A DNA stretch of 64,000 nucleotides from Coriobacteriia bacterium. GTDB taxonomy: Bacteria > Actinomycetota > Coriobacteriia > WRKU01 > WQUG01. Below the pieces are notes generated by a model. It did no database searches. It was given only the letters and a program-made list of their open reading frames with translations, and was not told where the DNA came from. How positions within the stretch are numbered: the first letter of the stretch is position 1; every line of letters starts with the position of its first letter. This document shows positions 1 to 64,000 of the stretch, one piece after another. Location of the stretch: contig WRBC01000002.1 of the NCBI GenBank assembly GCA_009779855.1, positions 62,001 to 126,000 on the forward strand, given 5' to 3'. A program made the position numbers and the translations under genes.

Positions 1-3
1 CAG

Positions 4-897
4 ATGATTAAAGCGAATAAAAAAGAGGTTATCACTTTTAGCGAGTACAGTAGTAAAGGGGCCCGTAGGGTAGAGGCAGTTGTGCGTATCTTTACAGCTG
101 CATGCTGCATTTCTGTTATGGCACTTGTTGTGTTTTTACTGGGTTACTTGTTTATACAGGGGATAGGATCCATTTCATGGTCCTTCATCTTTGACTCGCC
201 ACAGGATCGTATGACTGCTGGTGGTATTTGGCCAGCTATTGTAGGAACATTATGGTTAATTTTGCTGGTAAGTGCGTTTGCTCTGCCCGTAGGCATTGCA
301 ACAGGCATTTACTTGGCTGAAATTGCGAAACAAAATAAGCCAGTGCGCGTGCTACGTGTTGCAATTGCGAATATGGCAGGTGTTCCTTCAGTCGTGTATG
401 GACTTTTTGGATTTGCAGCTTTCTCGCTTGCATTTGGCTTTGGAAAATCTTTGCTGGCTATGGGACTTACCTTAGCTTGTGTGACGTTGCCTGTTGTAAT
501 AACAGCAACTGAGGAAGCCCTGAAGCAGATTCCTAAAGAGCAACGCCAAGCTGCAATGGCACTGGGCTGCACGCGTGCACGAACGCTGGGAAAGATCGTT
601 TTACCCACGGCACTGCCAGGCATCATCACAGGAGCCATTTTGGGTCTATCGCGCGCCGCAGGGGAGACCGCACCGATACTATTCACAGGTGTAGCCTTTT
701 TTGCTCCTGTGGCAACAGATGTCACGCAGCCATCGATGGCTTTGCCTTATCACCTTTACATCATGGCGACTCAACCTACAACGCCAGCACCACACATTGT
801 GTGGGGAACTGCGCTGGTACTAACGGGCATGCTCAGTATTACAAACGCCGCTATTGCAATGTGGCGATCAGCTAAAAGGAGAAAACTTCAATGGTAG
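4..897 (+). CDS. pstA: Phosphate ABC transporter permease PstA
   Basis: One of the two membrane permeases of the high-affinity phosphate importer PstSCAB. The 297-residue product has a hydrophobic segment near residues 29-55 and a run of further membrane segments from about residue 75 to the end. The EAA-type cytoplasmic loop that contacts the ATPase is visible around residues 180-215 (AAMALGCTRARTLGKIVLP), followed by GAILGLSRAAGETAPI, which is typical of PstA. The window opens just before the start codon, so pstC and pstS presumably lie upstream. The end overlaps pstB by 7 bp, which indicates translational coupling. The length is normal for the family. Confidence 0.95.
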   Translation: MIKANKKEVITFSEYSSKGARRVEAVVRIFTAACCISVMALVVFLLGYLFIQGIGSISWSFIFDSPQDRMTAGGIWPAIVGTLWLILLVSAFALPVGIATGIYLAEIAKQNKPVRVLRVAIANMAGVPSVVYGLFGFAAFSLAFGFGKSLLAMGLTLACVTLPVVITATEEALKQIPKEQRQAAMALGCTRARTLGKIVLPTALPGIITGAILGLSRAAGETAPILFTGVAFFAPVATDVTQPSMALPYHLYIMATQPTTPAPHIVWGTALVLTGMLSITNAAIAMWRSAKRRKLQW

Positions 898-1724
898 CAA
901 CACCTGCGACTACAAAGACACAATTTACGACATCAGAGACAGCGAGGAAATCTGCTGCAAGCTTCGATCTGCAAGACGTTTCGGTCTCTTATGGCAACGA
1001 AAAGGCTTTAGAGGGTGTCAGTTTTTATATTGAACCCCTTAGAGTAACGGCACTTATTGGACCATCGGGCTGCGGAAAATCTACGCTGTTACGTTGTTTT
1101 AATCGTATGAATGATGCGATTGATAATGTGTCAGTCGAGGGACTTATTGCTCTTAATGGTCAAGACATTTATGCCAAGGCAGTAGACCCTGTGTCTTTGC
1201 GTATGTATGTGGGGCAAGTGTTTCAGCGCCCTAATCCCTTTCCGCTGTCAATATATGACAACGTCGCCTTTGGACCACGAACCCAGGGCGTTCGTAAGCG
1301 TGAGGATCTGGACGAGATCGTAATTGATAGCTTAAAAAAGGCAGCACTTTATGATGAGGTAAAAAATAGTCTGAAGAAGCATGCCTTTGAACTGTCGGGT
1401 GGTCAGCAGCAACGTCTTTGTATTGCACGTGCTTTGGCAACGAAGCCAGGTGTTTTGTTGATGGATGAGCCCTGTAGTGCCCTAGACCCCATATCAACAG
1501 GCATGATTGAGGATACTGTTCTTCAATTAAAAGAAAATATGACTATCGTGATGGTGACTCATAACATGCAGCAAGCAGCAAGAATCAGCGATACCACGGC
1601 TTTCCTGTTAAGAGAATCTATAGAAGAGCCCGCTGGTTTGGTAGAAGTAACTGACACCACAACAATGTTTACTCAGCCGCGCGACAAGCGAACTGAGAAC
1701 TACATTACTGGTCGTTTTGGCTAG
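891..1724 (+). CDS. pstB: Phosphate ABC transporter ATP-binding protein PstB
   Basis: ATPase of the phosphate importer. The 277-residue protein has a non-conserved N-terminus of about 25 residues. It then shows Walker A (GPSGCGKST, about residue 57), the phosphate-family stretch LRMYVGQVFQRPNPFPLSIYD, the signature [15 protein letters not shown], Walker B (VLLMDEP) and the H-loop (MVTHNM). The start lies inside the end of pstA (7-bp overlap). No phoU follows: the next gene is a TDT-family carrier, so the usual pst-phoU linkage is broken here. A weak hairpin follows the stop. Confidence 0.96.
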   Translation: MVATPATTKTQFTTSETARKSAASFDLQDVSVSYGNEKALEGVSFYIEPLRVTALIGPSGCGKSTLLRCFNRMNDAIDNVSVEGLIALNGQDIYAKAVDPVSLRMYVGQVFQRPNPFPLSIYDNVAFGPRTQGVRKREDLDEIVIDSLKKAALYDEVKNSLKKHAFELSGGQQQRLCIARALATKPGVLLMDEPCSALDPISTGMIEDTVLQLKENMTIVMVTHNMQQAARISDTTAFLLRESIEEPAGLVEVTDTTTMFTQPRDKRTENYITGRFG

Positions 1725-1732
1725 GAGTCCTT

Positions 1733-1758
1733 CTGGGTGACGCGTTTATGTTACCCAG
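1733..1758 (+). terminator. Hairpin after pstB, possible weak terminator
   Basis: A 10-bp stem (CTGGGTGACG with TGTTACCCAG, two G-U pairs) closes a 6-nt loop, 9 nt after the pstB stop. No clear T-run follows, so it may be an mRNA-stabilising or partly terminating structure rather than an efficient intrinsic terminator. Confidence 0.4.
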
Positions 1759-1820
1759 GCCTTTCCAGTCTGCGTTATCCAGAGCATTCTTGACGCTGGA
1801 TATGGAGTACACTGTGGTAC

Positions 1821-2786
1821 ATGAATTTCTTCAAGTCCATACCTCTTGGTGTTAGTGGTGTTGCCCTGGCCTGTGCCGGACTGGGTAATCTAATTGCCTA
1901 TCAGGGTGGACTAGTGTCTGAACCGGCAAGTAAGTACCTGCGTTATGGTCTTGGGTTCATTGCCTTGTTTGCTCTGGTCCTTCTAGTTGCGCGCATTATT
2001 GCTGATCCGCACGGAGTAATCAAAGACCTAGAGAGCCCGGTAGTTTTAAGTATGATGCCAGCCTCGACTATGGCGACCATACTGCTTACCATTTATTTGA
2101 TACCTTATGCACCAGTGGTGGCAAAAATTATTTGGGGCGCTGCTGCCGTAATTCAGGTTTGTATCATGGCAGTTTTTGCTGTTCGGCACGTCCTAGATTT
2201 CCAGTTAGTCAAGGTCTATCCTAGTTGGTTTGTTGCTACAGTAGGTATTCAAGCAATCGCCATTGCCAGTCCTTACATGGGTGCCCTTCCGGTTGGGCAG
2301 GCGGCCTTTTGGCTGGGATTCATGTCCTATTTTTGTGTGCTTGCCTTAGTTATTATTCGCTATGTGAAACATCGGCCCTTGCCTGAAAAGTATCGTCCGA
2401 CCATCATGGTGTTAACTGCCCCCATAGGAATCTGTATTGTTGGTTATGTGTCGGTATTTCCACAGCCAAACGTTACACTACTTTCGTTTATGATGATTGT
2501 GGGGGCATTTAGTTACCTGATTGCCCTAGTGGCACTGCCAGGACTTATACGGCTACCTTTCTATCCGTCGCATGCTGCCCTGGGCTTTCCTATGGTAGTG
2601 AGTGCGTTTGCCTTTAAGCGCGGGGGTGAGATTCTTATCACGCAGGGCTATTTGGCGGGGGTAGCTGCAAAGATAATGACGGCTATTGTATACATTGCAG
2701 AACTGTTTGCAATAGTCATAGTATGTTTTGTTATAGCGCGTTATACTAACTATTTGTACACTCAACTAAGAAAGGGTCTTTCATGA
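1821..2786 (+). CDS. TDT-family (TehA/SLAC1-like) carrier
   Basis: A 321-residue integral membrane protein made almost entirely of about ten hydrophobic helices. The opening (IPLGVSGVALACAGLGNL) and the SMMPASTMATILL segment fit the tellurite-resistance/dicarboxylate transporter (TDT) family, which includes TehA, C4-dicarboxylate exporters and SLAC1 anion channels. Family membership is reasonably clear; the substrate (organic anion, sulfite, tellurite or another anion) is not readable from sequence. The last 4 bp (ATGA) overlap the next gene, so a lipoprotein is co-translated with it. Confidence 0.8.
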   Translation: MNFFKSIPLGVSGVALACAGLGNLIAYQGGLVSEPASKYLRYGLGFIALFALVLLVARIIADPHGVIKDLESPVVLSMMPASTMATILLTIYLIPYAPVVAKIIWGAAAVIQVCIMAVFAVRHVLDFQLVKVYPSWFVATVGIQAIAIASPYMGALPVGQAAFWLGFMSYFCVLALVIIRYVKHRPLPEKYRPTIMVLTAPIGICIVGYVSVFPQPNVTLLSFMMIVGAFSYLIALVALPGLIRLPFYPSHAALGFPMVVSAFAFKRGGEILITQGYLAGVAAKIMTAIVYIAELFAIVIVCFVIARYTNYLYTQLRKGLS

Positions 2787-3610
2787 GCAGAGGTGCATTA
2801 CTTAGAACAATCCTTGGGGTAGCACTTTGCTTTGTACTTGCCTTTGCTTTAGGGGCCTGCGCTACAACTTCTGAAACAGAAGAAGAGTACGAGCCTGGTT
2901 ATGACGAAGGAACAATCGCAACAGAGGTAAGCACTTTGCCTCCGATAAAGATTGCTGCCCTAGAATCTGATGACTTGCTTCCCCTAAAAGTTGCGCAAAC
3001 GGAGGGCCTTCTTGAAATTAGAGGGCTGGTCGTAGAGGTACTTATCTTTGAAACTGTTGAGGAAAAGCACGCAGCCTTTTCTGACGCTAGAGTAGATGCT
3101 TTGATTTCCGACATGGTTGATTTGGCCTTGCTGTCAAATGATGACTTGACTGTGTATGCTGTGGCAGTAACACAGAATCTTACCGATGAGCAAATAAATG
3201 CTTCTTCAGAAGCAACTAACACACTTCACGGGACGCTTTTTGAAATCCCTGACGAATTTGTTTCACAAAGAGTTCTCGCCTTTAGTCATGATTTCTTGCT
3301 GGGAAACACGGCATCGGGGGAGGACACCGCTCCAGAGGCTTCAGCGGAGGCAATTAATACCCTAATCGGTGCCTTGGCTCAGGCAGTGGGTCAGGTTAAT
3401 ACTGCTTCACACGCTTATGTGGATCTTTACCTAGAGCAGGGGGTAGCTGCTCAATATCTTTACGATGAGCCAACCTTGCCAACGTATCCATTTCCTGAAA
3501 TCCCTGACAGGGAAGAGGGCGAAGCACTTTTAAGATGGCTCTTAGAAAACGATAAACTGCAAAGAGCAATTAACTATGATGACCTTATCTTCGTTCCTAT
3601 TGCTCCGTGA
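2783..3610 (+). CDS. NMT1/SsuA-like substrate-binding lipoprotein
   Basis: A 275-residue lipoprotein. A signal peptide (about residues 1-24) ends in a lipobox (LGAC, acylated Cys at about residue 26), followed by an acidic linker and a fold reading like the NMT1/SsuA/TauA periplasmic-binding family. PPIKIAALESDDLLPLKVAQTEGLL resembles the usual first strand and helix of that family, and VDALISDMVDLALL the middle of the first lobe. It overlaps the upstream carrier by 4 bp. No ABC permease or ATPase accompanies it, so it either serves the carrier or has a sensing role. Substrate unknown. Confidence 0.7.
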   Translation: MSRGALLRTILGVALCFVLAFALGACATTSETEEEYEPGYDEGTIATEVSTLPPIKIAALESDDLLPLKVAQTEGLLEIRGLVVEVLIFETVEEKHAAFSDARVDALISDMVDLALLSNDDLTVYAVAVTQNLTDEQINASSEATNTLHGTLFEIPDEFVSQRVLAFSHDFLLGNTASGEDTAPEASAEAINTLIGALAQAVGQVNTASHAYVDLYLEQGVAAQYLYDEPTLPTYPFPEIPDREEGEALLRWLLENDKLQRAINYDDLIFVPIAP

Positions 3611-3738
3611 TTTGGATGACAGCACCGCAGTTGCGGAGCACATGAATTTCACGTAAGCCCTTGCACTATGAGGCCACAGTGCCGTATACTTTGTACTGCT
3701 CTTATTGACCACCTTTAAAAGGGTGATAAGGCAAATAT

Positions 3739-3813
3739 TCCTCGGTAGCTCAACGGCAGAGCATCCGGCTGTTAACCGGAGGGTTGCTGGTTCGAATCCA
3801 GCCCGGGGAGCCA
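3739..3813 (+). tRNA. tRNA-Asn (GTT)
   Basis: Cloverleaf built by eye: acceptor arms TCCTCGG/CCGGGGA (7 bp, one G-U pair), a D-arm GCTC/GAGC, an anticodon arm CCGGC-TGTTAAC-CGG region with anticodon GTT, and a T-arm GCTGG-TTCGAAT-CCAGC. The discriminator is G and the CCA is encoded. It is a single gene between the lipoprotein and the ABC-F gene and is followed at once by a terminator hairpin. Confidence 0.96.
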
Positions 3814-3824
3814 TAAAAAACATG

Positions 3825-3860
3825 CAGGTCAGGAACATGTGTTCTGGCCTGTTTTCTTTT
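3825..3860 (+). terminator. Intrinsic terminator of tRNA-Asn
   Basis: A stem of about 10 bp (CAGGTCAGGA with TTCTGGCCTG, G-U pairs) with a short loop, followed by TTTTCTTTT. It starts 12 nt after the tRNA CCA end. Confidence 0.8.
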
Positions 3861-3940
3861 GCAAGTAGCACTCTTCCTGCGAATCTGTCGTGGCCTCCCG
3901 CGAATCCTGCTCTATTCATTAGTGCGATAATAACTACGCT

Positions 3941-6043
3941 ATGATTTTGACTTTAAGTGATATATCTAAAATCTTTGGTGAGCGTGTGCTCTTCAAAGAT
4001 GTTAACCTGCGAGTTCTCGCGGGAGACCGCATAGCTCTTATCGGTCCCAATGGCGCGGGCAAGACAACGCTCATGGAAATAATTGCAGGTGCTGCTGATG
4101 CCGATGAAGGACGCGTGATTTTTGGCAAGGATGTGCGCATTGGCTACCTGGAACAGGAAGCCATCGAGATGTCAGGGCACAGTGTCCTTGACGAAGTTAT
4201 GAGTGCTGCAGCAAGCTTGAAAGATCTTGAGCGGCGTATCAAAGTGCTTGAGGTCGAGATGGCAGCAGCGACTGAAGGAGGCTCAGAGCAAGCACAGCTT
4301 CTTTCAGAGTATGCCCATTTGGTGGAACGCTTTGAAGTTAAGGGTGGCTGGGATACTGAACATCAGGCCCGCGCCTTATTAGGTGGACTGGGCTTCAAGT
4401 CTCAGGACGCAGAGCAGCGCGATGCTGGGGAGTTTAGTGGTGGCTGGCAAATGCGCATTGCTCTGGCAAAATTGCTTTTGCGCCAACCTGATCTGCTGTT
4501 GCTAGATGAGCCTACAAACCATTTGGATCTTGCTAGCGTCACCTGGCTAGAAGGATTCTTGCGTAGCTATAAAGGTGCCCTGCTGATGGTTAGTCATGAC
4601 CGTGCTTTTATGAATGGCGTTGTAACCCGCGTGGAAGAGATTTTTAACAAGACGCTCCATCACTACAGTGGCAACTATGACTATTATGAAAAAGAACGTA
4701 TATTACGCATTGAACAGCTGAAAGAAAAGCGTGCTACTCAGGAAAAAGAGATGGCACACATGCAGACCTTTGTGGATCGTTTTCGTTACAAGAATACAAA
4801 AGCAGTTGCTGCTCAAGACCGCGTACGTCGCATAGAAAAGATTAAGGAAGAACTAGTAGAAATTCCACCAGAAGCGCCAAGGCTACGTTTTAAATTTAAG
4901 CAGCCTCCTCGTACAGGGGATATGGTGATCGAGCTCTCCAATATCTCTAAATCTTACGGAGACCTGCAAGTTTATGACGGACTAGACTTTGCCCTTTACC
5001 GGGGCGAGAAGGTTGCGCTTGTCGGTCCAAACGGTGCCGGAAAATCAACGTTACTTAAATTGCTTGCTGATGCAATCCAGCCTAATAGTGGGACACGTAA
5101 ATTAGGCGTTCATGTGAGCTCCAGTTATTTCGCACAACATCAGTTAGAGGAATTGAATCTAAGCAACACGGTGTTTCAGGAAGTAGACGACGTAGCTCCT
5201 GGCTGGACTCATGGTGAGGTGCGCGGACTATTGGGTGCCTTCCTTTTTAATGGTGATGATGTTCACAAAAAAGTGTCGGTTCTTTCTGGTGGGGAGCGTG
5301 GTCGCCTTGCCCTAGCAAAGATGCTTATAGAGCCCACACCCTTACTGTGCTTGGATGAGCCTACAAATCACTTGGATATCACCAGTGCAGACGTATTAGA
5401 GCAGGCCCTGCAGCGCTTCGAGGGAACCCTTGCCTTGATTACGCACGACCGCCACCTAATTCGTGCAGTTGCTAACAAAATAGTTGAGGTTGACCAGGGT
5501 CGTGTCACTGTCTATGACGGAGACTACGATTATTATCTTTGGAAGAAGGATCAGCAGAAAGAAAGTTCTGGCAACGAAGCGGGAATTGCTCGCTTAGAAA
5601 CCGTAGATTTAAGTTCCGCTGAAGACTCCTTAGATTCTTTGAAGGATTCCCTCGATTTACCTCAAAACTCTGGAGCAAAAGCTTCCAAGCCCGCTTCTGC
5701 TGGAATGCTAAGCAGTGATACTTTTCATTCAGTTCCAGTACGGAAGACCAAAGAGCAAAAGCGTGCGGAGGCAGAGGCTCGCAACGCTTTCTACCGAAAA
5801 ACGAAGAGCCTACAAAAGCAACTTGATAGTTCTGAAGCGGCCATTGAAGCTATGAGTCAGCGCATGGATGAACTTACTCAACTGATGGCTGATGAAGAGT
5901 TTTATGTACAGCAGGATAAGTTTCAGGAGGCAGTAACAGAATACGGTGACCTAAAGAAAGATTTGGCTGTTCAAGAAGAGCTGTGGTTGACTGCGTCTGA
6001 ACGTCTTGCAGACATTGCTGTTGAAAGTGGGATTGAGCTATGA
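3941..6043 (+). CDS. ABC-F family ATPase (Uup/YheS-like)
   Basis: A 700-residue soluble protein with two ABC domains and no membrane segment. The first domain has Walker [10 protein letters not shown] (about residue 36), signature [13 protein letters not shown] and Walker [13 protein letters not shown]; the second has GPNGAGKST (about 364), [13 protein letters not shown] and [12 protein letters not shown]. Between them lies the charged P-site-tRNA-interaction linker (about residues 245-300). A C-terminal charged coiled coil (about 600-690) is of the Uup/YheS/YdiF kind. ABC-F proteins act on the ribosome, relieving stalls or giving antibiotic resistance; which applies here cannot be told. The start has no Shine-Dalgarno; GATAAT ends 9 nt before the ATG, suggesting a leaderless mRNA. 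Confidence 0.92.
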
Positions 6044-7221
6044 GTAGACGCGTCATAGTAATAATTCTCGACAGCCTGGGGATGGGGGCGCTACCTGATG
6101 CTGCAGATTATGGTGATGTGGGTGCAGCGACCTTGCCTAACCTTGCGCGAGTTTGTAAGGATTTAAGTCTGCCTACCCTGCAAAGCCTTGGAATAGGAAA
6201 CATTGTTCCTCTTGAGGGATTAGATCCTGTGGATGAGCCTCTTGCAATTGTAGGCAGGCTTTCTACGAGCTCAAAGGGAAAAGATACGATTACGGGTCAC
6301 TGGGAACTAATGGGGGTCGTATCGGAACAGGCTTTTCCGCTCTACCCAGAAGGATTTCCGCCAGAGCTTATGGACGCTTTTACAAAGTTAACAGGTTATG
6401 GCTGGCTAGGAAATTATCCTGCTAGTGGAACTGAAATCATACGTCAGTTGGGTCCAGAACATATGCTGACAGGCAACCCAATTATCTATACATCAGGTGA
6501 CAGTGTTTTTCAGGTTGCTGCGCATATGGATATTATTCCTCTAGAAGAGCTTTATCGTATCTGCCAGGTAACACGTAGCGAGATTCTTGTAGGTAAGCAT
6601 GCCTGCGCACGGGTAATCGCCCGCCCTTTCATTGGTAGTGAAGAGGCAGGCTTTACACGCACAGCAGACAGGCATGATTACGCACTTTCGCCTCCTGTAC
6701 CTACTGCCCTTGATTGTCTGCACCAGGCAGGCATTCAGACGCTGTGCATCGGCAAGATTAGCGATATATTCAATGGAAATGGTGTCAGTGTCAGCTGGCC
6801 AACTAAGTCAAATACAGAAGGTATGCAGATGCTGGTTCGTGCACTCTTAGAGACTGCAGGCAATGATAAGGGCAGCTTTATTTTTGCAAACCTTGTCGAC
6901 TTTGACATGCTTTGGGGACACAGGCGAGATTCACAGGGTTATGCTCATGGCCTAGAGGAGTTTGACCAGTGGCTTGCAACATTTCTTCCTAAATTGGCGC
7001 GTGAAGATTTGCTCATAATAACAGCAGATCATGGTTGTGATCCGACTTTTTTAGGCACTGACCATACACGAGAGTATGTTCCCCTAATCGTCTATAGCCC
7101 AGACAATAATGGTAGCGTAGACAGTTGGAGTAGTGTGCAGATACATTCTGACCGCGGGACTCATGATCTAACTAAAGTTGCTACAATAGTTGAGGATTAT
7201 TTGCTACAGAAAAATGTGTAG
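6040..7221 (+). CDS. deoB: Phosphopentomutase DeoB
   Basis: Interconverts (deoxy)ribose 1-phosphate and 5-phosphate in nucleoside catabolism; cytosolic, Mn-dependent, alkaline-phosphatase superfamily. The 393-residue length is standard. Metal-site and family motifs are clear: [13 protein letters not shown] at the N-terminus, [15 protein letters not shown] (about residues 80-95), [14 protein letters not shown] (about 285), and [10 protein letters not shown] with [11 protein letters not shown] near the C-terminus. It starts inside the upstream ABC-F stop (ATGA). With upp further downstream it supports nucleoside salvage. Confidence 0.97.
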
Positions 7222-7248
7222 CATTATGCAGCAAACGGAGGAATTGCC

Positions 7249-8031
7249 TTGGATATCATGAATAACCTAGCATCAGTGAATCTGGTGACTATTTTAACCA
7301 TCTTGTTTGGCTTTTTGCTGGTCATACCCGCACTTACCCTGCACGAATGGGCGCATGCATGGATGGCTAACAGATTGGGTGATCCGACGGCTCGTATGCT
7401 GGGGCGCATGAGTATTAACCCCATTCGTCACATTGATCCTGTGGGCACTGTTCTTGTGCCACTGGGGCTTCTTATATTCACCACGATGTTTACAGGAATA
7501 CCTTTTACCTTCGGATGGGCAAAGCCAGTTCCCTTCAACCCTCGCTATCTAAAGGATCCGAAGCGTGACACTGCCTTGATAGGGATTGCAGGCCCTGCGA
7601 TGAACGTGTTTTTGGCAGTTGGAGCATCGCTTATCCTGCTATTGCTTGTTTTGGTCGCACCGAACCTCATCTTTAACACGGCTCTACAGACGCCGTGGGG
7701 AGCCTCTGTCTTGACAGGGCTGGGGGCATCAATCGGGCTTTTCGCTTATATAAATCTTGTGTTGTGTTTCTTTAACTTGCTGCCCATCCCTCCCTTTGAT
7801 GGTTCGCGCATTGTGCAAAAGTTTTTAACGGGCAACGCACGCCACTATTATGCTCGACTTGAGCAGTATGGTATGTTCATCGTTTTGGGATTAATATTTA
7901 TTCCTAGTATGCTTTTTGGCGTAAGTATAATAGGTCTGTATTTCAGTGTCACAGCGCAGCCTATATTTCAATTGCTGACAACAATTGAGGCAAGAACCCT
8001 ATTCATATCGCTGACTGCCCTGCTTGGCTAG
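7249..8031 (+). CDS. Site-2 protease family (M50) membrane metallopeptidase
   Basis: A 260-residue polytopic protein. The zinc-binding HExxH motif is present (LHEWAHAW, about residue 28), together with a membrane-embedded NLLPIPPFDGSRI motif (about residue 178) that carries the third metal ligand Asp, as in compact bacterial M50 proteases. There is no PDZ domain, so this is the minimal YwhC/FtsH-independent-type subfamily rather than RseP. Start TTG at 7249 is chosen because GGAGG lies 7 nt upstream. Substrate unknown. Confidence 0.88.
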   Translation: MDIMNNLASVNLVTILTILFGFLLVIPALTLHEWAHAWMANRLGDPTARMLGRMSINPIRHIDPVGTVLVPLGLLIFTTMFTGIPFTFGWAKPVPFNPRYLKDPKRDTALIGIAGPAMNVFLAVGASLILLLLVLVAPNLIFNTALQTPWGASVLTGLGASIGLFAYINLVLCFFNLLPIPPFDGSRIVQKFLTGNARHYYARLEQYGMFIVLGLIFIPSMLFGVSIIGLYFSVTAQPIFQLLTTIEARTLFISLTALLG

Positions 8032-8100
8032 GGTCAAACAGTAACTGATCAAGCTTCTAAGTTATTTTGATTTTTGTAGCCGACTAGAGGAGTGTTCCCT

Positions 8101-8739
8101 ATGAGTTCTTTGAAAGTAGTATTGTTTAACGGTAGTCCAAAGCAAAAGGGCACGACTGCCCGTGCACTTGCAGAAATTGCAAAGGAGCTTGAGGCCGCTG
8201 ATGTTAAAACGCAGACTCTGCAATTGGGTACAAATCCTGTTCATGGATGCATCGCCTGCGGCCAATGCTGGAAAAACGGAGGTACGTGTCGTTACACTGA
8301 CGACATTTGCAATGAGCTAATCTCGACTGCTGAAACTGCAGATGGCTTTATTTTTGGGTCACCTGTTTATTTTGCAGGAGCCAACGGGGCCATGTGCTCC
8401 ATTTTGGATCGTGCTTTTTATGCGTCTTCGCATTTTACAGGGAAACCAGGTGCAGCCATTGTAGCGTGTCGTCGCGGAGGGGGAAGTGCTGCTTTTGATC
8501 GACTTAATAAATACTTCACCTTTGCCCAGATGCCTGTGGTGAGCAGCAATTATTGGAATATTGCCCATGGAAACAATGCAGCCGAGGCTGAGCAGGACTT
8601 AGAAGGTTTGCAGACTATGCGCGTGCTTGGCCGAAATATGGTGCAGATGCTTAAGCATATTGAGGCAGGAAAGGCCGCTGGCCTAACAATGCCTGCCCCT
8701 TCGGCAGAGGAAAGGGTCTGGACTAACTTCGTCAGATAA
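8101..8739 (+). CDS. Flavodoxin-fold NAD(P)H-dependent oxidoreductase / iron-sulfur flavoprotein
   Basis: A protein of about 212 residues with the flavodoxin-like fold: the N-terminal strand and FMN phosphate loop (VVLFNGSPKQKGTT), the Cys-rich segment GCIACGQCWKNGGTC (about residues 48-62), and the isoalloxazine-contact segment IFGSPVYFAGANG. The Cys spacing matches the iron-sulfur-flavoprotein and multimeric-flavodoxin branch, where the Cys may hold an Fe-S cluster; whether it does here is unknown. ATG 8101 is preferred over the in-frame GTG at 8092 because GAGGAG sits 8 nt before 8101. Confidence 0.85.
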   Translation: MSSLKVVLFNGSPKQKGTTARALAEIAKELEAADVKTQTLQLGTNPVHGCIACGQCWKNGGTCRYTDDICNELISTAETADGFIFGSPVYFAGANGAMCSILDRAFYASSHFTGKPGAAIVACRRGGGSAAFDRLNKYFTFAQMPVVSSNYWNIAHGNNAAEAEQDLEGLQTMRVLGRNMVQMLKHIEAGKAAGLTMPAPSAEERVWTNFVR

Positions 8740-8800
8740 AATAGCATCGACCGCTGAACTATTTCTATAAGTTTAGGAGTGTTTATCAGAGGGAGAAACT

Positions 8801-9673
8801 ATGTGGCGTGGGTATGGTTTTGCCCTGCTTGCTGCCCTGCTTTGGGCTGCTGGTGGGCTTAGTGCGAAATGGCTCGAAATCGATCCAGCGGCGATGGCGG
8901 GCATCCGCTCGATAATCGCTGCTGTTTGTTTAGGGATAGTCTTACTTATATTTAAGCGTGACGCCTTCAAGTTAAAGCAACCAAGGAAAGATATTCCTTT
9001 CCTGCTCATCTTTGGGGTCTTTGGGCAGGCGGCCATGATGTTCACCTATCTAAAATCCATTGCTCATAACCCCGTTGGTGCTGCAATATTAATGCATTAC
9101 TTGGCTCCTGTGGTGTCACTTATAATCGGCGTGCTCTTCTTGCGGCATAAGCCTAAATTGCTTGCAGTTGGAGGAGTAATCCTTGCTGTTATTGGCTGTG
9201 CTTTAGTGGTAGGTATCATTAGTCCAGATGGCATGCATATTACTTCAGTCGGACTGGTATGGGGACTGGCCAGTGCGGTGTTTTTCTCACTCTATGCCGT
9301 TATGGGCGCGCAAGGTAAGGATCGTTTTTCAGCCTTTACGCTGCTTTTTTATGGGATGTCTGTCTCAACAATAGTGTGGCTGATAATCGCTGGACCTAGT
9401 GCAATAGTGACGCCAATCCTTAGTGCAGAGACCACCTTGCCCTTACTGGCCGTAGGCACACTAACAACATTATTGCCCTTCACAGCCTTTCTGTTGGCAC
9501 TACGTTATATTCCTGCAGTTAACGCAGGGATTACTGCTATGGCAGAACCAATTTTGGGCGTTATAGGTGGGGCACTTTTTTTCGCAGAGCTTATAACAGG
9601 CAGCTTTATAGCGGGTGGTATTTTAATTCTTATTGCTATCGCAGCAATTCAAATTAGTGATGCATGGAGCTAA
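8801..9673 (+). CDS. EamA/DMT-superfamily transporter
   Basis: A 290-residue membrane protein with ten predicted helices in two EamA repeats (about residues 1-137 and 145-290), each with the usual pattern. The second repeat shows NAGITAMAEPILGVIGGALFFAE, a hallmark of the drug/metabolite transporter (RhaT/YdcZ-like) group. It is probably an exporter of a metabolite or amino acid; the substrate cannot be read. It stands alone between the flavoprotein and upp. Confidence 0.88.
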   Translation: MWRGYGFALLAALLWAAGGLSAKWLEIDPAAMAGIRSIIAAVCLGIVLLIFKRDAFKLKQPRKDIPFLLIFGVFGQAAMMFTYLKSIAHNPVGAAILMHYLAPVVSLIIGVLFLRHKPKLLAVGGVILAVIGCALVVGIISPDGMHITSVGLVWGLASAVFFSLYAVMGAQGKDRFSAFTLLFYGMSVSTIVWLIIAGPSAIVTPILSAETTLPLLAVGTLTTLLPFTAFLLALRYIPAVNAGITAMAEPILGVIGGALFFAELITGSFIAGGILILIAIAAIQISDAWS

Positions 9674-9725
9674 GGTAAAATGGTATAAGTTATGAATAAG
9701 GGAACTTCAACCAGAAAGGACCATC

Positions 9726-10352
9726 ATGAGCACCAATATCTTGAACCACCCCCTGATTGATCATAAGTTGTCACTATTAAGAGGTGTTGGGACCAGCACT
9801 AAAGATTTTCGAGAACTTACTAGTGAAATATCAACCATGGTGGTCTATGAGGCGCTGCATGATGCCCCCACTGTTTCAACAATGGTTAAAACTCCAATGG
9901 GCCGAACAAAGGGCTCCCTTGTCGACAGTGACAATTTTGTCTTTGTTCCCGTTTTACGTGCGGGACTAGGTATGACAGATGGCGTCCTTCAGATAATGCC
10001 TAATGCCAAATTTGGACATATTGGCATGGAGCGCAACGAGAACACACTTGAGCCTCGTAATTACTACTTCAAAATGCCGCGTCATCTAGAAGCGAGGACA
10101 GTGTGCGTGCTTGATCCCATGCTCGCAACAGGAGGATCAGCAAGTGCCGCGATTACTGAACTAAAAAAGGCAGGCGCAACGAAGATTAAGCTACTGGTGA
10201 TCTTGGCAGCACCAGAGGGTATTGAACGTGTTGAAGAAGATCATCCTGATATAGAAATCTACACAGCTGCAGTGGATGAGTATGTCAACAATGCGGGATA
10301 CATTGTTCCGGGGTTAGGTGACGCTGGAGATCGAATCTATGGGACAGCTTAA
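9726..10352 (+). CDS. upp: Uracil phosphoribosyltransferase
   Basis: Converts uracil and PRPP to UMP (pyrimidine salvage). The 208-residue length is standard. Family signatures are visible: an N-terminal NHPLIDHKLSLLR, the flexible loop with VPVLRAGLGMTDG (about residues 77-90), the PRPP-binding loop VCVLDPMLATGGSASAAI (about 127-144), and the uracil-specific C-terminus YIVPGLGDAGDRIYGT. GAAAGGACCATC provides the ribosome site. A strong terminator follows, so it is probably a single-gene unit. Confidence 0.98.
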   Translation: MSTNILNHPLIDHKLSLLRGVGTSTKDFRELTSEISTMVVYEALHDAPTVSTMVKTPMGRTKGSLVDSDNFVFVPVLRAGLGMTDGVLQIMPNAKFGHIGMERNENTLEPRNYYFKMPRHLEARTVCVLDPMLATGGSASAAITELKKAGATKIKLLVILAAPEGIERVEEDHPDIEIYTAAVDEYVNNAGYIVPGLGDAGDRIYGTA

Positions 10353-10379
10353 ATACTGACTATTCCCTGGCGATTATTT

Positions 10380-10425
10380 GGTGGCAGAGTTTGTCTGATG
10401 ATGGACGGACTCTGCCACTTTCTTA
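10380..10425 (+). terminator. Intrinsic terminator of upp
   Basis: A perfect 10-bp GC-rich stem (GTGGCAGAGT with ACTCTGCCAC), extended by weaker pairs around the loop, is followed by TTTCTT. It lies 28 nt after the upp stop. Confidence 0.85.
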
Positions 10426-10476
10426 TACACTGAATGCTGTCGATTTTAGAGCACTACTTAATCTGAAAGGCTTCTC

Positions 10477-11484
10477 ATGAAAGAGCGTGTGCTAACAGGG
10501 TACAGACCTACAGGAAAGCTTCATCTGGGGCACTGGTTTGGCAACCTGCAAAATATGCTGGCACTGCAAGATGAATATGAGGCATTTTATTTCGTTGCCG
10601 ATTGGCATGCGCTGACAAGTGAGTGGCAAAATCCCGCTGATATTTCTCGCTATACCGAAGAGATGGTACTTGATTGGGTTGCAGCTGGTCTTGACCCTGA
10701 TAAGTGTGTTATTTATCGCCAGAGTGATATTCCTGAGGTTGCAGAACTTCTCTTGTACTTTTCTATGGTGACTCCCATGTCTTGGCTCGAGAGAACACCT
10801 TCGTACAAGGAGCAGCAACAGCAAATTGGGGACAAAGATTTGTCAAATGTGGGCTTTTTTACCTACCCTGCTTTGCAGGCGGCAGATATTGTTGCTATCG
10901 AGGCTACTCGTGTGCCTGTTGGTGAGGATCAGCTGCCCCATATTGAGCTTGCACGTGAGATCGTGCGCCGCTTTAACGGAACATATAAGGCAGGGAAGCG
11001 TGGTCTTGTCGAACCAAAGGCCTTGTTAGCAAAAGTGGGCGACGAAACCATGGGCGCGCGTGTTCCAGGAACTGACGGACGCAAAATGAGCAAGAGCTAT
11101 GGCAATGCTATTTTTATTAATGACAGTCCAGATGAGATTCGAAAAAAAGCTATGGGTTTTATGACTGACCCAGCACGTAAACAGTTGACAGATCCGGGCA
11201 ATCCAGACGTGTGCCCTTTGCATCAGGTGTATAAGCTGGTGGCAGAATCTTTAAAGATTGAAAAGTGGGAAGAGTGCTGCCGTGCTGCTGCTTGTGGCTG
11301 CGTGCCCCATAAAAAGGAATTTGCAGAAGACATTATTAGTTATCTGGCAGATTTTCAGAAGCGCAGGACAGCCCTTGAGGCGCGTCCTGATTATGCCCGC
11401 GAAGTGCTTGAGGCAGGAGCTGCGAAAGCCAGGCCTATTGCGCAAGCAACTGTTGCACGTTGCCGTGAACTAGTAGGTCTATAG
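10477..11484 (+). CDS. trpS: Tryptophan--tRNA ligase
   Basis: Class I aminoacyl-tRNA synthetase of 335 residues, the normal TrpRS length. It has the HIGH-type motif in GKLHLGHWFGN (about residues 14-24), the Trp-pocket region with GEDQLPHIELAREI (about 148) and the KMSKS loop GRKMSKSYGN (about residue 200). A Cys-rich ECCRAAACGC stretch near residue 270 is a lineage detail. Only a short intergenic space separates it from scpA, so the trpS-scpA-scpB-rluB block may be one transcript. Confidence 0.97.
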   Translation: MKERVLTGYRPTGKLHLGHWFGNLQNMLALQDEYEAFYFVADWHALTSEWQNPADISRYTEEMVLDWVAAGLDPDKCVIYRQSDIPEVAELLLYFSMVTPMSWLERTPSYKEQQQQIGDKDLSNVGFFTYPALQAADIVAIEATRVPVGEDQLPHIELAREIVRRFNGTYKAGKRGLVEPKALLAKVGDETMGARVPGTDGRKMSKSYGNAIFINDSPDEIRKKAMGFMTDPARKQLTDPGNPDVCPLHQVYKLVAESLKIEKWEECCRAAACGCVPHKKEFAEDIISYLADFQKRRTALEARPDYAREVLEAGAAKARPIAQATVARCRELVGL

Positions 11485-11528
11485 TGATTAAGAACGTACC
11501 CCCTAGGCTTTGGATGACTTGCTAAGGT

Positions 11529-12329
11529 ATGACTAAGCATCAGATTCAGACAGATTATTTTCAGGGCCCCTTTGACCTGTTGTTGCATCTAGTTTCTCGT
11601 CAGAAATTAGATGTAGGCGCAATTTCAGTGTCAGAAATTGCCGATCAATACATCGCGCACATTGAACAAATGCAAGAGCTTGATCTTGAAGTTGCAAGTG
11701 AATTTCTGTTGCTAGCAGCTACGTTACTAGATATTAAGGCTATGGCACTTTTGCCTAAAGAAGATCATTATGTGGGCGATGATTTGGACGATCTTAGTCC
11801 CAATGAGATGCGCGATGTACTTGTTGCAAGGCTCATTGCTTATAAGCAGTACAAAAATCTTGCAGCGGCCTTAGAAATGCGTGCAGAGATTGAAGGCAAC
11901 ATGTATCCGCGCCAGGCAGGTCTTGAGCCTGAATTCTTGAAGCCTTTGTCTGACTATCTGGAAGGGGTAACGCTGCACAGTCTTGCCCTTATCTGTGCTG
12001 AACTTGAGTTCCGCAAAGAGACTTTTTTGCTTGAGGCTGAACATATCGCAAGTGCTCCCATTTCGCTGACAGAGTATGCGGATGGCGTGCGCACCATGCT
12101 GCGTAAGAACAAGCGACTAAAATTTAACGAACTTATTTCTGAGGACGCGAGTCCTGAAGTTATCGTTGTAACCTTTCTTGCAGTGTTAGAGCTTTACAAG
12201 CACGGTGCCCTTGATTTAAAACAGGATAATCCAGAGGATGATTTAGCAATACGCAGACTGAGTCGTCGCGAAGCTCAAAAGCGCGGCATAGACTTCAGTG
12301 AAGTGGAGGATTTTGATGACTACAACTAA
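11529..12329 (+). CDS. scpA: Segregation and condensation protein A
   Basis: Kleisin subunit of the SMC-ScpAB condensin. The 266-residue protein opens with the family motif YFQGPFDLLLHLVSRQKLDVGAI, which is the N-terminal SMC-neck-binding helical domain. The C-terminal winged helix near residues 190-255 has the motif VVTFLAVLELYKHGAL. It overlaps scpB by 14 bp. Confidence 0.97.
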   Translation: MTKHQIQTDYFQGPFDLLLHLVSRQKLDVGAISVSEIADQYIAHIEQMQELDLEVASEFLLLAATLLDIKAMALLPKEDHYVGDDLDDLSPNEMRDVLVARLIAYKQYKNLAAALEMRAEIEGNMYPRQAGLEPEFLKPLSDYLEGVTLHSLALICAELEFRKETFLLEAEHIASAPISLTEYADGVRTMLRKNKRLKFNELISEDASPEVIVVTFLAVLELYKHGALDLKQDNPEDDLAIRRLSRREAQKRGIDFSEVEDFDDYN

Positions 12330-13020
12330 TAACTCGATTACTAGTGCACTTGAGGCACTTCTTTTTGTCAGCGATGAACCGGTCAGCTCAGGTCAGTTGG
12401 CAAAGATTTTACAGCATGATTTAATCGAGGTAGACGAAGCCCTTCGTCAACTATCAGAAGACTACGCTGCAAGAGATAGTGGATTTCAGCTGCGCGAGGT
12501 TGCAGGTGGTTGGCGTATGTATACTCATCCAGCGCATGCCCCAGTAATCGAAGCTTATGTTCTGTCTTGGGACACACGAAAGTTGTCGCAGGCGGCCTTA
12601 GAGGTACTTTCCATTATTGCCTACAAGCAGCCAGTTACCCGTGCAGGCGTCAATGCCGTACGAGGAGTGAGTTCAGAATCAGTAGTTTCTTCTCTTATCG
12701 AGAAGGGTCTAGTGCGTGAGTTGGGACGTGATGCCAATGCGGGAAATGCGATTCTGTATGGTACAACTAATACGTTTTTAGAGAAATTTGGCTTGAAGTC
12801 TATAGAAGACCTGCCTCCCTTAGAGGACTTTGCTCCTGATGAACAAACACAGGCAAGTATTAAGCGTCGCCTAGGCGTCGCTGATGACTTACCCACAGAT
12901 GATATGTCTCGCGAAGATTTTATTAGAGACGGCATGTCTGATGACGATGCAGGTGATAGCGATTTGCCGGACTCTGAAGTGCTGGATGTTGCAGAAAACG
13001 ATCTTAGTTTTGTAGACTAA
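12316..13020 (+). CDS. scpB: Segregation and condensation protein B
   Basis: Dimeric tandem winged-helix partner that bridges ScpA in condensin. Family motifs are ALEALLFVSDEPVS at the N-terminus and EVLSIIAYKQPVTRAGVNAVRGV in the second winged helix (about residues 95-120). ATG 12316 is chosen because TGGAGGA sits 5 nt upstream; an in-frame GTG 18 nt earlier lacks a ribosome site. The acidic C-terminal tail (about 40 residues, Asp-rich) is longer than in Bacillus. It overlaps scpA by 14 bp and the next gene by 1 bp (TAATG). Confidence 0.96.
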   Translation: MTTTNNSITSALEALLFVSDEPVSSGQLAKILQHDLIEVDEALRQLSEDYAARDSGFQLREVAGGWRMYTHPAHAPVIEAYVLSWDTRKLSQAALEVLSIIAYKQPVTRAGVNAVRGVSSESVVSSLIEKGLVRELGRDANAGNAILYGTTNTFLEKFGLKSIEDLPPLEDFAPDEQTQASIKRRLGVADDLPTDDMSREDFIRDGMSDDDAGDSDLPDSEVLDVAENDLSFVD

Positions 13021-13766
13021 TGAAGTCGCAGACCCCACACCCTAACAGTGCCTATCCTCTGCGTTTGCAAAAATTTTTATCGCGTGCTGGTGTAGCCTCG
13101 CGTCGCGGCAGTGAGAATCTTATGACAGAGGGACGCGTAAGTGTAAATGGCCATATCGTGCGTGAATTAGGGATAAAGATTGACCCCGTCTCTGATATTG
13201 TTGCTGTTGATGGCAAAAAGGTAAGGCCAGATGGTGGGGCAGTTTCCCTCATGCTAAATAAGCCCACTGGAGTCCTAACCACTATGAGTGATCCCCATGG
13301 TCGTCCAACAGTTGCGCAGCTTATAGCTGATGCGGGTTATCCCGCGCTGTTTCCTGTGGGGCGATTAGATCAGGACACGAGCGGTCTTTTGCTTTTCACT
13401 ACAGACGGGGAATTGGGCTATAAACTTACGCATCCGAAGTATGAGCTTTTTAAGACGTATCAAGCTCATGTGAAAGGCCAGCCTAATAAAGCTGCACTAA
13501 GAGCGCTGCAGCAAGGGATGCAGCTAGAAGACGGCATGACTGCTCCTGCAAAGATTCACTACAGCAAAGGTGTGTTAACCCTAAGTATCCGTGAGGGTCG
13601 TAACCGGCAAGTACGTCGTATGTGTGAGGCGATTGGACACCCCGTACAGAAACTTCATCGTACGCACTTTGGCCCCCTTGCTTTGGGGACGCTTCGCGAA
13701 GGTAATTGGCGGCACCTAGAACCAGATGAAGTATCTGCACTTGTGCTTGAACTTAAGGAAACATAG
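13020..13766 (+). CDS. rluB: RsuA/RluB-family pseudouridine synthase
   Basis: Large-ribosomal-RNA pseudouridine synthase of the RluB type. The 248 residues comprise an N-terminal S4 RNA-binding domain (RLQKFLSRAGVASRRGSENLM, about residues 16-36) and the catalytic domain with GRLDQDTSGLLLFT (catalytic Asp near residue 120) and REGRNRQVRRM. The scpA-scpB-rluB order is common in Actinomycetota and Firmicutes. It starts in the scpB stop codon (TAATG). Confidence 0.93.
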   Translation: MKSQTPHPNSAYPLRLQKFLSRAGVASRRGSENLMTEGRVSVNGHIVRELGIKIDPVSDIVAVDGKKVRPDGGAVSLMLNKPTGVLTTMSDPHGRPTVAQLIADAGYPALFPVGRLDQDTSGLLLFTTDGELGYKLTHPKYELFKTYQAHVKGQPNKAALRALQQGMQLEDGMTAPAKIHYSKGVLTLSIREGRNRQVRRMCEAIGHPVQKLHRTHFGPLALGTLREGNWRHLEPDEVSALVLELKET

Positions 13767-13790
13767 GTATCCAGCGCAATTTTGAAAGTG

Positions 13791-13825
13791 AAAGTAAAAG
13801 TGGTCAAACTGACCACTTTTACTTT
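13791..13825 (+). terminator. Perfect 16-bp hairpin terminator between convergent genes
   Basis: AAAGTAAAAGTGGTCA and TGACCACTTTTACTTT pair perfectly over 16 bp around a 3-nt loop (AAC). The A/T-rich outer part gives T-tracts on both strands, so it can stop rluB transcription and also the convergent aldo/keto reductase transcript. Confidence 0.85.
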
Positions 13826-13906
13826 TGGGAGTCTCTGGAGGATTAAACAATAGTCTACTAGCTTGACTTTTCAGGTTAAGCTGACCTGTTAGGGCTCGAA
13901 AGGTAA

Positions 13907-15070
13907 CTATCTAAACAGAGTACGTTGGGCTAGTGACAGTATCGCACGTAGTGGCTGGGGCTCGAAGCGCCGTCCGACCTTTTTTAGTGACTTACGAATG
14001 GAAATATTTTGCGGACACGCTTTTTCGCATTTCCCGCATTGATTGCACAGATGAGGGCGATAAGGGTTCTTCGTTGTAGCAGCAGTGCTGGTTAGATAGA
14101 GTTGCATTCCTTTTGAGTAGCTCTGCACATAACTTGTGTTGTAAGCAGATAGGCAGGCAGGTATATTTATCCCTTTTGGACAGGGTAGGCAATAATTGCA
14201 GCTTGTGCAATTGATCTTGTAGGATTCTTTAAACAGCTTCAGCGCCTGATCGTAAAGAGTCATTTCTTTGTCAGAAAGTGGTTCAAACTGGCTAGCGGCC
14301 TGTATATTGCTTTCCATTTGTTCTGTGGTATTCATGCCACTGAGGACAGTCACAATCTCTTCTTGGCTCCATAGCCAACGGAACGCCCAGTCGGCGGGGG
14401 ACAGTGCGGAGTTAGCTTGCTTGAATAGTTCGACGGCTTGACCGGGTAGACCCGTAGCAAGGACGCCGCCCAATAAAGGTTCCATTATCATGACGGTAAG
14501 CCCTTTTTCTGCTGCAGCTTTAAGCCCTGCTTTGCCTGCTTGATAGTTTTCGTCGGAATAGTTGTACTGAATCATGCAGAATTCCCAGGAGGAGGTATCA
14601 AGAATCTTTGGAAAATCTTCACTTGTCCCATGGTAAGAAAAGCCAACACTGCGAATTTCTCCAGATTTCTTCTTATTGGCAATCCAGTCCTCGATGCCCA
14701 TCTCTTGAAGACTTCTCCACTGAGTATAGCTTGAAATATTATGCATGAAATAATAGTCAATATACTCTGTCTGAAGCCTGCGTAAAGACTCGTTAAAGAA
14801 CTGGTCGAAGTCCTCTGGACGTTTGCACATCATGAGGGGTAGCTTTGTGGCTATATGTACACTCTTTCGCTTGCTGTGCTTGGCAAGAATTTCTCCCAGA
14901 GTTTTCTCACTGCCAGGGTATATGTATGCTGTATCAAAGTAGTTTACCCCGTTCTTGATGGCGGTCAAAATCATGCGTTCAGTTTCTGCCTTGTCTCGCG
15001 AAAAACGCATGCAGCCTAGACCTAGTATTGATAGCTTGTTCCCTGAGGTCTTATCTATACGATACTGCAT
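13907..15070 (-). CDS. Aldo/keto reductase with C-terminal ferredoxin-like [4Fe-4S] domain
   Basis: A 387-residue fusion. Residues about 1-270 are an aldo/keto-reductase barrel with the catalytic tetrad context visible: NYFDTAYIYPGSE (Asp, Tyr), HIATKLP (Lys) and YYFMHN (His). Residues about 285-360 add Cys clusters: CTSCNYCLPCPKGI and, further on, LCNQCGKCEKACP, the pattern of a 4Fe-4S ferredoxin domain. Such AKR-ferredoxin fusions are common in strict anaerobes; the physiological substrate is not known. It lies downstream of the EF-G paralogue but a terminator separates the two. Confidence 0.9.
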   Translation of the reverse strand: MQYRIDKTSGNKLSILGLGCMRFSRDKAETERMILTAIKNGVNYFDTAYIYPGSEKTLGEILAKHSKRKSVHIATKLPLMMCKRPEDFDQFFNESLRRLQTEYIDYYFMHNISSYTQWRSLQEMGIEDWIANKKKSGEIRSVGFSYHGTSEDFPKILDTSSWEFCMIQYNYSDENYQAGKAGLKAAAEKGLTVMIMEPLLGGVLATGLPGQAVELFKQANSALSPADWAFRWLWSQEEIVTVLSGMNTTEQMESNIQAASQFEPLSDKEMTLYDQALKLFKESYKINCTSCNYCLPCPKGINIPACLSAYNTSYVQSYSKGMQLYLTSTAATTKNPYRPHLCNQCGKCEKACPQNISIRKSLKKVGRRFEPQPLRAILSLAQRTLFR

Positions 15071-15084
15071 CTAAATCCCTATCT

Positions 15085-15123
15085 TTTAAAAAGTACAGAC
15101 GAATATAAAATCCGCCTGTACTT
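15085..15123 (-). terminator. Intrinsic terminator of the EF-G-like gene (minus strand)
   Basis: Read on the minus strand, AAGTACAGGCGGA pairs with TTCGTCTGTACTT (13 bp, two G-U pairs) around a 7-nt A/T loop, followed by TTT. It sits between the EF-G-like stop and the aldo/keto reductase start, so the latter probably has its own promoter. Confidence 0.75.
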
Positions 15124-15187
15124 CGTAGGTAAGTACTTTCTTTGAAAGAGGGCACCTCAAGCTTAAGGACCCTTCTTTGGCTTGTCC

Positions 15188-17242
15188 TTACTCTTCTTCT
15201 TTAGAGGCTGAGACTATTTTCTCTTGTAGGTCTGCAGGAACCTGTTCATAGCCTTCAAGTTTAAGAGTGTAGTTACCTGTTCCTTGCGATAGACTGCGCA
15301 AGTGAATAGTGTAGTTTACTACCTCTGCATAAGGAGCAATAGCCTTGATGGTCTGCCAGCCAGGTGCTGCAGCGTCCATCCCCATTACGCGGCCACGTAG
15401 TGTTGGTAAATCCCCCATAACAGCGCCCGTATATTCCTCTGGTACGGTTATCTCAAGTTCTGCCATGGGCTCTAGAATCACAGGATTTGCAGCTTCTGCG
15501 GCAGCCTTAAATCCAATACGTGCCGCTGTCCTAAAGGCCATTTCATTAGAGTCTACACTATGATAACTGCCGTCATATACGGCGGCTTTCACATCAACGA
15601 AGGGGTATCCTGCAATAACGCCACCCTCCATGGTTTCTTGAATGCCTTTGTCGACAGCAGGGATAAACTGTCTAGGTATTCTGCCTCCAACAATTTCATC
15701 AAGGAATTCATATCCACCATTTGGGTTTGGCTCTAGGCGCAACCAGCAGTCAGCAAACTGTCCACTACCGCCACTTTGCTTCTTGTGGCGACCTTGTGCT
15801 TCTGCTATTTTGCGAACAGTCTCGCGGTAGGGAATGCGCAGTGGCAGCAGTTCTGCCTCTACGTTATAACGTGTCTTCAGCTTATTAAGTAAAACATCAA
15901 TCGCAGTGTCTCCCAGCGCATTGATTACTGTCTGACGGGTTTCCTCGTCACGGCGCATAACCAATGAAGGATCTTCGTCAACTACTGATTTTAGGACGCT
16001 GCCCAGCTTGTCTTCGTCAGCCTTTGTTTTGGCGGCAATAGCTACAGGATACTGCGGGGAAGGCAGAGGCATATCTGCATAAGTGATGTCACCACTAGTT
16101 GATAGAGTGTCGTTAGTCATGGTGTCGTTTAGCTTAGGGATAACAATAACGTCTCCTGCGACAACAGTGCCTTCGATAGGAACGTTTTCTTTGCCTATCA
16201 TGCGCAGAAGGTGTGGTGCACGTTCCTTTTTGCCTGTGCGGCTGTTGACGAACTCTGCGCCAGGAGTAATCGATCCGCTGAATATTTTTACGAAGGATAG
16301 ACGTCCTACATAGGGGTCAGAGAGGGTCTTGAACACTTGACCTGTAAACTCATCAAATTGGTCAAACTCCGCAAATCCTTCCTTATCGCCAGCCAGCTCG
16401 ATAGGAGCATGCTTTGAAGGATAGGGGAAGAAGGCTGCGATTTCGTCAAGAAGTCCGCTAATGCCCACAAGGTTAGTTGCTGATCCCACAAACACGGGTA
16501 TAACTTTGCGTCCGGCAATGGCAAGTGCAAGTAGGCGCTCTAAGTCTTCTTGGCCAATGCGTTCGCCCTCGAGGAATTGCATCATAAGCTCTTCGTCGGC
16601 TTCCACAGTTCGGTCGCACAGCGCTTCACGTGCAGCCTCGACCTGAGTAGCAAGGTCTGTAGGAATTTCAGTACGTTCAGCCTTGACACCATCTTTGCTC
16701 ATATAGGCTTCCATGCGAATGATGTTTACCACCCCATGGAAGTCCTCTTCCTTTCCGATGGGGATTTGAACAGGGACCAAGGTATCACCATATTTTTCGC
16801 GCAGAGTTTCAAAAGTAGCATTGAAGTCCGCACGCTCTTTATCGAGCTGATTGATGATGATGGCTCGTGGAATTTCCATTTCTTCTGCAATGTTCCACAA
16901 GCGATCAGTTAGCACCTGGGGACCACTAATTGCATCAACAACAAAAAGCGCGATCTCGGCTGCGTACATGCCGGCGACCGCGTCTCCAATAAAATCTGCG
17001 TAACCTGGGGTATCAATAAAGTTAATCCGCTTACCATTGTGCTCTACAGGCGCGGTTGACAGGTTAATCGTGTAACGATTTACTTCGTCGGGGTCATAAT
17101 CCAGATTGGACTGCCCAGAAGCAACCGATCCTAGCCTCCCTGTCGCTTTCTTTCTGAAAAGTAACGCTTCTGCAAGTGAGGTTTTTCCCGCACCGTCATG
17201 CCCTACTAAGGCGACGTTGCGGATGTCTTTCATCCCGGTCAT
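15188..17242 (-). CDS. EF-G-like translational GTPase (FusA2-type paralogue)
   Basis: A 684-residue EF-G relative. The GTPase domain has G1 GHDGAGKTSLAE (about residues 14-25), G3 DTPGYADF and G4 NQLDKE in place of the usual NKxD. Domain II (about 285-380), III (about 400-470), IV (about 475-595, containing QFIPAVDKGIQE) and V (about 600-680) follow in normal order. It stands alone, not in the rpsL-rpsG-fusA-tuf operon, and its G4 and effector regions diverge, so it is a FusA2/EF-G-II-type paralogue rather than the main EF-G. Start ATG 17242 has AAGGGG six bases upstream. Function in elongation or recycling cannot be decided. Confidence 0.88.
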   Translation of the reverse strand: MTGMKDIRNVALVGHDGAGKTSLAEALLFRKKATGRLGSVASGQSNLDYDPDEVNRYTINLSTAPVEHNGKRINFIDTPGYADFIGDAVAGMYAAEIALFVVDAISGPQVLTDRLWNIAEEMEIPRAIIINQLDKERADFNATFETLREKYGDTLVPVQIPIGKEEDFHGVVNIIRMEAYMSKDGVKAERTEIPTDLATQVEAAREALCDRTVEADEELMMQFLEGERIGQEDLERLLALAIAGRKVIPVFVGSATNLVGISGLLDEIAAFFPYPSKHAPIELAGDKEGFAEFDQFDEFTGQVFKTLSDPYVGRLSFVKIFSGSITPGAEFVNSRTGKKERAPHLLRMIGKENVPIEGTVVAGDVIVIPKLNDTMTNDTLSTSGDITYADMPLPSPQYPVAIAAKTKADEDKLGSVLKSVVDEDPSLVMRRDEETRQTVINALGDTAIDVLLNKLKTRYNVEAELLPLRIPYRETVRKIAEAQGRHKKQSGGSGQFADCWLRLEPNPNGGYEFLDEIVGGRIPRQFIPAVDKGIQETMEGGVIAGYPFVDVKAAVYDGSYHSVDSNEMAFRTAARIGFKAAAEAANPVILEPMAELEITVPEEYTGAVMGDLPTLRGRVMGMDAAAPGWQTIKAIAPYAEVVNYTIHLRSLSQGTGNYTLKLEGYEQVPADLQEKIVSASKEEE

Positions 17243-17426
17243 AAATCACCCCTTCTTTATGTGCTTACTTACCGCCTTTCAGTATACACGAGCAATCCTT
17301 GAATGGTGTACAATTGGACGTCGTGTGTAAGCACTGCTTTTCCGTGCAAGGATCATTTGGTTTTGATGATTGCTTCGCCGCAAAGTGCGCAATTTGGCCC
17401 AATCTAATAACAAAAGGATGTAAGTA

Positions 17427-18977
17427 GTGAACACTGAAAAATTTAGTGAAGCTCAACAGTATTACAACGAAGGCGATTATCGTAAGTCAGCGCGCCTTTT
17501 CCTGGATGCAGTAGAAAAGGGAACCCCCATTGGGAATGGCCCCGCTTATCACATGGCAGGCAATTCTTTTATGCGCCTTAAACGCTATTCTGATGCCACG
17601 GTGGTTTTTGAGCATGCCTTGCGTGATGACACCTATATGCGACGTGGTGCGGTAGAGGCAAACCTTGCTAATGCTTACGTGCGCACAGGCGATTATGACT
17701 CTGCCATTGCACACTATGAGGCGGCGCTTGCCTTGAGTGATGAAGAGGGCACATACAAGCTTTATCAAGGTACAGCTTTAGCCTACATGAAGCAGCAAAA
17801 ATATGAACTTGCCGCAATAGCCTATAAGCATGCTGCGCTAGATTCGCATAATCCTGCCCCAGGAAAGTCTTTACTTAACCTAGGTCTTGCTATGATGGCC
17901 AGCGGCAACGCGCAAGGGGCAGTTGATGCCTATCAAGCTGCACTGGCAAGCCCCGACTATGAAAACAAGGGCCGTGCGTTGCTTAATATGGGGATTGCTT
18001 ACCATTCAATGGGTAAGTGGCAAGAAGCAGTCACCGCCTTTGAAGATGCAAAAGCACAGCCTGGTTATGCAGAGTCAGAGCTTGCTCGCACAACTTTAGC
18101 CGACGCAAAGCACCGCCTTGCACTAGAGGCTCAGGTGGCGGAGGCTGACCAAGCTATCTCTGCTGACGATGAAGATATGGTTGACCCTGTGGAAGCCTAC
18201 ATGGCGCAGACTCAAACGTTTGCTGAACCCGTGGAAGAATCAGATGCCATAGACTTGAGTTCAGATGCGCAGGTGACAGATTCCTTTACGGCTGTTGATG
18301 AGCAGCAGACCCCAGCAGAAAAAGATACTTCCGAGTCTAATGAGCTTTACCCCCAGCACGAAGTAAGGGTTGGTAATGCAGAAGATGTAGAGCGCTTTTT
18401 TGCCTTAAGTGACAAGGAAGTTGCGGAGCAAGGTCGCGAAAAGATGAAGAAAGAGCGCGGCAAATTCTTTTGGGTCAAGTGGGTACTACTTATTGTAATC
18501 CTGCTAGGCGGCATTGGCGGTGGTGGCGCAGCCCTGTACTTCAGCGGCTTTGGCCTTCCCTCTGCTGAGACCACAGTAACAAGCCTGCTTGATAGTTACG
18601 CAGAAGGACGTTCGATAGCTGAGTATTGGACGTTCGACACTCAGGCAAACATTGAAAGCGAGATGGTCATTGTCCCTATTCCGGCAAACTTTACCATCGA
18701 TAGCATAGAGTCTGGATCGTCAGAAGCAGTGGTAAGGACAAGCATCACAACTGCCGGCGATGAAGTTTTCGAGTTCTCTTTCGAGATGGTACGTGAGGGC
18801 TTTGGTTGGAAGATAGAAGGGGTTAGCCCCCTAGGCTCTAGTCCCGACGTGGAAACTGAGCCAGACCCTGAAGTTGAGCCTGATTCAGGTGCTCCAGAAG
18901 AAGAGTTCACTGAACCCGATCCCGAAGAGGGTCTGGGGGATTATGATTTCGATTTAGGTGACGAAGCACCTGAGTAG
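17427..18977 (+). CDS. TPR-repeat protein with single membrane anchor and extracytoplasmic acidic tail
   Basis: A 516-residue protein. Residues 1 to about 230 hold several tetratricopeptide repeats (for example KSARLFLDAVEKG, SAIAHYEAALALS and GAVDAYQAALAS). An acidic low-complexity linker (about 235-345) follows, then one membrane helix (about 349-376, WVKWVLLIVILLGGIGGGGA), a small domain (about 380-480) and a Glu/Pro/Asp-rich end. By the positive-inside rule the TPR part is cytoplasmic. GTG start with AAAGGA upstream. Divergent from the EF-G-like gene. No specific function can be assigned. Confidence 0.8.
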   Translation: MNTEKFSEAQQYYNEGDYRKSARLFLDAVEKGTPIGNGPAYHMAGNSFMRLKRYSDATVVFEHALRDDTYMRRGAVEANLANAYVRTGDYDSAIAHYEAALALSDEEGTYKLYQGTALAYMKQQKYELAAIAYKHAALDSHNPAPGKSLLNLGLAMMASGNAQGAVDAYQAALASPDYENKGRALLNMGIAYHSMGKWQEAVTAFEDAKAQPGYAESELARTTLADAKHRLALEAQVAEADQAISADDEDMVDPVEAYMAQTQTFAEPVEESDAIDLSSDAQVTDSFTAVDEQQTPAEKDTSESNELYPQHEVRVGNAEDVERFFALSDKEVAEQGREKMKKERGKFFWVKWVLLIVILLGGIGGGGAALYFSGFGLPSAETTVTSLLDSYAEGRSIAEYWTFDTQANIESEMVIVPIPANFTIDSIESGSSEAVVRTSITTAGDEVFEFSFEMVREGFGWKIEGVSPLGSSPDVETEPDPEVEPDSGAPEEEFTEPDPEEGLGDYDFDLGDEAPE

Positions 18978-19027
18978 ATACCGTTTTTTTGATTGCAAAT
19001 TAACTTAGTTGAAAGGAAGTATTAAAG

Positions 19028-19435
19028 GTGGCATTTGAACAGACCTATTTGATGATTAAGCCGGATGCAGTTGCAGGCGGAAAAGTAGGACGCATTATTA
19101 GTCGTATTGAAGACACAGGACTAAAGATTGAACGTATGGAGCTGGCCCAGCTGACTTTTGAGCAAGCCGCAGCAAATTACGCAGAGCATGAAGGTAAGCC
19201 TTTTTATGAAAGTCTGATTGCCTATATTGTTTCTGGTCCTGTCGTAAAGTTACTTGTTAGTGGCGAGAGTGCTGTTGCAGTGTGCCGTAAATTGATGGGA
19301 GCAACAAATCCAGCAGAAGCAGCTCCAGGAACCATCCGTGGTGACTTTGGTCTAACAGTGGACGCAAATGTAATGCATGGGTCAGATTCAGTAGAGTCGG
19401 CCGAGAGGGAAGTCGCGATCTTTTTCCCAGGCTAA
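19028..19435 (+). CDS. ndk: Nucleoside diphosphate kinase
   Basis: Transfers the gamma-phosphate of ATP to NDPs. The 135-residue length is standard; TYLMIKPDAV at the N-terminus and the active-site His context NVMHGSDSVESAEREVAIFF near the C-terminus are intact. GTG start at 19028, with GAAAGGAAG 8 nt upstream. It lies 45 bp before the hydrogenase operon and may be transcribed with it. Confidence 0.97.
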   Translation: MAFEQTYLMIKPDAVAGGKVGRIISRIEDTGLKIERMELAQLTFEQAAANYAEHEGKPFYESLIAYIVSGPVVKLLVSGESAVAVCRKLMGATNPAEAAPGTIRGDFGLTVDANVMHGSDSVESAEREVAIFFPG

Positions 19436-19480
19436 GCTGTCGTTTTCTTAGTAAGCCACTAGAAAAGGTGAAATCATTTA

Positions 19481-20557
19481 GTGATATATAAAATTATCGC
19501 AAAGCAAGCAATCGAAGACCTTTTCAAAGGACTTCAGGAAAATTATGATGAAGTGGCAGGACCGCGTGCGTGTGGTCCTGCTTTCGTATTTGATAAGTTG
19601 CAGCATGCTTGCGAGCTTCGATTGGATTACGAAAGCACCATCCTTCCTCCGACAAAGTACTTTCTGGCGCCTACTGAGCGCCTAATGCGCTTTAACCGCG
19701 TGACGGGAGAGTCCTATGACTCAGAACCAGTACAAACTAGTCGGGCTATTATTGGTATGCATCCCTGTGATATCAACGCAGTACTCTTGCTTGATGAGAT
19801 TTTTTTAGGCGACTTTATTGACCCTCATTATGCTGCGGCACGTAAGTCGACTTTTATCATTGGCACAAGCTGCATGCCGACAGTAGGTCATATCTGTAAC
19901 GCTTTTGGTACAGATGAAATCCACCGAGGATTTGATTTGTTTCTTACTGATCTAGACGATCGCTACCTTCTTTCGTGTAGGAGCGTTCCTGCTTTAGAGC
20001 TTGTTGATAAATACTTAGCGGCCTCTGATCCTACTGCAAAAGATATTGATGACTTTCAAGAGCGCACTAAGCGTTTTAAGGACGCGTTTACTTTTACCCC
20101 AAATATGGATCAGCTTCCTTTGCTCTATGGAGCAAAGTATAACGATGAGCAATTATGGAAAGACGTAGGAGATGATTGTCTTTGTTGTGGTGCTTGCGCA
20201 GCAGTTTGTCCTGTCTGCTATTGCTTTGATGTCTGTGACAAGCTGGATGCAAGCGGACAAACGGGACTGCGTTATCGTAGCTGGGACTCTTGCTTGAAAA
20301 GTGAGTTTGCTGAGGTTGCCCATAATCACAATTTCCGCCCGACACGAGCGTCGCGAGTACGCTATCGTTTTTATCATAAGTTTGTAGGGAATTTCAGTCG
20401 TCAAGGTAAGATGCTCTGCGTGGGTTGTGGTCGTTGCATGCGTGCCTGCAAGGTAAACATTACTCCTGCACGTATAATCGGGGCTTTACAACAAAGCCAG
20501 ATAGATAAAGAAGATGCAACGGGTGATGGGATAGAGAAAGCAGATGATGCTGAATGA
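19481..20557 (+). CDS. hydB: Group 3b [NiFe]-hydrogenase (sulfhydrogenase) beta subunit HydB
   Basis: Electron-transfer subunit of a soluble NAD(P)-linked [NiFe]-hydrogenase. The 358-residue protein has the AsrA/HydB-type N-terminal domain with MHPCDINAVLLLDEIF (about residue 87), and two [4Fe-4S] motifs near the C-terminus: CLCCGACAAVCPVCYC (about 230-246) and CVGCGRCMRACKVNITP (about 308-324). The gene order hydB-hydG-hydD-hydA equals that of the Pyrococcus sulfhydrogenase I operon. GTG start. The last 4 bp (ATGA) overlap hydG. Confidence 0.9.
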   Translation: MIYKIIAKQAIEDLFKGLQENYDEVAGPRACGPAFVFDKLQHACELRLDYESTILPPTKYFLAPTERLMRFNRVTGESYDSEPVQTSRAIIGMHPCDINAVLLLDEIFLGDFIDPHYAAARKSTFIIGTSCMPTVGHICNAFGTDEIHRGFDLFLTDLDDRYLLSCRSVPALELVDKYLAASDPTAKDIDDFQERTKRFKDAFTFTPNMDQLPLLYGAKYNDEQLWKDVGDDCLCCGACAAVCPVCYCFDVCDKLDASGQTGLRYRSWDSCLKSEFAEVAHNHNFRPTRASRVRYRFYHKFVGNFSRQGKMLCVGCGRCMRACKVNITPARIIGALQQSQIDKEDATGDGIEKADDAE

Positions 20558-21417
20558 GTGCATTAACGGCTAAAGCTTACCGTGAACTAGGAGCAAACCC
20601 CTATCGTCCCTGGCCAGCACGTATTACCTCAATTACAGAGCTAACCCCAAAAGAGACACTTTTTGAGTTACGCCTGATAGATAAAAATGTAAGAGATGCC
20701 TTTGAGTTTACTGCGGGACAATTTGTAGAGTTGTCCATTTTTGGCGTAGGAGAGGCTCCTATATCTATATCAAGTGCACCCTCAAAACAGGGCTTTATCG
20801 AACTTTGCATCCGTAAGACGGGGTCAGTGACAAATGCAATTCATCGTATGCGGTGTGGTGATGTAGTGGGTTTACGTGGCCCCTTCGGGCGAGGATTTCC
20901 CTTTGAAAAAATGATGGGTCATGATGTCGTACTTGTTGCTGGGGGCTTGGGCATTGCCCCACTTAAATCGCTCATCAATCATATTCATGATGAACGTCAT
21001 GCTTTTGGAAAGGTCACTATTTTACTTGGTGCGCGCAATCCTTCAGAAATACTTTTCAGGCAGGAATTCGATATGTGGAGGCATCGTCAGGATTTTGACT
21101 TAATTATGACGGTAGACCAGCCTGACTCGGTCTGGGACGGAGAGGTAGGTCTGGTTACAAGACTTTTTACCGACCTGGAAATTGACCCAGGCAATACATA
21201 TGGGGCTATTTGTGGGCCGCCTGTCATGTATCCTTTCGTAGTTGAGGAGATGCGCAAGAAGGATTTAAACGTGGACCGAATCTATGTATCTATAGAGCGT
21301 CGCATGAAGTGTGGTATTGGAATGTGTGGGCACTGTGCAGTTGGACATCAGTACACTTGTATTGAAGGTCCTGTGTTTAGTTACTGGGAAGCCCTTAATC
21401 TTGAGGAGGCATTGTAG
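20554..21417 (+). CDS. hydG: Group 3b [NiFe]-hydrogenase gamma subunit HydG (FAD/NAD(P)-binding diaphorase)
   Basis: A 287-residue ferredoxin-NADP-reductase-type flavoprotein that links the hydrogenase to NAD(P). Visible: the FAD-contact segment EAPISISSAPS (about residue 67), the pyridine-nucleotide motif VAGGLGIAPLKSLI (about 129), a second NAD-site segment YGAICGPPVMYPFV (about 212), and the C-terminal 2Fe-2S cysteines in MKCGIGMCGHCAVGHQYTC (about 250-268). Coupled to hydB by ATGA; hydD starts on the base after its stop codon. Confidence 0.92.
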   Translation: MSALTAKAYRELGANPYRPWPARITSITELTPKETLFELRLIDKNVRDAFEFTAGQFVELSIFGVGEAPISISSAPSKQGFIELCIRKTGSVTNAIHRMRCGDVVGLRGPFGRGFPFEKMMGHDVVLVAGGLGIAPLKSLINHIHDERHAFGKVTILLGARNPSEILFRQEFDMWRHRQDFDLIMTVDQPDSVWDGEVGLVTRLFTDLEIDPGNTYGAICGPPVMYPFVVEEMRKKDLNVDRIYVSIERRMKCGIGMCGHCAVGHQYTCIEGPVFSYWEALNLEEAL

Positions 21418-22317
21418 ATGTCAGACTTTGAGCACCCAGCATCTTCCTTAGCCTCTGATCGCCCTAAGGTCATTGTGTTATCGCTTGCAAGTGACTTTGG
21501 CTGCCAGGTTCAATTAAGCAATTTTCCGTATTTGCTGGAAAGTCTGAGCACTATTGATCTTGCGTATTGGCAGTTAGTGATTTCGGCAGATATGCCTACA
21601 GACTATGATCTTGCCATTATTGAGGGTGCAGTTACCACAACTAAGCACCTTAAACTGTTAAAAGAAGTGCGCAAAACCGCGCATACGGTTATAGCTTTGG
21701 GGACCTGTGCCGCGATGGGTGGAATCCCTGCGTTGGCAGGTCACGGACCAAGCCCTGAGGAAAGGCTGGAGGACTGTGCCCGGACTGTCTATGGGGATTA
21801 TGCTGCTAGGATTGCGCAAAACCGTATTGTTCCAAGGCCACTGACTGACGTGATTAGTGTAGATTACTCTATTGTGGGATGCCCTATAGACCCAGAAGAA
21901 TTTTCATCTGTATTGCAGTACGCTTTATTGGGGGTAAAGGAACGTCCTGAACGTGAACCTCTTTGCGCCCAGTGCAAAATAATCGAGGCTCCTTGCTTTT
22001 ATACTGTGCAAAAACTAGCAGCAGACGATGCCTGCCAAGAAGAGAATAACAAACTATCCGGACTATACAGAGGGAGTACTGATATACCCTGCTTAGGCTT
22101 AGTCACCAGAACAGGTTGTGGGGCCTTATGCATTTCCCGGGGGCGCCCCTGTACAGGATGCCGTGGAATTGCTCAGGATGCCAATCTGGAATCGGCACGT
22201 AACTTTATTCGTGAGCAGGGTAGAAGTGTTGAGGAGTTCGATAGAGCACTTGCAATATACTGCTCGCATTCAATGAATTCAGCAGTGCTGAATGATCATT
22301 CGCAAGTATCAGGATAG
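21418..22317 (+). CDS. hydD: Group 3b [NiFe]-hydrogenase small (delta) subunit HydD
   Basis: A 299-residue small subunit with three Fe-S clusters. Proximal-cluster region: LASDFGCQVQLSNF near residue 20, where homologues such as Pyrococcus HydD have Cys-x2-Cys and here the first Cys is Asp. The other two ligands are conserved (ALGTCAAMGG and VGCPIDPEE). Eight further Cys in CAQCKIIEAPC and LVTRTGCGALC...PCTGCRG provide the medial and distal clusters. The start codon directly abuts the hydG stop. There is no Tat signal, so the enzyme is cytoplasmic. Confidence 0.9.
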   Translation: MSDFEHPASSLASDRPKVIVLSLASDFGCQVQLSNFPYLLESLSTIDLAYWQLVISADMPTDYDLAIIEGAVTTTKHLKLLKEVRKTAHTVIALGTCAAMGGIPALAGHGPSPEERLEDCARTVYGDYAARIAQNRIVPRPLTDVISVDYSIVGCPIDPEEFSSVLQYALLGVKERPEREPLCAQCKIIEAPCFYTVQKLAADDACQEENNKLSGLYRGSTDIPCLGLVTRTGCGALCISRGRPCTGCRGIAQDANLESARNFIREQGRSVEEFDRALAIYCSHSMNSAVLNDHSQVSG

Positions 22318-22342
22318 ACATTTAGAGTAGCGAAAGATACCT

Positions 22343-23674
22343 ATGAAAAAGATTGATATACATCATATAGCCCGTATAGAGGGCCACGGTAATGTTGAGG
22401 TAAGACTTAACAAAGGAAAGATCGAGCATATTGAACTGAGGGCTGTTGAACCAGCACGCTTCTTCGAAGCCTTTGTAGGCGGCCGTCATTTCAATGACGT
22501 GGCACTTATAGTAAGTAGGATATGTGGCATATGCTCACCCAACCACACCATTAGTGGTCTTATGGCAGTTGAAGATGCGCTTAATATTGAAGTCAGTGAA
22601 CGTACTCGCCTTATGCGCCAATTGCTTGTACAGGGCAGCTTTATCCAGAATCATGCAACACACCTCTATTTTTTGGCTGCTCCTGATTATATATCTGAGC
22701 CCAGCGTACTACCGCTATCCAATCGTGATCCGCAGACTTTGCAGCGTGCTTTGGATTTGAAAAAGTTAGGGAACGATCTTTGTGCTGCAGTAGGTGGTCG
22801 TCCTGTGCATCCCATCAATGCGGTGGTGGGTGGCTTTACCGATCAGCCCGATCAGATGGCTCTGCAGGTTCTTGCGGCTCGCTTACGCGCAGCTTTGAAG
22901 GAGGCTGTTCAGACAGTAGAGTTTTTTGCAAAGGTTGAGTTTCCTGATTTTCATCCGCAGCGCGAAAAATTAGCACTGTATAAGCCTGGGGGCTTTGCTT
23001 TTTTATCAGATAGACCCAGTGTAAGAGTTCAGACACTTTACGCAGATTGGAATAGACCCGTTGGCTCCTATCATGACTTTATCAGGGAGCACTTTGACTT
23101 GAGTACCGCAACACCCGCAGGAAACGCAAAATTTTCTCTGCTGAAAAATCAGCAGAAGGAAGAAATTCCCTTTATGGTGGGTGCATTAGCCAGGGTAAAT
23201 ATTAATTGGGATAATTTGATGCCAGCCGCTACTGGTGCTGCAGAAGCAGCCTTTAAGTCTACAGGTATACAAAGAGGGGCTGATAATCCTTATTTGAATA
23301 ATCTTTGCCAGGCAATAGAGATAGTTGATGTTTTGCAACGCTGTGCAGCACTTTGCGAGAAACTTGCGTCAGATTTTGAAAAATGCCAGGGACAAATAGA
23401 GCCTCCAAAGAGCATTGATCCTCAAGCAGGCATTGGCTACAGTGCTAGTGAGGCTCCTAGAGGAACCCTATATTATTCAATAGGGTTAGATGAAGAGGGC
23501 TATGTAACTTCGGGAGATGTCATAACTCCTACAGCACAGAACCTTGCTTGTATAGAGGCAGATCTTCGTCAGTTGGCTCCTCAGTTAGAAGGCTTGCCTG
23601 AAGAGGATATGATTCTGCGAATCGAGCAGCTTATCCGGGCTTATGATCCTTGTTTGAGTTGTGCAGTTCACTAA
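22343..23674 (+). CDS. hydA: Group 3b [NiFe]-hydrogenase large (alpha) subunit HydA
   Basis: Holds the NiFe(CN)2CO centre. The 443-residue protein shows the L1 motif SRICGICSPNH (about residues 57-67) and the L2 motif DPCLSCAVH at the very C-terminus, the four Cys that bind Ni and Fe. In homologues the precursor carries a few residues after this His, which a protease removes; here the stop codon follows the His directly. The IDHIAR-like N-terminus (DIHHIARIEGHGNVEV) and EAPRGTLYYSIG are typical of group 3b. No hyp maturation genes occur in the window. Confidence 0.95.
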   Translation: MKKIDIHHIARIEGHGNVEVRLNKGKIEHIELRAVEPARFFEAFVGGRHFNDVALIVSRICGICSPNHTISGLMAVEDALNIEVSERTRLMRQLLVQGSFIQNHATHLYFLAAPDYISEPSVLPLSNRDPQTLQRALDLKKLGNDLCAAVGGRPVHPINAVVGGFTDQPDQMALQVLAARLRAALKEAVQTVEFFAKVEFPDFHPQREKLALYKPGGFAFLSDRPSVRVQTLYADWNRPVGSYHDFIREHFDLSTATPAGNAKFSLLKNQQKEEIPFMVGALARVNINWDNLMPAATGAAEAAFKSTGIQRGADNPYLNNLCQAIEIVDVLQRCAALCEKLASDFEKCQGQIEPPKSIDPQAGIGYSASEAPRGTLYYSIGLDEEGYVTSGDVITPTAQNLACIEADLRQLAPQLEGLPEEDMILRIEQLIRAYDPCLSCAVH

Positions 23675-23709
23675 AAAAGAGCACGCTCCTGTGCGGAGTG
23701 TGCTCTTTT
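23675..23709. terminator. Bidirectional intrinsic terminator between hydA and the SpoIID-domain gene
   Basis: A 15-bp stem (AAAAGAGCACGCTCC with GGAGTGTGCTCTTTT, one G-U pair) around a 5-nt loop, with A- and T-runs on its flanks. It lies immediately after the hydA stop and before the end of the convergent minus-strand gene, so it can serve both. Confidence 0.88.
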
Positions 23710-23743
23710 AGCTATTCTTTATGCTGCTGGCTTTCTGCTTGTT

Positions 23744-25999
23744 CTACTCTTCGGAATCTTCCCCATCACCTGATTCACAATAGGTTCCACAATCTTCATC
23801 CTGATAATTGCGCATCTCCTGTGTGATGTAGAGTGGGCTATAGTCTCCTTCTACCAGTTCTTCAATCGCATCATCTAAATCTAGCGAAAGCGGTTCAAAT
23901 CCTAGATCGATATCTGCGCCTAGCGGTGCTATTGCAGCACGGCCAGTGGGTACTGTTCGGGTAGCAGTAAAGTTCGAACTTCTTAGACCCATCCGAATGC
24001 GCACATTATCTGCATTGCTTATTGTAGTGGAGGTGCCGTTAGACCAATTCACTCTTACCGACCTTACCCAGCCACCTGTTGCGCGGGTTGAATTAAATGA
24101 AGTTACATACACTGTGCGTCCTGCACCAGCAGGGACAGAGGCACCTCGAACACGTAGCCTCTCGGCAAGCTCCATGCCTGTCATAGTAAGAGTCCAGTTG
24201 TGTCCGGCATGACCTGATCTGCCACAGAAAGGATCAGGGACAGCCCTTAGATGCCCTATTCTTGATGACCATACATCTTCAGAGTTTGCTGTATGGTTTC
24301 CGTTACAGGCAGAGTAATAGGCACGGACAACATTTCCTCCGTGTAAAAGAACTTGTCGGTTAGTACGGTCTACAGCGCCGTTAGAGTTTGCGTGCTCAAG
24401 GTTGGTGACAGCTGTACCACTCCTCCAATTGGCTTCACTGGCAAATCTTGAGTGTCCTCCATATACCTGGAAAGACACGGTACTTGATACGCCTGTTGCA
24501 TTATTAGTATGTGAGTGCGCAAAGGAGCGTGCTGCAATGGCCTGAGCCTCAATAGCAGTACGAATCGCATTGTTACCTGATGGGATTTCCCGTGGAACAA
24601 CTCCGTACAGATATTGCTGCATGGGCAGTTCATTAACCAGGCGCAATCTGCCACTAACCACTGTCAATTCCATTGTACCGCGGTAACGAACAAAGCGATG
24701 TGATGCACTAGGAAGAGGGGGACCACTTTGGTCAAGGACTGTCGTCAGGCCACCAGTACCTGTGATTCTTATGCTGCTACCAAAGTTAGTCACAGCACCA
24801 TTCCTATTGGTCATTCTGATGTTATTGCCGTTAACCGTAAACGTGTAAGGTGCGTTAGCTCCTGTGAAATTGCTATTGTTGATAGTTAAAGAGCTTCCTG
24901 CGGTGCCGTCACGTGGACCGATTCTCCATTGCGTACGGTTTGCGCGGCCTGCATCTAGATTGACGCGCATGCGGGTCTCATTAGCTGGAGTGCGCTGTGC
25001 AATCGTAACACCTGTGAAATAGTGCTGCAGAATTTGGTTGGCAGTTCGTCCTTCACGTGCCATCTGCATAGCACCATTCTGAGACATCCCTACGCCATGT
25101 CCCCAGCCAGAGCCCGAGAGAGTAAAGATGGGTGTTGTAGCAGGCACAGTATTTGTAGCACCTGCTGCTCTGTTTATTGTTACGGTGTAGATACGATCAC
25201 GTGCAGGGGACGGGGCGGGACCACTAAATGCTCCGCGTACGTTAAACTGCACTGTTCGTGATGCACCTGGTGCAACACTTACCGTCATGTTTCTACCCCC
25301 GCGACCTGCGTCAGTTGCCCACGCACCAGAAGTTCCTCCCCTTGCCCAGACATGGGCATTGTTGTGTTCGCTTGTTAGGCGCAGTCTAGCGCTTGCAGTA
25401 CCTGCAGGTAAGTTCAGGGTGTAATTGGTTACGCTGCGGTTAAACCCTCTGTTAAAGCTGCCAGCATTTGTGGTCAGACCTGATGCCCAGGTGTTTGTAG
25501 ATGCGCGTCTTAGATGAACTGAGTATTCTCTAATGTTGCCTGCACGGTCACGTACTTGGAAACGCAGCCTACGCTCTTGTCCGTGGTTAATATTTATGGT
25601 GATGCTGTTGTTGGCAGCATTGCCGCTGCGCCATCCCGACCAACTTCCGTTCGTCCAGCTTAGATTGGGTTGTCTATTTTCTGCACGGTGACGAATAGTT
25701 TGCTGGTTGTTGCCACGAGTCGGCTGTATCACAACGCGCCCTACGTTTTCGCGTACGTTGATAATGTATCCGCAACGTGTAGGTGCAAAGCTCTGGGTAA
25801 AGCCTGTACCTGCCGTAAGTACGCGAAGGTTACGTAGTTGATTATTTGCCGTGTTGCGTCTACGGGCGTCAGCTTCTGGGACTGCTGTAGAAACTGTGCC
25901 AATAGGGGTATGCACGTGCAGCGGCACAGCCCCGAGCATTGTCGGAACAGTAAGCATCACGACAAAGAGTGTCGCAGTAGTAATCTTCCAAGCTTTCAT
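23744..25999 (-). CDS. Exported SpoIID/LytB-domain protein with N-terminal cadherin-like repeats
   Basis: A 751-residue secreted protein. Signal peptide at residues 1 to about 24. Two cadherin-like beta-sandwich repeats (about 53-165 and 168-280), each starting with a strand like LRNLRVLTAG or ASGLTTNAG and ending in a YSVHL or YTVTI strand. Then a SpoIID/LytB region (about 290-690): GSGWGHGVGMSQNGA comes first, followed by LYGVVPREIPSGNNAIRTAI, which carries the Glu expected to be catalytic in murein lytic transglycosylases. In Bacillus SpoIID the order is the reverse. The tail is acidic. Likely a cell-wall hydrolase or amidase enhancer (LytB-type). The organism shows no other sporulation gene here. 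Confidence 0.85.
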   Translation of the reverse strand: MKAWKITTATLFVVMLTVPTMLGAVPLHVHTPIGTVSTAVPEADARRRNTANNQLRNLRVLTAGTGFTQSFAPTRCGYIINVRENVGRVVIQPTRGNNQQTIRHRAENRQPNLSWTNGSWSGWRSGNAANNSITININHGQERRLRFQVRDRAGNIREYSVHLRRASTNTWASGLTTNAGSFNRGFNRSVTNYTLNLPAGTASARLRLTSEHNNAHVWARGGTSGAWATDAGRGGRNMTVSVAPGASRTVQFNVRGAFSGPAPSPARDRIYTVTINRAAGATNTVPATTPIFTLSGSGWGHGVGMSQNGAMQMAREGRTANQILQHYFTGVTIAQRTPANETRMRVNLDAGRANRTQWRIGPRDGTAGSSLTINNSNFTGANAPYTFTVNGNNIRMTNRNGAVTNFGSSIRITGTGGLTTVLDQSGPPLPSASHRFVRYRGTMELTVVSGRLRLVNELPMQQYLYGVVPREIPSGNNAIRTAIEAQAIAARSFAHSHTNNATGVSSTVSFQVYGGHSRFASEANWRSGTAVTNLEHANSNGAVDRTNRQVLLHGGNVVRAYYSACNGNHTANSEDVWSSRIGHLRAVPDPFCGRSGHAGHNWTLTMTGMELAERLRVRGASVPAGAGRTVYVTSFNSTRATGGWVRSVRVNWSNGTSTTISNADNVRIRMGLRSSNFTATRTVPTGRAAIAPLGADIDLGFEPLSLDLDDAIEELVEGDYSPLYITQEMRNYQDEDCGTYCESGDGEDSEE

Positions 26000-26178
26000 T
26001 TCAGTTCATGCACCTTTCCAAATCATATAAGATGCCGAAATTATAAGACACATTACCTAGTGCACAAGCAATGATGGGCTAGTCGTAGGAGTGTTGTAAC
26101 CTGCTCTCAGTGGTTTATTATGGCGTTGTGGCTGTTTCTAATTGAGGTAAAATAATCTGCGAAAGGAAGGTATTTTGC

Positions 26179-26979
26179 TTGATGAAAGCTTTATTTACTC
26201 TTAATTCCGCCGAATCAAAAAGGCTTATCGCAAAGGCGGTTGTGACTTTGCCACAGGTTCAGTCTGCACTGAATAAGGGCATGATTATTATTGGTGCTGG
26301 GACGACTAATGCTTTTGTACTAGAAGAACTTACAGGTACAGTAGTCGATAAAGCGCGTTATACTGCAGGCATTATTGCTGGGGGCAGACAATGTGTAACC
26401 TCTACTGATGAGCGCCTTGACCCGGTTGTGCTGGTAGATGGCGTAAGAAGTGACCTAAGTTGGGAAGAGGCTGTTGCAAAGATAGGTGCTGGTGACGTGT
26501 TCATTAAAGGCGGGAATGCTATTGATCCAGACGGTGTTGTGGGAATACAAATGGCACACCCTGAAGGCGGCACCATTGGCAAGGCATTGCCTGTAGTTGT
26601 TGCCCGCGGTGCGCAGCTTATTTTGCCCGTTGGGCTGGAAAAGTTTATTCCTGATGTTGCATTGGCTGCTGATGTGTCGGGCATTCATTCCTTTGACCTT
26701 TCTATTGGCATAAAAGTGGGACTTATGCCCGTAACTTATGGGCAACCCATAACTGAGCTGGAAGCGCTAGAGAAGCTGGCGCAGGTTGAAGCCTATTGCA
26801 TCTCTGCAGGAGGCATTGATGGTTCCGAGGGCTCTGTGACCTTAGTGGTTGAAGGACCAAGTAAAGAGGTTGAAGTGCTTTTTGGGTTAGTCAAGAGCAT
26901 TAAGGGAGAACAGCCCATAAGTGCCCTAAGGCAGAAATGTTCAGAGTGTGGCAGCAAATGCAGTTATCCGGGCAAGTAG
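26179..26979 (+). CDS. Conserved-looking protein of unknown function with C-terminal Cys motif
   Basis: I do not recognise this 266-residue protein. It is soluble (no membrane segment), rich in Gly and hydrophobic beta-like stretches (MIIIGAGTTNAFVLEEL, ALPVVVARGAQLILPVGLEK), and ends in CSECGSKC, a possible metal or Fe-S ligand set. Start TTG 26179 or ATG 26182; GGAAGG lies 8 or 11 nt upstream respectively. The end overlaps the nadE reading frame by 43 bp, so the two are probably co-expressed and may act together in NAD metabolism (inference only). Confidence 0.7.
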   Translation: MMKALFTLNSAESKRLIAKAVVTLPQVQSALNKGMIIIGAGTTNAFVLEELTGTVVDKARYTAGIIAGGRQCVTSTDERLDPVVLVDGVRSDLSWEEAVAKIGAGDVFIKGGNAIDPDGVVGIQMAHPEGGTIGKALPVVVARGAQLILPVGLEKFIPDVALAADVSGIHSFDLSIGIKVGLMPVTYGQPITELEALEKLAQVEAYCISAGGIDGSEGSVTLVVEGPSKEVEVLFGLVKSIKGEQPISALRQKCSECGSKCSYPGK

Positions 26980-27902
26980 CAATTCCGCGCTTACCAGCAC
27001 TAGGAAATAATGCTGGTCTCGTGTATGACAGTATTGTTCAGCAGACACGGGATGCGATTGTCCGTGCGGGATACTCAAAGCTAACCTTAGGACTTTCTGG
27101 TGGCCTTGATTCTGCAATGGCTGCAACCATTGCGGTGGATGCCCTTGCGCTTGAAGGCATTTCTTCAAATCATGTGCATGGCATTATCATGCCTTCTCAG
27201 TGGACCTCTACTCAAAGTATTGATGATGCCACAATGCTTGCAGATCGTCTTAATATCTCTACAAAAACTTTTGATATTATGCCCACCTATGCAGCAATTA
27301 GTGATACACTTGCGCCTGCGTTTATGGGTCATGAAGTTGATGTTACCGAAGAGAACATCCAGGCGCGTATTCGTGGCTTGCTGCTGATGGCCTTGTCTAA
27401 TAAGTTTGACTGGCTTGTTCTTGCGGCAGGAAACAAGAGTGAGTCACTGGTTGGTTATTCGACTCTCTATGGGGATATGGTGGGTGCTTTTGCTCCGCTA
27501 GCACCCTTGTACAAGACATGGGTGTATGAGCTTGCTCATTATAGGAATAAGCGGGCATTTCAAGAGAGCAGTAATGAATCTTCTGTGCAATTGGGGTCTC
27601 GAGGTGGGCAGAGCCTTATTCCGAGATCGATACTCGAAAAGGAACCTAGTGCAGAATTAGCACTAGATCAGACCGATGCAGCGGTGCTTGGGCCCTATGA
27701 CTGCTTAGATGCACTCATATACACGGCTCAAAACATGGGGTGGAAAGAGGACTCTGCTCATGTTGCGCAAGAGTGTGTGGATGCTCTGGTTAAGCAGGGT
27801 TTTGCTAGAGAGTATGTAGTACGAATTACGGGAATGATGGGAAGATCTGCATACAAACGTCAGCAGGCCTGCCCGGGGGCGGAACTACCCATCATTATCT
27901 GA
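26937..27902 (+). CDS. nadE: NAD+ synthetase (synthetase domain only)
   Basis: Final step of NAD synthesis: amidation of deamido-NAD with ATP. A 321-residue protein with the N-type ATP pyrophosphatase loop LGLSGGLDSAMAAT (about residue 50), AAGNKSESLVGYSTLYGDMVGAFAPLA (about 162-188), and RSILEKEPSAELALDQTD, which resembles the synthetase half of the long glutamine-dependent NadE. The nitrilase-like glutaminase half is absent, so the enzyme should use free ammonia or an unknown partner. The start at 26937 lies inside the previous gene and has no convincing ribosome site; a later in-frame ATG at 26961 is an alternative. Confidence 0.92.
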   Translation: MFRVWQQMQLSGQVAIPRLPALGNNAGLVYDSIVQQTRDAIVRAGYSKLTLGLSGGLDSAMAATIAVDALALEGISSNHVHGIIMPSQWTSTQSIDDATMLADRLNISTKTFDIMPTYAAISDTLAPAFMGHEVDVTEENIQARIRGLLLMALSNKFDWLVLAAGNKSESLVGYSTLYGDMVGAFAPLAPLYKTWVYELAHYRNKRAFQESSNESSVQLGSRGGQSLIPRSILEKEPSAELALDQTDAAVLGPYDCLDALIYTAQNMGWKEDSAHVAQECVDALVKQGFAREYVVRITGMMGRSAYKRQQACPGAELPIII

Positions 27903-27972
27903 GTTTGGTTTTAAGCGTTTTTGGCGGCGCTATTTTATGGGTTGCCTAGCGGAAGTGAAGGGGGGTTTGCTT

Positions 27973-28464
27973 GTGCCTTGTACGTATAAGGCTAAGGAAG
28001 AAGCACTTAAAGGTGTCGAATTGGAATTAGTGCCTGTTGAAGAGGTTTCTGATGAGATACCCTTGCTGGTGTATAACACGCTTTACTTGAATTGGGGCGT
28101 CCCTTACGATCCTGTCGAGAAGTGGTATGATGAGGCTCATGGCGGACACTTTCTGATTGCCCGCAAAGATGACGGCACTTTACTTGGCGTGTGTCGTTTA
28201 CTACCTGTAATGCCTGAAACGCCTACAGGAATTCAAATTCGCCAAGTTGTAGTGACGGCAGATAGTCAAGGTATGGGCATCGGTAGATTACTGATGCTTG
28301 AAGCTGAAAAAATTGGACGCGCAGAAGGTGCGAGTGAGCTCTTTTTATGGTCGCGGATGCCAGCTTATCGTTTCTACGAGAGCCTTGGTTATATCTATAC
28401 AAGCGAGCCGTGGACATCAAAACTTACGGGACTCCAACATCGCACTATGACAAAGTACTTGTAG
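27973..28464 (+). CDS. GNAT-family N-acetyltransferase
   Basis: A GCN5-related acetyltransferase of about 163 residues. The acetyl-CoA motif A is QVVVTADSQGMGIGRLLM (about residues 87-104, with the Q-x2-G-x-G loop), followed by AYRFYESLGY, the typical motif-B segment. The start is taken at GTG 27973, which has AAGGGGGG 7 nt upstream; an in-frame ATG at 27937 has no ribosome site. Substrate unknown. Confidence 0.85.
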   Translation: MPCTYKAKEEALKGVELELVPVEEVSDEIPLLVYNTLYLNWGVPYDPVEKWYDEAHGGHFLIARKDDGTLLGVCRLLPVMPETPTGIQIRQVVVTADSQGMGIGRLLMLEAEKIGRAEGASELFLWSRMPAYRFYESLGYIYTSEPWTSKLTGLQHRTMTKYL

Positions 28465-28537
28465 CCTTGCCTTGCAAGGACTGCATGGTATAGACTCTAT
28501 TGATGTTATGCAAACTCTTAACTCATAAGGGGGAACT

Positions 28538-29476
28538 ATGCCTGTGCTAAACCGCGCAGATGTAAAAGTGCCCGCTGGTGTTCCAGCTGAGGCTCGCGAA
28601 ACTTACATTGATAATTACCTGAAGGCGACTCAGGGAACAGGGCGTTTGATGCTCTTTGCTTGTGATCAAAAAATTGAGCATCTTAATGATGATTTTTACG
28701 GTGAGGGCATAGATCCAGCCGATGCAAATCCAGAGCACCTATTCCAGATTGGTGAAGAGGGTACTATTGGCGTTTGGGCAGGACAGCGCGGGCTTGTTGC
28801 TGCTTATGCAGAAGATTATCCTGACATCAATTACATGATTAAGGTGAACTCGAAGACTCACTTAATCAAAAAAGATCAAGATGATCCTTATTCGCCTCAA
28901 CTGCACTCTTTTGAGGCAATCCTAGAGCTTATTAACAACGGTGTAAACGTTGTGGGTATTGGCTATACCATCTACATCGGTTCAGAATATGAATCACAAA
29001 TGATGGCAGAGGCTGGCGAACTTATCGCCCAGGCCCATGCTGCAGGAATCCTCGTCTGCTTGTGGGTATACCCGCGCGGTAAAGCTGTTCCAAATGAGAA
29101 GGATGCACATCTACTAGCAGGTGCTGCAGGAACTGCCCTTTGCCTAGGAGCGGACTTCGTAAAGGTTAATCCTCCGACACCTGTCGAAGGTTCAACCCCA
29201 GCAGAATTGCTTCATCAAGCATCGATGGCAAGTGGTCGCTGTGGTCTAGTATGTGCAGGAGGATCAACCGTTGATGCGGTAGAATTCCTGACTCAACTAT
29301 GGGAGCAAATTCATATAGGTGGTGCACGCGGAAATGCAACAGGTCGCAATATCCACCAACGCAGCCTGGATGAGGCAGTGCGTCTGACAAAGGCCATCAG
29401 CTGCATTACCCTGCGCGATGGCAGCGTAGATGATGCTGTAGCTATCTTCAAGGGCGAGAAGGACTTTAGCCTGTAA
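28538..29476 (+). CDS. Class I (DhnA/FbaB-type) aldolase
   Basis: A 312-residue TIM-barrel enzyme of the archaeal-type class I aldolase (DhnA/FbaB/LsrF) group. Motifs: LMLFACDQKIEHL near residue 40, and GADFVKVNPPTP (about residue 206), whose Lys would form the Schiff base. Family members act as fructose-bisphosphate aldolase, ADH synthase or phospho-sugar lyase; which is not decidable from this sequence. GGGGGAACT ribosome site. The class II aldolase gene follows directly after the stop. Confidence 0.85.
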   Translation: MPVLNRADVKVPAGVPAEARETYIDNYLKATQGTGRLMLFACDQKIEHLNDDFYGEGIDPADANPEHLFQIGEEGTIGVWAGQRGLVAAYAEDYPDINYMIKVNSKTHLIKKDQDDPYSPQLHSFEAILELINNGVNVVGIGYTIYIGSEYESQMMAEAGELIAQAHAAGILVCLWVYPRGKAVPNEKDAHLLAGAAGTALCLGADFVKVNPPTPVEGSTPAELLHQASMASGRCGLVCAGGSTVDAVEFLTQLWEQIHIGGARGNATGRNIHQRSLDEAVRLTKAISCITLRDGSVDDAVAIFKGEKDFSL

Positions 29477-30064
29477 ATGACAGCAAGTTACTTCAACGAA
29501 ATTCAAGAGCTCGGGCGCGATCTATTCGTGTCCGGGCTTATTTCTTCTCATGGTGGAAATGTAAGTGTTCTTGATGCGTCAGGGAAGCACATTCACATCA
29601 CGAGAACAGGATCAGCTTTAGGTCGTCTACGTGATGGTGATGTGGTTGCTGTTGGATATGACCTTCCAAGGGATGAGGCAGCACTTACTGTTGATAAGCA
29701 GGCTTCAATAGAACTGGTGGTACATCGCGCTTTGTATCACGCTCTGCCAGATACAAGGGCAGTTGTACATGCGCACTCATTATTTACAACACTGCTCTCA
29801 CTTAAACAGGATTCAATTGAGCCACTTGATAGCGAAGCAAAACATTTCATCCCCAGAGTTCCTGTGCTTGATGTTGAGGAAACTATAGCCTCAGATGAAG
29901 TGGCAGAACAGCTGCCTCTGCTTATGCGTGACATGAATTGTCCAGTTGCTGTAATTAAGGGACATGGCCCCTTTGCTGTAGGGAAAGATTTGGATGAAGC
30001 CTGGAGATACATCTCAATCCTAGAGATGAGTAGCCGCATGATTCACGAGTATGGGCAAGCCTAA
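29477..30064 (+). CDS. Class II aldolase/adducin-family protein (FucA/MtnB/Ald2-like)
   Basis: A 195-residue zinc-dependent aldolase-fold protein. The phosphate and active-site segments SSHGGNVSVLD (about residues 19-29) and HITRTGSALGRL (about 35), the metal-binding H-x-H in VVHAHSLF (about residue 95), and a late His in KGHGPFAVG (about 160) match L-fuculose-phosphate aldolase relatives. It abuts the class I aldolase, so the two are co-translated. With mtnA elsewhere in the window it is a candidate 5-methylthioribulose-1-phosphate aldolase of the DHAP shunt, but that is inference. Confidence 0.85.
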   Translation: MTASYFNEIQELGRDLFVSGLISSHGGNVSVLDASGKHIHITRTGSALGRLRDGDVVAVGYDLPRDEAALTVDKQASIELVVHRALYHALPDTRAVVHAHSLFTTLLSLKQDSIEPLDSEAKHFIPRVPVLDVEETIASDEVAEQLPLLMRDMNCPVAVIKGHGPFAVGKDLDEAWRYISILEMSSRMIHEYGQA

Positions 30065-30081
30065 AGATAGCTTTGATTCTT

Positions 30082-31179
30082 ATGGCAGATGATGCACATA
30101 ACTATGATTTTTCAACCCTAGGCTATAGCAATAGAGTCCAATTGGATTATGAAGGACTTGTTAGTGAACTAAGTCTTGATGGTTCTGGCGATAGCCTACT
30201 AGGCCTTGAGCCCGCGCGTATTGTAAAGGTAGATCGCGGGTTTCCTTTAGTTGCTGCATGTAGTGGCAGTTACCGCACTGAGCTTTCTTCAGGTCTTGCA
30301 AAGGTAGCGCGCAAGGATGCGCTTTCGCGCCCAGCAGTGGGTGACTGGATCGTACTCTCACATCCTGAAAATCATGAATTCGGTATTGTCGAGGCTTTTC
30401 TGCCACGTTACTCTAGCCTGAAAAGGCGTGACCCCCTAGAAAGAAAGAGTGCGGGCTTTGCGCCAGCGCAGCAGGCAGTGGGTCAGGTTGTTGTCTCAAA
30501 TATTGACATAATCTTTGTAGTTCAGGCACTTAGCGCAAACTGTACAGGTGTCAATTTGGCACGGCTGGAGCGTGAGCTGGTTCTGGCTTTTGAGTCTGGT
30601 GCAAAACCTATTGTAGTACTGACAAAGGCAGATCTTTGTCCTGACCCAGAAGTTGCTGCACGTTTTGTTGAGCAGTCAACAGCAGACGCTCCTATTATTA
30701 TTGAAAGCGCGGTCACAGGTCTGGGGATTTCAGAGATTCGTCGCTTGATAGGGCCGGGAATAACAGCGTCACTTTTGGGTGCGTCTGGAGTAGGCAAGTC
30801 AACGCTCATTAACAGGTTATTAGGTCACGAGAGGCAACAGACAAAAGCAGTGCGAGAAAACGATGACCGCGGACGCCATGCAACAGTAGCCCGTGAACTT
30901 ATTGAGTTACCTCTAGAGGAAGGGTCAGAAGGCTCAACGGGCGGAGGAGTAATAATCGACACGCCAGGCATGAGGTCACTTGCTTTGTGGCAGGCAGACG
31001 AGGGCATTGCCCTAGCTTTCCCAGAAATTGTGGAGGCTGCCCATGACTGCAGGTTTGCAGACTGTGCGCATGACAATGAGCCAAAGTGTGCGGTAAAGGC
31101 TGCTATAAAAAGAAAAGAAATCGACGAAGATCGTTATCGTCGTTACCTCAATTTAGTAAAAGAACTAGCTGATGCCTAG
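30082..31179 (+). CDS. rsgA: Ribosome small-subunit-dependent GTPase A
   Basis: Circularly permuted GTPase that helps 30S maturation. An N-terminal OB-fold (about residues 45-110) is followed by G4 VVLTKADL (about 175), G5 ESAVTG, G1 GASGVGKSTLINRLLG (about 233-248) and G3 DTPGMRSLALW (about 292), then the zinc-binding region HDCRFADCAHDNEPKCAVK. The order G4-G5-G1-G3 is the RsgA hallmark. ATG 30082 is chosen over an in-frame TTG at 30073; neither has a strong ribosome site. Confidence 0.95.
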   Translation: MADDAHNYDFSTLGYSNRVQLDYEGLVSELSLDGSGDSLLGLEPARIVKVDRGFPLVAACSGSYRTELSSGLAKVARKDALSRPAVGDWIVLSHPENHEFGIVEAFLPRYSSLKRRDPLERKSAGFAPAQQAVGQVVVSNIDIIFVVQALSANCTGVNLARLERELVLAFESGAKPIVVLTKADLCPDPEVAARFVEQSTADAPIIIESAVTGLGISEIRRLIGPGITASLLGASGVGKSTLINRLLGHERQQTKAVRENDDRGRHATVARELIELPLEEGSEGSTGGGVIIDTPGMRSLALWQADEGIALAFPEIVEAAHDCRFADCAHDNEPKCAVKAAIKRKEIDEDRYRRYLNLVKELADA

Positions 31180-31228
31180 GTCAGCACTGTTCATGTAGAG
31201 ACTTTTAGTAAGGAATGTTTTTCGTAGT

Positions 31229-32098
31229 ATGCAGAGCAATAATGCATGGACTATCGAGCGTGCCTTTAATTGGACACGTGATTATCTAGACAGTAAGAAC
31301 GATGTACAGGCAAGACTGAGCACAGAGTGGCTTTTAGCTGATGCCTGTGGCTTGTCTCGTATAGAGGTTTACACTCAATTTGATAAGCCTTTGAGTCCTG
31401 ATGAGCGAGACACATTACGTGATTCAGTGCGGCGACGCGCAGCAGGAGAGCCTTTGCAGTATATCGTGGGCGAAGCTGGCTTTAGGCATCTCATGATAAA
31501 GGTTCAGCCAGGTGTTCTTATCCCAAGACCAGAGACTGAAGTGCTTGTGGATTTAGCTCTTGAGGCGTTGCCGGTTCCAAAAGAGGGAAAGGTGCTGAAC
31601 GTCTTAGATTTGTGTACAGGAAGTGGCTGCATAGGCCTGGCCTTAGCTTTCGAGCGCCCAGATGTGCATGTGACAGCAACAGATATCTGTCCTAAGGCGG
31701 TGGCCTTAGCAAATGAAAATGCCCAGATTAATAATCTCACAGATCGCTTTGCCGCAAGCCAAGCCGATCTTTTTGGAGCAGAGAGCAAGATTTTTGACCT
31801 TATAGTTTCAAACCCGCCTTATATCCCATCTGAGGGCATGGATACGCTTCCAAAAGAGGTTGCTGACTTTGAACCGATGCTTGCTTTGCATGGGGGAAGG
31901 GATGGTCTTGACTACGCAAAACAAATACTGAGCGAGGCCCCGCGGTACCTTCAAGGATCTTCTCAAGTAATTTTAGAACTTGATGTTCGAAATGCACACC
32001 TTGCAGTTGATTTTGCGGTACAGTTGAATACATATACTTCGGTAAATATCGTAAGCGACCTAACAGGACGTGAGCGATTTGTTCTTGCGAAAAAGTGA
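31229..32098 (+). CDS. prmC: Peptide chain release factor N5-glutamine methyltransferase
   Basis: Methylates the GGQ glutamine of release factors with SAM. The 289-residue protein has an N-terminal helical domain (about 1-85, ending EPLQYIVGEAGF), SAM motif I VLDLCTGSGCIGLALA (about residue 126) and the catalytic SNPPYIPSEG (about 193). prfA is not adjacent in this window. The next gene is a TsaC-like protein, a frequent neighbour. Confidence 0.96.
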   Translation: MQSNNAWTIERAFNWTRDYLDSKNDVQARLSTEWLLADACGLSRIEVYTQFDKPLSPDERDTLRDSVRRRAAGEPLQYIVGEAGFRHLMIKVQPGVLIPRPETEVLVDLALEALPVPKEGKVLNVLDLCTGSGCIGLALAFERPDVHVTATDICPKAVALANENAQINNLTDRFAASQADLFGAESKIFDLIVSNPPYIPSEGMDTLPKEVADFEPMLALHGGRDGLDYAKQILSEAPRYLQGSSQVILELDVRNAHLAVDFAVQLNTYTSVNIVSDLTGRERFVLAKK

Positions 32099-32144
32099 CC
32101 TTGCTTTATTTGAGTAGGGGCACACAAGGGAAAAGGGGAGACTT

Positions 32145-32792
32145 ATGAGCAAAGTGTTTCGAGTTGACCAGGACAATCCATCAGCAGAGGTAGTAAATCT
32201 CGCCGCTTCGGAACTGCGCCGTGGCGGCGTTGTACTGTTTCCAACAGATACTGTATATGGTTTGGGTGCAAGCGCAAGTATTCCTAACTGCTTTGGCGCG
32301 CAAGAGCTTTTTGACATTAAGCAGCGACCTCCTGGTGTCCCTGTTCCGCTTCTAGTAGGCAAGCCAAACGATTTGTATGTTTATGGCAAAGATTTTCCAG
32401 AATACGCAATTACGCTGGCAGAGAGATTTTGGCCAGGCTCATTAACGATTGTCGTTAAGGCTTCTGACCGTGTTCTTCCTGAGTTCAGAAACGCAGAAGA
32501 CGATACCGTTGGCTTACGTTGTCCTGATTCAGAATTGTTGCGTGAGATGGCAATATCTGCAGGCGGACCCATCTTCGCGACAAGTGCCAATACGCACGGA
32601 CATCCAGCCCCAGAAAGTTTTGAGGATGTTGAAGATCGTATTAAGGCTCATGTAGAGGTTGCTCTAGATGGAGGAAAGACGAAGGTTGGCGCAAGCTCGA
32701 CTGTAGTGGTGTGTACTGGCGACAAGCCTGTTGTGGTGCGTGAATCTACGGTGTCTGAAGCAGAGATTTTAGCCGTTATTGAGGAAGCATAG
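32145..32792 (+). CDS. L-threonylcarbamoyladenylate synthase (TsaC/YrdC/Sua5 family)
   Basis: Makes threonylcarbamoyl-AMP for t6A of tRNA. The 215-residue single YrdC domain shows RRGGVVLFPTDTVYGLGA (about residues 24-41), DIKQRPPGVPVPLLV (about 57-71, the usual K-x-R-P loop) and IFATSANTHGHPAPES (about 144). It lacks the C-terminal Sua5 domain. Placed between prmC and rpiB, as in many Gram-positives. Confidence 0.92.
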   Translation: MSKVFRVDQDNPSAEVVNLAASELRRGGVVLFPTDTVYGLGASASIPNCFGAQELFDIKQRPPGVPVPLLVGKPNDLYVYGKDFPEYAITLAERFWPGSLTIVVKASDRVLPEFRNAEDDTVGLRCPDSELLREMAISAGGPIFATSANTHGHPAPESFEDVEDRIKAHVEVALDGGKTKVGASSTVVVCTGDKPVVVRESTVSEAEILAVIEEA

Positions 32793-32796
32793 TTAT

Positions 32797-33237
32797 ATGT
32801 CTGCAAAGCGCATAGTCATAGGTTCTGACCATGGAGGTTTTGACCAGAAAGAATCGCTGAAGTCATGGCTTGTCTCTCAGGGACATTCAGTCAAGGATAT
32901 GGGTCCAGAAAATACAGCCTCTGTGGATTATCCTGACTATGCTCACACTGCAGCAAAGTTGGTAAAGCAAGAAGAGGCAGACTTTGGGATTCTGGTTTGT
33001 GGGACAGGGCTTGGTATGGCCATTGCTGCTAATAAAGTGGCAGGTATTCGTGCAGTTCCTGTGACCTCGGTAGAGTTCGCCCAGTTGTCTCGCGAACACA
33101 ATGATGCCAATGTCATTTGCCTGTCGGGTCGCTTTGTTGACGACGCGACCAATAAAAATATTGTGAGCACCTTTATTGGCAGTGATTTCGAGGGTGAACG
33201 GCACGCACGTCGCATTGCGAAATTAGAACAAATCTAG
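32797..33237 (+). CDS. rpiB: Ribose-5-phosphate isomerase B
   Basis: Interconverts ribulose 5-phosphate and ribose 5-phosphate. A protein of about 146 residues with IVIGSDHGGFDQKE at the N-terminus, VDYPDYAHTAA, and the GILVCGTGLGMAIAANKVAGIRA active-site region with catalytic Cys (about residue 66). ATG 32797 is preferred over an in-frame ATG at 32779 because GAGGAA lies 10 nt upstream of 32797 and the family starts at this point. Confidence 0.95.
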   Translation: MSAKRIVIGSDHGGFDQKESLKSWLVSQGHSVKDMGPENTASVDYPDYAHTAAKLVKQEEADFGILVCGTGLGMAIAANKVAGIRAVPVTSVEFAQLSREHNDANVICLSGRFVDDATNKNIVSTFIGSDFEGERHARRIAKLEQI

Positions 33238-33286
33238 GCATGATACAGTAATATTTTTGATTTTATTAGAGAAGGGTAGTTGATTA

Positions 33287-34543
33287 ATGTCAAACATCGA
33301 ACATCTTCGTGCGCAAGATCCTGTTTTGGCAGAAGCCTTAGCAGGAGAACTGGATCGCCAAAGAGGGACAATTGAGCTGATTGCTTCAGAGAATTTTGTT
33401 TCCCGTGCAGTTCTTGAAGCTGCATCCACGGTACTTACGAATAAGTATGCAGAGGGACTTCCAGGTAAGCGCTACTATGGTGGTTGCGAGGATGTAGATA
33501 TCGTTGAAGAACTTGCACGTCAGCGCGCCTGTGACCTTTATGGCGCAGAACACGCCAATGTGCAGCCGCATTCTGGAGCTTCGGCGAATTTGGCAGTATT
33601 TTATGCAGTACTTAAGCCAGGCGACAAGGTGCTTGGCATGAGTCTTGATGCTGGAGGTCACTTGACCCATGGATCTCCTGTCAATTTTTCTGGTAAGTGG
33701 TTTGACATGGTTCACTACGGCCTTGATCCAGAGACAGAATTGATTGACTATGATCAGGCAGAGCGTCTGGCACATGAACATAAACCGAAGATGATAATTG
33801 CAGGGGCGTCTGCCTATCCGCGTCAGATTGATTTTGAGCGCTTTGCAGCTATTGCAAAAGCAGTGGATGCAGTGCTCATGGTTGACATGGCACATATTGC
33901 AGGTCTTGTAGCTACAGGAGCACATCCGTCACCTGTGCCTTTTGCCGACTTTGTGACATCGACTTCTCATAAGACTTTGCGTGGCCCTCGTAGCGGATTT
34001 ATTCTTTGCAAAGAACAGTGGCAGAAAAAGTTAGATTCAGCCGTATTTCCAGGACTTCAGGGTGGTCCACTTGAGCATATTATTGCAGCAAAGGCCGTAG
34101 CTTTTCATGAGGCGGCTCAGCCTGAATTTACTGACTATATCAATCAGGTTGTCTATAATGCTCACGCCATGGGAGAAGCCATGAGCGACGGAGGTTTAAG
34201 CTTAATCAGTGGGGGTACAGATACGCATCTACTGCTTGTTGACCTGCGCCCAGCGGGCATTACGGGTAAACTGGCAGAGGCAATCTTAGAAGAGATTGGC
34301 CTTACTTGTAATAAGAACGCTATACCCAATGATCCTGAGAGCCCTTTTGTTACTAGCGGTATTAGAATAGGGTCTCCTGCGCTTACTTCACGTGGGTATA
34401 AGACTGAAGAGGCACGTCTGATTGGTGCACTTATTGCACGCACCCTCTTCGAGCGCGAAAATCCTGAAGCTTTAGGCGAGATTCGAGCGCAGGTTGAAGA
34501 CCTTCTTATGCGCTATCCGCTTTATCCAGGCCTGGTGTACTAG
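33287..34543 (+). CDS. glyA: Serine hydroxymethyltransferase
   Basis: PLP enzyme converting serine and tetrahydrofolate to glycine and methylene-tetrahydrofolate. 418 residues, the normal length. Motifs: [30 protein letters not shown], the PLP-lysine segment [16 protein letters not shown] (Lys near residue 228), and GLQGGPLEH. The following dCMP-deaminase-like gene starts within 2 bp of its stop. Confidence 0.98.
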
Positions 34544-34544
34544 G

Positions 34545-35087
34545 ATGATTGATGACCGTAGAGGCTCTTCGTGCACAGCAAGGGTGACCAAGCAGGCAGC
34601 TTGTAGTAAAGAAAGACCTAGCTGGGATGACTACTTTATGAGCATTGCTCAACAGGTAGGTACTCGTTCAACATGCACTAGACGTCATATTGGTGCTTTA
34701 GTCGTGCGCGATAAGCGCATTCTTGCGACGGGTTACAATAACGTTCCCAGTGGGGTTGAGCATTGTACAACTCGTGGTTGCTTGCGTGATGAGTTAGGTA
34801 TTCCCAGCGGTGAACGTCATGAACTTTGCCGCGGTATCCATGCAGAACAAAACGCTGTAGTGCAAGCTGCAAAGTATGGCATTGCTATAGATGGGGCATC
34901 GATGTATACGACTACTCAGCCCTGTAGTCTCTGCGGTAAAATCATGATCAACGCAGGTATCAAGGAAATTGTTTTTGTGGGAGAGTACCCTGATGACCTT
35001 TCGCGCAGTATGCTTGAAGAAGCAGGGGTTGAGTTGCGCCAGGTCGATCTACCCTCTGCAAGCTTATCTGCAGCGTGTACTTGTTAG
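34545..35087 (+). CDS. dCMP/cytidine deaminase-family protein (ComEB-like)
   Basis: A zinc-dependent deaminase of the dCMP-deaminase (ComEB) type, about 180 residues. The core begins [21 protein letters not shown]; zinc ligands are in [10 protein letters not shown] (His, catalytic Glu) and [12 protein letters not shown] (two Cys). An extra Cys/His set ([11 protein letters not shown]) is usual for dCMP deaminases with a second zinc. ATG 34545 directly follows the glyA stop; an in-frame ATG 51 bp earlier lies inside glyA. Translation is probably coupled to glyA. Confidence 0.9.
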
Positions 35088-35107
35088 CGAGAGATTAAGG
35101 CAGCACT

Positions 35108-36265
35108 ATCAACCTAGAGCTCTATCTACATTATGCAATCATTATTGCAATAGCGGCTGTTGCAGCTGCGGCAGTTATGCCAATTATCAGAAAGATTGCC
35201 TGCCGCTATGACATCGTCGCTCACCCAGGGGGACGCAGAATTCATAAAATACCCACTCCAGAAATTGGGGGGATGGGCATTCTTTTTGGTATTGTCGTTG
35301 CAGGGCTTGCTCAATTCGCTTTCGAACATTTTCTTGGTTGGAGCGGATTTCTTTCTGATGCACGGTTGTCAGCACTTAACATTAGTGCTATCGCTGGGGG
35401 GACTTTCGTAATTTACCTTACGGGATTGGTTGACGACATTGTGGATCTCTCCCCAGGAGTTAAGCTGGCGGGACAGACTGCAGCAGCTACGATTGTGGCA
35501 CTATGGGGGATTAGTATTGATTTCTTGCCTAATCCTTTCGGTGGCCCCAATTTGGGACTTGACCCTGTTCTAAGTACCATCCTCACTGTCTTCTATTTGG
35601 TTGCCTTTGCGAACATTACAAATTTGATTGATGGCATGGACGGTCTTGCTGCGGGCATCACTGCAATCGCTGCAACCAGCCTAATGTTTTTGGCTACTGA
35701 TGTTAATCAGTTATCAGCAGCGCTTATTGCCGCCATGTTGGTTGGTGCCTGCTTAGGATTTTTGCCTTACAACTTTAACCCAGCATCGATTTTCATGGGA
35801 GACCAAGGTGCACTGCTCTTAGGCTTCTTGCTGGGAATTGTGTCTATGATGGGGGTAATGAAAACGACAGCAGCCATAGCCCTTGCAGTACCTCTGCTTA
35901 TTGTTGCTGTTCCTATACTTGATACCTTGTCTGCGATTATCAGGCGGATTCGGGGTAAGCGGTCGATTCAATCTGCCGATAAGGGCCACCTGCATCATCG
36001 CCTGATGCGGACAGGTTTAAGTGTGCGCCAGACTGTGTTAGTTGTATATTTATGGTCAGCCTTGCTTGCTGTAGGGGCCTATGCCGTGCGTGCAACACCA
36101 ACTACTGTACGCGGACTTGCTCTAGTTGCATTGCTTATTGTTACGGCACTGATTGCATGGATGCTAGGTTTATTTAAGGTTGCAGACCACGGGCAGGACA
36201 ATAAGGTAAAATCGAAGAAGTCTAAGAATGCAGCAAAGATTTCACCACAGGATTCAGAGGAGTAA
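35108..36265 (+). CDS. WecA/TagO-like undecaprenyl-phosphate glycosyl-1-phosphate transferase (start uncertain)
   Basis: A polytopic membrane enzyme (MraY/WecA family) that moves HexNAc-1-phosphate from UDP-sugar to undecaprenyl phosphate for wall-polymer synthesis. Visible: RRIHKIPTPEIGGMGILFG near the start, LTGLVDDIVDLSPGVKLAGQ, the catalytic NLIDGMDGLAAG (about residue 150 from the first ATG), FMGDQGALLLGF and KRSIQSADKGHLHHRLM. The first in-frame ATG, 35177, would cut off the first membrane helix. Open frame extends upstream to a TAA at 35096-35098; the reading NLELYLHYAIIIAIAAVAAAAV precedes that ATG. TAAGG lies 7 nt before ATC 35108, so initiation at a non-standard codon is possible. 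galE follows. Confidence 0.85.
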   Translation: MNLELYLHYAIIIAIAAVAAAAVMPIIRKIACRYDIVAHPGGRRIHKIPTPEIGGMGILFGIVVAGLAQFAFEHFLGWSGFLSDARLSALNISAIAGGTFVIYLTGLVDDIVDLSPGVKLAGQTAAATIVALWGISIDFLPNPFGGPNLGLDPVLSTILTVFYLVAFANITNLIDGMDGLAAGITAIAATSLMFLATDVNQLSAALIAAMLVGACLGFLPYNFNPASIFMGDQGALLLGFLLGIVSMMGVMKTTAAIALAVPLLIVAVPILDTLSAIIRRIRGKRSIQSADKGHLHHRLMRTGLSVRQTVLVVYLWSALLAVGAYAVRATPTTVRGLALVALLIVTALIAWMLGLFKVADHGQDNKVKSKKSKNAAKISPQDSEE

Positions 36266-36271
36266 ATCATA

Positions 36272-37330
36272 ATGGATATGGGCTCACAAAATCCCCTGAA
36301 GGTACTTGTTGTTGGCGGTGCAGGTTATATTGGCAGTCATGTAGTCTACGATTTGATTCGTGCGGGTCATGATGTTGCGGTTGCGGATAATCTAAGTACA
36401 GGTATGCGCGCGGCTGTTCATCCGAATGCACGCTTTTATCAGGCAGACATTACAAGGCTCGAAGAGATTACCAACGTCTTTTCTCAGGAGGCAAAGCAGG
36501 GCAAAAAAGATGGATTTGAAGCGCCTAGTTCGCCTATAGATGTTGTTATGCACTTTGCTGCGAAGCTTGACGTTGCGGAAAGCGTAGATCAGCCACTGCA
36601 GTACTATCACAATAATGTTGAAGGTGTTCGTGTTCTGCTTGATGCTATGCTTTTGGCACAGGTCAAGAATATAGTGTTTTCTTCCACAGCGGCAGTATAT
36701 GGTGACCCCAGTGTGCAAGAGCCTATTAAAGAAGATACAGAGCTCACACCCATCAATCCCTATGGTGCGTCAAAGCTAGCAGCAGAGCAATTGATTCAGT
36801 GGACTGCTTCTGCGAACGATATTAATTATGCAATACTGCGCTACTTCAATGCTTCAGGTGCAGATGACAGTCTTAAAATTGGCTTGGAGAAGCCCAAGTA
36901 TACTCATCTGATACCCTTAGCGGTGCGCGCAGCCTTAGGACTAGAGGATAGCCTTAAGATTTTTGGTGACGACTGGCCAACGCACGACGGGAGCTGTGTT
37001 CGTGACTACATTCACGTGAGCGATCTTTCGTATGCTCACTTATTGGCCGCGGACTATCTAGTGCAAAAGCAAGATTCCTTGCTAGTTAATTTAGGAACAG
37101 AGCATGGCTCATCAGTAAAGGAAATCATAGCGGCAGTCGAGAGACTGCGTCTCTGCCCCTATCAAGTGGTAGGCAGACGTCAGGGTGATCCAGCTATACT
37201 GATTGCAGACGCACAGAAAGCAAGACATCTTTTGGGGTGGAAAGCAGAGCGCACGGTAAACGATATCGTAGAGAGTGACATGAGGTATCGCTTAGCTGCA
37301 GATGAACGCTCAGTTCTAGCATGGGAATAA
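36272..37330 (+). CDS. galE: UDP-glucose 4-epimerase
   Basis: Extended short-chain dehydrogenase interconverting UDP-glucose and UDP-galactose (or the GlcNAc pair). The 352-residue protein has the Rossmann NAD motif VVGGAGYIGSHVVYDLI (about residues 12-28), the catalytic SSTAAVYGDP (Ser) and NPYGASKLAAEQ (Tyr-x3-Lys, about residue 165), and LRYFNASGAD. It follows the WecA-like gene by 6 bp, suggesting shared use in surface polysaccharide synthesis. Confidence 0.95.
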   Translation: MDMGSQNPLKVLVVGGAGYIGSHVVYDLIRAGHDVAVADNLSTGMRAAVHPNARFYQADITRLEEITNVFSQEAKQGKKDGFEAPSSPIDVVMHFAAKLDVAESVDQPLQYYHNNVEGVRVLLDAMLLAQVKNIVFSSTAAVYGDPSVQEPIKEDTELTPINPYGASKLAAEQLIQWTASANDINYAILRYFNASGADDSLKIGLEKPKYTHLIPLAVRAALGLEDSLKIFGDDWPTHDGSCVRDYIHVSDLSYAHLLAADYLVQKQDSLLVNLGTEHGSSVKEIIAAVERLRLCPYQVVGRRQGDPAILIADAQKARHLLGWKAERTVNDIVESDMRYRLAADERSVLAWE

Positions 37331-37341
37331 CCAGTTTTTTC

Positions 37342-37371
37342 TTGCGCAGGGGTAAGACTTAAGGGTATTAT
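37342..37371 (+). promoter_or_regulatory. Possible promoter ahead of the ATP synthase operon
   Basis: TTGCGC (37342-37347) and TATTAT (37366-37371) are spaced 18 bp, about 100 bp before the first operon gene. The -35 matches only in its first three bases, so this is a weak prediction. Confidence 0.3.
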
Positions 37372-37471
37372 ATGTTTGTCCAAAAGCAGCGTAAACCATT
37401 TGTTACTTATTGCTGCCTATAGAGACAACCATGAAGATTGAATCGTGCGTTTTGGGGAAGCTTAGGAGAAA

Positions 37472-37813
37472 ATGTTCACGTCTGCGCAATTGCTTGCGAC
37501 TCTTTTTGGAGTCATATGTGGCTCTGTAATGATAGCCGTATTAATATTTGTACCTAAGGCGCTTAAGAAGCGTGCTCAAGAGAATGAATCCAGCCAAGTC
37601 CCTAATGACTTCATGCCTTCAGAATTAACCCACTCCTTTATTGCAATTATGATTACCTTTGTCTTTGCATCTATCACAATCTATGCCTATTATCTGATTG
37701 TGAGTGATTATCTTGTCTGGTTTAGTGTGGCAATGTTGTTCTGGTACCTACTGGGCTTCACTGCTTATGCTTTGCAGAAAATAGTAAATGAACGTAAAAC
37801 ATCGGATAAATAG
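37472..37813 (+). CDS. Small membrane protein at the AtpI position
   Basis: A 113-residue protein with three hydrophobic segments (about residues 6-28, 53-77 and 81-102) and basic loops. It precedes atpB by 15 bp, the usual place of AtpI/AtpZ (the c-ring assembly or Mg-transport-associated subunit). The sequence is too divergent to be certain of homology; the call rests mainly on size, topology and position. Confidence 0.7.
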   Translation: MFTSAQLLATLFGVICGSVMIAVLIFVPKALKKRAQENESSQVPNDFMPSELTHSFIAIMITFVFASITIYAYYLIVSDYLVWFSVAMLFWYLLGFTAYALQKIVNERKTSDK

Positions 37814-37828
37814 TGAAAGGGGGTTAAA

Positions 37829-38701
37829 ATGAACGCACTATTAAAGATTGGTAGAGTTGACGAGCTAGGCAATTATGTGAGTGGTCTTGCAAGGCCTGTT
37901 ACCGACCCTATGGCTGTCTTGGGTGGCGAAGTAGACTACATGGTAGAGAAAAAGATCGCCATGACTTGGGACGGTTATCAGATGGGCGCAACAGAGCTTG
38001 CGATATCGACAAACACTGTTGGTTTTATCCTAACTGCGATTTTTGTTGCACTTTTATGCTTCTTCCTGGCAAGGCGCATGACCTTGGTTCCAAAAGGGGC
38101 GGGGATGAATTTCTTTGAACTTATTGTTGAATTTGTTCGTAACAACATTGCGAGCCTCATTCATCACGACAAAAGAAAGTATGAGCCATTCTTGCTCACG
38201 ATTTTCTTCTTTATCCTGATAGCAAACTTCAGTGGACTAATTCCTAATACAGGAAGGCTGTTTGCAACGGCGACTATTGGTGCTACCGCCTCATTAGCTA
38301 TCGTAGTTTATATTTACTTTAACTATGTTGGCATCAGGGAAAAGGGTGGCTGGAATTACATCAAGGGGATTGTTCCTCATGGTGTACCAGGAGTACTTGC
38401 GCCTGTAATTTGGGCTATTGAGGTACTTTCAATGCTGCTGCGTCCGATAAGTCTTGCCTTGCGTTTGTGGGCAAATATGTATGCTGGACACATCATGCTA
38501 GGCATCTTTGCGTTGCTAACGGGTCTTTTTGCAACAGCGACGCTTGATGGTTCAGGAGGAGCCTGGATTGCAGCATCACCTGCATGGGCATTGCTGCTTG
38601 CAGTTGTCTACTTGATAGAGATTTTGATCTGTATCATCGCGGCTTTCGTATTTACATTGCTCACTGCAGTGTACATCGATGGCGCAATCGCAGATCATTA
38701 G
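37829..38701 (+). CDS. atpB: F1Fo ATP synthase subunit a
   Basis: Proton-channel subunit of Fo. A 290-residue protein with five or six membrane helices. The essential Arg is at residue 212 in ISLALRLWANMYAGHIML, the family signature; PNTGRLFATATIGAT on the preceding helix is also typical. It begins the Fo part of the operon (a, c, b, delta, alpha, gamma, beta, epsilon). AAGGGGG ribosome site. Confidence 0.96.
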   Translation: MNALLKIGRVDELGNYVSGLARPVTDPMAVLGGEVDYMVEKKIAMTWDGYQMGATELAISTNTVGFILTAIFVALLCFFLARRMTLVPKGAGMNFFELIVEFVRNNIASLIHHDKRKYEPFLLTIFFFILIANFSGLIPNTGRLFATATIGATASLAIVVYIYFNYVGIREKGGWNYIKGIVPHGVPGVLAPVIWAIEVLSMLLRPISLALRLWANMYAGHIMLGIFALLTGLFATATLDGSGGAWIAASPAWALLLAVVYLIEILICIIAAFVFTLLTAVYIDGAIADH

Positions 38702-38904
38702 GCATGCACAGCCTGGCGTTAATGTGCTAGGACGTAATTGTGCTAGTGTCTGCGAGCAAGTTTAATTGAGTTACTGGGGATGTCTGAAGAACACCCCTAT
38801 TGGCTTAATAAATAGTGAAATGTTGGTTGTTGTAGTACAAGTATTTAGTCACTAATAAAGTGAACTATGTGCAGCTACAAAACAATACAGGAGGATTTTT
38901 TATT

Positions 38905-39105
38905 ATGGATCTAACACCAATTGGATACCCTCTGGCGGTAATCGGTGCAGCAATGGGTATTTCTTTCTTGGGACAGGCGGCAGCTAAGAGTATTGCACGT
39001 CAACCAGAAGCTGGCGGAACTATTCAGACTGTCTTTATTCTTGGTGCAGCGTTTATCGAAGTTCTCTGTCTACTTGCTTTCGTACTGGTTATTTTGGCCG
39101 GTTAA
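38905..39105 (+). CDS. atpE: F1Fo ATP synthase subunit c
   Basis: A 66-residue hairpin of two membrane helices that forms the rotor ring. The polar loop is ARQPEAG (residues 31-37) and the ion-binding carboxylate is Glu52. Gln and Ser/Thr ligands that mark sodium-type rings are missing (Ile occupies the Gln position and Val follows the Glu), so proton coupling is expected. The ATG at 38905 has AGGAGG upstream; an in-frame GTG at 38860 does not. A 203-bp spacer separates it from atpB. Confidence 0.95.
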   Translation: MDLTPIGYPLAVIGAAMGISFLGQAAAKSIARQPEAGGTIQTVFILGAAFIEVLCLLAFVLVILAG

Positions 39106-39156
39106 TCAGCAGTATAGATAGATGACATTCAGAAACGAAGCACAGGAGGTATAGCA

Positions 39157-39738
39157 ATGAAAAGAGTACTTTTCACAGTACTTGGTCTATCTGCTCTAAT
39201 CCCTTCTATTGCCTTTGCGGACGAAACTGGGGGAATCACAGAAACTCCCATTTGGCCTACTATGTGGGAAGTAATCCCCATGGTAATCACCCTTGTTATC
39301 CTACTTGCTCTTATGGGTAAGTTTGTATGGCCAGTTGTTCTGAAGGTGCTTGATGAGCGTGCAGAGAAAATCGAGGGCTCACTCAAGAAAGCAGAAGAAG
39401 TAAAGCTAGAAGCAGAAGATATCCTAACTGAGTCACAGACAAAACTGACTGAGGCTCGCAAGGAATCAGCAAGTATCATCGAGGCAGGTAAAGTTGCTGG
39501 CGAGACTGCTCGCGAAGACGTGATCAAGAAAGCTGAAGCAGAAGCTTCAGACGTGATTGCTCGCGGCTACGCAAGTGTTGAAGCAGAGAAAAAGGCTGCC
39601 TTTAACGAAGTGAAGGAAGACTCAGCAAAGCTAGCAATAGTCATTGCAGAGAAAATCCTAAAGCAAAAAATCACGCCAGAAGTTGACGCTGCAATGATCG
39701 ATGCTGCTATTGCAGACATGGGCGGTTTCAATGACTAG
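39157..39738 (+). CDS. atpF: F1Fo ATP synthase subunit b
   Basis: Peripheral stalk subunit, 193 residues. The N-terminal hydrophobic stretch (about 1-22, MKRVLFTVLGLSALIPSIAFA) looks like a cleavable signal peptide and precedes the usual membrane anchor (about 37-57, VIPMVITLVILLALMGKFVW). A long charged coiled coil (about 60-175) follows. The extra N-terminal segment is seen in several actinobacterial b subunits. The last 8 bp overlap atpH. Confidence 0.93.
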   Translation: MKRVLFTVLGLSALIPSIAFADETGGITETPIWPTMWEVIPMVITLVILLALMGKFVWPVVLKVLDERAEKIEGSLKKAEEVKLEAEDILTESQTKLTEARKESASIIEAGKVAGETAREDVIKKAEAEASDVIARGYASVEAEKKAAFNEVKEDSAKLAIVIAEKILKQKITPEVDAAMIDAAIADMGGFND

Positions 39739-39991
39739 CGCAAGCGGCAAGGACGTGTTAGTTGTTAGCGTGGTAACGGCAACGCCGCTTAGCGACGATG
39801 CACGTACTAAAATTGTCGAAAAACTAACTAAAGAGCTCAGTCAGCCCGTCCAATTGGAGGAGCGCGTAGCACCATCAGTACTGGGCGGACTCCGCCTGCA
39901 GTTCGGTGACTATCTTTATGACGCTACTGTGGCAGGCCAGCTTAAAGACATCCAAGTAGCTCTTCAAAAAGCTGGAGAGGAGGGCAGATAA
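39731..39991 (+). CDS. atpH: F1Fo ATP synthase subunit delta, C-terminal domain only
   Basis: An 86-residue protein. Its sequence ([17 protein letters not shown], then [19 protein letters not shown] and [16 protein letters not shown]) matches only the C-terminal domain of delta/OSCP. Usual delta subunits are about 175-185 residues and start with a six-helix N-terminal domain that binds the alpha-subunit tips; that domain is absent here. ATG 39731 overlaps the atpF end by 8 bp; an in-frame ATG at 39701 lies further inside atpF. No hidden N-terminal domain is encoded in any frame between atpF and atpA. Confidence 0.85.
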
Positions 39992-39992
39992 T

Positions 39993-41561
39993 ATGGCTAC
40001 AGAAACTATTAAGGCCTCTGCCCTGAGCGAATTGTTTGCTGATGTTGTTGCCGATTATAAGCCTGAATCTGCGCCAGAACGTGTTGGCCAGGTAGTTCAG
40101 GTGGGTGACGGTATTGCTCGCGTTTCAGGTCTACAGCAAGCTATGCAGGGTGAGCTTCTTGAGTTCACCACTGCTGAGGGTAAGATTGTTAATGGTCTTG
40201 CTCTTAACCTAGAAGAGGACGAGATCGGTGCAGTACTTATTGGTGACGTTGATGCCATTAAGGAACATGACCTCGTTCGTACAACTGGTCGTCTGGTAGA
40301 CGTTCCTGTAGGTGACGGACTTTTGGGTCGCGTGGTTAATCCTTTGGGTGAGCCACTTGACGGTAAAGGTGACATTGCCACACAGGGCCGCCGCCCAGTA
40401 GAGTTCAAGGCACCTGGTGTTATCGAGCGTAAGGGTGTACATGAACCTATGCAGACGGGTCTCATCGCGGTAGATTCGATGATTCCGATTGGTCGTGGGC
40501 AACGCGAACTTATCATTGGTGACCGCCAAATTGGTAAGACTGCTATCGCCATTGACACTATCATTAACCAGCGCGACACAGATGTTATCTGTGTTTACGT
40601 AGCAATTGGCCAAAAGGCTTCAACAGTTGCAGGTATCGTAGAAACACTTGAGGCACACGGTGCTATGAAAAACACCATTGTTGTTTCAGCAAGTGCTTCA
40701 GATTCGGCACCAATGCAATATATTGCTCCTATGGCAGGTTGCGCGATGGGTGAGCACTTCATCTATACGGGTGCAGACGGAAAGCCAGCTAACGGGGATA
40801 ACCCAGGACGCCACGTTCTGTGCATCTATGATGACCTTAGCAAGCAGGCAGTTGCTTATCGTCAGATGTCACTGACGCTGCGCCGTCCGCCAGGCCGTGA
40901 GGCTTATCCAGGTGACGTGTTTTATCTGCATTCTCGCCTTCTAGAGCGTGCGGTGAAGCTATCTGATGAAAACGGTGCAGGTTCTTTGACCGCGCTGCCT
41001 ATTATCGAGACCCAGGCTGGTGATATCTCTGCTTATATTCCGACTAACGTGATCTCTATTACTGATGGTCAGATCTTTTTGCAGTCAGATCTTTTCTTCC
41101 AGGGTATCCGTCCTGCTATCAACCCCGGTATTTCAGTATCGCGTGTAGGTGGTAGTGCGCAGATTAAAGCAATGAAGCAGGTAGCAGGATCGCTACGTCT
41201 GGACTTGGCTCAGTACCGTGAAATGGAAGCTTTCTCGCAGTTTGGAAGTGACCTAGACGATGCAACAAAGCAAGTCTTGGCACGTGGTGCACGTGTAGTA
41301 GAGCTGCTTAAGCAGCCACGCTATGAGCCTATGCCTGTAGAACAGCAGGTTCTATCAATCTTTGCTGTTAATCAGGGCTTTACTGACAAGATTGATCCTG
41401 AGCTTGTTCGTGATTTTCGTGACGGTTTGATTCAGTACATTAGTTCCGCACGTCCAGAGCTTCTTTCTGCCATTAAGACAGAAAAGCAGATTTCTGGCGA
41501 CACTGAAAAGGGACTAATGGAGGCAATTGCCGCTTACGCTGACTCTTTTGGCGATGCTTAA
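39993..41561 (+). CDS. atpA: F1Fo ATP synthase subunit alpha
   Basis: Non-catalytic nucleotide-binding F1 subunit, 522 residues. P-loop [10 protein letters not shown] (about residue 171), [23 protein letters not shown], and [20 protein letters not shown] are intact. The N-terminal tail that would contact delta is present (about 30 residues before [14 protein letters not shown]). It follows atpH by 1 bp. Confidence 0.98.
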
Positions 41562-41580
41562 AAGTTAGGGGAGCAGCAAG

Positions 41581-42471
41581 ATGTCTAACCTGAAGGAAAT
41601 AAAGAAGCGAATAGGGGCAACAAAGTCCATGCGTCAAGTGACGCGCACTATGGAGATGGTCTCAACGGCCAAGATTCGTGGTGCGCAAACACGCATTGAG
41701 GCTACTCGTCCCTATATTGAAGCTTTGGCAAAGATCCTTGCATCCGTTACAAGAGCAACTAAAGCAATCGAACATCCTTTACTTGAAATACGTCCAGAAG
41801 TTAAGAAGGTAATGATTATCTCTGTAGCTTCTGATCGTGGCCAAGCAGGTGCCTTTAATGCAAATATTGTCCACATGACCGAACAGCTTATCGCAGAGCG
41901 TCAAGCCTTGGGTCAAGAGGTCGATTTGGTGTGTTGCGGCAAAAAGGTGGTTGACTACTTCCGCAGAAGAGGGACTGAGCCTACCCTTATTAATCAGGGA
42001 CTTTCTGGCCGTCCCCTGTATGAAGATGTTAAGGCGATTGCTGATCATGCTATTGACGAATACAGCAGTGCTTCTGTCGATGAGATTGTTGTAGTATCTA
42101 ATCACTTCATTAGCGTAGGTACGCAACGTGCAGAGCAAGTTGTGTTACTGCCAGCTACTGTTAGTGATCTTGAGGAAGAAGTGGCTGAAACAGATGAGCA
42201 TAAAACAGAGATGGAATACATCTTTGAGCCTTCTGCTGAAAGTGTTCTAGAGAAATTGCTTCCTACTTTTGTAGAAGCATTAATCTATCGTTCGCTGTTA
42301 GAATCGGCTGCTGCAGAACATGCTGCACGTCGTGCTGCTATGAAGGCGGCTACTGACAGTGCAGACGGCATGATTAAGACCCTTACGCGCTCTTATAACA
42401 GGGCAAGACAGGCAGCTATTACTACCGAGATTGCTGAAATCGTCGGTGGAGCAGCTGCTCTTGAAGACTAA
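41581..42471 (+). CDS. atpG: F1Fo ATP synthase subunit gamma
   Basis: Rotor shaft of F1, 296 residues. The N-terminal helix (LKEIKKRIGATKSMRQVTRTMEMVSTAKI) and the C-terminal helix (AMKAATDSADGMIKTLTRSYNRARQAAITTEIAEIVGGA) have the family signature. The central region is normal in length, with an acidic insert (about 195-210). Confidence 0.97.
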   Translation: MSNLKEIKKRIGATKSMRQVTRTMEMVSTAKIRGAQTRIEATRPYIEALAKILASVTRATKAIEHPLLEIRPEVKKVMIISVASDRGQAGAFNANIVHMTEQLIAERQALGQEVDLVCCGKKVVDYFRRRGTEPTLINQGLSGRPLYEDVKAIADHAIDEYSSASVDEIVVVSNHFISVGTQRAEQVVLLPATVSDLEEEVAETDEHKTEMEYIFEPSAESVLEKLLPTFVEALIYRSLLESAAAEHAARRAAMKAATDSADGMIKTLTRSYNRARQAAITTEIAEIVGGAAALED

Positions 42472-42550
42472 CAAAGGAACTAGCTTTTTGCTTAAGAGGT
42501 GGAGTGTTGATGACATCAATACAGCGCAATAAAGCTGAAGGCAGTCCTGA

Positions 42551-43984
<1,434 letters not shown>

Positions 43985-44004
43985 AGAAGGGGAGGGAGAT
44001 TATC

Positions 44005-44289
44005 ATGCCTCGCACCTTAAAGGTTGAAGTAGTAACGCCAGATGCAAAGATTTTTTCTGGTGAGGTCAGTTCGATTGTGGTGACTGCCCCTGATGGGGAA
44101 GTCGGCATTTTGCCCATGCATGCTCCGCTTATTGCAGAGCTAGGGGAAGGCATGCTTCGTTTGACCCGCGCAGATGATAGCGTTGTGGAAGCCTTCACAA
44201 CAAAGGGCGGTTACCTGCAAATTGCAGAAGATCGTGCCATTGTTTTGACGGACTCTGCAGAGAAGGCGGACAAGGACAAGTTCAATTAG
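44005..44289 (+). CDS. atpC: F1Fo ATP synthase subunit epsilon, beta-sandwich domain only
   Basis: 94 residues. The N-terminal beta-sandwich is intact (VEVVTPDAKIFSGEVSSIV, GEVGILPMHAPLIAEL). The protein ends at ILTDSAEKADKDKFN-like sequence, just where the usual two-helix C-terminal domain (about 40 residues, the regulatory inhibitor) should begin. Other bacteria have about 130-140 residues. No in-frame continuation exists because the TAG stop is followed by non-coding sequence and a terminator. Confidence 0.9.
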   Translation: MPRTLKVEVVTPDAKIFSGEVSSIVVTAPDGEVGILPMHAPLIAELGEGMLRLTRADDSVVEAFTTKGGYLQIAEDRAIVLTDSAEKADKDKFN

Positions 44290-44332
44290 AGCTCTTGCCT
44301 GTTATCGGTAGGTTTTCAAAGCACTTACAATC

Positions 44333-44360
44333 AGAAAGGGTCCCCATGGGGACCCTTTCT
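44333..44360 (+). terminator. Terminator of the ATP synthase operon (perfect palindrome)
   Basis: A 28-nt perfect inverted repeat, AGAAAGGGTCCCCA with its exact complement, ending in TTTCTTTG. It lies 43 nt after the atpC stop and ahead of murA. The small centre means that only part of it forms the stem loop. Confidence 0.8.
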
Positions 44361-44450
44361 TTGTGCCATAATTACACCTTGGGAAATAAATAACAGAATT
44401 CAAGCCTATATCCATACATGAACAAGAGATAGAGCAGGGACAAGTTTTCT

Positions 44451-45728
44451 ATGGAAAATGAATACATACTGGTGAAGCAAACGCCAAAGCTGCAGGGATC
44501 TGTTAAGGTCTCTGGGGCGAAAAACAGTGTTCTTAAATTGATGGCAGCGGCAATCTTGATTCCTGGTGAGACACGCATTAGTAATGTTCCTGATATCGCA
44601 GATGTTAGATTGATGCAGCAGGTGCTAGAGTCACTAGGTATTAAAGTGGGTTGGCCAGCATCCGACGTCGTAAGCATTGATGCTACGGAACTCAACTCAC
44701 ATAGAGCACCCTATGAGTTGGTTGCTCATATGCGCGCTTCAACTGCGGTGCTGGGTCCGCTTGCTGCCCGGCTAGGACGCGCGAGTGTCGCCTTGCCTGG
44801 CGGGTGTGCGATTGGTTCACGTAAGATTGACATGCATATTTCTGGTCTTGAGGCCCTGGGTGCACATTGCCATATTGAACACGGCTATATTGAGGTTGAG
44901 GTACCGGAGGCAGGTCTTAAGGCTACTGAAGTAACACTTGATTTTCCTAGTGTGGGCGCTACAGAAAACCTTGTTCTTGCCGCAGTAGGAGCACAGGGCA
45001 AGACAACTATTTCTAATGCTGCGCGCGAGCCTGAGATATCGGATCTTGTAGACTTCCTTATTGCTGCAGGCGTTTCAATTGAAGGCAGAGGCACTACTAA
45101 ATTGGTAGTTGAAGGAATCCTTAGCGCAAATCTAAAGACTGGTTTTGAGCACAAGGTAGTGGGGGACCGAATCGAAGCAGGTACCTTCCTTGTCGCAGGA
45201 GCTTTGGTTGGAGGTCCTGTGACCGTTACGGGCTTTGATCCAGAGCACCTTACTATCGTGTTAAAGAAACTACGTGAGACAGGGGCAGATATTGCCATTC
45301 TCGACGATGGTGTTTGCATAGAGCGAACAGGACCCATTAAAGCGATCAGTATTCAAACCCTACCTTTTCCTGGATTTCCTACAGATATGCAGGCTCAGTT
45401 TATGACACTTATGTCTGTTGCACAGGGATCTTCGATAATTACTGAAAATGTTTTTGAGAATCGTTTCATGTTTGCAGATGAAATCGCGCGTATGGGCGCT
45501 GATATTCGTATCGAGGGCCATCACGCCCTTGTAAATGGGGTCCAAGAATTATCAGGGGCACCAACGGTGTCTCCCGACTTGCGCGGAGGAGCAGCGCTTG
45601 TACTTGCGGGCTTGGTTGCAGAGGGAGAAACCCGAGTAAGTAGCCTACATCACATCGATAGGGGTTATGAGCAATTCTCTGAAAAGTTGCAGTCACTGGG
45701 GGCACGAATTGAGAGGTTTTCTTCTTAA
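44451..45728 (+). CDS. murA: UDP-N-acetylglucosamine 1-carboxyvinyltransferase (MurA)
   Basis: First committed step of peptidoglycan synthesis. A 425-residue protein with the inverse alpha-beta barrel repeats. Active-site features: VSGAKNSVLKL (Lys-Asn near residue 22) and the Cys loop LPGGCAIGSRKIDMHI (about residue 119), the fosfomycin-sensitive Cys form. It has Lys-Ile in place of the more common Pro-Val after the loop Arg. The atpC-murA order is familiar from Coriobacteriia. Confidence 0.96.
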   Translation: MENEYILVKQTPKLQGSVKVSGAKNSVLKLMAAAILIPGETRISNVPDIADVRLMQQVLESLGIKVGWPASDVVSIDATELNSHRAPYELVAHMRASTAVLGPLAARLGRASVALPGGCAIGSRKIDMHISGLEALGAHCHIEHGYIEVEVPEAGLKATEVTLDFPSVGATENLVLAAVGAQGKTTISNAAREPEISDLVDFLIAAGVSIEGRGTTKLVVEGILSANLKTGFEHKVVGDRIEAGTFLVAGALVGGPVTVTGFDPEHLTIVLKKLRETGADIAILDDGVCIERTGPIKAISIQTLPFPGFPTDMQAQFMTLMSVAQGSSIITENVFENRFMFADEIARMGADIRIEGHHALVNGVQELSGAPTVSPDLRGGAALVLAGLVAEGETRVSSLHHIDRGYEQFSEKLQSLGARIERFSS

Positions 45729-45868
45729 TTTTGCCGTAAGCAAGTGCACACAGCGAACGTCATTTTAGTTACACATAAGTAAGCTTATATTTATTTTTCT
45801 CACAAAATGTGCCATTATAAAGGGCTTACAACGCTCTTGGTATGAGGGCCAGAGGAGATTTTAAACTT

Positions 45869-47383
45869 ATGGGTAGATACTCAAATAAGAAATCAAAACG
45901 AAGCTTAGGTCGTGACCGTATGCGTTACGAGCAGTCTGCTGCAAATGACCCTATGGGATCAAGAAGCGGCATGAGCTCGGATTTTTCTACAGCGGGATCG
46001 CGTATTGCACGTGATGCTAAAAGTGCAGAATTATCCACCACAAGCTTATCTACAGCAAAAAGTCTTGAAAAGACTCCTGCGACTTTGATGGCAGAACGTG
46101 ATCGACGTAGGCGCCGCACAAGGAAAAGGATTGTCATTGCTCTTTCAGTCATAGGCATCCTGCTACTTGGGGTAGTTGGCGCAGGTGCTGCATATTACCT
46201 TAGCTTGCAGAATCGCATGACTGTTCCAACAGCAGATTTCCCTTCTCTTGATAGCCCAGAAGTGGCGGCAGGGGAACCTTTTAACTTGCTCATCCTGGGT
46301 GATGATGCCAGAGATGCCGATGAGCTTGAGCGAGCAGATACGATTATCTTAATGCGTATTGATCCTGGCACACAGGAAGCATGGATGGTCTCAATCCCTC
46401 GCGATACAAGGTTTGATTTTCCTGGTCGTGGAGCATACAAAATCAATGCAGCCACTGTTCTTGGTGGAACTGATCTAGCAATTGAAGCGGTAGAGGAATT
46501 GTCAGGTCATGAAATTGATTTTGTTATGACGGTAAATTTCTGGGGCTTTGAAGAGATTGTTGACTCTATTGGTGGAATAGAGATTGATGTGCCCATAGAG
46601 ATTAACTGCACTGCTTCAGACTTTACCCCTGATGGTAGGGCTTCAAGAATAGCCCCCGGTCCGCAGGTTCTTGATGGTGCGCATGCTCTTACTTTTGTTC
46701 GTTTTAGGGGCTATCAAGACGGCGACATCGGCAGAACAGGTGCCCAACAGCTCTTTTTTAGAGCCATGCTTGAGCAAATGACTGATGTTCCCACTACGCG
46801 CCTGCCAGGGATTGCAAACTCTTTGGCTGATAACGTGACGACAAATTTTACTCCCATGCAGCTTCTTCAGCTTGCGCGGGATATGAGGGGAATAGGTCAG
46901 GATGACTTTCACACAACAACCCTCCCAGGTGAATGGCGATCTCCCTTTATATGGACTGATGAGGCAGAGGCCGCAGTAATATGGAACAATTTTGGAGAAC
47001 GTCCCTTTGACGCAGACCCAGATGCAGAATCAGAAGAAGAAGGTACATCTGTACCTTCGATGAATCCTTCGGAAGTAAGTATGACTGTGCGCAACGGAAC
47101 AATGAGGGCAGGAATTGCCAGCGAGGCAGCATCGATTATGCGTGCAAGGGGCTTTGTTGTTGATGAGGTTGGTAACACTGCCAACCAGACGGTATACGAT
47201 GAAAATATGGTTGTCTATACAGATAACAGGGAAGCAGCTGAGCTGGCAAGACAATTTATGCCTGATGCTACAAGAGTTGTTCAGAGTAGAGGTATGTTTA
47301 CCTTCAGTACAGACGTACTCGTGATTTTGGGATCTGAGTGGGACATTAATCAGGTTCCTGTAGCTGATGTCATCTCAGAATAA
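45869..47383 (+). CDS. LCP-family cell-wall glycopolymer ligase with LytR_C domain
   Basis: A 504-residue membrane protein. A cytoplasmic basic region (1 to about 88) precedes one membrane helix (about 90-112). The LytR-CpsA-Psr catalytic domain follows (about 140-330: NLLILGDDARDADELERADT, VSIPRDTRFDF, ALTFVRFRGYQDGDIGRTGAQQ), with the Arg and Asp residues that bind the pyrophosphate lipid. A LytR_C domain (about 395-495) ends the protein, with VRNGTMRAGIASEAASI. It transfers wall polymers from undecaprenyl carriers to peptidoglycan. ATG 45869 has AGAGGAGA upstream; an in-frame ATG at 45842 does not. Confidence 0.92.
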   Translation: MGRYSNKKSKRSLGRDRMRYEQSAANDPMGSRSGMSSDFSTAGSRIARDAKSAELSTTSLSTAKSLEKTPATLMAERDRRRRRTRKRIVIALSVIGILLLGVVGAGAAYYLSLQNRMTVPTADFPSLDSPEVAAGEPFNLLILGDDARDADELERADTIILMRIDPGTQEAWMVSIPRDTRFDFPGRGAYKINAATVLGGTDLAIEAVEELSGHEIDFVMTVNFWGFEEIVDSIGGIEIDVPIEINCTASDFTPDGRASRIAPGPQVLDGAHALTFVRFRGYQDGDIGRTGAQQLFFRAMLEQMTDVPTTRLPGIANSLADNVTTNFTPMQLLQLARDMRGIGQDDFHTTTLPGEWRSPFIWTDEAEAAVIWNNFGERPFDADPDAESEEEGTSVPSMNPSEVSMTVRNGTMRAGIASEAASIMRARGFVVDEVGNTANQTVYDENMVVYTDNREAAELARQFMPDATRVVQSRGMFTFSTDVLVILGSEWDINQVPVADVISE

Positions 47384-47453
47384 GAGTACTCCTAGTGGTA
47401 TATAATAATCCTGTTGAAATTTTACTTGGAGATTTGGAATAGGATAGATTCGT

Positions 47454-48224
47454 ATGAAAATTACCTCAATGGACGTGCATCGCAAAGAGTTTGGTCATGC
47501 GGTTCGTGGATATCGCGAAGATGAAGTTGATGATTTTTTAGATGCAATTGCTGTCGAGCTGGATAGACTTCAGGCCCAAATTGAAGAGCTTGCAGACCAT
47601 GCCAGGCAGTCCGAGTCTCAAGCGATGAATTTTGAGGCGGAGCGTAACACGATTAATAATGCACTACTTACTGCCCAGCGTGCATCTGACGAAGTTTTGG
47701 AGCAAGCAAAAGAGAAAAGTAGAAGACTGCTTGAAGAGGCTGATGCTCGTGCCGAGAAGACGTTACTTGCAGCGAAGCAAGAAAGAGAACTTTTGCTTGA
47801 AGAGATAGGGCACCTAAAGGCGTCAGAAGAAAAGTTCCGTGCAGACGTGTTAAGTCATGCCCAGGAAACGATAGATCAGTTGAAGGTAATTAATGCCCCG
47901 CGCATTCCAAAGCGAAAAGAAGCTCCTGTAGTTGAGGCTGTTCCAGCAGATGTGGCAGTTGAGGTAGACTATGAGGAGATTGATATCGTAGATACCTTTG
48001 CAGAAGAAGAGCAAGTACCAGTACAGACTGCTATTCCTGTGGCAGATTCTGCCCCTGCGCCGGTAGTACAGGTGCAAAAAATTCCTACGCAGACAGTAGC
48101 TGCTTCTACGACCCAGAAAGCACCATCAATCCCTGCTTCTGAAGCACCTGAAATCAAAAAAGAAGAGGGGATAGGTCAATTTGGCGAGATGGAACTTGAT
48201 GAGGACCTAGAGACGATAGACTAG
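47454..48224 (+). CDS. divIVA: DivIVA/Wag31-family protein
   Basis: A 256-residue coiled-coil scaffold that marks curved membrane and directs polar or septal wall growth. The N-terminal DivIVA domain is clear (MDVHRKEFGHAVRGYREDEVDDFLD), followed by a long coiled coil (about residues 25-145), a proline/valine-rich linker and an acidic end. This is the Actinomycetota-style architecture. It follows the LCP gene by about 70 bp. Confidence 0.93.
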   Translation: MKITSMDVHRKEFGHAVRGYREDEVDDFLDAIAVELDRLQAQIEELADHARQSESQAMNFEAERNTINNALLTAQRASDEVLEQAKEKSRRLLEEADARAEKTLLAAKQERELLLEEIGHLKASEEKFRADVLSHAQETIDQLKVINAPRIPKRKEAPVVEAVPADVAVEVDYEEIDIVDTFAEEEQVPVQTAIPVADSAPAPVVQVQKIPTQTVAASTTQKAPSIPASEAPEIKKEEGIGQFGEMELDEDLETID

Positions 48225-49678
48225 TCAAGAACCTTGTAGGTGCCCAAGCACTTACCTTCTGCTGCGGCACAGATGCGATCTTGAAGCCCGGCACGCGCTA
48301 GCAAGCCTTTAAACTGTCCGCCGTAAACAAAGAGCCCTGTTAGGTCTCGGTACTTGCGGACAGCTGGAAGCCCATCCTTCGGGGTGGGTTTTTTCATGGC
48401 AGGTAAGAAGAATCCACTTTCAAGATTGGGGGCACTGTACTGCTCAATATATTTTTGGGCAATGTGATCCTGGTTGACTACGCTGCTACGAATCAGGTCT
48501 TCCCACGCATCTTTACTGAGCTCTCTGCCAGCCCAAACCCCCTTTGATCCATAGCTATCTAAAGGCTTAATGATCCATACATCTTTGTTCTGGACAATTT
48601 CATCCAGCACAGGAAGTTCTGCAGATAGGCGGACTGTGTAGGGCACATGCGCCTGAACAAAGGTCACTTCTTCTTTGGTTAACAGGTCAAGTGTTTGTGG
48701 TAGATGTAATACTTCAAAGCTTAACTTTGTATGGGGAAGCTGTGTCCTGAAAGAACCAATCAAGGTGAATGCACCCGCGCGGTATGCATCCAGAAAGTCG
48801 GTGACTTGTTCGTAATGCTTCATTATGTCCCCGGTAACAGCACGGCGATAAAGGGCATCAACACACATGCCACTAGGGGTTCTTAGCAGGGGTTCACTTT
48901 TCGAATCTGCTTCAAAGCGTAAATCGCGAATGTCGCAAACCTCTACTTGAAGTCCTCGTGCTTCAAAGTGCTTAGCAAAGCGCTCAATTTCTACAGGAGT
49001 AGAGATGTCCATGAAGTCTGATATTACGACATTAGGCTTAGCAGGAAGAAGTCTGGTGGGGCGCACACCTTGTGCCCCCTGGCGATTGTTGATGTTGTTC
49101 TTTGCATTTTGTACAGAATCAGCGTAGATATCAAGGAACGTGTCCACCCATGAATCAAAAAGTTCAAAACCCTCTAAGGTAAAACCTTCGTGGGCTAGCT
49201 TTGCTGAAAAGGCTTCAAAGCTGGGGGTAAGTGCGAGGGCATTAGTGGCTTCACGATCTTCATTCATAGCGCTGCTACCATCAGTGTTGAACTCACAGAA
49301 CTTGAAGTCTCCACTGTCTTCGTCGTAGAAAATGTCAATGCGGATAAGGGGGATTGCGCTAGAGTATCCTGGGTCAAGCAAGATAAGGTCTTCTAGTTCT
49401 TTTGGAAAATCAAAGTGGGTGCGGTATTCAGGATCATCAAGGTAGGCTTTGACGATTTTCTCAAGTATACCCAGTGTCGTGGTCGCAATCTGTTGGAAAT
49501 GGGTGCGTTCACGGGCGGTATAAAGTTTTGGTACGTAAAGGAAGTCAGCAACTTCGTCTTTGTAGATGGCCTCAGAGTAGCACATGTAGTGTGCAGCAGA
49601 TTCGCGTCCAATTTGGTCTAACTCTGGAAGATTCTCGATAATCTTTAGGTATTCGTTGCGCAATTCTGTTGTGTTCAT
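48221..49678 (-). CDS. ATP-grasp ligase of the glutathionylspermidine-synthase-like type
   Basis: A 485-residue protein whose end overlaps divIVA by 4 bp on the opposite strand. The middle has the pre-ATP-grasp substrate segment FKFCEFNTDGSSAMNEDREATNAL (about residues 127-150). The C-terminal half has an ATP-grasp nucleotide loop DVWIIKPLDSYGSKGVWAG (about 359-377) and IAQKYIEQYSAP with an acidic metal ligand. This differs from ordinary GshB. The start overlaps the stop of the upstream gamma-glutamylcysteine synthetase (ATGA), so both are translated together. It is likely to extend gamma-glutamylcysteine with an amino acid or amine; the acceptor is unknown. Confidence 0.75.
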   Translation of the reverse strand: MNTTELRNEYLKIIENLPELDQIGRESAAHYMCYSEAIYKDEVADFLYVPKLYTARERTHFQQIATTTLGILEKIVKAYLDDPEYRTHFDFPKELEDLILLDPGYSSAIPLIRIDIFYDEDSGDFKFCEFNTDGSSAMNEDREATNALALTPSFEAFSAKLAHEGFTLEGFELFDSWVDTFLDIYADSVQNAKNNINNRQGAQGVRPTRLLPAKPNVVISDFMDISTPVEIERFAKHFEARGLQVEVCDIRDLRFEADSKSEPLLRTPSGMCVDALYRRAVTGDIMKHYEQVTDFLDAYRAGAFTLIGSFRTQLPHTKLSFEVLHLPQTLDLLTKEEVTFVQAHVPYTVRLSAELPVLDEIVQNKDVWIIKPLDSYGSKGVWAGRELSKDAWEDLIRSSVVNQDHIAQKYIEQYSAPNLESGFFLPAMKKPTPKDGLPAVRKYRDLTGLFVYGGQFKGLLARAGLQDRICAAAEGKCLGTYKVLD

Positions 49679-50991
49679 GAGCTTCCTTTTGCAAGAGTGG
49701 TTTTGGCTGCTATTAGTGGCTCGAATACGTCTAGATAAGCCTCCTCTTCTGGCGAGAGTCTTTGTAGTCCGCGGCGGGCACGGTAAAGCAGGTCTTGCAG
49801 GGCTAACTGAACGCTTCCCTCGTAATAATCCCCTACTGAGGCTTCATAACCATCACGAATAAGTGCACACTTGATTGTAGGAACGCTCTCCTCATTGAAG
49901 TGCACAAAACGTTCATTTAGTTCTGTTAGATTGCGCTCATCGTAAAAGAGCCCCTTGATTAGGGCTACATAGGCCAGTGCGTAGGGGAAAGGTATGCTGT
50001 CTGCACAGCGGATCTCAACATAATTACGTAGTCGTACATCGAAGAAAAGCATGGATAAAATATGCTCAATATCACTGTAGGCTAAGTGATTCATGTCGTA
50101 GCAGTCAGCAGCACCCTTTTGGCCTGCATAGCTGACCTTACCATCCTTATCGAAAAGTATGATGGGTGCGGTAAGGGCGGTTTGTGCGTAGGCAGCAAAG
50201 TCATAACCAGTGCGAAAAAGTCCTGGTGGAATCATGCTGCGAGCAGGGTCAACATCGTTCCAGATTGCTGTACGCTTCAGATAGTCCCTTACGGGGGCAC
50301 CCTCGAAGGTGGGTGAATTGTCTGTTAATAATGAGAAAAGAGGGGTTAGGGCGGCAGCAACGCGCATCTTGATGATGGCGTCAGCTTCATTATTGTAATC
50401 AATGGTTACCTGGGTCGAGGCTGTTCCGCGCATCATGTTAATTCCGTGCTTGCCTGTGCCTTTAAAGTGCTGGTCCATCATGTTATAGCGCTCTTTAGGT
50501 AGTAGTGTAATATCAGAAACCATCGTGTGTGGTTGGTAGCCAATAGTAAGTGGCCTATATCCCATCTGTTGGGTAACAGTAAGCAATTCGTCTTGATACT
50601 GCTTCCAGGCATCACTTAAATCTTGCAGTTTCCAGAAGGGCATAGAGCTAAATTCGAACTGTGATCCTGGCTCTAGTGTGATCGTGGCGTCTTTGCGGAC
50701 TAACCCTAATAAAGGGCTAGAAGGGTTGGTTTTGTCTGCGCGAATTTCCTTTGCATAAAGAGGGGAGAGGCGTTCCAGTATTCCCGTGATTCCTTTTGAT
50801 CCTGTAAAAGGAACAGTGCGATTGTCAACATCAACAATAATCTGCTCTAGTTCGAATCCTATACGGCTATTTCCGCAGGTTTTAGCACCCGCGGTGAAGT
50901 ATTCCTTAAGTGCCGTAATGCCTGATGCGAGGTCTATTGCATTAAGCGCGGGCTCATCTTCAGTTTTGTGTGTTGGATTATGTGTAAGCAT
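49675..50991 (-). CDS. gshA: Glutamate--cysteine ligase, GCS2/plant-type
   Basis: A 438-residue member of the GCS2 (plant/EgtA-like) family that joins glutamate and cysteine. Visible: RIGFELEQIIVDVDNRT (substrate and metal Glu, about residue 44), ATITLEPGSQFEFSS (about 103), MMRGTASTQVTIDYNNEADA (about 190-209), and YVEIRCADSIPFPYALAYV. It is the first gene of a two-gene minus-strand operon with an ATP-grasp ligase. EgtA would also catalyse this reaction, but no egtB or egtD genes are seen here. Confidence 0.88.
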   Translation of the reverse strand: MLTHNPTHKTEDEPALNAIDLASGITALKEYFTAGAKTCGNSRIGFELEQIIVDVDNRTVPFTGSKGITGILERLSPLYAKEIRADKTNPSSPLLGLVRKDATITLEPGSQFEFSSMPFWKLQDLSDAWKQYQDELLTVTQQMGYRPLTIGYQPHTMVSDITLLPKERYNMMDQHFKGTGKHGINMMRGTASTQVTIDYNNEADAIIKMRVAAALTPLFSLLTDNSPTFEGAPVRDYLKRTAIWNDVDPARSMIPPGLFRTGYDFAAYAQTALTAPIILFDKDGKVSYAGQKGAADCYDMNHLAYSDIEHILSMLFFDVRLRNYVEIRCADSIPFPYALAYVALIKGLFYDERNLTELNERFVHFNEESVPTIKCALIRDGYEASVGDYYEGSVQLALQDLLYRARRGLQRLSPEEEAYLDVFEPLIAAKTTLAKGSS

Positions 50992-51107
50992 AACTTTATT
51001 TTATAGCATTTTTGCTTAGCTTTTATAGGGTATTATATTTCTGTCTAAGAGATAAGAGGATTTAGACGAATTTAAGCGTATGCGCGAATCGAAAGTGAGG
51101 AATGTTT

Positions 51108-51617
51108 ATGGAACAGGCAGGACAAGTACTGGCACTGGGGACAATGGATGCAGGTGTCATGGCAGGCTTTGGCATGATGCATGGCTCGATGCTCTCTATT
51201 GCAGCTATTTTGCAAATTGTGGGTATGGCTCTTGTTTTCAGAAAAGCTGATGAAGGCTGGTGGAAGGCGATTATCCCTATCTATGATATCTATATACAGG
51301 CAAAAATAGGGAAGGCGCCTCTGTCATGGTTCTGGATTGTGCTTGCAGCAATTGTCGGTGGAACTTTCCTTTCAATTGTTGGGGCCGTAATTGCTGGTGC
51401 TGTGAGCCCAGGTATTTTTGGACTGCTTGTAATGTTTGTCGGTATTGTTGTGATACTTGTAGGGGCAGCCTTCTCTATTATGATTTCATACAGACTGGTT
51501 CTTGCCTTTGGAAAAGGCGTAGGTTTTCTCATTGGCCTTATCTTTTTACCGACAATTTTTTGGTTAATTCTTGGTCTAGACAGTTCAGAATATCAGCCGG
51601 CTGAAACATCTGCGTAG
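51108..51617 (+). CDS. DUF5684-like small membrane protein
   Basis: A protein of about 169 residues with four to five membrane helices (about 25-45, 70-95, 98-125 and 130-155). The motif FRKADEGWWKAIIPIYDIYIQAKIG and the end LPTIFWLILGLDSSEY are characteristic of the DUF5684 family, whose function is unknown. ATG 51108 is preferred because GTGAGG lies 7 nt upstream; the in-frame ATG at 51102 is too close to that site. Confidence 0.75.
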   Translation: MEQAGQVLALGTMDAGVMAGFGMMHGSMLSIAAILQIVGMALVFRKADEGWWKAIIPIYDIYIQAKIGKAPLSWFWIVLAAIVGGTFLSIVGAVIAGAVSPGIFGLLVMFVGIVVILVGAAFSIMISYRLVLAFGKGVGFLIGLIFLPTIFWLILGLDSSEYQPAETSA

Positions 51618-51644
51618 ACGTTATACGACAAGGATGCAAAACAA

Positions 51645-51677
51645 AGAGGGCTGGCAGCGTGAATGCTAGCCCTCTTC
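51645..51677 (+). terminator. Intrinsic terminator after the DUF5684-like gene
   Basis: A 12-bp stem (AGAGGGCTGGCA with TGCTAGCCCTCT, one G-U pair) around a 7-nt loop, followed by TCTTGTAT. Confidence 0.8.
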
Positions 51678-51801
51678 TTGTATGCTGACCCATTCCTTGT
51701 ATAGGGCTGTGCTAAAATTCTATGCTTGTAGACTACTGCTAAAGTGCAGTGCACTTAGGTATACTTTCGACTTAGAAATACACTAATAAAGGGAGCATCT
51801 T

Positions 51802-54792
51802 TTGACCAATTATAAAGATACGATGAATCTGCCAAAGACTGAATTTCCCATGCGTGCTAACTTAAGTCAGCGCGAACCGGTATGGGTGGACTTTTGGCAG
51901 GAGAAAGATATTCATCAGCGTGCCGTTCAAGCACGTAAGGCGCAGGACGCACCTCCCTTTATTTTGCATGATGGCCCTCCGTATGCGAATGGACATATTC
52001 ACATGGGGACGGCTTACAATAAAATCTTTAAGGATCTTATCGTTAAGTATAAAACTATGCGCGGTTACTACAGTCCTTATGTGCCAGGCTGGGACTGCCA
52101 CGGACAACCCATTGAACATAAAGTAGAGCAAGATTTAGGTCCAAAGCGCATGGCGACTATTACAAAACCAGAATTGCGTGAGCTTTGCCGTGATTATGCG
52201 CTGAGATGGGTGGACGTTCAGCGCAGTGAATTTAAGCGCCTTGGTGTCTTGGGCGACTGGGATAATCCTTATCTGACCCTAAATCACGACTATGAAGCAG
52301 GAAATGTTGAAGTATTTAAAAAGCTTTTCTTAGATGGCGTGGTCTACCGCGGACGCAAGGCAATCCATTGGTGCATGCGTTGCCATACAGCACTTGCAGA
52401 GGCAGAGATTGAATACGGGGATGTGACCAGTCCTTCACTCTATGCAGCCTTTAAGATGAATGCCCTGCCGCAAGCATGGAAAGAGGCGGCTCGACAGGAC
52501 GGGCAATCTGCGCCTGAGGCATCGCTGGTTATCTGGACGACGACCCCTTGGACACTGCCTTCAAACGTGGCGGTGACTTTGTCTGCCGATGCTGCTTATG
52601 TAGCACTACGTGCGGCAGAGGGTAAGCTGCTTATTCTGGCAAGGGAGCGCGCAGAAGCTATTGCAGAAGTGCTTGAACTTGATGCAGGCAGCATTGACTA
52701 CTTGAAGGATGCGCATGGCAAGGTAATTGAGGTTCTAGGGTCAGAGCTTGCTGACTTTACCTATCAACGACCTGTTTCTGAAACACATCCCGACTTGGCA
52801 GGTCGCATCGTTTTAGGTGAACATGTGGAACTAACCACGGGTACCGGTGCTGTTCACACTGCTACAGGCCATGGTCATGAAGATTACTTAATGGGACAAA
52901 AGTGGGGACTTGAGACCATTATGCCCGTTAAGGAAAATGGTGTTTTTGACCAAAACGCAGGCCCCTTTGAAGGAATGCATATTTATAAGGCTAACCCTAA
53001 GATTATTGAGTATCTTGAAGATAAGGGTACCCTTCTTGCGTCTAGCACCATTGATCACTCTTATCCCCATTGCTGGAGGTGTAAAAAGCCTGTCATTTTC
53101 CGCGCGACAGAACAGTGGTTTGTATCGATGGATCACCCAGGTCTTGCTGTGGACTCAGATGAGGCGGGTACGGACAAGGTGAATACGGGTGCTAGAAAAC
53201 AAGGCTTGCGCGACGGAGCATTAGCAAAAACAGATAGTTTTCGCTGGATTCCAGGTGTGAGTAGAAATCGCATGTCAGCCATGATTGAAGGCAGGCCTGA
53301 TTGGTGCATTTCCCGTCAGCGCTCGTGGGGGGTTCCTATTCCAGCACATCGCTGTGAACCTTGTGGCGAGGTTGTGGCAAATGAAGCAACACTTGATGCG
53401 ATTATTTATTTGTTCAGAACACAGGGCGCAGATGCTTGGTTTACCACTGATCCTGCAGAGTATTTGCCTGCAGGAACAGCCTGCGAAAAATGCGGAAGCG
53501 CAGACCTTAGGCCAGAGAACGACATCGTTGATGTTTGGTGGGAGTCAGGTGTTTCACACACTTCTGTGCTTGAGGCACGCCCTGAATTGCAGCGTCCTGC
53601 ACAGATGTACATAGAGGGTACAGACCAGCATCGTGGTTGGTTCCAGTCTGCTTACTTGACCAGTATTGGCGCCTATGGTGAAGCACCTTGGGAAAATTTG
53701 CTGACGCATGGTTTTACCGTAGACGGTGAAGGTCGCAAAATGAGTAAGTCAATCGGGAATGTAATTTCCCCCATCGATGTCACAGATAAACTAGGCGCTG
53801 ATATCATTCGCCTATGGGTAGCGACCACCGATTTTAGTGGAGATGTGGGAGTATCTGATGAGATTTTGTCTCGCGTTAGTGATTCCTACAGACGCGTGCG
53901 CAATAGCTTGCGCTTTTTGCTAGGAAATACCTACGACTTCAATCCTGCAGTTGATGCACTGCCACATCGTGATTTGCTGCAAACTGACAAGTACTGGATG
54001 ATTCGTCTGGCACAGCTACACAAAGCAGTGACTACCTATAATGATGATTGGAAGTTCTATCTGGCCCAGCGCGAAGCCCTAGATTTTCTAGGAGAATTCT
54101 CTGCGCTTTACATTGATGTACTGAAAGATCGCCTTTATTCTGATTTGGCAGATTCTCGCGAACGTCGCAGTGCCCAAACGGTACTTGCTGCTGCGCTGAA
54201 TCTGCTGGTAAAGGTCTTTGCTCCTGTTTTAGCGTTTACTTGCGAAGAAACCTGGAGCTTTATGGCAGACGAATGGAAGCGTGATGCTGCGGGTAATGTG
54301 GTGGAGAGCGTCCATCTTTGTGACTGGCCAGAATTTGAGCTAGATTTGTGTGATGAAGAGGTTGCTACACAAGTCACTGCTTTTGAGCGCGTACTGGAAG
54401 TACGTGAGGTCGCCACAAAGGCACTTGAGGCCGCTCGCAATGCAGGATTGGTAGGTAAGAGTCAAGAAGCTGTTATTACCATCAAGGCGCCTGCAGAAAC
54501 TTTGAGTACACTTCGTGCGATTGAGCTGGGATTGCTTGAAGAGGTATTTATTGTGGCAGCAGTCAACTTAGAAGAGGTCGATTCTAGCGTGCTTGCTGCT
54601 TCTGCAGGTGCTAATCAAATGGAGGGCAGTGGCGTGACTCAGGCCAGTCCGGTTGCAATAGTACTTGTCGACAAAACTGATCTTGAAAAGTGTCCACGTT
54701 GCTGGAACTACCGTGAGTTAAGAACTGATTCTGCTTATCCAGAAGTCTGTGCACGCTGCGCAGCTGTGCTGACCCAATTGGCTCTGAACTAG
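51802..54792 (+). CDS. ileS: Isoleucine--tRNA ligase
   Basis: Class Ia synthetase, 996 residues, normal for the cytosolic bacterial IleRS with a C-terminal zinc domain. HIGH motif GPPYANGHIHMGTAYNK (about residue 58), editing-domain WTTTPWTLPSNVA (about 246), KMSKS loop GEGRKMSKSIGNV (about 644) and zinc Cys set CPRCWNYRE with CARC near the C-terminus. TTG start at 51802 with AAGGGAG 7-8 nt upstream. The upstream 120 bp are too short for a T-box. lspA and rluD follow closely. Confidence 0.97.
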   Translation: MTNYKDTMNLPKTEFPMRANLSQREPVWVDFWQEKDIHQRAVQARKAQDAPPFILHDGPPYANGHIHMGTAYNKIFKDLIVKYKTMRGYYSPYVPGWDCHGQPIEHKVEQDLGPKRMATITKPELRELCRDYALRWVDVQRSEFKRLGVLGDWDNPYLTLNHDYEAGNVEVFKKLFLDGVVYRGRKAIHWCMRCHTALAEAEIEYGDVTSPSLYAAFKMNALPQAWKEAARQDGQSAPEASLVIWTTTPWTLPSNVAVTLSADAAYVALRAAEGKLLILARERAEAIAEVLELDAGSIDYLKDAHGKVIEVLGSELADFTYQRPVSETHPDLAGRIVLGEHVELTTGTGAVHTATGHGHEDYLMGQKWGLETIMPVKENGVFDQNAGPFEGMHIYKANPKIIEYLEDKGTLLASSTIDHSYPHCWRCKKPVIFRATEQWFVSMDHPGLAVDSDEAGTDKVNTGARKQGLRDGALAKTDSFRWIPGVSRNRMSAMIEGRPDWCISRQRSWGVPIPAHRCEPCGEVVANEATLDAIIYLFRTQGADAWFTTDPAEYLPAGTACEKCGSADLRPENDIVDVWWESGVSHTSVLEARPELQRPAQMYIEGTDQHRGWFQSAYLTSIGAYGEAPWENLLTHGFTVDGEGRKMSKSIGNVISPIDVTDKLGADIIRLWVATTDFSGDVGVSDEILSRVSDSYRRVRNSLRFLLGNTYDFNPAVDALPHRDLLQTDKYWMIRLAQLHKAVTTYNDDWKFYLAQREALDFLGEFSALYIDVLKDRLYSDLADSRERRSAQTVLAAALNLLVKVFAPVLAFTCEETWSFMADEWKRDAAGNVVESVHLCDWPEFELDLCDEEVATQVTAFERVLEVREVATKALEAARNAGLVGKSQEAVITIKAPAETLSTLRAIELGLLEEVFIVAAVNLEEVDSSVLAASAGANQMEGSGVTQASPVAIVLVDKTDLEKCPRCWNYRELRTDSAYPEVCARCAAVLTQLALN

Positions 54793-54801
54793 GACAGTTA
54801 C

Positions 54802-55485
54802 TTGCTAGATCAGCCCAGAAAAATGTTCCAAGCGGTAGTAGTATTTTGGCTACTGCTTGACTTCATGACAAAGCAGGTTGTAGTTCAGTTCATGGATTTA
54901 CGTGAAAGCATTCCCTTATGGGAGGGTGTTTTCCATCTGACCTCTGTGCGCAATTCTGGGGCAGCATTTTCTTTGATGGAAGGGCAATTTTGGGTCTTTT
55001 ATTTGGCGATGGCCTTGCTGGCTCTTATAGTCGCTTGGTATTGGGTGTCGGAAAGACCGAGGCACTGGATGCCTGTGCTCGGAACAGCTCTGGTGATGGC
55101 GGGTGCTCTAGGCAATACTGCTGATCGCCTGGCTACGGGTGCTGTTGTTGATATGTTCGATTTTAGGCTAATTAACTTTGCCATATTCAATGTTGCTGAT
55201 GTGGGTATTACAGTCGGTAGCATCCTTTTTGTGGTTTGGCTAGTCTTCCTGTCAGAGGAAGTCAAGTGGGGTGAAATCTTCGGTCGGAGAAAGGCAGCCC
55301 CTAACGAAATAGTGCCCGCAATGGCAGGAGCCACTGATATTTCGGTTGTCGCGACAGAAAAGGCAGATGCTGCAGAGGCAGCAGCAATAAAAGAAGCTCT
55401 TCCCCGTCTTAGTTTATGGGAGCGCCTCGAATTGAAGCTGCAAAAATGGGAAGCAGATATTGAACACGAAGAGGGTCATGGCTGA
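54802..55485 (+). CDS. lspA: Lipoprotein signal peptidase with C-terminal extension
   Basis: Cleaves lipoprotein signal peptides after lipidation. The catalytic Asp pair is in NTADRLATGAVVDMFDF (about residue 110-127) and FNVADVGITVG (about 131-141); four membrane helices lie in residues 1-155. An extra cytoplasmic tail of about 70 charged residues, absent from most LspA, occupies the C-terminus. TTG start at 54802 with AGGA 7 nt upstream. The last 8 bp overlap the rluD start. Confidence 0.93.
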   Translation: MLDQPRKMFQAVVVFWLLLDFMTKQVVVQFMDLRESIPLWEGVFHLTSVRNSGAAFSLMEGQFWVFYLAMALLALIVAWYWVSERPRHWMPVLGTALVMAGALGNTADRLATGAVVDMFDFRLINFAIFNVADVGITVGSILFVVWLVFLSEEVKWGEIFGRRKAAPNEIVPAMAGATDISVVATEKADAAEAAAIKEALPRLSLWERLELKLQKWEADIEHEEGHG

Positions 55486-56458
55486 TTCCAATATAACTAA
55501 CCTTGAGCATGTGATAGATCGCGTAATCGAGCATACGGTAGGCGAAGAAGATGCAGGGACACGTCTTGATGTTTTTATGGGGTCATTGCCTGACATTGAG
55601 ACACGTTCGCGTGCCGCACGCTACATCGACGAAAAGCTGGTAACTGTTGACGGAGAGCTGCGGACAAAGAAGCACCTTGTTGTAGCAGGTGAGCGCGTCA
55701 GTATTTCTATTCCGCCCCCACGCGTAACGACACTTGAGCCCGAATTTATCCCCCTTGATATTCGCTATGAAGATGACGAGATCATCGTATTGTCAAAGGA
55801 AACAGGAATGGTGGTTCATCCTGCCCCAGGCCACAGAACAGGAACTTTGGTAAATGCTCTTTTAGCGCATTCGATGGAACTAGGTAAATTGCAAGGCACT
55901 GAACGTCCCGGCATAGTACATCGTCTAGATATGGATACCTCGGGACTCATGGTGGTAGCAAAAAGTGACCGTGCACAGCAACGCTTGCAAGATGCTATTC
56001 GTGCCCGAGTAATCGACAGGCGCTATCTTGCTTTAGTGCACGGATGGATTGCCCCAGAAACGGGCATTGTGGATGCCCCTATAGCGCGTGCACCTGGGGA
56101 CAAATTGCGCATGCGTGTACATGACGGTTCTAGGGCGAAGGAAGCTCAAACAACCTTTAAAGTATTAGAGCGCTTTGAGCCTGGTCGCTATGATGATGGA
56201 TTCACCCTTGTTGAATGCAAGCTATTTACGGGACGTACTCATCAAATTCGTGTACATATGCGCTATATTGGACACGCGATAGTGGGAGATCCGACGTATG
56301 GACGGGGCACTCTGCCAGCTAATCACTATTTGCAGAGGCAATTTTTGCACTCATACATCCTCGCTTTTACTCATCCCGTAACGGGCGAAGAAATGTTTTT
56401 TGAAGATGACCTACCAGAGGACTTGCAAAACGTAATCGACGAATTAAACCCTAGATAA
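55478..56458 (+). CDS. rluD: RluD-type 23S rRNA pseudouridine synthase
   Basis: A 326-residue enzyme with an N-terminal S4 domain (about 15-80) and the catalytic RluA/RluD core: IVHRLDMDTSGLMVVAKS (catalytic Asp near residue 150), RYLALVHGW, and the RTHQIRVHMRYIGHAIVGDPTYG segment. ATG 55478 overlaps lspA; an upstream in-frame TTG at 55460 would extend it by six residues. The lspA-rluD order is a common Gram-positive arrangement. Confidence 0.95.
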   Translation: MADSNITNLEHVIDRVIEHTVGEEDAGTRLDVFMGSLPDIETRSRAARYIDEKLVTVDGELRTKKHLVVAGERVSISIPPPRVTTLEPEFIPLDIRYEDDEIIVLSKETGMVVHPAPGHRTGTLVNALLAHSMELGKLQGTERPGIVHRLDMDTSGLMVVAKSDRAQQRLQDAIRARVIDRRYLALVHGWIAPETGIVDAPIARAPGDKLRMRVHDGSRAKEAQTTFKVLERFEPGRYDDGFTLVECKLFTGRTHQIRVHMRYIGHAIVGDPTYGRGTLPANHYLQRQFLHSYILAFTHPVTGEEMFFEDDLPEDLQNVIDELNPR

Positions 56459-56509
56459 TAAGTCGCTAATAGATCGAAAATAAGCCAAAATCACGAACAG
56501 GAGCCAACC

Positions 56510-57709
56510 ATGTCAGTAGAGCAACTACCTAGAACTATTTGGTGGGAAGACAATGCCGTCCATATGATTGACCAGACGCGTCTGCCCTTGCAGGGGGACG
56601 TACTAGTTTGCAACACCTACGAGGGTGTGATTATTGCCATCCAGACTCTTGCGGTGCGCGGGGCACCTGCAATCGGTGCTGCAGGCGCGTTGGGCGTTGC
56701 ATTGTGGGGGAGCACTGAGGGTATGCAGTTTGAGACTCTTGCTGATGAGTATCTGGTTGCAGCCCAATCTATTTGTGATGAATTGGCAGATGCTAGACCA
56801 ACTGCAGTAAATCTGTCGCGTGAAGTTAATCGACTGCGCGCTGTCATCGAAAAGGCTGCAGCGGAAGAGTTGAGTCCAGAAACTTTGAGTGAATTGCTTA
56901 TTGCAGAGGCTCATAAAGTTATGGAGGAAGATGAGGCGGCCAATAGAGCCTTAGGTGATTACGGTGCTGCGCTCTTTGATAGCCCGACAAAGTTTTTGAC
57001 GCACTGTAATGCGGGGTCGTTGGCAACAACCTTCTATGGCACTGCTCTAGGTGTTATTTATTCAGCACATACGCAAGGCAAGGTCGAGCATGTCTGGGTA
57101 GATGAGACGCGCCCTGTTAATCAGGGTGGTAGACTTACTGCCTGGGAATTGCTGTTTGCAGGTGTTCCTTCACAGCTAATCTGTGACAACATGGCAGCTT
57201 TCGTTATGGGGGAAGGGCTGGTTGACGCGATTGTCGTAGGGGCTGACCGCATCTGTGCAAATGGAGACACCGCCAATAAGATTGGAACTTACGGTCTGGC
57301 CATCATAGCAAAAGAACATGACATACCCTTCTATGTTGCTGCCCCCAGCACGACCTTTGACTTGGAGCTTACAGAAGGCAAGCAGATCGAAATTGAGGTG
57401 CGTGACCAACGTGAAATCGAAGGGATTACGGTTAGTGGAACCTTTGATGCACCTAGTCCAGAAATAAGTGCTGCCTTCGACAAAATGATAGCAGAGGGTC
57501 CTGCAGAAATGCCTTTGTCAAAGGGCCACCATATGACTATAGCGCGTAAGGGCGGAGGGTTTGCCTTTGATGCGTGGTTTAAGAATACTCCTACGCATGT
57601 ACAGTGCTTTAATCCTGCCTTTGATGTGACACCAGCAAAGTATGTTACTGCCTATATTACAGAGCGCGGTGTTATTACTGCAGGCGAGATCAAGGAGAAG
57701 ATGGCGTAG
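56510..57709 (+). CDS. mtnA: S-methyl-5-thioribose-1-phosphate isomerase
   Basis: Opens 5-methylthioribose 1-phosphate to the ribulose form in methionine or methylthioadenosine salvage. A 399-residue eIF2B-alpha/MtnA-fold protein. Motifs: VRGAPAIGAAGALGVA (about residue 51), LTHCNAGSLATTFYGTALGVI (active-site Cys, about 168), DETRPVNQGGRLTAWEL (about 201), and IVVGADRICANGDTANKIGTY (Asp, about 250). The C-terminus NPAFDVTPAKYVTAYITERGVI is typical. The length is slightly above the usual 340-360. No other mtn gene is adjacent. Confidence 0.93.
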   Translation: MSVEQLPRTIWWEDNAVHMIDQTRLPLQGDVLVCNTYEGVIIAIQTLAVRGAPAIGAAGALGVALWGSTEGMQFETLADEYLVAAQSICDELADARPTAVNLSREVNRLRAVIEKAAAEELSPETLSELLIAEAHKVMEEDEAANRALGDYGAALFDSPTKFLTHCNAGSLATTFYGTALGVIYSAHTQGKVEHVWVDETRPVNQGGRLTAWELLFAGVPSQLICDNMAAFVMGEGLVDAIVVGADRICANGDTANKIGTYGLAIIAKEHDIPFYVAAPSTTFDLELTEGKQIEIEVRDQREIEGITVSGTFDAPSPEISAAFDKMIAEGPAEMPLSKGHHMTIARKGGGFAFDAWFKNTPTHVQCFNPAFDVTPAKYVTAYITERGVITAGEIKEKMA

Positions 57710-57730
57710 CCTTTGGTGTTTCTAGCCCGG

Positions 57731-58495
57731 CTACCATGCGCGACCTAGTGTAGCTACGCGTACTTCTTGTGCGCCTGCCTTTAGTAGTGCTTGTGTGGCG
57801 GCTTCTGCTGTTGCGCCTGTGGTGAAAACATCATCAATAAGCAGGATTTTGCGGGGAAGAGGCGAATAATGATTCTGCGTGCTGGCACTGGTGTAGTCTT
57901 TTGCATTTATTTTGTCCATGATGCAGGTAAATTGTAGCGAGACCTCCTTTCGTTGCTTTCGGGAGAGCCCTCTTTGATCATGGTTGTCTAACTGTTTTTG
58001 ACGGACGAGCAGGGATATGGAGGGCAGATTCAGAAGGTGGGCAGAGCTGCACGCAAGCAGTTCCCCGTGATCAAATCCGCGTCGCTTCAGCGCTTCTTTT
58101 GTGGAGGGTATCCAGCAGGCTGCTTCTGCCCACGTCCCCCAGTTGTCTTGGATACACTTTGCTAAAAGAGTCCCGAGTAAACGGGCAAGTCTTCGCTCAT
58201 TCGCATCTTTGTATAGCACGATTGACCGTGCAAGTGAACCATCCAGTATGCCTAGGGAAAGCGCGGCAGTAAAGCTATATTCTGTTTCCCAGCACTCAGT
58301 GCAGGTTAGGGCTCCGTAAGGTCCTGCACATTTAGGACAGGCTTGTTCTTGTAGATAACTTTGTTGAAGGCTCTCTAGACATTGGGAGCACAGGAGGATT
58401 CCCTGTCTCTCGCATCCAGCACAGCGTGTAGGAGCGATGAGCTCCCCCAAAGCCATTCCTATACTTGAGTTTAAAACCCTACCTGCTAACTTCAT
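57731..58495 (-). CDS. comF: ComF-family phosphoribosyltransferase-like protein
   Basis: A 254-residue protein with an N-terminal zinc ribbon (CAGCERQGILLCSQC...CPKCAGPYGALTCTEC, about residues 23-72) and a type I PRTase domain with the PRPP loop ILLIDDVFTTGATAEAA (about 216-232). ComF is needed for DNA uptake in naturally competent bacteria and has other roles elsewhere. Its start is 32 bp from an 11-bp repeat array. Convergent with mtnA, 21 bp apart. Confidence 0.9.
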   Translation of the reverse strand: MKLAGRVLNSSIGMALGELIAPTRCAGCERQGILLCSQCLESLQQSYLQEQACPKCAGPYGALTCTECWETEYSFTAALSLGILDGSLARSIVLYKDANERRLARLLGTLLAKCIQDNWGTWAEAACWIPSTKEALKRRGFDHGELLACSSAHLLNLPSISLLVRQKQLDNHDQRGLSRKQRKEVSLQFTCIMDKINAKDYTSASTQNHYSPLPRKILLIDDVFTTGATAEAATQALLKAGAQEVRVATLGRAW

Positions 58496-58526
58496 GCTTT
58501 TATCCTAGCAAGCGACGATTCGAGCC

Positions 58527-58614
58527 TGATTAAGCTGTCAGTAAGTGTGCGTTAAGTCTTGATTAAAGCAGGATTAAGGCAAGGTTAAACGAGGATTAAG
58601 TCTTGATTCAGGGC
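58527..58614. repeat. Array of eight 11-bp direct repeats (consensus tGATTAAGnnn)
   Basis: Eight consecutive 11-mers from 58527 share a TTAA (or near) core at exact 11-bp spacing: tgattaagctg, tcagtaagtgt, gcgttaagtct, tgattaaagca, ggattaaggca, aggttaaacga, ggattaagtct, tgattcagggc. The core lies at 58530, 58541 (degenerate), 58552, 58563, 58574, 58585, 58596 and 58607 (degenerate). One-helical-turn repeats are the usual target of OmpR/PhoB-type response regulators. Located upstream of comF (minus strand) and of the structured RNA. Confidence 0.7.
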
Positions 58615-58629
58615 GTCTTTAACTATTTC

Positions 58630-58653
58630 AAAGCGGTCGAATTCGACCGCTTT
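58630..58653. promoter_or_regulatory. 24-bp perfect palindrome
   Basis: AAAGCGGTCGAATTCGACCGCTTT is its own reverse complement across all 24 bases. No T-run follows on either strand, so an operator or a small hairpin is more likely than a classical terminator. It lies between the repeat array and the structured RNA. Confidence 0.55.
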
Positions 58654-58699
58654 ACACTATCTTTAATTGGCTTCAAAGGTGATTTCTGTCCAATGAGTG

Positions 58700-58705
58700 T
58701 ATAAT
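58700..58705 (+). promoter_or_regulatory. -10 element (TATAAT) of the structured RNA
   Basis: A perfect TATAAT placed so that transcription would begin at about 58711-58713, which coincides with the first base pairs of the RNA's closing helix. No good -35 is visible at normal spacing, so an activator may be needed. Confidence 0.55.
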
Positions 58706-58711
58706 TGCTCT

Positions 58712-58984
58712 GCCTTCGCGCGGGTCTGTGGTTGCGTTTGTTTTGCTGGGCAAGACAAGTTAGTTCATAGGTAGGTGCGGCCGAAAGAACCCACGTAAGC
58801 ACATCACTCGACAGGAGGATGTGTGAGCATGGCGCACCTTAGGGGTAAGTCGTACCGTCTGCAGTCTGGCATATGTCAGGTAAACGGGCGAGAGGACTAG
58901 TCGTGAGATAGTATCAAGCTAACGTCCCGGTACGCGAGTGTGGGGTCAAAGATCAGGTCAGCCGCGCGAAGGTATTCTTTATTA
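58712..58984 (+). ncRNA. Structured non-coding RNA, candidate raiA-motif RNA
   Basis: An apparently non-coding stretch of about 260-270 nt bounded by an 11-bp closing helix, CCTTCGCGCGG (58713-58723) with CCGCGCGAAGG (58962-58972), followed by ATTCTTTATT. Inner helices are readable: AGGTGCG with CGCACCT, CACATC with GATGTG, and CGTACCG with CGGTACG. A consensus -10 sits just upstream. It does not match tmRNA, RNase P RNA, 6S or SRP RNA by their core motifs. The raiA-motif RNA of Firmicutes and Actinomycetota is, as I recall, often beside raiA or comFC genes; the divergent comF neighbour fits. Confidence 0.55.
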
Positions 58985-59257
58985 CCCTAGCCTGATATCA
59001 GTTTAGTCTGCATTAGCTCAGCCTTCATTCATTATTTAACCTACATCAATTAGCATGCCTGAATCGTTTTGCTTTGTGTTTTCTTGTTGCATAAAATTTT
59101 AGATAAACGCATAAAACTACATATAACAAAATGTGAAATGTATATTTAAGCAAAAAATTGCACTCAAATTAAAATTGTGGAAGAATACTATACCTATGAA
59201 GTAGAAAATAAGGCACAGCGCCATGTTGTGTCATCAGCTGTACGAAAGGTGTGAATC
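58985..59257. other. AT-rich intergenic leader of the amino-acid ABC transporter
   Basis: A strongly AT-rich stretch (notably 59041-59200) with no open frame. It should hold the promoter of the downstream ABC operon, but I could not identify a -35/-10 pair with confidence. GCATAAAA occurs twice nearly (59090-59120). The ribosome site of the next gene is GAAAGGTGTG. Confidence 0.4.
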
Positions 59258-60121
59258 ATGAAAAAGCGTTTACTTATGCTAAGCCTTGCTGCAATCCTTG
59301 TGCTTTCTGCATTTGTTCTTGTGGGATGTAACCAAGAAGAGGAAGCCCCTGACCTGGATGCAGGGTCAGACAGTAATGTTGAGACTCATATCGCCCTTGC
59401 CGATGTGGTTAGCGGGGATGGTTTAACTATAACGGTTGCTACTGAGCCTACGTATCCTCCCTTCCAGTCTAGGGAAGGCGGCGAAGTTGTTGGGTTTGAC
59501 ATTGACCTAGTCAAGGCAATCGCTGAAGAGCTAGGCGCAGAAGTTGAGTTCACTTTCCTTGAGTGGGACGCACTTCTTACAGCACTTAGTGCAGACAGTC
59601 GTGACTTTGATTTTGCTGCAAGCGCTATGACGATTAGACCAGACCGTGCAGAGACAATCCTCTTTTCAGATCCTTACTTTGTGTCTGTCCAGGCTTTAGC
59701 TGTTCCTTCGGATTCAAGTGTAAATTCCATAGCCGATGTAGGTGAAGGCTTTAGGGTTGCCGTGCAAAACGGTACGACAGGACACATCTTCGCTACTGAA
59801 AACCTAGAAGAGAAGGGTGCGGTTGTAAGACCGTATCAAGGCGGTCAGGAATGTTTTCTTGCCCTAGCATCAGGGGAGGTTGATGGCGTTATCATCGACC
59901 TTCCTGTAGCAGTTAACCAGGCTGCGCTGGGTGACTTTGACTTGAAGACTATTTTGATTCCTCAGGCAGACCAAGAGCACTTTGGCCTAGCGTTTGGCAA
60001 GAGCAGAACTGACCTTGCCTATGCAGTTAATGATGCCCTGGCAGCTATTATTGCCGATGGAACCTATGCAGAGATTTATGCACGCTGGATTGATGCAGAC
60101 AACGATCCTGTAATGCCATAG
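59258..60121 (+). CDS. Polar amino-acid ABC transporter substrate-binding lipoprotein
   Basis: A 287-residue lipoprotein with a signal peptide and a lipobox (LVGC, Cys near residue 24). The SBP family 3 fold shows ATEPTYPPFQSREGGEVVGFDIDLVKAIAEELG (about residues 67-100), FDFAASAMTIRPDRAETILFSDPYF and VDGVIIDLPVA. It binds a polar amino acid such as glutamine, arginine or cystine; the exact ligand is unclear. First gene of a three-gene importer operon. Confidence 0.92.
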   Translation: MKKRLLMLSLAAILVLSAFVLVGCNQEEEAPDLDAGSDSNVETHIALADVVSGDGLTITVATEPTYPPFQSREGGEVVGFDIDLVKAIAEELGAEVEFTFLEWDALLTALSADSRDFDFAASAMTIRPDRAETILFSDPYFVSVQALAVPSDSSVNSIADVGEGFRVAVQNGTTGHIFATENLEEKGAVVRPYQGGQECFLALASGEVDGVIIDLPVAVNQAALGDFDLKTILIPQADQEHFGLAFGKSRTDLAYAVNDALAAIIADGTYAEIYARWIDADNDPVMP

Positions 60122-60137
60122 GAGAATACTTCTTACC

Positions 60138-60983
60138 ATGTGGACTAATTTTGTTGAGTGGTGGGAATCCTTCTCTATCCTGCGGGTGTTCTTTTCACCT
60201 ACAGTAGCTATAGAGACGTTTCCCATTGTGTTACAAGGATTTCCCATCACTTTGGTTCTTGGGTTTGTGGGCTTTGCTCTAGCTATTCCCGTTGGACTTG
60301 CTCTGGCGTTCATGAAAATGAGCAAGGTTGCCCCCTTGCGCTGGGTTGCAACTGTTTACGTTGATATTATTAGAGGAACGCCCCTGTTACTGCAGATTCT
60401 TATTATCTACATGGGGCTTCCTCTTATCCCTGCTTTTCAGGCGGCAATGGAGCCCTTTGCGGATGTTTCTGTGCTAGGTGTTCCTTTTTCTGCTTGGTTT
60501 CGCGCTTTCCTGATTTTGTCCGCAAATTCTGCTGCCTATCTGGCAGAAATTTTCAGAGCAGGCATTCAGTCTATTCCAAAAGGTCAAATGGAAGCGGCTA
60601 GATCTTTGGGAATGCGGATTCCGGCAGCCATGGCCTTTGTTATCCTTCCGCAGACAATTAGGCGTATTCTTCCGACCTGTATGTCGGAGTTTATCCTACT
60701 ATTGAAAGATACGGCCCTCTTTGCCATGGTGGCAATGGGTGAAGTTATGTTACAGGCGCGTGTTGAGTCCGCTCGCGTGTTTAATATGACGCCTCTTACG
60801 GTTGCTGCGATATTTTATCTGATTGTGACCATCCCTGCTGGTAGAATGGTTGCTAGGCTAGAAAACAAGTTAGCGGAGCAAGATTCAGGAGCGGCGCAGC
60901 CAGGCAAGCGTAGCCCGCGTCTTAATGTTCCCTCGACTCATGTAGTTAGCCACAGGGAAAATACTATGCAGGACGTTAGGTAA
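60138..60983 (+). CDS. Polar amino-acid ABC transporter permease (HisM/GlnP family)
   Basis: A 281-residue inner-membrane permease with about five helices. The cytoplasmic EAA loop is [19 protein letters not shown] (about residues 144-162), typical of the His/Glu/Gln family, and [18 protein letters not shown] marks the periplasmic-side segment. The C-terminal 40 residues are hydrophilic and longer than usual. It follows the binding protein by 16 bp. Confidence 0.92.
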
Positions 60984-60988
60984 CCGCC

Positions 60989-61729
60989 ATGAGCGAAGCA
61001 ATTGTAAAAATAAGAAATCTCAAAAAAACCTTTGGCAGCGAAGAGGTGCTACACAACATCAATCTTGAAGTTGATAAAGGTGAAGTTGTCTGTGTGCTAG
61101 GACCTTCAGGTAGCGGCAAGTCCACTATGCTGCGCTGCATTAACCTATTAGAGGTGCCCACCTCTGGTGAGGTTTGGGTGAATGATACTCAGGTTAATGC
61201 AAAGGGCACTGACATCAATAAGGCACGCGAACATCTGGGTATGGTTTTCCAGCAGTTCAACCTTTTTCCTCATAAGACTGCACAGGGCAATGTCGAGCTT
61301 GCTTTGCGTAAAGTGCGCAAGATGTCAAAAGAAGAAGCTAGCTCTATCGCCAAAGAGCAATTAGAACGTGTAGGTCTGGCAGAACGTGCAGATTTTTATC
61401 CTAGCCAACTTTCTGGTGGCCAGCAGCAGCGCGTGGCCATCGCACGAGCACTCGCCATGGAGCCTACCGTTATGCTGTTTGATGAAGTTACTTCAGCACT
61501 TGATCCAGAGCTTGTTCGTGATGTTCTTAATGTTATGCGTGATCTTGCGCAGGCAGGCATGACCATGATAGTGGTGACTCACGAAATGGGGTTTGCTCGT
61601 GATGTGGCAGACCGTGTGGTATTTATGGATGGCGGATCAGTTATCGAAGAAGGGTCTCCTGAAGACATCTTTGAAAATCCAAAAAATGAACGTACAAAGG
61701 ACTTCCTGGGTCACTTAAGCGAATCATAG
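60989..61729 (+). CDS. Polar amino-acid ABC transporter ATP-binding protein (GlnQ family)
   Basis: A 246-residue ATPase with Walker [12 protein letters not shown] (about residue 35), Q-loop [10 protein letters not shown], signature [18 protein letters not shown] (about 138-155), Walker [14 protein letters not shown] and H-loop VVTHEM. Completes the importer operon; starts 5 bp after the permease. Confidence 0.95.
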
Positions 61730-61731
61730 TT

Positions 61732-62682
61732 TTGATTTCACCTAACAATAAGCCTGGCAAGTTGAATAAGCCTGAACTTTTAGCACCCGCTGGAAGTATG
61801 GAGGCTTTAAAGCTCGCTATTGACTGTGGGGCGGATGCTATCTACGGCTCTGGGATGAGTTTCGGTTTGCGTTATAATGCAAAGAATTTCTCTCTTACTG
61901 ATTTGCGTAAAGCGGTAGAGTATGCCCATGGTCGGCAACGCCGATTCTACCTTGCGGTCAATGCACTTATTCACGAGTCAGATCTTGCCTCGCTAAAAGA
62001 ATATCTTCTTGCGGCAGGGGAGACGGGCATTGATGCCTTTATTATTTCTGACCTAGGTGCAGCAGTCTTAGCAAGAGAGGCTGCCCCGCATGTTGCGCTG
62101 CACGTTAGTACTCAAGCTAGTGTCGCGAATTCTGCTAGTGCAGAAGCATGGCATGAAATTGGAGCAAGACGCATTATCGCAGCGCGCGAGCTATCCCTGC
62201 GTGAGCTAGCCGAGATGAAGAAGGATATGCCGACTGACATGGAGCTTGAAGTTTTTGTTCATGGGGCGCAGTGTATGGCTGTAAGTGGGCGTTGCATCAT
62301 TAGCAATTATCTTGCACATCGTGATGCAAATAAAGGTCAGTGTGCTCACAGTTGTCGCTGGGATTATCAGTTGGTAGAGAAAAAGCGCCCCAATGAGTAT
62401 CTGCCTGTGATTGAGGAGGATGGTCATACCTCAATCTTTAGCCCCTATGACCTTAATATGATTGAACACCTTGATGACCTTGTCTCTGCAGGGATTGATA
62501 GTTTCAAAATTGAGGGACGAACTAAAGGCGTCAACTATATCTCTACTGTCGTCTCAGCCTATCGCGCAGTCCTGGACGGGGAAGAGGCAAAGCAGTATGT
62601 TGAAGGACTCCGCGCTCAGACCCCGCGTCCCCAGGGAACGGGGTTCTATTATGGCTATCCGCAGCAAAATTATCGTAACTAA
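61732..62682 (+). CDS. U32 family peptidase (TrhP/YegQ-like), short form
   Basis: A 316-residue radical-associated U32 protein. Motifs: KPELLAPAGSMEALKLAIDCGADAIYG near the N-terminus, and FVHGAQCMAVSGRCIIS (about residue 178) with CAHSCRWDY (about 205), the Cys set of the family. It ends at GFYYGYPQQNYRN, near the point where longer members (about 400-450 residues) add a C-terminal domain. Relatives modify tRNA (TrhP hydroxylation) or act as proteases. TTG start at 61732, without a clear ribosome site, 2 bp after the ABC gene. Confidence 0.88.
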   Translation: MISPNNKPGKLNKPELLAPAGSMEALKLAIDCGADAIYGSGMSFGLRYNAKNFSLTDLRKAVEYAHGRQRRFYLAVNALIHESDLASLKEYLLAAGETGIDAFIISDLGAAVLAREAAPHVALHVSTQASVANSASAEAWHEIGARRIIAARELSLRELAEMKKDMPTDMELEVFVHGAQCMAVSGRCIISNYLAHRDANKGQCAHSCRWDYQLVEKKRPNEYLPVIEEDGHTSIFSPYDLNMIEHLDDLVSAGIDSFKIEGRTKGVNYISTVVSAYRAVLDGEEAKQYVEGLRAQTPRPQGTGFYYGYPQQNYRN

Positions 62683-63353
62683 AGAATGATTTCTTTAAGC
62701 TGGGAAGTGCCTGTATTTCCGCCAGGACAGACAAAGAGTCGCTCTGTCGCTGGGCCTACGAATAGAAATGACGATTTTTGTTTAGGGTTAATGAGGCCTG
62801 CTTCAAAAAGCTGCGTGTGAAAGCTCTGAGCAATGTCAAGGTTTAGTTCGCTCAGTTGCTGGTCTTCTCGGAATGTTAATTTGAGATATGCCTCTGTGGG
62901 GAAGGGAGCTGTGTGGTCAAGGCTTCTATCGCTGTCTTGAATGTGCTGCACTTCAGAATAACCATTAGAGAAGCTGCTTCTGGTAGGTAAATCGTAATGA
63001 ATACTTCCTGCTATAGAGCTCTCTGCTCCGAAAACTTGAGGGAGTATTTCTGCTAGCTTAACGCCTGCTGCCCTTTCCAATTTAGCTGCAGCTATCCGGT
63101 CTTTTTGACCACCAATTCTCTCGCTGATAGTGACTGTTGGTTCTTTACTAAAATCATTCTTTCTAGCATGGGTTATCTGTTCTTTTTGTTGGTCTGAACC
63201 TAGGGTCATTTGGCTTACGGCAGACTGAGTGTAAAAGATTATGAGCGCCGAGGCTAGCAAAATAACTATCAAACATCCGAGCATCATGAATTTTTTAATG
63301 GTTGGGGAGGGTAGAAAGTCTTTCTTGTTCATGTCTTTATTTTTGCGCTTCAT
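62679..63353 (-). CDS. Membrane-anchored protein of unknown function in a surface-protein locus
   Basis: A protein of about 224 residues with a lysine-rich N-terminus (1-20), one membrane helix (about 25-47, FMMLGCLIVILLASALIIFYTQ) and an extracytoplasmic domain of about 175 residues. No known domain is recognised. ATG 63353 has AAGGAG 7 nt upstream; an upstream in-frame start at 63386 lacks one. The end overlaps the U32 gene by 4 bp on the opposite strand. The start overlaps the end of the sortase-anchored protein, so both form one operon. Confidence 0.7.
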   Translation of the reverse strand: MKRKNKDMNKKDFLPSPTIKKFMMLGCLIVILLASALIIFYTQSAVSQMTLGSDQQKEQITHARKNDFSKEPTVTISERIGGQKDRIAAAKLERAAGVKLAEILPQVFGAESSIAGSIHYDLPTRSSFSNGYSEVQHIQDSDRSLDHTAPFPTEAYLKLTFREDQQLSELNLDIAQSFHTQLFEAGLINPKQKSSFLFVGPATERLFVCPGGNTGTSQLKEIIL

Positions 63354-64000
63354 GTTTTTTCTCCTTATCTCTTTTCCTAACAGCAAGCTCTAGCAGTGCA
63401 AAGACCCCTGCGCACGCTGCTGCCAGTGCCAAGGCAAACCAAAATCCTCCATTATTTTGATCTCCTGTTTTTGGGGAATGCGGTATAAGCGAACCGCCTT
63501 TTTCCTGGGTATTCTCCGTACTTATTTTGCTGTTCGTATTGGGGCTAGTATTCAATGCCAAAGGGTTATCTTTGTCGTTTTTGGAGGTGTCTCTAATGCT
63601 CTCCCGGGAAGTCTCGTCTCCAGTGTTCCTGTTACCGTCCTCATGCGTAAAGGAGTCAATAAGGCGCGTCTCTACCTTATCCCTGTCATCATCTTTGAGG
63701 TTAATGTTGCGTGTGATATGTGAACTGGCAGAATTTAAGATGATATTTTCTAGACCTGTTTCAGGGTCATACTTCTCTATAGGATGCGGACAGTAGACTA
63801 GATAGGATAGAGGAGCAAGACCAGCAGCGTTGGCAGACTCTTCACTGTAGAAGCGATCATCTATCTCTGGGTTCCACTCATTATCATTTTTACTCGTGAA
63901 TCCTTTTTCTACCCGTCCGTACTCTAGCTTAATCGCTGTAACATGTTCATTGTCTTCTAGATTTAGGTCTGATACGGCCAGTCGCAGTCTCTTGCCTGCA
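63337..64000 (-). CDS. C-terminal part of a sortase-anchored surface protein (truncated by the window)
   Basis: The minus-strand frame is open from 63337 to the window edge, so the gene begins outside. About 221 C-terminal residues are readable: a mixed segment, a Ser/Thr/Asp/Asn-rich linker, then a cell-wall sorting signal SPKTGD, a hydrophobic helix (FWFALALAAACAGVFALLEL) and a positively charged tail (RKRDKEKK). SPKTG is an LPXTG variant. It overlaps the next gene on this strand by 17 bp. Confidence 0.85.
   Translation of the reverse strand, partial: AGKRLRLAVSDLNLEDNEHVTAIKLEYGRVEKGFTSKNDNEWNPEIDDRFYSEESANAAGLAPLSYLVYCPHPIEKYDPETGLENIILNSASSHITRNINLKDDDRDKVETRLIDSFTHEDGNRNTGDETSRESIRDTSKNDKDNPLALNTSPNTNSKISTENTQEKGGSLIPHSPKTGDQNNGGFWFALALAAACAGVFALLELAVRKRDKEKKHEAQK

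Follow-up and report, generated by a model that had tools for sequence, protein, structure and literature searches.

The RNA described here belongs to the raiA family (RF03072). Few bacterial RNAs whose molecular function is still unexplained are as widespread as this one, and members of the family have been studied in Clostridia. There the RNA has been renamed ModT, and phenotypes and complementation in trans were reported for C. difficile (PMC11706538); phenotypes and trans complementation in C. acetobutylicum are cited in the same paper. The effect of C. difficile ModT on sporulation runs via c-di-GMP (PMC11706538), and cryo-EM structures of ModT have been presented (PMC11751092, PMC12286853). 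A comFC gene nearby is reported for 74% of raiA RNAs and a raiA gene for 66%, the former not strictly defining and the latter not defining for the family. An earlier note on the present DNA called the function of the motif still poorly understood, a remark that these phenotypes and structures have in part overtaken but that still holds at the level of molecular function. A comparison made across a whole bacterial class narrows the possibilities.

The window is the entire 64,000-nucleotide stretch of Coriobacteriia DNA that was analysed, and all coordinates refer to it. The Rfam raiA model, RF03072, matched positions 58715-58970 of the + strand over its full length (model positions 1-209), scoring 146 bits (gathering threshold, 101.3; E = 3.4e-36), and no other Rfam family reached E ≤ 1 when the whole of Rfam was compared with positions 58450-59300. 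The region folds at -102.6 kcal/mol (z = -3.33), better than 200 of 200 dinucleotide-preserving shuffles, and is overlapped by no open reading frame of at least 60 aa. Thus, positions 58713-58972 (+) are a structured RNA gene encoding a raiA/ModT non-coding RNA, present in single copy in the source genome (1.54 Mb in 15 contigs, 93% complete). The match, the fold z-score and covariation together place the gene at 58712..58973 (+), with a putative transcript start at ∼58712. Exact-match relatives were mostly Coriobacteriia MAGs (WRBW01, WREJ01, and WQVS01).

The earlier note had proposed a candidate raiA-motif RNA at 58712-58984 with an 11-bp closing helix and no open frame, and had suggested a covariance-model search and a check for covariation among relatives. 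Both analyses bear the proposal out: the raiA match is strong, and all 11 pairs of the closing helix carry compensatory changes. The proposed extent is slightly too long at its 3′ end, the closing helix ending at 58972. The note had also considered that known large housekeeping RNAs do not fit, and indeed raiA is the sole Rfam match at E < 1, which rules out 6S, SRP, tmRNA, and RNase P. A sequence that is foldable by chance is ruled out by the RF03072 match together with covariation in 58 genomes. Nothing was found in favor of either a chance fold or another housekeeping RNA, and the probability left to them is vanishingly small. The RNA is an additional member of an already known family.

To define the secondary structure, the updated model comprising helices P1-P8 and pseudoknots pk-1 and pk-2 (PMC11706538, PMC11751092) was placed on the window, with helix positions read from the published descriptions and the Rfam alignment. 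This model replaced the Rfam pairing of the P3/P4 region because it is reported to fit DMS data better (PMC11706538); the outer ‘<’ helix of the Rfam alignment corresponds to pk-1 of the updated model. All helices lie on the + strand. The closing stem begins with the 11-bp P1a (58713-58723 with 58962-58972), all 11 pairs of which have changed on both sides among the 58 homologous sequences aligned, the window's own included, and it continues through P1b (58726-58728 with 58959-58961) and P1c (58729-58733 with 58951-58955). The optional P2 hairpin (58736..58760) has 11 pairs here, 10 of them with compensatory change, and its length differs among relatives. P3a (58763-58766 with 58787-58790) and P3b (58770-58772 with 58780-58782) flank an A-rich internal loop, and 99-100% of their alignment cells are paired. 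From the P3 loop, AGGUGCG (58773-58779) would pair with CGCACCU (58833-58839) in the pk-loop to form pk-1, seven of seven consecutive Watson-Crick pairs in the window; 94.3% of cells are paired and three pairs covary.

P4 (58791-58794 with 58940-58943) encloses P5, the pk-loop, P6, P7, and P8, and is invariant and hence uninformative. P5 (58800-58805 with 58818-58823) is the weakest helix, with 69.6% of cells paired, a low value owed in part to a poorly aligning loop. P6 (58851-58855 with 58930-58934), P7 (58856-58860 with 58886-58890), and P8 (58894-58897 with 58924-58927) are 98-100% paired and carry compensatory changes. The short pk-2, UG (58830-58831) with CA (58947-58948), is 95.7% paired, and C-G replaces U-A in three sequences. 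Over the whole published pseudoknotted model, 93.0% of 3869 cells were paired, compared with 81.8% in shuffled and 31-46% in slid controls. Both sides have changed in 42 of 70 pairs, and the covariation score of 0.368 compares with 0.173 for shuffled alignments (none of 500 as good) and 0.06-0.12 for slid ones. Unpaired positions are also very highly conserved in the 58-sequence alignment. Accordingly, P1 and P3-P8 are all represented, together with the optional P2, with compensatory variation except in the invariant P4, and covariation in the alignment demonstrates the pseudoknotted secondary structure.

The RNA is nearly universal in the relatives searched: 58 of 60 Coriobacteriia genomes, the window's own included, carry it above the cut-off and in single copy, and it was found in none of 14 control genomes. 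The two Coriobacteriia genomes in which it was not found, G010 and G053, are also without PF02482.

The earlier note had pointed to a perfect -10 box at the predicted 5′ end. This TATAAT (58700..58705, +) ends 7 nt 5′ of the closing helix and is accompanied in this genome by neither a TGn extension nor a clear -35 element. A generic sigma-70 scan did not report the promoter, a matching -35 being absent, and a comparative test of the -10 position was used instead. In 57 of the 58 loci, a TANNNT hexamer precedes the RNA by 3-8 nt, and 47 of these hexamers carry the extended TGn; at positions chosen at random within these loci, the corresponding frequencies are 4.4% and 0.3%. The sole locus without it is that of G040 (L057), where a sequence resembling a transposase-library adaptor, CTCTTATACACATC, stands just upstream of the RNA instead of a promoter region and is probably an assembly artefact. 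The comF (comFC) gene that the note had placed beside the RNA lies divergently at 57731..58495 (-; Pfam PF00156), and, of 58 genomes, 54 have a ComF homologue adjoining the RNA, in plus orientation in 43 and in minus orientation in 11. The -10 hexamer keeps its position whether comFC is co-directional (43 genomes) or divergent (11, the window included). This constancy suggests that the RNA has a start site of its own, and we infer transcription from a dedicated promoter.

Two further elements were observed between comF and the RNA. Approximately 8-9 consecutive 11-bp units of the form TTAAG-N6 occupy 58530-58628, upstream of comF; because this array abuts comF rather than the RNA, it was not counted in the RNA gene. 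Matches to this pattern are in excess in the source genome (30 compared with 5 for the control) and in a congener, G002 (41 compared with 5). In both species such arrays precede yraN-comM-dprA and cpaB-tadZ in the same relative orientation, and others lie near comEA-comEC (short and weak), a prepilin peptidase gene, and a SpaA-like gene, mostly in G002 too. By eye, arrays were also seen before small toxin-antitoxin-like genes at L160, L161, L162, L163, L164, L166, L168, and L172 (G001 and G002), the types being Phd/YefM, RelE/HigB, HicB, and BrnT/BrnA, together with a YhcG-like gene. The arrays look like a candidate operator for a regulon of competence and stress genes; in the competence-operator literature, no title or abstract describing such repeats was found. 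Between the array and the RNA promoter, positions 58630-58653 form a perfect 24-bp palindrome without a spacer, AAAGCGGTCGAA/TTCGACCGCTTT.

Downstream, the next gene encodes an SBP_bac_3 lipoprotein (59258..60121, +; PF00497) that starts 284 nt after the RNA and is followed, within 60138..61729 (+), by an ABC permease (60138-60983) and an ABC ATPase (60989-61729). In relatives, the usual order is comFC - RNA - SBP1 - SBP2 - permease - ATPase - raiA, as in G015, where raiA lies 4.4 kb downstream of the RNA. The solute-binding protein encoded at 59258 is a far better match to the transporter-linked SBP2 of relatives than to SBP1; the window has lost both SBP1 and raiA, and its ATPase gene is followed by one for a U32 peptidase (61732-62682) where many relatives have raiA. 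Shorter arrangements also occur, comFC - RNA - SBP - raiA in family f7 and part of f4, and comFC - RNA - raiA in G044/G056. The gene downstream is neither SBP nor raiA in G012 and G013, and is unrelated in family f3. The RNA is intact when comFC flips and when the downstream gene differs. Across the class, a same-strand solute-binding protein gene, mostly with a lipobox, is next downstream in 54 of 58 genomes, PF00497 being confirmed for the window's protein and for five proximal ones of relatives. These data establish a conserved place for the RNA, with comFC on one side and a solute-binding protein gene on the other; the latter is a near-constant partner in Coriobacteriia and is apparently read from the same promoter.

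In relatives, the raiA gene lies ∼0.5-5.6 kb downstream of the RNA, often behind the ABC-transporter operon. The earlier note had remarked that no raiA gene is adjacent here, and the observation extends further: PF02482 (RaiA) was not found anywhere in the source genome (G000), nor in any of the eight further genomes of its family, all of which keep the RNA. Many assemblies of this family are incomplete, and nine misses out of nine were judged unlikely to arise by chance. PF02482 was likewise not found in family f3 or in the 99%-complete, RNA-bearing genomes G021 and G031. The RNA has therefore outlived the loss of its namesake gene in this genome. Similarly, nine 99%-complete genomes with the RNA (G016, G032, G036, G042, G044, G046, G048, G056, and G058) yielded no GGDEF domain (PF00990), and control of c-di-GMP cannot be the universal role of the RNA. 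Given that the RNA persists without RaiA or without GGDEF, the RaiA hibernation protein cannot be an obligatory partner, and nor can the synthesis of c-di-GMP.

The explanation that we consider probable as a whole is that of a raiA/ModT RNA that has its own promoter, is read through into the transporter operon, is released at P1, and acts in trans. Transcription would start at the RNA's own promoter and usually continue into the downstream operon, and cleavage or termination at the base of P1 would yield a stable RNA. By analogy with Clostridia, the released, self-contained domain may act in trans; it would be present in large amounts during growth and assist cells in leaving the exponential phase, probably as the RNA component of a ribonucleoprotein. 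A role in trans has been demonstrated in Clostridia only, and part of it is linked to sporulation. What counts against this explanation is the fixed place of the RNA ∼30 nt before the SBP gene in most relatives, which resembles a cis-acting leader. The start codon mostly follows P1 by 24-36 nt, and in 36 genomes it falls within 60 nt, as judged by automatic start choice; a separate count gave 40 loci with a close same-strand downstream ORF of any kind. An intrinsic terminator would not fit into such a spacer, and the RNA is therefore either processed or a leader here. A riboswitch-like leader of the solute-binding lipoprotein/amino-acid ABC transporter operon would also agree with Rfam, which types the family as ‘Cis-reg; riboswitch’, and descent from an ancient riboswitch is left open in PMC11706538. 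However, the downstream Shine-Dalgarno sequence pairs less with the RNA (mean of 0.08) than with shuffled RNA (0.32), as would fit a self-contained RNA domain, and inspection of the relatives' loci by eye revealed no obvious alternative helix conserved within the spacer. No expression platform, whether Shine-Dalgarno sequestration or a terminator switch, was thus found, the spacer being mostly too short for a terminator. Moreover, the RNA has stayed the same in the lineage of the window, where the spacer has widened to 180-284 nt and the proximal SBP has been lost. An unrelated gene lies downstream in f3 and G044/G056, and complementation in trans has been published for Clostridia. A cis role in Coriobacteriia is accordingly regarded as unlikely, although it deserves some weight.

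A reading in which the RNA has two roles in Coriobacteriia, being the leader of the SBP-lipoprotein transcript and also sensing or setting how much of the transported amino acid is supplied, appears rather doubtful. If true, it would connect the published role of ModT in growth transitions with nutrient uptake rather than with the RaiA protein or c-di-GMP. It has also been raised that the RNA is a ribozyme or an RNA-processing RNA that acts on other RNAs (PMC11706538, PMC11751092). The very high conservation of unpaired positions would suit such a catalyst, as would the compact pseudoknotted fold suggested by covariation here and by cryo-EM in the published work, but no activity is reported in either paper, and we hold this to be improbable. 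The trans-acting RNA released from a read-through transcript is retained as the preferred explanation.

The added value of this analysis is comparative evidence on the context of the RNA and on the partners that it can do without. In most relatives, it resembles riboswitch-type 5′ leaders in its same-strand position ∼30 nt upstream of a gene with no space for a terminator; it differs from them in that no expression platform was found and in that neither the spacing nor the downstream gene is conserved in the window's lineage. The RNA takes its name from the gene for the ribosome hibernation factor RaiA/HPF (PF02482), which many relatives have downstream of it; given that this gene was not found in the present genome and family and that the RNA remains, the two are separable. 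In comparison with ModT of C. difficile and C. acetobutylicum (RF03072), the RNA has the same P1-P8 helices, both pseudoknots, a full-length covariance match, and a comFC neighbor. It differs from C. difficile ModT in possessing the P2 stem, and from the Clostridia RNAs in that a raiA gene was not found in the genome and that an SBP transporter operon lies downstream, a setting in which its role may be proposed by analogy with ModT.
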